Shown here: positions 1 to 34,525 of the stretch, one piece after another | Layout of the letters: each line of letters starts with the position of its first letter | Position numbering within the stretch: position 1 is the first letter of the stretch | Assembly: GCF_003935715.1 (NCBI RefSeq) | Contig: NZ_RHPP01000030.1 | Location: 1 to 34,525, forward strand | Direction of reading: 5' to 3' | Length of the DNA stretch: 34,525 nt | DNA from: Stenotrophomonas sp. 278 | GTDB lineage: Bacteria > Pseudomonadota > Gammaproteobacteria > Xanthomonadales > Xanthomonadaceae | Position numbers and translations under genes: made by a program | Notes under the pieces: generated by a model | Seen by the model: only the letters and a program-made list of their open reading frames with translations | Database searches by the model: none | Told to the model about the DNA's origin: nothing

Positions 1-23
1 ACATCATCATAATTGGCAGACAT

Positions 24-179
24 TCAGTAAGTTCCAGAGCTGCTGTGTACGCGGCTAGTGCGCGCTTGATTACCCGCGACAGGCTGATCCGGGGAGGACC
101 CATCGACCGGCGCTCGTTCAGGTTCGATGTTTACCCTCGAAGGCGCGACCGAACTGAATCGAGACAGGAGCCTTCCCAT
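24..179 (-). CDS. Possible small phage protein (51 aa), uncertain
   Basis: This weak candidate lies at the downstream end of the leftward phage operon. The ORF starts at ATG 179 and would encode 51 residues, polar and proline/serine-rich, with no domain I recognise. A purine-rich GGGGAG lies only two bases before the ATG, which is too close for a good ribosome site. A competing reading is an ORF starting at ATG 103 that stays open to the window edge (about 34 codons). Only one of the two is likely to be real. The operon continues beyond base 1, so this stretch cannot be settled here. Confidence 0.3.
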   Translation of the reverse strand: MGRLLSRFSSVAPSRVNIEPERAPVDGSSPDQPVAGNQARTSRVHSSSGTY

Positions 180-204
180 TGCTCCCCGGGGGGAAGGGGC
201 GCGA

Positions 205-426
205 TCAGGGCTTGCCATCAGGAGAAACCTCCAACCGCAGGGAGCATTGCCTTTGTTCCACTGCATCGAGCTCCGCCCACGTTCGCTCTCGTTCGGCCAG
301 CGCGGCGTCACCGACCGGGCCTTGCTCGGCACCGGACAGCAGCCGCTCGATCCGTTCAATCTCACGACGTGCCACAGCACTGACGATCCGCTTGCCGTGT
401 GCACGTGGTGCGCAGTAGGTGACCAT
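205..426 (-). CDS. Hypothetical phage early protein (73 aa)
   Basis: This small charged protein is the next gene in the leftward early operon. Its ATG at 426 lies one base past the stop of the CII-like gene, and a GAGGG ribosome site precedes it, so translation is probably coupled. The sequence is rich in Glu, Arg and Ala and looks alpha-helical in its middle part (residues 18-60), with no signal peptide or membrane segment. I recognise no family. Its position after a CII-like regulator suggests a phage early function, but this is inference from context only. Confidence 0.6.
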   Translation of the reverse strand: MVTYCAPRAHGKRIVSAVARREIERIERLLSGAEQGPVGDAALAERERTWAELDAVEQRQCSLRLEVSPDGKP

Positions 427-427
427 G

Positions 428-955
428 TCATGCCCTCGCCCTACTCTTCTTCAGGGCACGCCGAAGGTTGCGCTCGATGCGGTGACACATCGAACGCAGC
501 TCCTGCAGCGCGTCCAGCATGCGGTCAGCCTCATCCAGTGTGACCTTGTCGTCTTCGAGCACGTCCAAAGCAACAGCGGACAGCTGCCCGCAGAACTTGG
601 AGACATGCAGCAGCTTCGTGCGGATCGCCGCGATTTCATCGGCCACGGCATCCGGAGCTGCAGGCACATGGTCGATGGTCAGGTTGAACTGCGCAGCAAG
701 CGAGAGGATCCATTCCGTGGCCATGGACGTACCCGCCGCCTGCTCCATCATCCAGTCGGTAAGCATCTCCATCATCTCCATGGAGAGCGACTCACCTTCC
801 AACCCACGGAGCTTCTTGCGCAGCGATTCCCCCTTGATGCTGACGCCGCGTCGCTTTGTCAGGTAGGCCGCAGCCGCATTGACGCTTCCTGGCATCCGCG
901 ACACCGCGTTGTAGGCTGCGTCGCGCCAGTAGATGTCAGACCGGGCACAGGTCAT
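428..955 (-). CDS. Phage CII-like regulator (CP76-type)
   Basis: The 175-residue protein resembles the phage regulatory CII family (Phage_CP76). Residues 10-100 have the family pattern: an N-terminal helix, a segment ending in SLRKKLRG that resembles a DNA-recognition helix, a Leu/Met-rich helix (MEMMEMLTDWMM), then a C-terminal helical half with Asp/Glu and Leu heptads that could oligomerise. Members control the lysis/lysogeny choice or early transcription. The gene is the fourth of the leftward operon beginning with cro. Its ATG overlaps the stop of the preceding gene in an ATGA, indicating translational coupling. The family call is from pattern memory; phage-regulator status is fairly safe, the exact role is not. 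Confidence 0.7.
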   Translation of the reverse strand: MTCARSDIYWRDAAYNAVSRMPGSVNAAAAYLTKRRGVSIKGESLRKKLRGLEGESLSMEMMEMLTDWMMEQAAGTSMATEWILSLAAQFNLTIDHVPAAPDAVADEIAAIRTKLLHVSKFCGQLSAVALDVLEDDKVTLDEADRMLDALQELRSMCHRIERNLRRALKKSRARA

Positions 956-1152
956 GCAGCGGCTCCCTGAAAGGCTGGACGTTTCATCGTTCCCCCCACG
1001 CCATGCCGTGCCACACGATGGCGGCCATGAGCGAACTGATCCAATTCCAAGGCAGGATGCGATTCACCGCCCTGCACTCCTACTCGGCCACGGGTGGTAT
1101 AGGCGGCGTCGCGGCGGTCTTCTTCACTCCAGTTGGGCACAAGGCTAAACAT
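952..1152 (-). CDS. Hypothetical phage early protein (66 aa)
   Basis: The ORF starts at ATG 1152, preceded by a clear ribosome site (GGGAGGTG, about seven bases before), and ends in the ATGA overlap with the CII-like gene. It overlaps the upstream gene by eight bases. The protein is small, basic and His/Gly/Arg-rich, with no membrane segment. I recognise no family. An in-frame extension to 1278 exists but lacks a better ribosome site. The strong ribosome site and the chain of overlaps make it likely to be real; its role is unknown. Confidence 0.6.
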   Translation of the reverse strand: MFSLVPNWSEEDRRDAAYTTRGRVGVQGGESHPALELDQFAHGRHRVARHGVGGTMKRPAFQGAAA

Positions 1153-1336
1153 GTGTCGGCACCTCCCACCAATGAAGCGGTCGCCCTGCGCTTTGTCGTT
1201 GGACACGGACTTGCAACCACTGGTCCGAGGTAAGTGGGTACGGCATTTCGTCGCCATGTTCGAAGACAGCGATACCAACTACGCCCCCGAGTTCGCCGGA
1301 CTCCAAGGACGGACACATCTCAATCAAGACCTGCAT
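1145..1336 (-). CDS. Hypothetical phage early protein (63 aa)
   Basis: This short ORF sits second in the leftward operon, overlapping the end of the cro-like gene by 13 bases and the start of the next gene by eight. The predicted protein has 63 residues, is acidic in its first half and has two Trp pairs near the C-terminus (DQW, HWWE). No domain or membrane segment is evident. A GGGAAG motif close to the ATG may act as ribosome site. The gapless arrangement supports it, but coding status rests mainly on position. Confidence 0.5.
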   Translation of the reverse strand: MQVLIEMCPSLESGELGGVVGIAVFEHGDEMPYPLTSDQWLQVRVQRQSAGRPLHWWEVPTHV

Positions 1337-1533
1337 GGCTTCCCACCGCCCTCAAGCGCCTTCTCCAGACCTGGCGGCCGCAGCACAAACAGAATTCGCA
1401 GCGCGTGCACATCCGCAATTGGCCCCTCGGGCCATTGGTAAATGGCCGACCGGGTAATGCCGAGCGCATCAGCCAGGCCGCCAACGGAACCGTAGGCCTC
1501 AACGGCTTGCTTCTTCGAGATGGTCTGGGTCAT
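1324..1533 (-). CDS. Cro-like phage repressor (YdaS/Cro type HTH)
   Basis: This 69-residue protein is the first leftward gene, divergent from the cI-like repressor. Residues 5-45 contain a helix-turn-helix (KQAVEAYGSVGGLADALG then ITRSAIYQW), the pattern of YdaS-type Cro proteins that recognise operators through a GITRSAIYQW-like helix. I chose ATG 1533 rather than the longer start at 1569, because the longer reading would place the -10 element and an operator inside the gene. The predicted -10 ends only seven bases before ATG 1533, so the message is probably leaderless or nearly so. Its expected role is to bind the shared operators and favour lytic growth. Confidence 0.8.
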   Translation of the reverse strand: MTQTISKKQAVEAYGSVGGLADALGITRSAIYQWPEGPIADVHALRILFVLRPPGLEKALEGGGKPCRS

Positions 1534-1540
1534 GGCGCAC

Positions 1541-1602
1541 ATAAAAGCATACTTACATCTGGCGTGCAAGCACGCTTTTATTTGATGCGTATAAGCTCGC
1601 TA
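1541..1602. promoter_or_regulatory. Right operator region: PR, PRM and three operator sites
   Basis: Two palindromic sites match AAGYRYRCTT (AAGCATACTT 1545-1554, AAGCACGCTT 1568-1577). A weaker third, AAGCTCGCTA, is at 1593-1602. Starts are 23 and 25 bases apart. Leftward promoter for cro: -35 TTGCAC (1569-1564), 17-base spacer, -10 TTTTAT (1546-1541). Rightward promoter for cI: -10 TATAAG (1590-1595) with a poor -35 over the middle operator, as expected for a promoter needing repressor bound there. The layout copies lambda OR. Both predicted start sites fall at or within a few bases of the ATG, suggesting leaderless cI and cro messages. Confidence 0.75.
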
Positions 1603-1604
1603 AC

Positions 1605-2309
1605 ATGCCTATGACCCTCGCCGAACGCCTCATCCATGCCCGCAAAGAGTCGGGGTTCGCTGAGGCAAAGCCAGCCGCGGACCGCGCCGGCATCACTGCG
1701 TCTGCGATCTACCAGCTAGAGAACGGCAAGACAAAGAGCCTCCACGGCGAAACTGCAGTGCAGCTAGCGAAGGTTTATCCTCGTTTCCGAATTGAGTGGC
1801 TGATCGCTGGCGACGGGCCGATGCACGTGCCCGATAGCACCAGCAGCGTCCAAGTCTCAACGGGTGAAACACCACCCGGTTACGTTCGCCTCCCACTGCT
1901 TAGCATGGAGGGCGAGATGGGATTTGGTGCGGTGAACGACGAGCCTATTGAAGTCGTTCAGTTCTTGGACGTGGCCGAATGGTGGGCGCGACAGAATCTT
2001 CCCCACGACATTGACCGTGTCCGAGTAATCACCGCGCGCGGAGACAGCATGGCTGGTGTGATCAACCACGGCGACATCGTGTTTGTCGATCAGTCCGCGC
2101 CTTACTACGACGGCGAAGGCATATACGTGTTCAACTGGCAAGGCCGCGCGTTGATCAAGCGTCTAGCCCCTAACCTGCGCACTGGGAACATGCAGATTCT
2201 TTCGGCGAACAGCGCCGCTTATCCGCCCGAGGAGATTGCCGTGGGTGAGATTGACCAGCTCCACATCGCCGGCCGAGTTCTGGCTTGGCTAACCTTGAAG
2301 AAGTTCTAA
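1605..2309 (+). CDS. CI-like phage repressor (HTH plus S24 peptidase)
   Basis: The 234-residue repressor should maintain lysogeny and self-cleave on RecA activation. Residues 5-60 form an XRE-type helix-turn-helix (ADRAGITASAIYQLENGKT). Residues 90-234 are a LexA/CI S24 domain, with a GDSMAG motif carrying the catalytic Ser, a later lysine (ALIKRL) as the partner base, and a probable Ala-Gly or similar cleavage site between the domains. Length fits a lambda-type repressor. ATG 1605 is preceded by a -10 element ending nine bases before it and no ribosome site, as in leaderless lambda cI; ATG 1611 is the alternative. It is divergent from cro and shares direction with the integrase operon. Confidence 0.9.
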   Translation: MPMTLAERLIHARKESGFAEAKPAADRAGITASAIYQLENGKTKSLHGETAVQLAKVYPRFRIEWLIAGDGPMHVPDSTSSVQVSTGETPPGYVRLPLLSMEGEMGFGAVNDEPIEVVQFLDVAEWWARQNLPHDIDRVRVITARGDSMAGVINHGDIVFVDQSAPYYDGEGIYVFNWQGRALIKRLAPNLRTGNMQILSANSAAYPPEEIAVGEIDQLHIAGRVLAWLTLKKF

Positions 2310-2321
2310 GGAGAGAACCGC

Positions 2322-2498
2322 ATGGAATTCGCCCTGGTGTTTGTGATCCTGTTCGCCTTCATCGGCTCCGCGATAGGCGCAACCAAGGGCAGAGCAGTAG
2401 GCGGCTTCCTGCTGGGCCTTTTGCTTGGGCCGATAGGTTGGCTACTTCTCATCGTGGGACCTAGTGCTCAACCAAAGCGACGCGGGAAATGGCGTTGA
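2322..2498 (+). CDS. Small glycine-rich membrane protein in the cI transcript (58 aa)
   Basis: This 58-residue protein consists of two hydrophobic segments (about residues 3-20 and 27-46) joined by a short TKGR turn, with a basic tail (PKRRGKWR). Gly repeats (GSAIGA, GGFLLGLLLGPIG) suggest tight helix packing in the inner membrane. A good ribosome site, AAGGAG, overlaps the cI stop, and ATG follows nine bases later. It lies between cI and the next operator, so it should be expressed with cI in the lysogen, the position that rexA/rexB hold in lambda. That suggests a lysogenic-conversion role such as superinfection exclusion; this is inference. Similar short glycine-rich proteins are common and uncharacterised. 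Confidence 0.75.
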   Translation: MEFALVFVILFAFIGSAIGATKGRAVGGFLLGLLLGPIGWLLLIVGPSAQPKRRGKWR

Positions 2499-2501
2499 TG
2501 T

Positions 2502-2538
2502 AAGTACGCTTGCACGGAAAATATAAGTGTGCTTTTAT
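2502..2538 (+). promoter_or_regulatory. Left operator region: PL promoter with two operators
   Basis: Two operators match the same AAGYRYRCTT palindrome: AAGTACGCTT (2502-2511) and AAGTGTGCTT (2525-2534), starting 23 bases apart. Between and over them is a rightward promoter with -35 TTGCAC (2510-2515), a 17-base spacer and -10 TTTTAT (2533-2538). These hexamers, the spacer and the operator overlaps are the same as in the leftward cro promoter. Repressor binding here would silence the rightward operon that ends in the integrase. Confidence 0.75.
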
Positions 2539-2544
2539 ACGCCT

Positions 2545-2669
2545 GCCGGCAGCTTGCCGGCGGGCGACCGGCGGGTCGCCATCGCGGCCCAGCCTCCCCG
2601 GCTGAGCCGAAGCGGCGACTCCCCTAGGCCGTAGACCCGCCGGTGCCCTCCCTTAATACGGAGAGCGCC
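2545..2669 (+). other. Structured leader of the left operon
   Basis: About 125 bases of GC-rich untranslated leader lie between the predicted transcription start and the first gene. A perfect 10-base inverted repeat (CCGGCGGGTC at 2568-2577, GACCCGCCGG at 2634-2643) could form a long-range stem. An alternative local hairpin uses GCGACC/GGTCGC at 2565-2578. Mutually exclusive folds in a phage early leader could serve antitermination or processing, but no boxA-like element was recognised. Confidence 0.4.
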
Positions 2670-2900
2670 ATGTTCGTCTGCATCGCCGCTGATTCGACCG
2701 CAACCGCCCCACTGCCCCCACGGGCAGCGCACTGCCTGCTGGCGCAGGCCGCCCGCGACCACACACGCGCGAACGCCCTGCGCGTCCGGAGCGCGGGCGA
2801 GCACGGCCGCAACCAGCTGCGCCGCTCCCGGCGAATGGGTGTCGCCAGCCGCCTCGTTGAGGCCGAGTCGCGCGACATGGCGGCCGAGGTGCGGGCATGA
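2670..2900 (+). CDS. Hypothetical phage protein (76 aa)
   Basis: This is the first gene of the left operon. ATG 2670 follows a GGAG ribosome site; an in-frame GTG at 2643 is less likely because it falls inside the leader stem. The 76-residue product is very basic and Arg/Ala-rich, especially residues 30-70 (NALRVRSAGEHGRNQLRRSRR), and could bind nucleic acid. No known domain is recognised. Its stop overlaps the next ATG (ATGA), so the genes are translationally coupled. Confidence 0.55.
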   Translation: MFVCIAADSTATAPLPPRAAHCLLAQAARDHTRANALRVRSAGEHGRNQLRRSRRMGVASRLVEAESRDMAAEVRA

Positions 2901-3244
2901 CTTGTGCCTTTGTCGGTGAACGAACCCAGCGTATCGAGGTGAAGCCCCCCAGTGGGTTGACGCTGTGCATCAACTACGACCAGGCCACGCGGACATTCAC
3001 CGCATGCTTGGTTCAACGTCCAACACCTTCTCAAGTAGCGCGCGGACGTAGCTTTCGCATCGCCTGCACCCTCATCGGCAAGCCGGACCAGCTTCCGCGC
3101 AGGTGGGTCGCCGACGGTCCAGTCTTCGGCCTGGGTGATACCTCGTTTGAACTGGGTGCTGCCTCCCATAAGCAGGTGGACGATTGGTTGAACCACCTCA
3201 GTCGCCTCCAGTGGCAGGCCGCCTTAAAGGAGCCTGCAGCGTGA
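2897..3244 (+). CDS. Hypothetical phage protein (115 aa)
   Basis: The second left-operon gene is linked by ATGA to its upstream neighbour and by GTGA to the one downstream. The product begins with alternating polar and hydrophobic strands (residues 10-35, RIEVKPPSGLTLCINYD) and ends with a helical Trp/Leu segment (VDDWLNHLSRLQWQAAL). It has no signal peptide or membrane segment. I do not recognise the family. Placement among recombination- and excision-side genes suggests a host-takeover or accessory early function, unproven. Confidence 0.6.
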   Translation: MTCAFVGERTQRIEVKPPSGLTLCINYDQATRTFTACLVQRPTPSQVARGRSFRIACTLIGKPDQLPRRWVADGPVFGLGDTSFELGAASHKQVDDWLNHLSRLQWQAALKEPAA

Positions 3245-3444
3245 TCCGCCTCGCTCAAGACCGTACCGATCTGGAGCGCGCCCAGCGTCTCGCTCACCTC
3301 TGTGAGCTGAACCTCGCAAGCGCCGCCGATTGCCGTGCAAGGCGTCTACACGGCGCTGCCTTCTGCTGCGACAGCCTGGCGAGCGACTACTCGCGCGAGG
3401 CTTTCGCCCTGTCTGCAAAGGCTCGCCCGAGGACTGACGCATGA
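3241..3444 (+). CDS. Hypothetical phage protein (67 aa, GTG start)
   Basis: Translation probably starts at GTG 3241, which overlaps the previous stop in a GTGA, and ends in an ATGA with the next gene. The 67-residue protein is helical, Ala/Arg/Leu-rich and contains four Cys (CELN, DCRARR, FCCDS). No domain is recognised. The tight coupling on both sides is the main evidence that it is real. Confidence 0.5.
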   Translation: MIRLAQDRTDLERAQRLAHLCELNLASAADCRARRLHGAAFCCDSLASDYSREAFALSAKARPRTDA

Positions 3445-3590
3445 GCAACCGCCTCCGCTTCGCCTGGGCACTGGTAGCCGCAATCGCAGCAGTCGTTGTG
3501 CCGCTGCGCGTCGCGGAAATCGCAGCGGCTCACGCCACTCACGTGCAGCCGGCCACCCCGGCAGCAGCAACTACAACCGCCGAGAGGTGA
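3441..3590 (+). CDS. Small membrane or exported peptide (49 aa)
   Basis: The ORF starts at ATG 3441, overlapping the previous stop, and encodes 49 residues: a short basic start (MSNRLRF), one hydrophobic helix at about residues 8-22 (WALVAAIAAVVVPL), then an Ala/Thr/Pro-rich tail. It looks like a single-pass inner-membrane peptide or an uncleaved signal anchor. Such peptides are common in phage early operons; the role is unknown. Confidence 0.5.
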   Translation: MSNRLRFAWALVAAIAAVVVPLRVAEIAAAHATHVQPATPAAATTTAER

Positions 3591-3594
3591 ACAC

Positions 3595-3891
3595 ATGCAG
3601 CAGTCCTCGCGCCCCTGCCCCGCAGATATCCCACTGTGCTGCCACGGGCACCGACCGCAAATCGTGACAACGCTTGGCGCGCCCACCGGTCACCGGCTTG
3701 GTCACCCCTGCCCGCCGCTTGTCCACATCGAGTGCCACATGTGCCAGAAGGCGACCGTACCCAGCACCTCGCTCGCCATCGCCGAGCTGCGCTGGACGGA
3801 TCCGAGCATGTCCCAGCTCTTGATTCCCATATCGCACCTCACGCGCGCTCGTGCCGACGTACTCGCGCACCTGACGACGAAAGCCGCCTGA
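3595..3891 (+). CDS. Hypothetical phage protein with Cys/His clusters (98 aa)
   Basis: ATG 3595 follows the previous stop by four bases, and GAGAGGTG just upstream can act as ribosome site. The product contains Cys/His clusters in its first half (CPADIPLCCHGH, then HIECHMC), a pattern that may bind zinc, followed by a helical C-terminal half (SQLLIPISHLTRARADVL). It resembles small zinc-finger-like proteins that phages use against host factors, but no family is recognised and metal binding is inferred. Confidence 0.55.
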   Translation: MQQSSRPCPADIPLCCHGHRPQIVTTLGAPTGHRLGHPCPPLVHIECHMCQKATVPSTSLAIAELRWTDPSMSQLLIPISHLTRARADVLAHLTTKAA

Positions 3892-3904
3892 GCTGGAGAT
3901 CATC

Positions 3905-4177
3905 ATGGCAGCAGCCCTCAAGCCCATGGAACGCGCTGCGCTTATCGTCGCGCGCGGAGATGCCGATAACACCCTCCGCCGCACACGCGGAGGATTCTGT
4001 TCCACGAAACAGCCCGCGCGCGTATTCACGCGCAGGGTCATGAACTGGCTCTATGAGCGCGCCCTGCTGGACTTCGATGATCCTGATTGTCCAGCGGCTG
4101 CAACGCTGACCGCACGGGGCGTTGCCGAAGCCGACGCCCTGGTGGAACGCAGCGTCGAAAGGGCGGGCCTCGCATGA
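3905..4177 (+). CDS. Hypothetical phage protein (90 aa)
   Basis: This 90-residue gene has a ribosome-like GGAG eight bases before ATG 3905 and ends in an ATGA overlap. The sequence contains an Arg-rich turn (TLRRTRGGFC), a helix (RVFTRRVMNWLYERALLDFDD) and a C-terminal helix (AEADALVERSVERAG). This could be a small winged-helix-like or DNA-binding fold. I do not recognise a named family. Codon use matches its neighbours. Confidence 0.6.
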   Translation: MAAALKPMERAALIVARGDADNTLRRTRGGFCSTKQPARVFTRRVMNWLYERALLDFDDPDCPAAATLTARGVAEADALVERSVERAGLA

Positions 4178-4473
4178 GCGCCTCGCGCCTTCCCCTGGAG
4201 CGTGAGTTCCCTACCGGCAGCCACGGCACAACGCTGGTGCTGATCGTGTGCGCCGGCTGGCTATGGGCCGGCCTCTACGCAGGCCCCTACAGCACAACGC
4301 CGGTCGAAGTGTCTGCGGCACCCACCCTCACCGCTACCGCTGGCGCGCGGCGGCTGATCGTCGGCGGAACGAGCTACGCGCTCTCTCCTTCCAGTCTCCA
4401 GTCCGTGCGCCGCTGGCTGGATCGAAATGGCGTCGTCGTGCGCAAAGCCCCCTCACCCAAATCACCGACCTGA
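4174..4473 (+). CDS. Small single-pass membrane protein (99 aa)
   Basis: Starting at ATG 4174 (ATGA overlap), the protein has a short cytoplasmic start, one membrane segment at about residues 20-37 (TTLVLIVCAGWLWAGLYAG) and a periplasm-facing tail of 60 residues ending in a basic, Pro/Ser-rich stretch. No lipobox is seen. It is unrecognised; a role at the envelope of the infected cell is conceivable but unsupported. Confidence 0.55.
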   Translation: MSASRLPLEREFPTGSHGTTLVLIVCAGWLWAGLYAGPYSTTPVEVSAAPTLTATAGARRLIVGGTSYALSPSSLQSVRRWLDRNGVVVRKAPSPKSPT

Positions 4474-4481
4474 GAAACATC

Positions 4482-5000
4482 ATGGCAGACAAGATTCACT
4501 CCTTTGGGCGCACCGCGAGATTGCGCGGCCTTCTACTCGACCGACCGGACGGCGCACCGACCGATGAGCTTCTGATGGCCGGCGGCTTCGATTGCACGAA
4601 GCGACAGCTCCACGACTCGCTGAAGGCGATGACGGCCTCCGGCCAGGTGTGCGAAATCAAGCGCGCCGGCAGGATCCTCTGGGTGCTCAGCGACACCATG
4701 CGCCGTCTGATGCTCACGCCCGAGCTGATCAACCCACCCACGCGCACCGCCGTGGAGAAGGTCATGCAGCCGAGCCAATCAATCAGCACGCACTCCACGA
4801 CCATCCAGCACAAGGAAGCGGAGCGCCTGGAGCTGGCCGCGAAGATCCAGCGCTTCTGCGCACAAGGCGGATGCGTTGAGGTGCTTGGGGCAAGCCCGAT
4901 TCGCCCGAACCTGTCTCGCCGCCAGATCGGTGACCTAACTGCTGGTGCGCGTAAGACACCGCCCCAAAGCACAGATCGAGGTGCTCATGGGTGCCGCTGA
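4482..5000 (+). CDS. Hypothetical phage protein, possible winged helix (172 aa)
   Basis: ATG 4482 is used instead of the long upstream extension, which overlaps the preceding gene out of frame. Residues 8-65 (LRGLLLDRPDGAPTDELL, then KRQLHDSLKAMTASGQVCEI) follow a helix-turn-helix and wing pattern, ending in a strand pair RILWVLSD. The middle is Ser/Thr-rich and the last third is charged. It overlaps the excisionase-like gene by 14 bases. A DNA-binding role is inferred from the pattern only. Confidence 0.55.
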   Translation: MADKIHSFGRTARLRGLLLDRPDGAPTDELLMAGGFDCTKRQLHDSLKAMTASGQVCEIKRAGRILWVLSDTMRRLMLTPELINPPTRTAVEKVMQPSQSISTHSTTIQHKEAERLELAAKIQRFCAQGGCVEVLGASPIRPNLSRRQIGDLTAGARKTPPQSTDRGAHGCR

Positions 5001-5322
5001 AAAACTGGACCTGTCCGGCAAGGACTGGCTGACCGTCGAGGAATCCGCCCACTACTGCGGCGTCTCCAACAGCCAGTTCCGTAAGAACGCCTTGGACTAC
5101 GGGCTCACCCCCCGTCGCTTCATGGGAAAGCAGTTGTACGAGAAGGCGGCACTCTATGCCGCGATCCAAGGTGCTGAAGAATGGCAAAGGTTCGACTCTA
5201 CTGGCGCGGCAACAAGGCCTACCTCGACTGGGCAGAGAACGGGGAGCGCTTTCGCAGGTCCATTGGGCAACCTGACGCCCGTGAGGCGGAGAGAATTCGT
5301 GCCGCGAAAGAAGCCGAGCTGA
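4987..5322 (+). CDS. Excisionase-like HTH protein, overlapping int by 142 bases
   Basis: ATG 4987, four bases after GAGGTG, begins a protein whose first 60 residues resemble excisionase/MerR-type helix-turn-helix proteins (WLTVEESAHYCGVSNSQFRK, then LTPRRFMGKQLYEKAAL). It lies directly upstream of the integrase, the usual place of xis. After about residue 66 the frame runs 142 bases into int and encodes a Thr/Arg/Pro-rich tail of doubtful function. The HTH part is convincing; the tail may be tolerated read-through or a genuine overlapping domain. Confidence 0.65.
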   Translation: MGAAEKLDLSGKDWLTVEESAHYCGVSNSQFRKNALDYGLTPRRFMGKQLYEKAALYAAIQGAEEWQRFDSTGAATRPTSTGQRTGSAFAGPLGNLTPVRRREFVPRKKPS

Positions 5323-6170
5323 CACACGGTGTCCGCATCCTGGCTCGGCTGCCGAAGGTTCGCGACTACCTGGAGTGGTATCTCGACTGGTATGCAGCCG
5401 AGCACCCCACCACAATCACGAAGGCCCGCAGCGAAATGAAGCGCTTCCTCGAGCACTTCGGCCACCGTCCGATCGATACGATTCGGGCGTTGGAAGTCGA
5501 ACAGTACAAGCGCTCACGCCTGGTGGACGACAGAGCGGCGAAGGAGACTGTTGGGAAGGAGATTCGGCGTCTAAAAGCGGCTCTCAATCGTGGAGTTGAA
5601 TGGAAGGAGCTGGACGTCAATCCGCTAGCCTCAGTAAAGGCACCTCGTGGAGTGCGAAGCGTGGCGGTGAAGTTCTATGACCGTGCTGCTATGCGCAGGC
5701 TGTATCGAGCTAATCCTGCTCGCGCGCCGCTATGGATGTTCATGGCTCACACAGGCGTACGTCGCGGCGAGCTCATTGGTCTACGGCACAGCTCAGTTGT
5801 AGCTGGGCGATTACAGATTGAGAGCGAGCCTGACGAGACAGGGGCCGGCCGAACCAAGTCGGGAAAATGGAGAGAGGTACCGCTAAACCGATACGCCCTG
5901 TGGGCGTTGCGTCGCCTGCCAGATCCAATAGTCGCGGTTCACAAGGACACCGTCTCCGACTGGTTTGCTAAGGATGCGGCCCGGGCGGAGATTGGGGGCC
6001 ATCTCCACCGGCTGCGTCACACGTTCTGTGCTCACCTTGTTGCAGCAGGCGTGCCATTGAGGCGCGTCCAACTACTCGCCGGTCACGCTGATTACGCCAC
6101 GACCGAAAAATACTATGCTCACCTCGCTCCAGAAGGGGATGAGTCAGTGGTGAAATCATTGAAGTTCTAG
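5181..6170 (+). CDS. int: Tyrosine-family phage integrase
   Basis: The 329-residue site-specific recombinase integrates and excises the prophage. Residues 1-50 form a beta-rich arm-binding-type domain, residues 55-145 a core-binding SAM-like domain, and residues 165-329 the catalytic domain. The active-site set is complete: Arg194 (TGVRRGEL), Lys226 (TKSGKW), His276 and Arg279 (HRLRH), His302 (AGHAD) and nucleophile Tyr312 (YYAHL). ATG 5181 is the right start because the N-terminal strand pattern begins there. It is the last gene of the left operon. The nearest tRNA gene is 2.5 kb further on, with the cyclase operon between them. Confidence 0.95.
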   Translation: MAKVRLYWRGNKAYLDWAENGERFRRSIGQPDAREAERIRAAKEAELTHGVRILARLPKVRDYLEWYLDWYAAEHPTTITKARSEMKRFLEHFGHRPIDTIRALEVEQYKRSRLVDDRAAKETVGKEIRRLKAALNRGVEWKELDVNPLASVKAPRGVRSVAVKFYDRAAMRRLYRANPARAPLWMFMAHTGVRRGELIGLRHSSVVAGRLQIESEPDETGAGRTKSGKWREVPLNRYALWALRRLPDPIVAVHKDTVSDWFAKDAARAEIGGHLHRLRHTFCAHLVAAGVPLRRVQLLAGHADYATTEKYYAHLAPEGDESVVKSLKF

Positions 6171-6200
6171 AAGGACCAGAGGCCACCACGACAAACCATC

Positions 6201-6809
6201 TCACTGGACGAGACGCTCAGCAGAACACACGCCCACATCCGATCTTGTAGGCACCTGTTCGCCGTTGCTGACCAATAATGCCAAGCCAAGACACGAAACC
6301 CCTAGAATTCCGGCCCAAAAAGATCGCTTCACATAAGTGTACTTACGAACACAGATGCGAGAGATATCAAAATTATGGCGAAGCCGAACTGACACCAAGC
6401 TAGCAAGATCAAGGCCTGCGATCTGTCGTTCGAAGTCAGATGAGGACTGATGCCGAGCCACGGTACCGAAGAAAAATGGGTCCGTAGAGCGTGTCGCGAC
6501 TAACCTCGGTGCCATGCCCAAGAACGCAAAACCCGCCGAGGAGATAAGCAGCAACAACGATCCCACTCCAAAAACGAATGGAATCAAGCCCGGGTCTTGC
6601 CTCAACAGCGGTGATGATGTCGAACTGGTTAGAAGATAGGCCACCAACGCCGCCGAAGCAGCAAACGACCAAGCACACTTGGTGTCAGCAAACTGAATAT
6701 AGGCAGTAACATAGCTTTGTTGCGCGTCAGAAAATTGATAACGAGCTTCCAGTGAGGCGGGCTCTGAGCCCCTGGGCTCCGAAATTGCGCCAAGGTTCTG
6801 CTCGCTCAT
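6201..6809 (-). CDS. PycTM/DUF5706-like membrane effector (Pycsar)
   Basis: This 202-residue membrane protein looks like the transmembrane effector of Pycsar anti-phage systems, which disturb the inner membrane when a cyclic pyrimidine nucleotide binds. The family hallmark YIQFADTK is at residues 37-44, followed by membrane segments at about 46-61, 76-98 and 164-180. FFFG is at 112-115, and a cytoplasmic loop carries a KY pair before the last helix. ATG 6809 overlaps the stop of the cyclase gene in an ATGA; in-frame starts at 6818 and further upstream lie inside the cyclase gene and are unlikely. It is the last gene of a three-gene operon convergent with int. The family call rests on motif recall. 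Confidence 0.8.
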   Translation of the reverse strand: MSEQNLGAISEPRGSEPASLEARYQFSDAQQSYVTAYIQFADTKCAWSFAASAALVAYLLTSSTSSPLLRQDPGLIPFVFGVGSLLLLISSAGFAFLGMAPRLVATRSTDPFFFGTVARHQSSSDFERQIAGLDLASLVSVRLRHNFDISRICVRKYTYVKRSFWAGILGVSCLGLALLVSNGEQVPTRSDVGVCSAERLVQ

Positions 6810-7567
6810 GAAGTCCATCTTCCATAGTAGTACCAATATTGATACGGCGCTCCCGTTAGGCTGTACGAGTAGCCGGTATCGTGATCTGAGACCGTTGAAA
6901 GCCCCTTCCATTCCGAGGGCAGGCCTTCGCGAACGTTGTTCCCTATCATCAGCTCGCCCGCCTTCGCCACATTAAGCATCTTGCATGCAAGATTTGCCGT
7001 GGTACCTATTGCAACGATTCCGTTGAATCTCAGCGCCGCCCCCATTTTTGCAATGGTCAAAGGGCCACTATCAATGCATATTCGGAACAAGAATGGAGGT
7101 ATACCGCGCGCTATGAGCGCATTATTGAGAGTACTGTTCAGTGCGTCGTTTACAACATGAAATAGCGTAAGTGCAGCAGCAACTGCTCGTTGCTCCTTCG
7201 TCGCCCCCTCATTCGGCTCCGCAACAAAGTACGCCATCAATCCGTCGCCGGTATTCTTCTCGACAGTGCCACCGAAGTCCTCCACGACACGAATAGCTTC
7301 GGTGAAGAACAACGATAGGCCTCGAAGCATAAGCTCCTGCTGCTCCATCGTCTCCTGCGGTCGCGAAGTGAACCCGGATATATCAAGAAACAGCACTGCA
7401 GCGTGCAAAGACCGACCCTCATGGATCGCCATATCGTCTGCGTCGGGAATCACCCTCCCGACGCCGAGGCCTGACCGGCGATCTATAGATTCGGCAGTCG
7501 CGAGAATTCGGGCACTTTGCGATGCACGGTAAGCGGGTGACACAAGCGTGCGAAAACTTTGCATCAT
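6806..7567 (-). CDS. Class III nucleotide cyclase, second of two (Pycsar PycC-like)
   Basis: The 253-residue protein is almost entirely one class III cyclase catalytic domain (residues 55-245). Metal-binding Asp62 is in LFLDISGFT, and Asp108 in KNTGDG together with Lys104. The substrate strand follows (CIDSGPLTIAKMG), then NLACK at 192-196, where many canonical enzymes have Asn-x-x-x-Arg; here the last residue is Lys. Activity is expected on sequence grounds, but the nucleotide (UTP, CTP, ATP or GTP) cannot be read off. The gene overlaps both neighbours by ATGA, so all three are translationally coupled. In Pycsar a single cyclase normally partners the effector. Confidence 0.82.
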   Translation of the reverse strand: MMQSFRTLVSPAYRASQSARILATAESIDRRSGLGVGRVIPDADDMAIHEGRSLHAAVLFLDISGFTSRPQETMEQQELMLRGLSLFFTEAIRVVEDFGGTVEKNTGDGLMAYFVAEPNEGATKEQRAVAAALTLFHVVNDALNSTLNNALIARGIPPFLFRICIDSGPLTIAKMGAALRFNGIVAIGTTANLACKMLNVAKAGELMIGNNVREGLPSEWKGLSTVSDHDTGYSYSLTGAPYQYWYYYGRWTS

Positions 7568-8511
7568 GTCACCTCGTAGACCGGATAGGAGACCAAGAGC
7601 CGGGGAAGGCTATCAGCGGGAACACGACGAGCACGCAGAAGCCACTGAACGTGTAGCAAATTGTATAGCTCATTGCCGATGCGCATAGTATTAGGAGCGC
7701 AGGTCTGCTCAATTTTCACCGCGAGGTTCAATGCATCACTTCTTACGGACGGCCAACTGAAACCGGTGATCGCGTTTGTCTTTGTCTCAATCAGCGCAGG
7801 GCCGTAATCTGCACCCACTCGTACACTCAGTCGAGGCAGCCCTGCAGATTCCAGGACAGGGGAAAGCGATTCCTTTACCAGCTTGATCATGGAAGTTCCA
7901 AGGTCAACTATCAGATCGCACTGGCGAGTAAACGAAGGATGCGGAAGGTGGACTATGAATCCGTCTCCAGTATCCTTAAGCACTGCGGCTTCGAACTGGC
8001 CAACTAGTATCTGCAATTCTCGGAGCAGCACTTCAGTTGCTTTATCAAACGCGACAGCGTCCCGTCTCCGCAGCTCCGTCGATCCGCAAATGTCGAGCGA
8101 CAGAAACGGAGTGCTAACCGAGCTGGACTCGCCAACTGGCTCTTTGTGATGCGCCGGCTGTATTACGGGATGCTTAAATGGCTCCCCATGAAGCTCTTCA
8201 GACACGGCCGAAGCGCGCTCGATACCGTACTCACTCGTGGACGAAATTCGCGGCCGCAAGTCATACAGCGGCACGCTTCGGATGGCTTGCTCTACCGAGG
8301 CAACAGGTATCGCAACCTTTGTGAAGCGATCTAGGTAGCAGGCTTCGCCCTTTACCTCAATTCGAGTGTATCGACGAGGATCCGGCTCAAGTCGAAGCTC
8401 GACCTGGCCATCATAGAGTTGCACCTGCTCACAAACAAAGTCAAATCGTCCAAGCACACTTGGGCGACAGCCCGACTCGTCGGCGTCTGGTTCCTGAGGA
8501 GACATCACCAT
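7564..8511 (-). CDS. Class III nucleotide cyclase with N-terminal extension (Pycsar-like)
   Basis: The first gene of the operon encodes 315 residues. The catalytic domain covers about 134-315: Asp140 in LSLDICGST, Lys179 and Asp183 in LKDTGDG, strand RVGADYGPAL, and NLAVK at 262-266, again with Lys replacing the usual Arg. Residues 1-130 form an extra beta-rich region of unknown fold (YDGQVELRLEPD), plausibly a sensor. ATG 8511 abuts AAGG; ATG 8505 has AAGG at a proper six-base spacing and is the likelier start. Both cyclases keep the metal-binding Asp pair, so they could form two homodimers or a heterodimer. Confidence 0.82.
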   Translation of the reverse strand: MVMSPQEPDADESGCRPSVLGRFDFVCEQVQLYDGQVELRLEPDPRRYTRIEVKGEACYLDRFTKVAIPVASVEQAIRSVPLYDLRPRISSTSEYGIERASAVSEELHGEPFKHPVIQPAHHKEPVGESSSVSTPFLSLDICGSTELRRRDAVAFDKATEVLLRELQILVGQFEAAVLKDTGDGFIVHLPHPSFTRQCDLIVDLGTSMIKLVKESLSPVLESAGLPRLSVRVGADYGPALIETKTNAITGFSWPSVRSDALNLAVKIEQTCAPNTMRIGNELYNLLHVQWLLRARRVPADSLPRLLVSYPVYEVT

Positions 8512-8723
8512 CCTTAGTTGGTCGGAGCGAGCATATTACTCCTGACACGCCACCAGATCGCGCGCCCCTAATCAGTGCTCGCTATAGGTGGAACCAGGCC
8601 GGCGAGCGGCGAGCATCATCTTAAAACCCGCTCTTCGGCTGTGCCAACTGTGCCAATTAAAAGCCTAAATGAGCCAAAATATGGCACTCATCAAGGTCAA
8701 GAGCGCCTGTAAGTACTTGATTT
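8512..8723. promoter_or_regulatory. Intergenic: cyclase-operon promoter region and probable attachment side
   Basis: These 212 bases hold no gene. On the minus strand a -10-like TAATAT (8538-8533) lies about 21 bases before the operon start, but I see no convincing -35, so the promoter may be weak or activated. The sequence is AT-richer next to the tRNA. The 3' end of the tRNA gene faces this stretch, so it should contain one phage attachment boundary; the partner copy would be outside the window. Confidence 0.4.
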
Positions 8724-8800
8724 TGGTGACCCCGGCCCGATTCGAACGGGCGACCTTCCCCTTAGGAGGGGGACGCTCTATCCAGCTGAGCTACGGGGCC
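8724..8800 (-). tRNA. tRNA-Arg (anticodon CCT)
   Basis: A 77-base gene including CCA folds as a complete cloverleaf. The acceptor stem GGCCCCG pairs with CGGGGTC with one G-U; the D arm is GCTC/GAGC; the anticodon stem TCCCC/GGGGA holds loop CTCCTAA, giving anticodon CCT for codon AGG; the T arm is GCCCG/CGGGC with TTCGAAT. CCA is encoded. The 3' end points toward the prophage, and tRNA 3' ends are common integrase targets, so this is the likely attachment site. Confidence 0.95.
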
Positions 8801-8918
8801 ATGCGGGCGGAAGCATACCGCCGATGCGTGACGGGCCGGCATTGCACCGGCCCCGCGTATAAGGATACCTGCATTCAGCGAGGTGACCAAGACTGATCAC
8901 CGCGCAAATCCACCGGAA

Positions 8919-9764
<846 letters not shown>

Positions 9765-9887
9765 TCAGGTTCCAAGGGTGCGGACAATGGCCCGATTGTA
9801 GCCGGTGCGGCACTGCCGCATGGCGGTCCTGGGCGGACTGATAGAATGGTCGGTCTGCACCCTTTTCGATACGCAACAGGAGTTTGC

Positions 9888-11417
9888 ATGTCCTCTGCCC
9901 TGCTCAAGGCCCTTGGCCTGGATGCAACCAACGCTGGCACCTACCTTGGCAATGGCGAATGGTCCACGGCAAGCGCCGGGGTGATCACGCCGGTGAACCC
10001 GACCACGGGGGAAGCCATCGCCCAGGTGCATGCCACCACCGAGGCCGACTACGAAACCGTGGTCGCCCGCGCCCAGGAAGCCTTCAAGGTGTGGCGCACC
10101 ACCCCGGCCCCGCGCCGTGGCGAAGCCGTGCGCCTGTGCGGCGAAGCGCTGCGCGCCAACAAGGACGCGCTGGGCTCGCTGGTCGCGCTGGAAATGGGCA
10201 AGAGCAAGCCGGAAGGCGACGGTGAAGTGCAGGAGATGATCGACATCGCCGACTTCGCCGTGGGCCAGAGCCGCATGCTGTATGGCTACACCATGCACTC
10301 CGAGCGTCCGGGCCACCGCATGTATGAGCAGTACCAGCCGCTGGGCCTGGTGGGCATCATCAGTGCGTTCAACTTCCCGGTTGCGGTGTGGGCGTGGAAC
10401 TCGTTCCTGGCCGCCATCTGCGGTGATATCTGCATCTGGAAGCCGTCCAACAAGACCCCGCTGACCGCGATTGCCTCGATGCGCATCTGCAATGAAGCGC
10501 TGCGCGACGCCGGCTTCCCGGACATCTTCTTCCTGATCAACGACGCCGGCACGGCGCTGTCGGAAAAGCTGGTGGAAGACTGCCGCATTCCGCTGATCAG
10601 CTTCACCGGCTCCACCCAGGTGGGCCGCACGGTGAACGAAAAGGTCGCCCGTCGCCTGGGTCGCTGCCTGCTGGAACTGGGCGGCAACAACGCCATCATC
10701 CTGGACGAAACCGCCGACCTGAAACTGGCCGTGCCGGGCATCGTGTTTGGCGCGGTCGGTACCGCCGGCCAGCGCTGCACCACCACGCGCCGCCTGATCG
10801 TCCACGAATCGATCTACGACAACGTGCTGGCCACCCTGAAGAAGGCGTACAAGCAGGTGGAAGGCAAGATCGGCGACCCGACCGATGCCGCCAACCTGAT
10901 GGGCCCGCTGAACAGCGACAGCGCGGTGCAGCAGTTCCTGGCCTCGATTGAAAAGGCCAAGGCCAGCGGCGGCACGGTGGAAACCGGCGGCACCCGCATT
11001 GATCGCCCGGGCAACTTCGTGCTGCCGGCGATTGTCACCGGCCTGAAGAACAGCGACGAAGTGGTGCAGCACGAAACCTTCGCGCCGATTCTGTACGTGA
11101 TGAAGTACAGCACGCTGGACGAAGCCATCGACATGCAGAACGGCGTGCCGCAGGGCCTGTCGTCGTCGATCTTCACCCAGAACCTGAAGGCGGCCGAGCG
11201 CTTCCTGTCGGCGGCCGGTTCGGACTGCGGCATCGCCAACGTCAACATCGGCACCTCGGGTGCGGAAATCGGTGGCGCGTTCGGTGGCGAGAAGGACACC
11301 GGCGGTGGTCGTGAGTCGGGTTCGGATGCGTGGAAGGTCTACATGCGCCGCCAGACCAACACCATCAATTACTCGGATTCGCTGCCGCTGGCACAGGGCA
11401 TCAAGTTCGATCTGTGA
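9888..11417 (+). CDS. amaB: ALDH7-type alpha-aminoadipic semialdehyde dehydrogenase
   Basis: The 509-residue NAD(P)-dependent dehydrogenase likely oxidises alpha-aminoadipic semialdehyde (piperideine-6-carboxylate) to alpha-aminoadipate in lysine breakdown. ALDH7 features are present: [20 protein letters not shown] for cofactor binding, ELGGNNAI with the general-base Glu, and catalytic Cys in [10 protein letters not shown]. The C-terminal [22 protein letters not shown] is broken here only by the usual family spacing. ATG 9888 follows CAGGAG by five bases; the frame is open far upstream only because it mirrors kdsA. An SDR gene is coupled downstream. The substrate is inferred from the subfamily. 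Confidence 0.88.
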
Positions 11418-12244
11418 TGGCGAACGTGGCGGGCAATGCATCGGCCGACGGCGTACCGACCAGCGGTCGGTACCTACCGGGGGCGGGTGGTCCGCTGGAT
11501 TTCACCGGCCGCCGCGTTCTGGTGGCCGGGGGCAGCAAGGGCATTGGCCGGTGCATGGCACTGGCCTTTGCTGCGGCGGGGGCCCACGTTTCCGTGTGCG
11601 CACGTGGCGAGGCCGGCTTGGCCGCGCTGCGGGCCGATGCGGCGCAGGCCGGTGTGGACATCCACACCCTGCCCGCCGACCTCGGCCAGCCCGAGGACAT
11701 CCAGCGCTGGCTGGAAGCCGCGGCCGATGCGCTGGGCGGCATTGATGTCCTGGTGAACAACGCCACCGGCTACGGCATGGCCGAAGATGACGCCGGCTGG
11801 GAAGCCAGCCTCAACGTCGACCTGATGGCCGCGGTGCGAACCTCGCGGCTCGCCCTGCCCTGGCTGCGGCGGGCCACCGGTGCCTGCATCCTCAACCTGG
11901 GCTCGATTGCCGGCATGCAGCCACGCCCGGGCGCTGCGCCCTACGCTGCCGCCAAGGCAGCATTGATGCACTACACCACCTCGCAGGCGCTGGGCCTGGC
12001 ACCGGACCGCATCCGGGTCAATGCCATCGCGCCCGGCTCGATCGAGTTCGCCGACGGCCTGTGGGACCGCCGGCGTACGGAAGACCCTGCCCTGTACCAC
12101 GGCACGCTGGCCAGAATTCCGTTCGGCCGCTTCGGCGCACCGGAGGAGATTGCCGACGCCGCCCTGTTCCTGTGTTCCCCGCTGGCCCGCTGGGTCACCG
12201 GCCAGACGCTGGTGGTGGACGGCGGCCAGGTATTGATGGGCTGA
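11417..12244 (+). CDS. Short-chain dehydrogenase/reductase (SDR)
   Basis: The 275-residue classical SDR starts at an ATG that shares its A with the dehydrogenase stop (TGATG), so the two are translationally coupled. The N-terminal Rossmann motif GGSKGIGR is at about residues 38-45, NNATG at about 115, catalytic Ser in NLGSIAG near 160, and Tyr-x-x-x-Lys in APYAAAKAAL near 176-180. A Gly-rich C-terminus (VVDGGQVLMG) completes the fold. The substrate is unknown; coupling suggests action on a metabolite of the same catabolic route. The first 25 residues are atypical and a later start is possible. Confidence 0.85.
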   Translation: MANVAGNASADGVPTSGRYLPGAGGPLDFTGRRVLVAGGSKGIGRCMALAFAAAGAHVSVCARGEAGLAALRADAAQAGVDIHTLPADLGQPEDIQRWLEAAADALGGIDVLVNNATGYGMAEDDAGWEASLNVDLMAAVRTSRLALPWLRRATGACILNLGSIAGMQPRPGAAPYAAAKAALMHYTTSQALGLAPDRIRVNAIAPGSIEFADGLWDRRRTEDPALYHGTLARIPFGRFGAPEEIADAALFLCSPLARWVTGQTLVVDGGQVLMG

Positions 12245-12278
12245 GGCTGCCCCACCCCGCTTTACCTCAAGGACGACC

Positions 12279-12593
12279 ATGAGAACCGCCCCTCCACAAC
12301 CGCGCAACAACCTCGCGCTGGCCAGCCTGCTCCTCAGCCTGGTGGCATTGTTCTTCCTTCCCTTCATCGGGCATCTGGCGGCGTTGATCACCGGGTACAT
12401 GGCCCGGGCGAACATCCGCCGGCGGCCCTATCCCCTGCAGTGCGACAACATGGCGCGAGGCGGCCTGCTGCTGGCGTGGGGAGGCCTGATCGCCTGGACA
12501 GCCTTTGTGGCGTGGGTGTACTTCGTGGCGATTCCGCACCTGCAGGAACTGGGGCGGATCCTGTTGAACGCGCTGCTGCTGAAGTCCAGCTAG
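12279..12593 (+). CDS. DUF4190-like small membrane protein (104 aa)
   Basis: This protein has two to three hydrophobic helices: residues 13-40 (ALASLLLSLVALFFLPFIG and onward) and 64-85. A cytoplasmic loop (GYMARANIRRRP) carries the G-x-x-A-x-x-x-I-R pattern typical of DUF4190 proteins. A ribosome-like AAGGACG lies eight bases upstream. Its function is unknown. A paralogue follows at 12670, and the pair probably arose by tandem duplication. Confidence 0.75.
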   Translation: MRTAPPQPRNNLALASLLLSLVALFFLPFIGHLAALITGYMARANIRRRPYPLQCDNMARGGLLLAWGGLIAWTAFVAWVYFVAIPHLQELGRILLNALLLKSS

Positions 12594-12669
12594 CGCCGGA
12601 ATTCCGACGTATTGATGGGCTAAACCCCAGCCAGGCTCTATCATGTAGGCCCTGCCATGGAGGACCCGG

Positions 12670-12951
12670 ATGAACCTGCCCGTACGTCAAACCAACACCA
12701 TGGCCGTCATCAGCCTGATCACCGGCATCCTGGGCTGGACCGCCCTGCCCGGGCTCGGCAGCATCGTGGCGATCGTCACCGGGCACATGGCCCGCGGCGA
12801 GATCCGCCGCAGCCCGGAAACCCAGGAAGGCGACGGCATGGCCCTGGCCGGCCTGATCCTGGGCTACCTGATGGTGGGACTGTGCCTGCTGGGTATTCTG
12901 CTGTTCGTCCTGTTTATTGGCGGACTGTTGTGGATGGTCCCCAATCATTGA
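12670..12951 (+). CDS. DUF4190-like small membrane protein (93 aa)
   Basis: This paralogue of the preceding gene has membrane helices at about residues 10-38 and 57-88 and the loop GHMARGEIRRSP, which matches GYMARANIRRRP of its neighbour. The start at ATG 12670 follows a GGAGGA ribosome site. Proteins of this type are widespread in Xanthomonadaceae and uncharacterised. It lies ten bases upstream of the methyltransferase and may share a transcript with it. Confidence 0.78.
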   Translation: MNLPVRQTNTMAVISLITGILGWTALPGLGSIVAIVTGHMARGEIRRSPETQEGDGMALAGLILGYLMVGLCLLGILLFVLFIGGLLWMVPNH

Positions 12952-12961
12952 GGAGGGGTGC

Positions 12962-13732
12962 ATGACGGCTTCCGACGCCACAGAACGTTTCAGCAACCGC
13001 GTGGCGGACTATGTTCGCTATCGGCCGGACTACCCGCCGGCGCTGCTGGACTGGCTGCACCACCAGATGGGCGTGTCCCCTGAAACCCTGGTGGCCGACA
13101 TCGGGGCGGGTACCGGCATCTCCACCCGTCTGTTCCTGGCCGCCGGCCACCCGGTGATCGCGGTGGAACCGAATGCGGCCATGCGCAATGCCGCTGATAC
13201 CTGGCTCAGCCCGGACTACCTGCGCCTGAAACTGGTCGACGGCACCGCCGAAGCCACCACCCTGGCCAACGACAGCGTGGGACTGGTCAGCGCGGCACAG
13301 GCCTTCCACTGGTTCGACATGGACGCGGTGCGCGCCGAATGGCGGCGCATCCTGCATCCGGGTGGGCAGGCACTGGTGTTCTGGAATTCGCGCCTGCTGG
13401 ATTCCTCGCCGTTCCTGATCGGCTACGAGCAGCTGCTGCTGGAGTTCGGCACCGATTACACCGAAGTGGCCGAACGCTACCAGGACGATGCCACCATGAA
13501 AGCCTGGTTCGGAAAGGGTTTCCATGCCATGGCCAGTTTCCCCAACGTGCAGCACATGGATGCCGACGGCCTGCGTGGCCGGCTGCTTTCTTCCTCGTAC
13601 GCACCGCCGCCGGAGCATCCGCGCCACGCGCCGATGCTGGCGGCATTGCAACAGCTGTTCGACGCGCATGCGGTCGACGGTCGCATTGCCTTCGAGTATC
13701 AAACCCGTGCCTTCATCGGCACGCTGGACTGA
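12962..13732 (+). CDS. SAM-dependent class I methyltransferase
   Basis: The 256-residue protein has the class I fold: motif I VADIGAGTGIST (about residues 43-54), motif II Glu in IAVEPNAAM, an acidic loop VDGTAEAT, and motif IV-like AQAFHWFDMD, a signature shared with UbiE/Methyltransf_11 proteins of unknown substrate. I chose ATG 12962 because a strong ribosome site (GAGGAGGGG) precedes it; the frame is open upstream into the previous gene. pyrD follows by nine bases. Substrate unknown. Confidence 0.85.
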   Translation: MTASDATERFSNRVADYVRYRPDYPPALLDWLHHQMGVSPETLVADIGAGTGISTRLFLAAGHPVIAVEPNAAMRNAADTWLSPDYLRLKLVDGTAEATTLANDSVGLVSAAQAFHWFDMDAVRAEWRRILHPGGQALVFWNSRLLDSSPFLIGYEQLLLEFGTDYTEVAERYQDDATMKAWFGKGFHAMASFPNVQHMDADGLRGRLLSSSYAPPPEHPRHAPMLAALQQLFDAHAVDGRIAFEYQTRAFIGTLD

Positions 13733-13741
13733 CTGGACCCT

Positions 13742-14793
<1,052 letters not shown>

Positions 14794-14797
<4 letters not shown>

Positions 14798-15852
14798 GTG
14801 AAGCAATGCCTGCAATGACCGCCTGGTCGCTGACCGAAAACGCCTCGCTGAAGGCGTTGAACACCTTCCACGTTGAAGCCCGCGCCGAGCGCCTGCTGGA
14901 ACTGCACGACGTCACCCTGCTGCCGGAAGTGCTGGCCCTGCCCCAGGTGGCCGGCAAGCCGCTGCTGGTGCTGGGTGCCGGCAGCAACGTATTGATTGCC
15001 GATGACGTGGCAGGCACCGTGCTGGTGTTTGCCAACCGCGAGATCACTGCGCTGGAGCATCGCGCCGACCACACCGTGGTGCGGGCCGGTGCCGGGGTGG
15101 ACTGGCACGGCCTGGTGATGTGGTCGCTGCAGAACGGGCTTTCCGGGCTGGAGAATCTGGCCCTGATTCCCGGCACTGCCGGTGCCGCGCCGATCCAGAA
15201 CATCGGCGCGTACGGCGTGCAGGTGGATGAATTCATCAACGCCGTGGAAGCGTGGGACCGTGCCGAGCAGGCATGGGTGCGACTGGAGGCCGACGCCTGC
15301 CAGTTCGGCTACCGCGACAGCCTGTTCAAGCACGAACCAGACCGCTACCTGATCACCGCCATTGAACTGCGCCTGCCGCTGCTGCACGACCTGCGCCTGG
15401 GCTATGCCGGCATTGCCGAGGAGATGCAGGCGATGGGCGTGGAACTGCCGGTGGCCGCCGACGTGGCCAACGCGGTGATCGCAATTCGCCGCCGCAAGCT
15501 GCCCGACCCGGACGTGCTGGGCAACGCCGGCAGCTTCTTCAAGAACCCGGTGCTGCCGCTGGACCAGGTGAACGTGCTGCTGCAGCAGTACCCGGACATT
15601 CCGGTGTACCCGGCCGCGCAGGACACCCACCGCAAGGTGTCGGCGGCGTGGATGATCGAGGCCTGCGGCTGGAAGGGCTATCGCGACGGCGATGCGGGCG
15701 TGGCTCCAACCCACGCGCTGGTGCTGGTGAATCACGGCAATGCCAGCGGCGGCCAGCTGCTGGATCTGGCCCGGCGCATTTCCGCTTCGGTGCTGGAAAA
15801 GTTCGGCGTGCCCATTGAACCCGAGCCGCGCCTGATCGGCGCACAGTGGTGA
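14794..15852 (+). CDS. murB: UDP-N-acetylenolpyruvoylglucosamine reductase
   Basis: This 352-residue cytoplasmic FAD enzyme reduces UDP-N-acetylenolpyruvoylglucosamine to UDP-N-acetylmuramate for peptidoglycan. Type I features: the N-terminal [15 protein letters not shown]-binding [35 protein letters not shown] split over the flavin site, catalytic Ser in [18 protein letters not shown] and C-terminal PEPRLIG. It is translationally coupled to pyrD upstream (ATGA) and to the transporter downstream (GTGA). Confidence 0.97.
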
Positions 15853-16772
15853 GCCCCTCTCCGCCGGTCCTGCCCGCCCCCACCCCCATGCGGGCGGCGC
15901 TGTTGATGCTGGGCAGCACGATGGCGTTTGGCCTGATGGCCATCGCCATCCGCTATGCCACCGCGCACGTGCCGACCCAGGAAGTGGCGTTCTTCCGCAA
16001 TGCGTTTGGATTGGTGGCCCTGCTGCCGATGCTGCTGCGTTCCGGGTCTTCGGTGTTCCGCACTCAACAGCTGCCGCGCTACCTGCTGCGCAGCGTGATC
16101 GGGCTGGCCTCCATGCTGTGTGCGTTCTGGGCGATTGGCCATCTGCCAATCTCGCAGGCGATCTCGCTTTCGTATGCCACGCCGTTGTTCGTGACCATCG
16201 CCGCCGTGCTTCTCCTGGGCGAAGTGGTACGCGTACGGCGCTGGGCCGCAGTGGTATGCGGCTTCATCGGCGTGCTGATCATCGTGCGACCGGGCGCGGA
16301 TTCGTTCACGCCCGGCGTACTGGTGGCCGTGCTGGCCGCCCTGTTGAGTTCGCTGGTGGCGATCCAGATCAAGCAGCTCACCCGCGTGGACGGTGCCGAC
16401 ACGGTGGTGCTGTACACCTATGTGTTCTGGGTGCCGCTGTCACTGGTGCCAGCGCTGTTCACCTGGGTGTGGCCGACCGGCATCGCCTGGGTGTGGTTGG
16501 CAGCGACCGGCGTGCTGGGCACCGTGGGCCAGCTGCTGTGGACACGGGCATTGCGCCTGGGCGAAGTCTCCGCACTGACTCCGATCAGCTTCATGCAGCT
16601 GCCGCTGGTCACCCTGCTGGGCTGGTTGCTGTTCAACGAAACCATCGACCGCTACACCGTGATCGGGGCCAGCATCATCCTCGGTGCCAACGCCTACATC
16701 GCCCACCGCGAAGCGGTGCTGGCGCGCCGCGCGGCCTCCAACGCCGCCACCCAGGCCGCCCATCCGGAATAG
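15849..16772 (+). CDS. EamA/DMT-family transporter
   Basis: The 307-residue protein has ten predicted membrane helices in two EamA repeats (residues about 15-135 and 150-290), the drug/metabolite transporter fold. The charged C-terminal tail is Ala-rich. GTG 15849 overlaps the murB stop (GTGA) and is the natural start; ATG at residue 15 is possible. The helix [20 protein letters not shown] and the EALVRVRR-like loop resemble the YdcZ/RhaT-like exporters, but the substrate is unknown. Confidence 0.85.
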
Positions 16773-16811
16773 CGGGGCACCCTGCTTACCCGCGCGATGC
16801 TGGGCACCCCC

Positions 16812-16834
16812 GTAGAGCCACGCCCTGCGTGGCT
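16812..16834 (+). repeat. SMAG-type GTAG palindromic repeat
   Basis: GTAG at 16812-16815 is followed by an 8-base stem AGCCACGC/GCGTGGCT with loop CCT. This matches the S. maltophilia GTAG (SMAG) family. It lies 39 bases past the transporter gene and could act as a transcript-end hairpin. Confidence 0.85.
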
Positions 16835-17043
16835 TCGCGGTACAGACGCGCTGGTGCCCCCTCTCCAGCAACCACCCCAGCAACATGTAATGTCGTTCGC
16901 GTCACCGTTGATCTGAGCGGAATCACGCGAAACGGTTGATCAAGGCCAAATAACGTCTTCAGGATCAAACACTTGCAACACCGCGACAGGTTCAGAAGAT
17001 GGTACTGCGATCGGCACGGCGCATCCCGGTGTAGCATTCCAAC

Positions 17044-17280
17044 ATGTGCATGAAGAAGCCTACCTCCAAGAAGGCTACGAAGAAGCCGGTAGCCAAGGCC
17101 AGCCGAACGACTACTCGCGCCACGCCGTCTGTAGCAATGGGCTCGGACGTTCTGATACTGGATGACTTTGAGAGCCAGATTCAGAAGTTCTACAGCATGT
17201 CCAAGAAGCACGCCGTGGAGGCTGCAAAGAAAGCAGGCATCCTGACGCCAACGGGACGCCTGAGCGGTACCTATAGGTGA
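17044..17280 (+). CDS. Putative antitoxin/partner of the adjacent ART-like toxin (78 aa)
   Basis: The 78-residue protein has a very basic Lys/Thr-rich start (residues 1-30) and a conserved-looking C-terminal part (ILDDFESQIQKFYSMSKKHAVEAAKKAGILTPTGR split here as two helices and a KAGILTPTG turn). The frame overlaps the next gene by GTGA, the arrangement of a coupled antitoxin-toxin pair. ATG 17050 is an alternative start. I recall similar small partners upstream of YHG-type toxins, but the assignment is contextual and no family name is certain. Confidence 0.6.
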   Translation: MCMKKPTSKKATKKPVAKASRTTTRATPSVAMGSDVLILDDFESQIQKFYSMSKKHAVEAAKKAGILTPTGRLSGTYR

Positions 17281-18089
17281 GTAATGGCCCATTGGTCGTT
17301 GCTTATCATGGGTGCGACATCACAACGCGGGATGCCCTTGTTACGGGGCGGCAGCAACCGAAGATCAGTGCCAACCCCTATGACTGGCTGGGTCCCGGCT
17401 TCTACTTGTTCGAGAGTGACCCGGAACGCGCATTGGCCTTCGCGCAGACCGCCGCCGAGAACCCGGAATACAGATTCACCGCACGCCCCATTGTGACGCC
17501 GGCCGTAGTTGGCTGCGTCTTCGCAGCACATTCTTGCCTCGACATGACGACCCGCAAGGGCCGCGCGGAGTATACGGTCGCCCATCGGCAGCTGGAACTT
17601 GCAGCACGCACAACCGGTGCAAAGATGCCCGTAAACAAACCTGCGTTTGAAGGAGATATCGATGTTCTTCTCCGCGGGCTGGACCGCGCTGTCATAAACA
17701 TGATCCACGCCAATCGACCGAAAGAGTTCCAAGTCGTACGCGGTGCATTTCGGCAAGGTGCAGAGCTTTCACCCGGCTCAGGCTTTCATAGCAACAGCCA
17801 CATCCAGCTCGCACTACTCGACCTGGATTGCGTTGTTGGCTGGTTCCTTCCCCGCGGGGCCATCTTATTGAGTAGCGCCCCGCTGCGCGGACGCGCTGGA
17901 CGCGTCTGTCAGTTCCCATGCGGATCCAGCTCCTCTCCCAACGTACGCAGTTTTGCACGCACCAACTGCAGCGCATCGCTGCCCAACAAGAGATGCGCAG
18001 CAGGGCCACTTCGGCCGCATCGGCAAGGCATTGCAGTACCTGCACGCGGCATATGCGCAGCCGTTGACTGTGGCGCAGCTTGCAGATGA
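17277..18089 (+). CDS. Putative ADP-ribosyltransferase-like toxin with aberrant C-terminus
   Basis: GTG 17277 overlaps the partner gene. Residues 8-200 resemble ART-fold toxins (DUF3990-like): VVAYHGCD at residues 7-14 would supply the His, GPGFYLFES (about 39-47) the Tyr of an H-Y-E class active site, and the domain closes with SHIQLALLDLDCVVGWFLPRG near residue 212, split by a short loop. The remaining 55 or so residues are Cys/Arg/Ser-rich and unlike any domain; they overlap the AraC remnant in another frame. The native stop has probably been lost by a frameshift or recombination. Toxin class is inferred from motif layout. Confidence 0.6.
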   Translation: MSNGPLVVAYHGCDITTRDALVTGRQQPKISANPYDWLGPGFYLFESDPERALAFAQTAAENPEYRFTARPIVTPAVVGCVFAAHSCLDMTTRKGRAEYTVAHRQLELAARTTGAKMPVNKPAFEGDIDVLLRGLDRAVINMIHANRPKEFQVVRGAFRQGAELSPGSGFHSNSHIQLALLDLDCVVGWFLPRGAILLSSAPLRGRAGRVCQFPCGSSSSPNVRSFARTNCSASLPNKRCAAGPLRPHRQGIAVPARGICAAVDCGAACR

Positions 18090-18381
18090 GGCCGGCATGA
18101 GTGCGCCTTCCTTTTACAGCCATTTCAAAGCTGTAACGTGCGCTTCGCCCATGCAGTACCTGAAGTCCACGCGTTTGCATCAGGCACGTCTGCTGATGGT
18201 GCGCGAGGGCATGACCGCTGCGGCTGCCTGTCACGCGGCAGGGTATGAGAGCAATTCGCAGTTCAACCGGGAGTTCAAGCGCTTGTTCGGATTGACGCCT
18301 GGGCGGGAGGTGAAGCGCATGCGCGAGGCATTTTCTGTGACGGCTACGCCGGGTGGGTTTGGATTTGTTTCGTCGCATTGA
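17953..18381 (+). pseudogene. AraC-family regulator, C-terminal HTH remnant
   Basis: The frame encodes the two helix-turn-helix motifs of an AraC/XylS regulator: LTVAQLADEAGMSAPSFYSHFK and SPMQYLKSTRLHQARLLM, then AACHAAGYESNSQFNREFKR with FG..PGREVKRMR. These are the last 110 residues of a protein normally near 300. No AraC N-terminal domain can be found upstream; instead the putative toxin gene ends here in another frame. The regulator looks truncated by insertion of the toxin pair. It might still be translated from ATG 17953 as a DNA-binding fragment. Confidence 0.7.
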
Positions 18382-18393
18382 TCGCGGTGCGAT

Positions 18394-18415
18394 GACGCGC
18401 ATGGCGCGTCACTAC
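18394..18415 (-). repeat. SMAG-type GTAG palindromic repeat
   Basis: Stem GACGCGC/GCGCGTC with loop ATG is followed by ACTAC, so the GTAG head is on the minus strand. Its core is repeated at 19944-19965, so two copies with the same stem bracket the serine hydrolase gene. Confidence 0.8.
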
Positions 18416-18503
18416 CGGACGTTGCCTGTTCCCAGCAGGAATGCCAGCAACGCCAGTCCTTAACCAGCAGCATACGCCAGAGCGGCTTCATCGCGGACAC
18501 CAC

Positions 18504-19901
18504 CTACTCCAGCGGCAGCCGCCGTGTGAGGAAATTGACTGCATTCTCCATCGCGTCAGGATCGTTGTTGCTGAGTCCAATGACCACATACTGCCTGCTC
18601 GGGATCACCACGAATGCGGCATTGGCACCCGACGCGCCGCCTTCGTGTCCGAACTGACGTGCGGCACCATTACCGCTGACCATGAACCCGTATCCGTACC
18701 ACTGCTTGTGATTCTGCGCCGAAGTGGCCTGATCCAGCAGCGCGGTTGAGACCAGTTCACCACGCAACAGCGCGTCACCAAACTGCTGCAGGTCGCCGAT
18801 CGTGCTGTAGCCGCCACCCGCCGCTGTGCCACGCCAGGGCAACGACGCCGACTCGACCTGCCAACGGCCATCCACCTTCGTGTAGGGTACAACCCGTCCA
18901 GCCACAGGGCTGGACTCGGGCTCCGACCCGGTCGAGGTCATGCCCGCCGGGGCGTAGATGTGCTTCTGGATATAGTCGTAATAGGACTCCCCGCTCACCG
19001 CCTCGATGATGGCACCCAGGACCACGTAACCATAATTCGAATACCCGTCCTGGGCTCCGGGTGCATGCTCGGGTGCCCGCTTTCCAAAATGCGCGATGTA
19101 ATCCGAGTGGGTCTTCAGCCTCTGCGAGTAGCTGCTGAAGTCATCGCCGAAGATGTCGCCCAGCCCGCTGGTGTGGTTCAGCAGCTGGCGGATCGTGATC
19201 GACTCGGCGATGGCTGGGTCCGGGTAGTCGGGAAGATGGCGACGGATGCTATCGTTCAATGAAAGCTTGCCTTCCCGCACCAGCTGAAGCACGGCCACGG
19301 CAGTAAACATCTTGTTCAAAGACGCAATGCGGAATCGCGTCTCCGGCGTGATGGCCAGCGTCGACTGACGATCTGCGAACCCTCCCCACCACTGGTAGAG
19401 GACCCTGCCGCGCTCCGAGACAAGCAGCGCACCCGACAACGCATCGGAAACCACCAGTGCATCCAGGCGCTGGTTCGCTTCGGCCCTCAGCTCGCGAAGT
19501 GAAAGGCGTTTCGGAAGATATGCGGCTGGGGTCTCTACACCCTCGATCTGGAAGAAGTTCACGTCGCCGGGATCGCTTTCATCCACCTTCACCGTCACCA
19601 GCAACGAACGCTCGCTGGCTTCAACACTGACGATGGCTTCGGCAATGCTGGGCGTGCTCGACCTCATTTCCAGCAGCCGCCATGGCCCCATCGAGCTGCG
19701 CAGATCGATGTCGCGCTGCGCGCTGTGTTCCATTTTGTAGCTGGCGATTACTGTCTGCAGGCGCTGGAGTTCACCGCTGTTGTAGGCGGACAGCCAGTGG
19801 TCGAATATCTGTTGCGGGGTGGGTTCCGGGCGCGCTTCGGCGCTGGATGACGGGGCGCTGATGAGGAGGAACGCCGTGAACAGAATGGCTGCGACCTTCA
19901 T
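18504..19901 (-). CDS. Serine hydrolase, beta-lactamase-fold (PF00144-like)
   Basis: The 465-residue protein has a signal peptide (hydrophobic residues 3-18, cleavage near SSSAEA), so it is exported. Residues 25-130 form an NTF2-like region of unknown role. Residues 140-465 are the class C beta-lactamase/DD-peptidase fold with Ser194-Leu-Asn-Lys197 as the SxxK motif, Tyr287-Ser-Asn289 as YxN, and HEGGASG as the third motif. Members are esterases, peptidases or beta-lactamase relatives; nothing shows antibiotic hydrolysis. It is flanked by SMAG repeats and transcribed alone. ATG 19901 precedes a typical signal sequence. Confidence 0.88.
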   Translation of the reverse strand: MKVAAILFTAFLLISAPSSSAEARPEPTPQQIFDHWLSAYNSGELQRLQTVIASYKMEHSAQRDIDLRSSMGPWRLLEMRSSTPSIAEAIVSVEASERSLLVTVKVDESDPGDVNFFQIEGVETPAAYLPKRLSLRELRAEANQRLDALVVSDALSGALLVSERGRVLYQWWGGFADRQSTLAITPETRFRIASLNKMFTAVAVLQLVREGKLSLNDSIRRHLPDYPDPAIAESITIRQLLNHTSGLGDIFGDDFSSYSQRLKTHSDYIAHFGKRAPEHAPGAQDGYSNYGYVVLGAIIEAVSGESYYDYIQKHIYAPAGMTSTGSEPESSPVAGRVVPYTKVDGRWQVESASLPWRGTAAGGGYSTIGDLQQFGDALLRGELVSTALLDQATSAQNHKQWYGYGFMVSGNGAARQFGHEGGASGANAAFVVIPSRQYVVIGLSNNDPDAMENAVNFLTRRLPLE

Positions 19902-19943
19902 GCACTACCCTCCTTGGTCTGTGATGTCATCTTGGGCCGCGAA

Positions 19944-19965
19944 GACGCGCATGGCGCGTCACTAC
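19944..19965 (-). repeat. SMAG-type repeat supplying the stop codon of the kinase gene
   Basis: Stem GACGCGC (19944-19950), loop ATG, GCGCGTC (19954-19960), then CTAC at 19962-19965. On the minus strand the GTAG head provides the TAG stop of the kinase gene (19964-19962). Confidence 0.8.
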
Positions 19966-20996
19966 GGGGCTGCGCCGGCCGCGGCCCAGCTGCGGGCGGC
20001 GGCGTCTACTACGTTGTTGGGGGCGAACTGGTCCTGCATGTAACGTAATGCCTGCAGCCGCTGGCTGGGCGGACGGGCCGCCGCGCCGGGTTCCAGCAGC
20101 AGGTCGTGGAACTCCTGGATGTCGTGCAGGATGCGCCAGTGACGGTAGCAGGCCAGACGGACGGGGTCGAGCGTGACCGGACCGTAGCCTTCGGCAAAGC
20201 CCGGCGGGTCATCGCGGCCCCAGCGGCCGCCGACGCCGGCTCCGATGAACATCAGGTCGCACTCGCGCGGGGCGCGCAGCATGCCGTCCCAGTCGATCAG
20301 GCACAGACCGCCGTCAGGCCGCAGCAGCACATTGCCCGCGTGCACGTCGCCGTGGCAGAGCACGACGGCGGCGGTTTGACCGGCGAGGCGCGCACGCAGC
20401 TGCACGCAGCGCTGCCATACGTCGGCAATCAACGGTCGGTAAAGCCGCCAGGTCTGGCGGTAGCGTTCGGCCAGTTCGTCGGAAATCTGCCACTGGGCGT
20501 CACCGCCCTGCAGCCACGCCCCTACCCGCTCCACGGCCGGTTCGTCTTCCAGTTGCGGCTGCGCCAGCGGAGCCAGGAGCGCGGCGGGCACGGAAGCTTC
20601 ATGCACGCTGCGCAGCACCTGGCCAAGTCGATGCCATTGCTCGCGTGAGAGCGCGGCTTCGAAGCCGGATTGACCTTCAATGTAGGGAAACAGAGTCCAC
20701 TGCAGGCCATCGGCCAGAACCGCCGGTGCACCGTTGCGGGTGGTCAGCGGGGCGGCCACCTCGCTCAGCTGCAGCTCGGTGCGCAGATATTGGAGGACCT
20801 TCCATACCGCGTCCCCCACGGCGTAGCGACGGCACTTCAGCCACCAGCGTGCCCCATCGCGCGCAACGACCTGGTACACGGTGGCACCGGCGTCGGCACC
20901 AGCGGGGCGTTGCACCACCTGCTCGGCGTGCACGTCGTAGGCCTGGGCCAGCACGGCAGTGATCTGTGCGACCGATAACTCCTGGGGGTGACGCAT
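19962..20996 (-). CDS. APH(9)-like aminoglycoside/spectinomycin phosphotransferase-family kinase
   Basis: The 344-residue protein has the APH/choline-kinase fold. Lys54 (WWLKCRR) is the ATP-binding lysine. The catalytic motif CHGDVHAGN has Asp217 and Asn222, and LIDWD (233-237) supplies the metal-binding Asp. The stretch APRECDLMFIG, the GVGGRW loop, the YRH segment near residue 290 and APNNVVDAA near the end resemble APH(9)-Ia of Legionella, which phosphorylates spectinomycin, more closely than they resemble homoserine kinase-like proteins. Resistance is a hypothesis: many APH-fold proteins have other substrates. It ends inside a SMAG repeat and is preceded by a SMAG dimer. Confidence 0.78.
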   Translation of the reverse strand: MRHPQELSVAQITAVLAQAYDVHAEQVVQRPAGADAGATVYQVVARDGARWWLKCRRYAVGDAVWKVLQYLRTELQLSEVAAPLTTRNGAPAVLADGLQWTLFPYIEGQSGFEAALSREQWHRLGQVLRSVHEASVPAALLAPLAQPQLEDEPAVERVGAWLQGGDAQWQISDELAERYRQTWRLYRPLIADVWQRCVQLRARLAGQTAAVVLCHGDVHAGNVLLRPDGGLCLIDWDGMLRAPRECDLMFIGAGVGGRWGRDDPPGFAEGYGPVTLDPVRLACYRHWRILHDIQEFHDLLLEPGAAARPPSQRLQALRYMQDQFAPNNVVDAAARSWAAAGAAP

Positions 20997-21079
20997 GTGT
21001 TTCCAATTGAGACGTGCTTGGAAGGACTATCTCAGAAAGGGACAGCGCTGAGTTGGAAGTCCGTCACGATTAGGTCGAC

Positions 21080-21146
21080 GTAGAGCCACGCCCTGCGTGG
21101 CTACGCGGTGCTGGACACGCCCCAGCCACGCAGGGCGTGGCTCTAC
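21080..21146. repeat. Inverted pair of SMAG repeats
   Basis: One unit runs rightward (GTAG 21080-21083, stem AGCCACGC/GCGTGGCT to 21102). A second runs leftward (stem 21124-21142, CTAC at 21143-21146). The two can fold separately or as one long cruciform. They lie between the ATPase gene and the kinase gene and may end transcription. Confidence 0.88.
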
Positions 21147-21194
21147 GGGGATCATTGCACCGAGGCTACGCGGAGCGTGATCATTCCAACGCGT

Positions 21195-23387
21195 TCAGGG
21201 GGTTGCCCACGCCTCTAACTCACGCTGCAGCAAGGCCTCCACTTCCTCCCGCTGGAACTGCGTGGCAAACAACGGCACCGCAAACACGTACTGCACGCCT
21301 TCGTTCTCACGCCGGATCACGTAGGCCAGCTGCAACCGGGCCAGTGAATGCCGCAGCTGCTCCGGGTCCACCTTCACGCCGGCGGCATCAAAACCCGCCA
21401 GCAGTTGCAGCAGCGTAACCCCCTGCGCCCCGCCCGGCCCAAGCTGGGCGCTGGCGATACGGTACACCACGATGCGATCGATCCGGCAGGCTACCGGGTC
21501 CGGACTCAACCGTGCCCAGCCGGCCAGTGCATCAAATACCGGCTCCGCGGTGAGCGCGGCATGGAGCTGCGCCGGCTCGATGACGCGCTGTCCGCGCGCC
21601 AGCTGGCCAAGCAGGTACTGGCAGACAATCGCGACCAGGTTGGCGCGGCGACCACAGGCAGCGACCAATCGCTGCGGCAGGTCAGGGTTGGCGAAGTGCA
21701 CGCCCAGCCGCCCCATCGGTTCCGTAGCCAGTGCCCGGCAGGCGGCCTCTTCCAGTCCGCCAATGTGGATCACCTCACCGAAGTTGCGCAGCGGTGAGGC
21801 GAAGTCCAGCGTCACCGCTTCATACAGATCCCAGAACCCAGCCAGCATGAAGTGGCAGCGGCCTTCCTCGCTGAGTGCGCGCAGCGCGGCCAGCTGCGGG
21901 TAATCATTACCCGCCTCGGCGCGCAGGAACAGATCGGTCTCGTCGATCAGCAGCAGCACGCTGCGGCCCTGCGCGCGTTCGGACATCGCAGCCACACAGG
22001 CGTCGATGCCGCTGTCTTCGGCCAAGCCCAGTTCCAGCGCCAGGCGCGGGGTCAGGCGGTGATCGCGCAGCGCGACGTACTGGCAGTGCACGCGTGGGTG
22101 GCCGTCGAAACGACGCTCAATCGCCTTCATCAAGCTGGTCTTGCCCAACTGTCTCCCGCCGACCAGCAGGTAGTTGCCTGGCTCGCGATTGAGCACACGC
22201 GCCAGCAGTGACTCGCGGCCGAAGAACGCCGTCGGCCGGGTGATGCCGCCGTGGGTCTGATACGGTGAGATGCGGGTCACCTTGAGCTGCCGCGCCAGCA
22301 GCGCAACCAACGTCTCCTGCGCGCCCGGCTGCAGCAGCCAGCGGGTCTGGGTGACCTGGTCCAGGCACACGCACAGGTTGGCCGGGTCGTCGGCGTACTG
22401 CATCAGCGCCGGTTCGACCGACGTTGACGGGCTGACCACCAGCACCACGTCCTGTCCGTTGGGCAGATTGCGCAGCTGCTGCACGATCGACTCGCCGCTC
22501 AGTTCGGGGTCGGGCAGGTACAGCCACAGCTTCTCCAGCGCGATCGGCAGCGTGTCCGGCAGCGTCCACTCGCGCACGATGCCGTTCAACGGCCAGTCGC
22601 GCGTCGCCGCGTCCACCGCACCAATACGTGCCGCCAGCTGTATGGCACGCGTGCTGGGCGTGGCCTGTACATGGCGCAGGGCATCGCGCCAACGCGTGCT
22701 GGCGATTCCCGCCCGCTGCAGCACCTGGTCGCGCAGGCGCAGCCAGCCCAGCTGGCGGTCGAAGGTGGGCAGGCGCTGCAGCGGATGGTCGAGCAGCGTC
22801 CGCGGCTCGCGCGCGACGTCTGCCACTTCCGGACGCAGTCGCCACCAGACCACGCCGAGGCCGACCAGAGCCAGGACACTCAGCACCAGAATCAGCGTCA
22901 GCCACTGTCCCGCCGTCCACGGCTTGTTGCTGCGGCAGTCCATGGCCAGCCAGCGTTGGGGCGGCGAGGGCTCGCCCGGTTGGCAGGTCCAGCGCTCGGT
23001 GCGCGGATCGAGCGTGTGTTCCAGCACCGTGCCGCGCAGTCCGCTGTTCTCCGGGAAACGGTTGCTGAAACGCAGGCGCAGCACGAACGGCGCGGGCAGC
23101 TCTGCCTCCAGCGTGGCTTCGGCCGGGTCGTGCACGCCGGGCACCTTCACCTGTTGCGGCCATTGCCCGTCCATCAGCCATCGGCCGTGCGCCTCTTCGC
23201 GCAGAAGCGTGGTGTCGATGCGCGCGGACTGCATCAGCATCATGCTTTCGCCGTCGTGCTTCACATTCCACAGCACCCACGGGTTGATCCACGGGGCAAC
23301 GAACAGCGTGCCGAAGAAGCCGACGAACGCGATGACCAGCGCCAGGCGCACCCAGCGCCAGGCGCTCCATCCCTCAATAGCGATCAT
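21195..23387 (-). CDS. Membrane-anchored STAND/AAA-type ATPase (730 aa)
   Basis: The 730-residue protein begins with a membrane helix (residues 12-32), then a periplasmic domain of about 130 residues, a second helix (162-183) and a cytoplasmic region. A GRE motif (FFGRESLLARVL, 388-399) precedes Walker A GGRQLGKTS (410-418) and Walker B VLLLIDETD (477-485), the layout of STAND/ORC-like NTPases. The C-terminal third is winged-helix-like. ATG 23387 overlaps the stop of the upstream HTH protein (ATGA); the frame is open further upstream only by chance. The topology suggests that an outside signal controls the ATPase. Function is unknown. Confidence 0.8.
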   Translation of the reverse strand: MIAIEGWSAWRWVRLALVIAFVGFFGTLFVAPWINPWVLWNVKHDGESMMLMQSARIDTTLLREEAHGRWLMDGQWPQQVKVPGVHDPAEATLEAELPAPFVLRLRFSNRFPENSGLRGTVLEHTLDPRTERWTCQPGEPSPPQRWLAMDCRSNKPWTAGQWLTLILVLSVLALVGLGVVWWRLRPEVADVAREPRTLLDHPLQRLPTFDRQLGWLRLRDQVLQRAGIASTRWRDALRHVQATPSTRAIQLAARIGAVDAATRDWPLNGIVREWTLPDTLPIALEKLWLYLPDPELSGESIVQQLRNLPNGQDVVLVVSPSTSVEPALMQYADDPANLCVCLDQVTQTRWLLQPGAQETLVALLARQLKVTRISPYQTHGGITRPTAFFGRESLLARVLNREPGNYLLVGGRQLGKTSLMKAIERRFDGHPRVHCQYVALRDHRLTPRLALELGLAEDSGIDACVAAMSERAQGRSVLLLIDETDLFLRAEAGNDYPQLAALRALSEEGRCHFMLAGFWDLYEAVTLDFASPLRNFGEVIHIGGLEEAACRALATEPMGRLGVHFANPDLPQRLVAACGRRANLVAIVCQYLLGQLARGQRVIEPAQLHAALTAEPVFDALAGWARLSPDPVACRIDRIVVYRIASAQLGPGGAQGVTLLQLLAGFDAAGVKVDPEQLRHSLARLQLAYVIRRENEGVQYVFAVPLFATQFQREEVEALLQRELEAWATP

Positions 23388-24601
23388 GCCGGTTGGGCCT
23401 CCAGCCCTTCGTTGACCTGCTGCACGGCCAAACGGATCGCTTCGCAGCGCCATTCCAACCAGGCTCCGTCGGCGTGGCTGCGTGCGGCCAACAGGTTTTC
23501 CCAGTACAGCTGCCGCAGCAGCGGATCCATCAGATACGGGCGTGCGGGGGCGATGCGTTCGCGCGGCAGCCAGCCATTGACCGTCGCGCGGGCACCGGGC
23601 TCGCGCAGAATCGGCAGCAACGCTTCCCACAGACGCGGATGCGTCGAAAGGGTCTGGTCGAGCGCGGCATCGTCCAGGCCATCACTCCCCTGCCCGGCCA
23701 ACAGGTTCAATGCGGCCTGGGCCAGCAGCGGGTGCCCACCGGATACGTGCAGTGCGCGTTGCAGAATCGGGTCCGAAAGGCCCGTTGCGTGCCGCTGCAG
23801 ATCGTTCACACACAGCTCGGGCCAGCTCTCGGTAGCCGCAATGTTGAGCAGCGAAAGATCGCCGCCCTGGTACTTCAGATCGGCCAGCGCCGCACCGCCA
23901 CAGATCAGCAGGTGCAGCTTGCCGCTATGCATTTCGCTCAGGCTGCGCAGAATGCCGGCCAGCACGTCGCGCGGACCGGCTGCGCCCTGTTCAAAGCGGC
24001 TGACCAGACAGAACGACGGACCCGGCTGCTGCAGCCTGCGCGCCAGTGCGACTTCAAAGCCGGCATCGGAGCTCACGCCTTCCAGCCCGCACTGCGCGGC
24101 CAGCAGTGCAAAGTAATCCTCGTCGCCCTCACCAGCACGGAACGGCGGCTGCAGGTGCAGAACACGGTCCTGGCCGTATCGGCGCGCCGCCTCGGCCAGC
24201 ATGGCCGCACGTTCCGGCGGCTGGCCCCAATGCGCCTGGGTGAGCAGCAGCGCCACGGGGTACGGGCGCAGCTGTTGCAGGCGGTCGAACAACGCGGTGA
24301 CCGCCGCCGGTACTGTGAGCGGCGGCGGCGACTGCGCGGGTTCGTCCGCACCTTCCGCCGGGTACTCCGGCTCGAATCCGGCCGACTGCAGCAGTGCGTT
24401 GCACTCGGCTTCGGTCAGGCGCAGGTAGTTCGCGCAGGCCAGCACCCGGTCACGGTGGCGGCGGCTGGGGCGCGAGGTGCCCGCGCGCCAGTTGTTGACC
24501 GCCTCGCGGCTGATGCCGATTTCGCTGGCCACACCGCCTGCACTGGCCCGGATCCGCCGCATGTGGCGGGACAACAGGTCCGAAAACTCCGGAACGGGCA
24601 T
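23384..24601 (-). CDS. XRE-type HTH protein with degenerate NTPase domain (405 aa)
   Basis: Residues 5-75 form an XRE helix-turn-helix (GGVASEIGISREAVNNW, then a basic RAGTSRPSRRHRDR). Residues 105-380 resemble a STAND NTPase that has lost its P-loop: ALLLTQAHWGQPPERA sits where Walker A should be, while LHLLICGGAAL and HVSGGHPLLAQAALNLL look like sensor and GHP motifs. ATG 24601 is chosen over 24667 because the HTH starts just after it. The gene is translationally coupled to the membrane ATPase. It may be a DNA-binding or scaffold partner of that enzyme. Confidence 0.72.
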   Translation of the reverse strand: MPVPEFSDLLSRHMRRIRASAGGVASEIGISREAVNNWRAGTSRPSRRHRDRVLACANYLRLTEAECNALLQSAGFEPEYPAEGADEPAQSPPPLTVPAAVTALFDRLQQLRPYPVALLLTQAHWGQPPERAAMLAEAARRYGQDRVLHLQPPFRAGEGDEDYFALLAAQCGLEGVSSDAGFEVALARRLQQPGPSFCLVSRFEQGAAGPRDVLAGILRSLSEMHSGKLHLLICGGAALADLKYQGGDLSLLNIAATESWPELCVNDLQRHATGLSDPILQRALHVSGGHPLLAQAALNLLAGQGSDGLDDAALDQTLSTHPRLWEALLPILREPGARATVNGWLPRERIAPARPYLMDPLLRQLYWENLLAARSHADGAWLEWRCEAIRLAVQQVNEGLEAQPA

Positions 24602-24691
24602 GCAGAAAGACCAGAAGGGTGAAGGTGTGCCCACCCTACCGTGGCCGGAAACCGTGTCAACCATCATCGCGCGGGCCTCGTGCTGCCTGGA

Positions 24692-25216
24692 TCAGGCGGC
24701 CGGCAGGGCCGGCTCCCTGGGCACGATCAGCTTGCGGGTCAGCAGCAGGTGGACCACGAAGGCCAGGATCGCCAGCATGCCCAGCGCCACGCACAGCCGG
24801 CCCAGCACCGCGCCCAGGCCCTGCATGCCCTGCAGGCGGTCAGCGCGTTCGAAGTTGGCCGGGTTGCTGCGGGCGTAGGCGATCTGCACCTGGGCGTCTT
24901 CTTCCAGGTACTTGTCCGCGCTGTCTTCGGCGGTCATGAACCCCCCCTTGTACGGCACGCCGTTGGCTTCGAAGGTGTAGCTGAAGTGGTACTTCAGTGT
25001 GGTGCGGCCCTTGCGGCGGCTTTCCTCGATGTTGTCCAGCTTCACCGGGGCCTGCACCATCACCGCATCCTTGAGGATCGCCTGGGCCTGGTTGTGGCCG
25101 CTGATCGCCGAGGTGACGAAGACGGCGACCGCGATGAGGTAACCAACGATGCAGACCCAGCGCGAAACGCGGACGAAGCGGGTGTGGGAGGCGGCTGAAA
25201 ATGGAATGCTGATCAT
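24692..25216 (-). CDS. DUF3592-like membrane protein (174 aa)
   Basis: The protein has one membrane helix near residues 20-40 and a second near 138-160, enclosing a periplasmic beta-rich domain (residues 45-130) with the LKYHFSYTFEANGVPYKG strand pair and a short YARSNP motif, all typical of DUF3592 proteins. Function is unknown. It is transcribed on its own; the HTH/ATPase pair follows on the same strand after about 90 bases. Confidence 0.75.
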   Translation of the reverse strand: MISIPFSAASHTRFVRVSRWVCIVGYLIAVAVFVTSAISGHNQAQAILKDAVMVQAPVKLDNIEESRRKGRTTLKYHFSYTFEANGVPYKGGFMTAEDSADKYLEEDAQVQIAYARSNPANFERADRLQGMQGLGAVLGRLCVALGMLAILAFVVHLLLTRKLIVPREPALPAA

Positions 25217-25400
25217 GTGGTTCCCCAGGTGGATTCAAGGCCGGCGGCGGTGTGCTGCGGCGGTGGGGAAAGTGTGGGGATCGGGGCGCTGGGCTTGAAT
25301 CCGTAGCCTGTCAACTTGGCGGGATGGGCGGTTGACGATGCGTCAAGTTGGGGTGCGCGGGTCGCGTCGGCCCAATGTCATTCGCGGGATTCACTGTGCT

Positions 25401-25490
25401 CGGGATGCCCTGAATGCCTTGTGTGGCCTGAATGCCTTGAACGCCTTGAACGCCTTGGGCGGCTCGGATCGCTCGGATCGCTCGCACGAT
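25401..25490. repeat. Degenerate 9-bp tandem array A
   Basis: Ten imperfect 9-base units follow one another in register, such as CTGAATGCC (twice), TTGAACGCC (twice) and TCGGATCGC (twice). The array ends 17 bases before a SMAG element at 25508. On the minus strand it reads as three-residue repeats (QGV, QGI, RAI), which I treat as a by-product of the 9-base period rather than a real protein. Confidence 0.75.
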
Positions 25491-25507
25491 CGCGATATAT
25501 GGGACCG

Positions 25508-25580
25508 GTAGGGTCGGTCGAAAGACGACCGCCGTGAACGCAGCACCAACCGGTAACGCATGACAAAAAACGAAACCGCA
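25508..25580 (+). repeat. Extended SMAG-type element, copy 1
   Basis: GTAG at 25508, stem GGTCGGTC/GACGACC, then about 45 bases that in reverse complement match the flank of the elements at 27064-27132 and 30406-30475 (GTTCACGGC, TGCGTTAC, CGTTTCG). The repeat therefore extends well beyond the hairpin. Confidence 0.75.
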
Positions 25581-25687
25581 CTTCAATGAACATGTGATCG
25601 CGGTATCAGATTGAATCCTTTGCAACTGGTTGCAGATCGCCTTTTCGCCACTGATCATTCGTCACCGGGCGCTGTGAGCTTCACTGC

Positions 25688-25710
25688 GGTCGTCTATCGA
25701 CCGACCCTAC
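25688..25710 (-). repeat. SMAG-type repeat, convergent partner of copy 1
   Basis: GGTCGTC at 25688-25694, loop region, then GACCGACCCTAC ending at 25710. It carries the same hairpin as the extended elements but only a short matching flank (TTCACTGC). It faces the element at 25508 across about 110-180 bases without a gene. Confidence 0.75.
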
Positions 25711-25712
25711 CG

Positions 25713-25784
25713 CGCCTCGCGCATCTCACGCATCTCGCGCAGCCGTCGCGTCACGCGCATCTCTCGCATTTCTTGCATACAGCG
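25713..25784. repeat. Degenerate 9-bp tandem array B
   Basis: Eight imperfect 9-base units in register, for example CATCTCACG, CATCTCGCG and CATCTCTCG, start two bases after the SMAG head. With array A this gives a symmetrical layout: array, SMAG, spacer, inverted SMAG, array. Confidence 0.7.
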
Positions 25785-26127
25785 GACACCACCTGCGCCC
25801 GGAACTCCGCGGAGGTCGCGCAATGCGGCTGCATCGGTCACTGTGACGTTTTCGGACACTGAGGGAAGAACAAGCACTGCAACAAATTGCAAAACGCTTG
25901 AATCTCCGCACGTCCATTTTCGACGTCACAGTGTCGCTTCTTCAGCGTTTCGCCCATTTATGGAACCGCAATCACAAGAATTCCGCGCCGTTTGCGACGT
26001 TCGCTCAGCAATGTCAACGCAACTTAGGAATTGTCAGAAAACAAGGGGCTTTTCTTTCAACGCGAACCTGCGCATTGTTCGCCGCGAGTGTCGAAGCTCA
26101 AAGGTGGAAATACTGTTGTACGTCCCT
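25785..26127. other. Gene-poor, AT-richer stretch
   Basis: About 340 bases without a supported gene. A frame is open through it from 25898 to the gene at 26255, but its product lacks any recognisable pattern and no ribosome site supports an early start. Base composition is clearly less GC-rich than the neighbours. Short direct and inverted repeats of TTGCA occur near 25880-25900. It may be remnant prophage or satellite DNA. Confidence 0.45.
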
Positions 26128-26231
26128 GGTCGGGAGGGTGGCTAATACAACACCCTCAAACGGGGGAAATACGCCCACCACTGCCACCGTGGCTTCGAAC
26201 CTCCCGACCCCCTCGCCTTTCCGGCGAGGGG
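26128..26231 (+). ncRNA. Candidate structured leader RNA with competing stems
   Basis: A perfect 10-base stem (GGTCGGGAGG 26128-26137 with CCTCCCGACC 26200-26209) closes a 62-base region. A 7-base hairpin (GAGGGTG 26134-26140 with CACCCTC 26151-26157, loop of ten) uses part of the same 5' strand, so the two are mutually exclusive. A third hairpin, CCCCTCGCC/GGCGAGGGG (26209-26217, 26223-26231), ends 11 bases before the GGAGG of the next gene. The layout resembles a riboswitch or phage leader; no known family was recognised. Confidence 0.5.
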
Positions 26232-26254
26232 ATTTCCCCGATGGAGGCCTTTCC

Positions 26255-26524
26255 ATGCCGAAGCTCTGGGCCTTTGTGCCCAATCTGCAGCACTTCCCTA
26301 CTCCGCTTTGCCCGCATTGCGATGAGAGCGCGTCACGTTCCGTTGATCGCGACACGCCCCCTCCGTTACTCAGAAGCAGCGCCGCACGACTGACTGTCGA
26401 GGCGTCAGCGACGTCCGTGTTGATCACGGTAGAGGGCGCGCTCGAGCGTTTGAGCACGATCTCGGCCAGAGGATTGCAGACGGAAATCTGCTTCGCCGAC
26501 AGCGAGATGGAAACCACGCGCTGA
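26255..26524 (+). CDS. Hypothetical small protein behind structured leader (89 aa)
   Basis: ATG 26255 follows a perfect GGAGG by seven bases. The product begins MPKLWAFVPNLQHFP, carries one CPHC pair (residues 19-22), then a Ser/Ala-rich middle and a strand-rich end (SVLITVEGAL, then EICFADSEM). No membrane segment. The frame remains open upstream through the leader, so an N-terminal extension cannot be excluded. I do not recognise the family; the leader and codon use suggest a satellite or prophage origin. Confidence 0.6.
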   Translation: MPKLWAFVPNLQHFPTPLCPHCDESASRSVDRDTPPPLLRSSAARLTVEASATSVLITVEGALERLSTISARGLQTEICFADSEMETTR

Positions 26525-26526
26525 TC

Positions 26527-26552
26527 AGCGAGGCGTATCGATGCGCCTCGCT
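26527..26552 (+). terminator. Hairpin after the 26255 gene
   Basis: A 9-base stem AGCGAGGCG/CGCCTCGCT with loop TATCGATG starts two bases after the stop codon. No T-run follows, so termination efficiency is uncertain. Confidence 0.5.
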
Positions 26553-26577
26553 CGAGAATCACCTGACCCCATGTAAT

Positions 26578-26602
26578 CCCGGGCGCACGCGTTGCGCCCG
26601 GG
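26578..26602 (+). other. Strong hairpin before the 26617 gene
   Basis: A perfect 10-base stem CCCGGGCGCA/TGCGCCCGGG with loop CGCGT ends 14 bases before ATG 26617. It may control access to the ribosome site or end upstream transcripts. Confidence 0.5.
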
Positions 26603-26616
26603 CGAGGATTGGAACG

Positions 26617-26811
26617 ATGACCCAACTGGATCTACTGGAAGAATTCCAGGACGCCGTGCTGGCCGAAGGACACACCGTGGCCTACGTGTGGCGCGACCTG
26701 ATGGAGATGTACGTGGAACTGCACCTGGACCCCATCTCCGCCGAAGCCATCCGCGAGTTCGGATTGACCAAGTGCGCCGCCGCCTGGTCCCTCTGCCCCA
26801 ACCACCCGTAG
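26617..26811 (+). CDS. Hypothetical acidic small protein (64 aa)
   Basis: The ORF starts at ATG 26617, with a GAGGA ribosome-like site about ten bases upstream, and encodes a soluble, acidic, helical protein (LDLLEEFQDAVLAEGHTV, then YVWRDLMEMYVELHLD) ending in CAAAWSLCPNHP. Its TAG stop is the TAG of the GTAG head of a SMAG repeat. No family is recognised. Helical amphipathic sequence and normal codon use support coding. Confidence 0.6.
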   Translation: MTQLDLLEEFQDAVLAEGHTVAYVWRDLMEMYVELHLDPISAEAIREFGLTKCAAAWSLCPNHP

Positions 26812-26829
26812 CGACGCGCCACGCGCGTC
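26808..26829 (+). repeat. SMAG-type repeat supplying a stop codon
   Basis: GTAG at 26808-26811, stem GACGCGC (26813-26819), loop CAC, GCGCGTC (26823-26829). The TAG serves as stop codon of the upstream small gene. Confidence 0.8.
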
Positions 26830-26872
26830 GAAAACCCGGCACGTTCGACGACCCCGACGCGCCGACCAACCG

Positions 26873-26895
26873 GTAGGGTCGCTCGACAGACGACC
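26873..26895 (+). repeat. SMAG-type repeat
   Basis: GTAG at 26873-26876 followed by GGTCGCTCG and a GACGACC right arm; an imperfect stem of the same type as the extended elements. The sequence directly after it is a coding remnant. Confidence 0.65.
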
Positions 26896-27029
26896 GTCCG
26901 CAGCCTGAGTTGCAGCGCGGTGTGGAGCAACTGCAGACGCAGAACCAGCAGCAGTCGTTGGATCAGCAGCGGCAGCAGAGTGAGGAGCAGCAGCGGTCGG
27001 CCAGCAAGTCTGCGGCGATGTCGATGTGA
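26877..27029 (+). pseudogene. 3' remnant of a Gln-rich coding sequence
   Basis: From 26877 to TGA 27027-27029 one frame reads a strikingly regular Gln/Glu/Arg-rich helix (EQLQTQNQQQSLDQQRQQS, then EEQQRSASKSAAMSM). There is no ATG and the frame is closed by TAG at 26874 inside the SMAG element. It looks like the C-terminal end of a gene whose 5' part was replaced, with a SMAG repeat at the breakpoint. The parent gene is not identified. Confidence 0.5.
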
Positions 27030-27036
27030 GGAACGG

Positions 27037-27059
27037 GTAGCGCCGGCCGTTGGCCGGCG
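27037..27059 (+). repeat. SMAG-type repeat
   Basis: GTAG at 27037-27040 followed by stem CGCCGGCC/GGCCGGCG with loop GTT. It sits just before the extended element at 27064. Confidence 0.8.
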
Positions 27060-27063
27060 TTGC

Positions 27064-27132
27064 CGTTTCGGTTTAGGTCAGGCGTTAAAGAACGTTGAGG
27101 GGTTCACGGCGGTCGTCTATCGACCGACCCTA
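27064..27132 (-). repeat. Extended SMAG-type element, copy 2
   Basis: About 70 bases ending in GACCGACCCTAC, with the hairpin arms GGTCGTC/GACCGACC and a conserved flank (CGTTTCG, AACGTTGAG, GGTTCACGGC). The element at 30406-30475 is a near-identical direct repeat. Confidence 0.85.
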
Positions 27133-27195
27133 CTCCTTCGTCGTGCTCTACGAAGCGCGCGCCGACCATCCTGTTATGGGCGGCACGCAGGCAAG

Positions 27196-27858
27196 CTAAA
27201 GATCACCCAGGAACGCGTCGACCTGGGCAACGCAATGCTCGAAACTTGGCGCGTAATCCAGAACCGCGATGGCATCAAACGCCGCGCGCACGCTGGCATG
27301 TGGCGCGTGCATCTGCGACAGGAACGCCTCGCGATGGCGCAGGAGAAACGGCGTCGCAGCAAGAAGCTGTTGAGGCTCACGCTCGATCACAAGTGCGAAG
27401 TCGAAGAGATCGCGCGCCGTCAGCCTGTCACCACGGTGGTACATCTTCTTGGCGATGATTTCGGGCGCAGTCTCCACCTTCACCGATCGACCGCAGATCT
27501 CCCACGTGTCCCAAGCGTCATCGAGCAGATTGGGGGCGGCAACGAAGTCTACCTCGCCCTCCTCGAATTGAAGTTTGACAAAAGAGCCTGGTTGCTCTGT
27601 GTAGTCCTGAGTCAGGTCTGCTGCCGCATCACTCAAACGAGGCGTGACAAAGCCGAGATACTGGGGGTCGGGCACGAAGATGTCGATGTCCTTGCTCAAC
27701 CGATGGTTGTAGCGAAACATCAACACGGTTCCTCCGCCCAGTGTCCAGAACGGATCCGCAATGCCGCCATATGTGCTGATCTCGTCAATCAACTGCAGTG
27801 CCCTTGGGAACAGCTTCTCCCAAGGGCCATCGGGCAGGACTCCGGGCTTCATGCCCAC
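27196..27858 (-). CDS. AbiEii-type nucleotidyltransferase toxin
   Basis: The 220-residue protein matches the AbiEii/AbiGii (PF08843) nucleotidyltransferase family. It has GGGTVLMFRYNHRLSKDIDIF, carrying the GG-x9-10-D-x-D motif (Asp-Ile-Asp), a strand VDFVA for the third acidic residue, and the conserved C-terminal KKMYHRGDRLTARDLFDF. Such toxins modify tRNA or other targets by adding nucleotides, and act in abortive infection or plasmid upkeep. Its start overlaps the XRE gene by ten bases. Partner antitoxins are usually AbiEi-like; here the partner is XRE-type. Confidence 0.85.
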   Translation of the reverse strand: MGMKPGVLPDGPWEKLFPRALQLIDEISTYGGIADPFWTLGGGTVLMFRYNHRLSKDIDIFVPDPQYLGFVTPRLSDAAADLTQDYTEQPGSFVKLQFEEGEVDFVAAPNLLDDAWDTWEICGRSVKVETAPEIIAKKMYHRGDRLTARDLFDFALVIEREPQQLLAATPFLLRHREAFLSQMHAPHASVRAAFDAIAVLDYAPSFEHCVAQVDAFLGDL

Positions 27859-28340
27859 AGCACTCGGCGATGCACGGACAAGGAACGGGCCAGCTTCGCC
27901 ACGTTTCGCCAGATCTTTCTGGGTGGCAGCTGCGCATGCGAGGCCGCCTCTTCCACAGCCATTACGACAACTGGCACGGGTGCCTCGTCGAGCAGATATG
28001 TCACATGGGGAGCAAATGGAGCGGGCACTTCGCCACTTACCAATGCCTCCTCCAGCGCCTCAGGCCTCAGTTCACTTGCGTAGCTGACACTGGCCGTCTT
28101 GGCCGCCATCCAGAGGCCGCGCTTCTTACGGCGCGCCTGCGTATCCAGCTTGGGGCTGTCCAGGCCCAGCACGGCCGCTATCTGCCCAACCCGGTTTACC
28201 CCCAGGTCGCTCAGGGTGCCATTCTCCAACCCAACCAAGGTCTGTCGCGACAACCCGCTCAGATGCGCGAGCTTCACCTGGGACAGACCCAACTCGGAAC
28301 GCCGGGTCCGGACGGCATTTCCTATGTCGATAAGGTTCAT
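27849..28340 (-). CDS. XRE-family regulator/antitoxin of the AbiEii pair
   Basis: The 163-residue protein has an N-terminal XRE helix-turn-helix (residues 7-62: LSQVKLAHLSGLSRQTLVGLENG split at its turn) and a C-terminal helical half (residues 85-163) likely to bind the toxin. ATG 28340 is preferred; GTG 28349 is possible. It precedes the AbiEii gene on the same message. A palindromic operator lies about 25 bases upstream, so it probably represses its own operon. Confidence 0.8.
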   Translation of the reverse strand: MNLIDIGNAVRTRRSELGLSQVKLAHLSGLSRQTLVGLENGTLSDLGVNRVGQIAAVLGLDSPKLDTQARRKKRGLWMAAKTASVSYASELRPEALEEALVSGEVPAPFAPHVTYLLDEAPVPVVVMAVEEAASHAQLPPRKIWRNVAKLARSLSVHRRVLWA

Positions 28341-28360
28341 AAGCAGCACAAACCCCGTTG

Positions 28361-28380
28361 GTGTCCAATATATTGGTCAC
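28361..28380. promoter_or_regulatory. Palindromic operator of the XRE/AbiEii operon
   Basis: A perfect 12-base palindrome CCAATATATTGG (28365-28376) is flanked by GTG and CAC after one mismatched base each side, making a 20-base imperfect palindrome. Its AT-rich centre can overlap a -10 element. The XRE protein is the likely binder. Confidence 0.6.
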
Positions 28381-28412
28381 CTTATACCCGGAGATCCTTG
28401 CCTGCAAGGGTG

Positions 28413-28904
28413 CTATTTGGCATTGCCGGCACGGATACGCCAGCACTGCGCGGCAAAACCCACCAGGAAAACCACGAAGCACCCCAGCAACGCGTGCAGT
28501 ACCACGGGTGCCATCGGGGCAGCGGCGATGGGATGCGAGATGGGCAAGCGTGTCAGAGTTTCATTGGTGCCGGGCACCAGTGACAACAGGAAACTGAAAG
28601 ACAGCGCGAACGTGGACAGGTACGGCGCGAGTTTACCCAGCCAGCGCAACCGTGTCGCAAGTACACCGCCGAATGCGATCAGCAGGACGATCACGCCGAA
28701 CGCGTGCCCTAGATTGAGTCCGCCGGTACTCGAAACAGTGAGGGACGACAGCACCGAAAGCACCAAGCCGCTGAGATATACCTTGCCAGAGCGTGTAGCT
28801 GGATCGATCGCGCGATGGCGGACGAATCCGTACGCGCCGGCGACCAGGGGGATCAGGCTGAGCGCGGTGTGCAGTACGCCGAGGGCAGAAAGTGGGTGAG
28901 TCAT
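28413..28904 (-). CDS. Multi-pass membrane protein under TetR control (163 aa)
   Basis: The 163-residue protein has about five hydrophobic helices (residues 5-25, 43-60, 66-84, 92-112 and 135-155) and a charged GYxxRHR loop, similar to small DUF2306-like or uncharacterised integral membrane proteins. GGAGATTCCG before ATG 28904 gives a ribosome site. A TetR-type operator lies 26 bases upstream, just after the tetR terminator, so the gene has its own regulated promoter. Function unknown. Confidence 0.75.
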   Translation of the reverse strand: MTHPLSALGVLHTALSLIPLVAGAYGFVRHRAIDPATRSGKVYLSGLVLSVLSSLTVSSTGGLNLGHAFGVIVLLIAFGGVLATRLRWLGKLAPYLSTFALSFSFLLSLVPGTNETLTRLPISHPIAAAPMAPVVLHALLGCFVVFLVGFAAQCWRIRAGNAK

Positions 28905-28929
28905 CGGAATCTCCAGTTGCCTGCAATAA

Positions 28930-28943
28930 ACCTACTAGTAGGT
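28930..28943. promoter_or_regulatory. TetR operator before the membrane gene
   Basis: A perfect 14-base palindrome ACCTACTAGTAGGT. The inner ten bases are repeated at 29592-29601 directly before the tetR gene, so the same regulator probably acts at both. Confidence 0.75.
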
Positions 28944-28960
28944 AGGTCCGTCATTTGTAG

Positions 28961-28983
28961 AAAAGGCCCGCCAATGGCAGGCC
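28961..28983 (-). terminator. Intrinsic terminator of the tetR gene
   Basis: On the minus strand an 8-base stem GGCCTGCC/GGCGGGCC (one G-U pair, loop ATT) is followed by TTTTC, starting 11 bases after the tetR stop. Confidence 0.75.
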
Positions 28984-28993
28984 CGTCGTGGCT

Positions 28994-29590
28994 TCAGTTT
29001 GCTGGGGTCAAACGCGCGATCTGGAGCTTTGCCAGCGCTGCAAAGGTGTTGGCGTCGCCAAAGCCACGTGCCGCCAGCATGGCACCATGGACAGCGGACA
29101 TGAACGCCTTGGCCTCGTCTTCCGGGCTCCCCTGCAGCAGCAGTTGGCCCTGCGCCGCACCCTTCTCCAAGGTCAGCGCCAGCCACCCGGTCAGGTCCTC
29201 GAAATGCCCACGCACCTCGGTGGCGATCTCCGGTGGAATCAGCGGAAGTTCTGCAGCCAGCATCGCGCAGATGCAGAACGAGGACGTGCCGCCAGCTATG
29301 CAAGCTGACCAGTAGTCGACGTACGCCTGCAGTTCGCGCAGGGGATCAGCCAGCTGGCGATCAAGCAGGGCCAGGCCATCACGCGCTTCGGCGCGATACA
29401 GCACCACGACCGTGCGTACCAGTTCGGCCTTGCTGGGGAAGTGGTGGTGGATGCTGGCCTTGCTGATGGCGACCCGCTCGGCGATGTCCGCATAGCTGAA
29501 GCCGTTGTAGCCACCGGCCGCAAGCAGAGCACGAGCGTGGCTGACGATTTCGGTCGCTTTGGGGGAGAGTTCGGACTGCATGGCACTCAT
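28994..29590 (-). CDS. TetR-family transcriptional repressor
   Basis: The 198-residue protein has a TetR HTH at residues 10-55 (GYNGFSYADIAERVAISKAS then IHHHFPSKAELV). The ligand domain carries CICAMLAAELPLIPPE, seen in TetR proteins related to the NemR/AcuR group. ATG 29590 or 29581 can serve as start; the frame is open far upstream but that part overlaps the operator. Matching palindromes before its own start and before the next gene indicate autorepression and control of the membrane gene. The ligand is unknown. Confidence 0.88.
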   Translation of the reverse strand: MSAMQSELSPKATEIVSHARALLAAGGYNGFSYADIAERVAISKASIHHHFPSKAELVRTVVVLYRAEARDGLALLDRQLADPLRELQAYVDYWSACIAGGTSSFCICAMLAAELPLIPPEIATEVRGHFEDLTGWLALTLEKGAAQGQLLLQGSPEDEAKAFMSAVHGAMLAARGFGDANTFAALAKLQIARLTPAN

Positions 29591-29591
29591 T

Positions 29592-29601
29592 CTACTAGTA
29601 G
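29592..29601. promoter_or_regulatory. TetR operator at the tetR start
   Basis: Perfect palindrome CTACTAGTAG directly upstream of ATG 29590, shared with the larger palindrome at 28930-28943. Binding here would block tetR transcription. Confidence 0.7.
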
Positions 29602-29690
29602 GTAGTCTGTGGGTCAATACCGACACTCCGACTCGACACAACGCGCTTATTGCGTACACAATTCCGCACACATTCCATTCGGTGAGCGGT

Positions 29691-29990
29691 ATGGCCATCT
29701 CAGCACGTGATGTCGTCTCGTTATCCCAGGCCCGGGCGAACCTCTCGGAGCTGGCTGAACAAGTGAAAGCCGGCGCAGAAAAAATTGTGACCAAGAATGG
29801 AGAAAGCTACGTGGCCATCATCGATGCGCAGCGCCTGGACTATTACCACCAATTGGAGCGGGAACGCATCCATCTCCTGCTCCTCGAAGACGCAAGCAGA
29901 GGTCTGGACGATGTGGCGGCAGGCAACGTGGAAGATGCCCTCCCCGCCCTTGAGGCCATCAAGCGGCGGCGCGCTGAATCCAAGAGGTGA
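29691..29990 (+). CDS. Phd/YefM-family antitoxin
   Basis: The 99-residue protein begins MAISARDVVSLSQARANLSE, the Phd/YefM DNA-binding domain, followed by the beta strand KIVTKNGESYVAIID and a C-terminal helical tail that would wrap the toxin. ATG 29691 is chosen because the domain begins there. It lies six bases upstream of the ParE/RelE-type toxin gene and should repress the operon with it. Confidence 0.87.
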   Translation: MAISARDVVSLSQARANLSELAEQVKAGAEKIVTKNGESYVAIIDAQRLDYYHQLERERIHLLLLEDASRGLDDVAAGNVEDALPALEAIKRRRAESKR

Positions 29991-29996
29991 CCGGCG

Positions 29997-30395
29997 TTGA
30001 ACGTTGCGAAAGATGGATGCATCGTCAGGATCACCGCCAACTTCAAGCGAAATCTTCGTGGCATCGAGGACTTTCTTGACGCGAATGAAGCGTTGGCTGG
30101 GTTCGACGCATTGCTTGAAGAACTCATCGCTACTGTCATACCGAATCTTCGGCTTTTCCCCGCCATGGGACGCACCTTGCTGGATGTCCCAGCCCGCTCG
30201 GTAGAGGCAATACAGGCAGCGTCTCGATTGAGAGGACGCGCGACCCCGGTATTGGAACACGGCTCAGTGCGCGAGTACCTGATGGCTGACTACGTGATGC
30301 TGTATGCCTGTATGGATGGTGAGGTGCAGCTTCTTTCCATTCGTCATCATAAAAAGCTGTCGTTCGACGTTGCCGGTCATTGGGTTGGCCGCTGA
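29997..30395 (+). CDS. RelE/ParE-superfamily toxin (TTG start)
   Basis: The 132-residue product has the compact RelE/ParE fold pattern: an N-terminal strand (IVRITANFKRNL), two helices (IEDFLDANEALAGFDALLE), then strands including LRLFPAMGR, YVMLYACM and the C-terminal VQLLSIRHHKKLSFD. Translation likely starts at TTG 29997, seven bases past AGAGGTGA. ParE members act on gyrase and RelE members cut mRNA; which applies here cannot be told. It is slightly longer than average at the C-terminus. Confidence 0.82.
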   Translation: MNVAKDGCIVRITANFKRNLRGIEDFLDANEALAGFDALLEELIATVIPNLRLFPAMGRTLLDVPARSVEAIQAASRLRGRATPVLEHGSVREYLMADYVMLYACMDGEVQLLSIRHHKKLSFDVAGHWVGR

Positions 30396-30405
30396 CCGTC
30401 GGCAC

Positions 30406-30475
30406 CGTTTCGTTTCAGGTCATGCGTTACAGAACGTTGAGAGGTTCACGGCGGTCGTCTGTCGACCGACCCTAC
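30406..30475 (-). repeat. Extended SMAG-type element, copy 3
   Basis: About 70 bases with the same order as copy 2: CGTTTCG, TGCGTTAC, AACGTTGAG, GGTTCACGGC, hairpin arms, then CTAC at 30472-30475. It is a direct repeat of 27064-27132 and marks the right edge of the toxin-antitoxin island. Confidence 0.85.
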
Positions 30476-30487
30476 CCCTCCGAAACA

Positions 30488-30513
30488 ACAAGGGCACCTT
30501 TCGGTGCCCTTGT
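30488..30513 (-). terminator. Intrinsic terminator after guaA
   Basis: An 11-base stem ACAAGGGCACC/GGTGCCCTTGT with loop TTTC; on the minus strand it is followed by a T-rich TGTTTC. It starts 15 bases after the guaA stop. Confidence 0.8.
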
Positions 30514-30528
30514 CATTCAACAGCAGGA

Positions 30529-32094
30529 TTATTCCCACTCGATCGTCGCTGGCGGCTTGCCGGAGATGTCGTAGACAACGCGGGAAACGCCGCGCAGTTC
30601 GTTGATGATGCGGTTGCTCACGGTGCCAAGGAAGTCGTACGGCAGGTGCGCCCAATGCGCGGTCATGAAGTCGATGGTTTCCACCGCGCGCAGTGCGATC
30701 ACCCACTCGTAGGCGCGTGCGTCGCCGACCACGCCGACCGACTTCACTGGCAGGAACACGGCGAAGGCCTGGCTGGTCTTGTCGTACAGGTCGGCCTTGC
30801 GCAGTTCGTCGATGAAGATGGCATCGGCCTTGGCCAGCAGCTCGGCGTACTCACGCTTCACTTCGCCAAGGATGCGCACGCCCAGGCCCGGGCCCGGGAA
30901 CGGGTGGCGATAGACCATGCTGCGCGGCAGGCCGAGTTCGACGCCGAGGCGACGCACTTCGTCCTTGAACAGCTCGCGCAGCGGTTCCACCAGGCCCAGC
31001 TTCATGTGTTCCGGCAGGCCGCCCACGTTGTGGTGGCTCTTGATGACATGGGCCTTGCCGGTCTTGCTGCCGGCCGACTCGATCACGTCCGGGTAGATGG
31101 TGCCCTGCGCCAGCCACTTCGCGTTGCTGAGCTTGTTGGACTCTTCGTCGAAGATGTCGACGAACAGGTTGCCGATGATCTTGCGCTTGGCTTCCGGATC
31201 GCTGACCCCTTCCAGCTTGGCGAAATAACGATCAGCCGCGTTGACGCGGATCACCTTGACGCCCATGTGCTCGGCGAACATCGCCATCACCTGGTCGCCT
31301 TCCTGCCAGCGCAGCAGGCCAGTGTCGACGAACACGCAGGTGAGCTTGTCACCAATCGCCTTGTGCAGCAGCGCCGCGACGACCGACGAGTCGACGCCAC
31401 CGGACAGGCCGAGGATCACTTCGTCATCGCCGACCTGCTCGCGCACGCGGGCGATCTGGTCTTCGATGATGTTGGCGGCGGTCCACAGGGTCTGGCAGCC
31501 GCACACGTCAACCACGAAGCGACGCAGCAGGGTCTGGCCCTGCAGGGTATGGGTCACTTCCGGGTGGAACTGCACGCCGTACCAGCGCTTTTCCTCGTTG
31601 GCCATGGCGGCAACGGGAATACGGTCGGTGGTGGCGGTGATGGTGAAGCCCGGGGGAGCCTGGGAGACGTGGTCGCCGTGGCTCATCCACACGTTAAGAC
31701 GCGGCTCGCCGCCGTGGTCGCTCAGGCCGGAGAACAGCGCATCCGGATTGATCACGTTGACTTCGGCATGACCGAATTCGCGCTGGTCAGCAGCTTCGGT
31801 CGCACCACCCAGCTGTGCGGCCAGAGTCTGCATGCCGTAGCAGATGCCGAAGATCGGCAGACCGCTGTCGAACACTTCCTGCGGCGCGGCAGGCGCGCCA
31901 GGCAGGGTGGTCGATTCCGGGCCACCGGAGAGGATGATGCCCTTGGCACCGAAAGCGGCGATTTCAGCCGGGTCGTGGTCCCATGCCCAGATTTCGCAGT
32001 ACACGCCGATCTCGCGGATGCGGCGGGCGATCAGCTGGGTGTACTGCGCGCCGAAATCGAGGATGAGGATCTTGTCGTTATGGATGTTGGTCAT
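30529..32094 (-). CDS. guaA: GMP synthase (glutamine-hydrolysing)
   Basis: This 521-residue cytoplasmic enzyme converts XMP to GMP using ATP and glutamine. Residues 1-200 are the glutaminase domain ([12 protein letters not shown], nucleophile Cys in [11 protein letters not shown], and His/Glu in FHPEVTHT). The ATP-pyrophosphatase P-loop SGGVDSSV follows near residue 233. The C-terminal dimerisation domain ends in the canonical [14 protein letters not shown] 32094 gives the usual length; the frame extends further without support. guaB precedes it on the same strand with a hairpin between. Confidence 0.98.
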
Positions 32095-32155
32095 GACGCC
32101 CGGCAATGCAGTGGTGAATACGAAAAGCGATGTGTGCAACAGATGGCGGATAGAG

Positions 32156-32191
32156 AAAGAGGAACGGGAAGTGGCTTCCTCGTTCCTCTTT
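32156..32191 (-). terminator. Long hairpin between guaB and guaA
   Basis: AAAGAGGAACG (32156-32166) pairs with CGTTCCTCTTT (32181-32191), extended inward by GGAAG/CTTCC after a one-base bulge. On the minus strand the right arm ends in TTTCTCT. It could end or attenuate guaB transcription before guaA. Confidence 0.7.
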
Positions 32192-32204
32192 GCTCACCGG
32201 CGCA

Positions 32205-33695
<1,491 letters not shown>

Positions 33696-33723
33696 TTACC
33701 CTGATTTGCCCCCGATGGGCAGG

Positions 33724-33754
33724 GGGCGGATGCGACGCTGTGTCGCGTCCGCCC
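33724..33754 (-). terminator. Hairpin after folD
   Basis: A 13-base stem GGGCGGATGCGAC/GTCGCGTCCGCCC with one mismatch and loop GCTGT starts seven bases past the folD stop. It lacks a T-run, so it may act mainly as a transcript-end barrier. Confidence 0.55.
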
Positions 33755-33761
33755 ACACCAT

Positions 33762-34525
33762 TCAGGCGGCCGCTTCGGCGGCCTCGATGGTGTTCTGCAT
33801 CAGGGTGGCCACGGTCATCGGCCCTACCCCGCCCGGGACCGGGGTGATCCAGCTGGCGCGCTCGGCGGCGGCCTCGAAACCAACGTCGCCGACCAGACGG
33901 CCGTCGTCCAGGCGATTGATGCCGACGTCGATCACCACCGCGCCCGGCTTCACCCATTCACCCGGCACGATGCCCGGGCGGCCAACCGCCACCACCAGGA
34001 TGTCGGCGTTGCGCACGGCCTGTTCCAGCACGTCCTTGGGGGTGAACTTGTGGCAGCTGGTCACGGTGCAGCCGGCGATCAGCAGCTCCAGGCCCATGGG
34101 GCGGCCCACATGGTTGCTGACGCCGACGATGGTGGCGTTGCGGCCGCGCACGGGCTGGTCGGTGTGGCCCAGCAGCGTGGTGATGCCACGCGGAGTGCAC
34201 GGGCGCAGGCCGAATTCACGCAGGGCGAGATGGCCGACGTTTTCCGGGTGGAAGCCGTCGACGTCCTTGCGCGGGTCAATGCGGTGGATCAGGCGGCTGG
34301 CGTCGGGAATGCCCGGCAGCGGCAGCTGGACCAGAATGCCGTGGATCTTGGGGTCGGTATTGAGCTGGTCGATCAGGGTCAGCAGCTGCGCTTCGGTGGT
34401 GCCGGCCGGCAGGTCGTAGTCAAAGGCCTCGATACCCACCTTTTCCGCCGCACGGCGCTTGTTGCGCACGTACACGGTCGAGGCCGGGTCGCCGCCCACC
34501 AGCACCACGGCCAGCCCCGGGCGGC
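33762..34525 (-). CDS. folD: Methylenetetrahydrofolate dehydrogenase/cyclohydrolase, 5' end missing
   Basis: The window end cuts the start; about 254 C-terminal residues remain of a normal 285-300. The enzyme interconverts methylene- and formyl-tetrahydrofolate. Visible motifs are [14 protein letters not shown] with the catalytic Lys nearby, [24 protein letters not shown], the NADP-binding [11 protein letters not shown] and the C-terminal [13 protein letters not shown]. It is the first of a run of purine/one-carbon genes on the minus strand. Confidence 0.97.

Follow-up and report, generated by a model that had tools for sequence, protein, structure and literature searches.

The stretch of DNA analysed here (hereafter the window; 34,525 nucleotides, or 34.5 kb) is a single contig (C233), the first 8.7 kb of which are prophage-like, with a tRNA-Arg(CCT) gene marking the end of this region. 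The relevant features are the following:

428–955, minus strand: CII-like prophage regulator (phrog_101, 1.7e-20; Phage_CP76, 1.9e-5, slightly below the cut-off)
1605–2309, plus strand: CI-type prophage repressor (phrog_4, 1.2e-39; Peptidase_S24, 7.8e-18)
5181–6170, plus strand: prophage tyrosine integrase (Phage_integrase, 2.5e-18; phrog_1, 7.4e-50)
6201–6809, minus strand: gene C, PycTM effector, 202 aa (PF18967, 4.5e-9; PADLOC PycTM, 1.7e-20)
6806–7567, minus strand: gene B, PycC-type cyclase, 253 aa (PADLOC PycC, 1.9e-22; Guanylate_cyc, 1.6e-5)
7564–8511, minus strand: gene A, class III cyclase with an N-terminal extension, 315 aa (Guanylate_cyc, 7.7e-5; PADLOC PycC, 7.5e-6)
8137–8454, minus strand: the N-terminal extension of A (approximately residues 20–125; 17 invariant residues; Pfam-negative)
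8724–8800, minus strand: tRNA-Arg(CCT), a likely attachment site (bases 8724–8772 are repeated exactly on contig C281)

The ORFs, strands and coordinates of A, B and C agree with those in a preliminary description of this DNA, as do the 4-nt ATGA overlaps at both joints (A/B at 7564–7567; B/C at 6806–6809) and the placement of the operon, all three genes of which lie on the minus strand between the integrase and the tRNA. The ATG at 8505 may be the likelier start of A, since AAGG is positioned 6 nt upstream of it; a consensus promoter scan upstream of A returned one site on the right strand, which corresponds to the chance level. The proposal that the operon is prophage cargo is supported by the integrase, the CI-type and CII-like regulators, and the tRNA with its duplicated 3′ end. 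The G+C content of the operon is 0.53–0.54, compared with 0.64–0.70 in the chromosome to its right, and beyond the tRNA lies a DAHP synthetase-family gene, which we take to be kdsA. The exact 49-bp duplicate of the tRNA-Arg 3′ end is located at G000:C281:13146–13194, within a 17-kb stretch containing no tRNA gene, which suggests a second attachment site used by an integrative element; that this repeat is the other end of the window's own prophage is a possibility.

The product of gene C is a PycTM protein, the assignment on which the preliminary description made its Pycsar reading depend: it scores 37.1 bits against PF18967 (gathering cut-off 27.2), matches PADLOC PycTM at 1.7e-20, and has hydrophobic spans near residues 72–104 and 162–182 by hydropathy, thus combining a score above the gathering cut-off with the membrane spans expected of the family. 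B passes the Guanylate_cyc cut-off and retains the metal-binding Asp pair (D62 and D108) together with K104; its profile retrieves several solved class III enzymes, including the PycC structures 7r65, 8jsf, 6yii and 8jsz, the first two of which are nearly tied. A Pycsar system has a PycTM or PycTIR effector gene beside a PycC-type class III cyclase with the metal Asp pair, and in this gene content the locus agrees with it.

A is a more distant cyclase. It exceeds the Guanylate_cyc cut-off only narrowly (22.8 versus 21.9 bits), its match to PADLOC PycC is weak (7.5e-6), and a search of solved structures with its profile finds CyaB (2.3e-15), then the cytidylate cyclase 8jsf (1.2e-11), which is the only PycC structure it retrieves. 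As previously noted, A retains the metal Asp pair (D140 and D183) and K179. Across seven homologues D140, D183, N262 and K266 are invariant; in total, 34 residues are invariant in the cyclase part and 17 in the N-terminal part (up to residue 125), the latter spanning R22 to L107. Pfam searches with three bacterial extensions returned no family up to E 10, and a search with an archaeal extension gave matches only below the cut-off (best 0.012), none of which was accepted. The earlier suggestion that this extension is a sensor is a guess.

After merging of duplicates, seven loci carrying A were obtained: the window (identical to the IMG/VR locus L007), Stenotrophomonas SAM-B 002 (L002/L040/L081), L008, L009, L010, and loci from Haloterrigena (L005) and Natrialba (L041). 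A search of 199 relatives gave four matches: two are full-length A, namely the window and Stenotrophomonas G023 (59%), its nearest named A-bearing relative and of the same genus, and two are single cyclases that resemble B. Searches of 398 phylum and 369 class genomes returned many cyclase-domain matches, and among the matches listed full-length A occurs only in the window; in the class search at E 1e-15 two non-window matches, in long frames, cover query residues 75–284 and 114–308. Among 146 genomes of the Natrialba order (E 1e-15) A is found only in Natrialba. Across 84,980 species genomes, a pattern-limited scan yielded two A loci; IMG/VR gave four A contigs, the same four being recovered by a second scan; a plasmid search gave the Haloterrigena A and one partial match in an unrelated context; and 50,697 phage records gave no A match. 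A is rare, yet its true number is likely to be higher, since the search patterns were narrow.

B and C lie beside A at all seven full-length A loci (five bacterial or on viral contigs, two haloarchaeal), so that the co-occurrence of A and B homologues required by the preliminary description is observed, and A is no chance neighbour. Six of these loci are well separated, as L008 and SAM-B 002 are closely related. PADLOC models provided a check independent of the profiles built in this analysis: C at the six non-window loci matches PADLOC PycTM at 7.1e-19 or better, and B at five of the six matches PADLOC PycC, the identity of the Haloterrigena B, which was outside the PADLOC set, coming from annotation and alignment. 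Each A locus has one PycTM gene. The order A-B-C, with an A/B overlap of 1–4 nt, is found in 5/5 bacterial-type loci; at both archaeal loci B and C form one unit and A is divergently transcribed. Several of the other loci likewise lie in a mobile setting: L009 adjoins phage genes for a DNA methyltransferase, a portal and a terminase, at L008 an integrase lies approximately 3 kb away, an integrase-like fragment adjoins C in L081, a neighbour of the Natrialba locus matches phrog_24372 at 2e-127, and the Haloterrigena locus is plasmid-borne. For L010, an IMG/VR contig, the neighbours tested match a helicase and unknowns only. In the one pair of loci with measurable dS, dN/dS is 0.23 (A), 0.08 (B) and 0.11 (C), indicating that in this single pair A is under purifying selection and evolves faster than B.

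How often PycTM is accompanied by one or two cyclases was assessed with two samples chosen independently of A: PF18967 matches in 398 phylum genomes (31 places, 3 below the cut-off) and PADLOC PycTM matches in 395 family genomes (59 places), which combine to 88 distinct places. L082 and L083, which were retrieved through the A search, were excluded. When approximately 3.5 kb in both directions (a shorter stretch where the contig ended) was scanned with cyclase profiles made for this analysis, a nearby cyclase was found at 17/88 places, the window included; this is a lower bound, given the limited context width and the possibility that the profiles miss distant cyclases. Nine of the 17 have a single-domain cyclase (in one case split into two ORF pieces), six a tandem cyclase of two domains (one of them incomplete where its contig ends, and two alike and from one genus), and two, the window and SAM-B 002, separate A and B genes. 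At the other 71 places the profiles recognised no cyclase within approximately 3.5 kb.

Comparison of the active site motifs reveals where the two cyclases differ. In B the key positions are Phe, Asp, Lys, Thr, Asp, Asn and Lys in 7/7 loci, with Phe two residues before the first metal Asp, and Lys and Thr four and two residues, respectively, before the second. A keeps both metal Asp residues and the Asn/Lys pair in 7/7, whereas the residue two before the first metal Asp is Ser or Cys in all seven. Position −4 relative to the second Asp is Lys in five A proteins and Asp in the two archaeal copies; in the latter, the positions of the Lys and Thr of B are occupied by Asp and Gln. The aromatic position belongs to the residue sets whose joint mutation abolished product formation in AnPycC and EaPycC (PMC11224242). 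We considered its loss as a mark of A only, but dropped this since 4/34 other Pycsar-associated domains, all of the 'TEYLGDG' type, also have no aromatic residue (the comparison included the seven B proteins and counted tandem halves separately); three of these four belong to single-cyclase plasmid systems. In four clade A tandem cyclases, the second metal Asp is absent from the first half (4/4) and the Asn/Lys pair from the second (4/4). The motif table holds 27 chromosomal cyclase rows; gen_L028 and gen_L031 were misaligned and were left out. The motifs of A and B do not decide the identity of the messenger, which for a Pycsar system would be cCMP or cUMP.

TEYLGDG-type cyclases were also seen at L154–L158, L165 and L166, each beside a small hydrophobic protein, in enterobacterial and Acinetobacter plasmids (one with blaOXA-72) as well as in a pair of IMG/VR contigs, of which one is 110 kb long; several have Phe or Trp in place of the usual Asn. 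Absence of this Asn from the second cyclase of a Desulfosporosinus locus (L153, below) was considered as proof of subunit specialisation, an argument that was dropped because the single-cyclase relatives L154, L156 and L157 are without it too.

In phylogenetic trees the A proteins form one clade (support 98/92, or 96/93 when the tandem rows are omitted) that lies outside the B-like group, and A and B have the same branching order among the five bacterial-type loci. The p values of the tree tests are indicative only, the groups having been named after the first tree was seen; with this proviso, a clade of A plus the seven B proteins, as expected were A a recent duplicate of B, is rejected (lnL 92 lower, p ~1e-80), and a clade of A with all B-like cyclases is not (p 0.08). 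On the sequence comparisons, A is best regarded as an anciently separate cyclase clade and not a recent copy of B. Derivation of A and B from a split clade A tandem enzyme was set aside, tentatively in view of the long branches there, as neither groups with the tandem halves. A single origin of the A+B pair was also discarded: the seven B proteins as one clade are rejected (p ~1e-70, likewise indicative), since the archaeal B has as its sister a Haloplanus B with no second cyclase within approximately 4 kb. Either A was lost in the Haloplanus lineage, or A joined another PycC lineage.

The reading we favour, which we hold at about even odds, is that A-B-C forms an abortive-infection operon of Pycsar type whose cyclase consists of two subunits, A and B, under the control of the extra domain of A, and that this operon is prophage cargo situated next to the tRNA. 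We infer that A would pair with the PycC-type B as a cyclase subunit. Following the division of residues between protomers in class III cyclases, the main active site of an A:B dimer would combine a metal-binding half contributed by A with a base-binding half contributed by B. On infection this dimer would be controlled or triggered by the N-terminal domain of A, and the cyclic nucleotide made would activate the membrane protein C, which would then damage the membrane such that the cell is stopped or killed ahead of phage release. A two-subunit cyclase is the simplest account of seven A/B pairs, of the bacterial coupling, and of a pocket that is altered in A but not in B; congruent trees, the precedent of the tandem enzymes and selection on A also count in its favour. 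Counting against it are the divergent archaeal A, the Haloplanus B sister without a second cyclase, the faster evolution of A and the occurrence of aromatic loss outside A. A broader proposal, to which we give somewhat less credence and which we would put at a little under even, is that A represents a new type of cyclase partner, obligate and equipped with a sensor domain, which joins different PycC lineages into a signal-gated two-component pyrimidine cyclase. In this proposal A would have been transferred between prophages of bacteria and plasmids or proviruses of haloarchaea.

The complete motif set of B could permit a B homodimer, and the nearly complete motifs of the five bacterial A proteins make separate enzymes possible. 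A and B might accordingly be independent homodimeric cyclases which make two messengers, read by one PycTM or by unknown receptors. That both window cyclases keep the metal Asp residues, the Lys and the Asn/Lys pair is consistent with this, as are their unlike base pockets (Ser versus Phe; Asp/Gln in archaeal A versus Lys/Thr in B) and the different PycC structures they retrieve (8jsf only for A; four for B). Set against it are the single PycTM gene at each of the seven A loci, the fact that A was never found without B, and the A/B coupling at 5/5 bacterial-type loci, and we consider this arrangement improbable; the motif pattern leans, short of proof, towards a pair. We judge equally improbable an arrangement in which B forms a conventional PycC homodimer and A, despite its cyclase scaffold, serves as a regulator or sensor that binds nucleotide or B with no need for catalysis of its own. 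Such a role would fit the complete motifs of B, the altered pocket and novel N-terminal domain of A, and the presence in the same genus of B-like cyclases beside PycTM without A (L003 and L004, judged by gene content), but the metal Asp and Asn/Lys pairs of A are invariant in 7/7, and a pure regulator would not obviously need them.

Accessory genes frequently gather at the integrase-tRNA ends of prophages, and the second cyclase might be redundant or serve another process, being mere prophage cargo. We regard this as very improbable, given that the trio is present at 7/7 A loci, which belong to different elements and span bacteria and archaea, and that purifying selection acts on A in the one pair for which dS can be measured.

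Pycsar operons are already known, as are PycTM and the tandem cyclases of clade A, and Pycsar in S. maltophilia has been counted previously (PMC11680222). In titles and some abstracts of the literature we found neither a two-cyclase Pycsar operon nor a separate-gene pair with this N-terminal domain, and an earlier description is possible. For phage sensing by Pycsar cyclases, a structural paper of 2024 (PMC11224242) puts forward phage components, pH and oligomerisation as no more than possibilities. A second subunit with an extra conserved domain would part a possible sensor from the enzyme, and as a result the sensing question would be testable by removing one gene or domain.

The single-domain PycC systems (clades B, D and E) likewise have a PycC-type cyclase beside PycTM, with same-genus examples at L003 and L004; they have one cyclase gene per operon, whereas the window has two cyclase ORFs. 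The earlier statement that Pycsar uses one pyrimidine cyclase plus an effector is incomplete, since in clade A a single PycC chain contains two cyclase domains in succession (PMC11224242). The base-recognition sets given there for PycC of clades B, D and E are Y50/D94/R97, F60/K104/F109 and F100/R142/Q144, and neither A nor B fully matches any of these sets, published for BcPycC, AnPycC and EaPycC.

The clade A tandem enzymes (6yii type), represented in the same genus by L051 (6yii at 1.2e-169), resemble the window in having two cyclase modules and one PycTM. They differ in being one chain with complementary motif loss in the halves, compared with two genes with near-complete motifs in both; the window is further distinguished by the N-terminal domain on A and by the absence of a tree grouping with the tandem halves. 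Two adjacent Pycsar systems were seen at L095 (G943:C1, 1142–5789), the first with a tandem clade A PycC and PycTM, the second with what appears by eye to be a CNBD-TIR effector and a clade B-like PycC.

Two further loci, on the IMG/VR contig L046 and the Desulfosporosinus acidiphilus plasmid L153 (NC_018066.1), likewise have two separate cyclase genes and one PycTM, although neither first cyclase is established as A. In L046 (4120–6346) the second cyclase is B-like (35% identity) and the first, of 253 aa, has Gly for Lys at −4; the tree test does not reject grouping this first cyclase with the A proteins (p 0.11, again indicative). In L153 (4932–7096) the order is cyclase-PycTM-cyclase, followed by an integrase. 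The mammalian adenylyl cyclases are class III enzymes with two unlike catalytic modules, C1 and C2. As in the window, these modules differ in motif residues, but they operate without PycTM, and both partners in the window keep most motifs. Two cyclase modules serving one effector thus exist in fused form, within one chain, and also as products of separate genes. The window pair is a two-gene arrangement distinct from the clade A tandem, and this pairing recurs in a few other phage-like elements and in haloarchaea.
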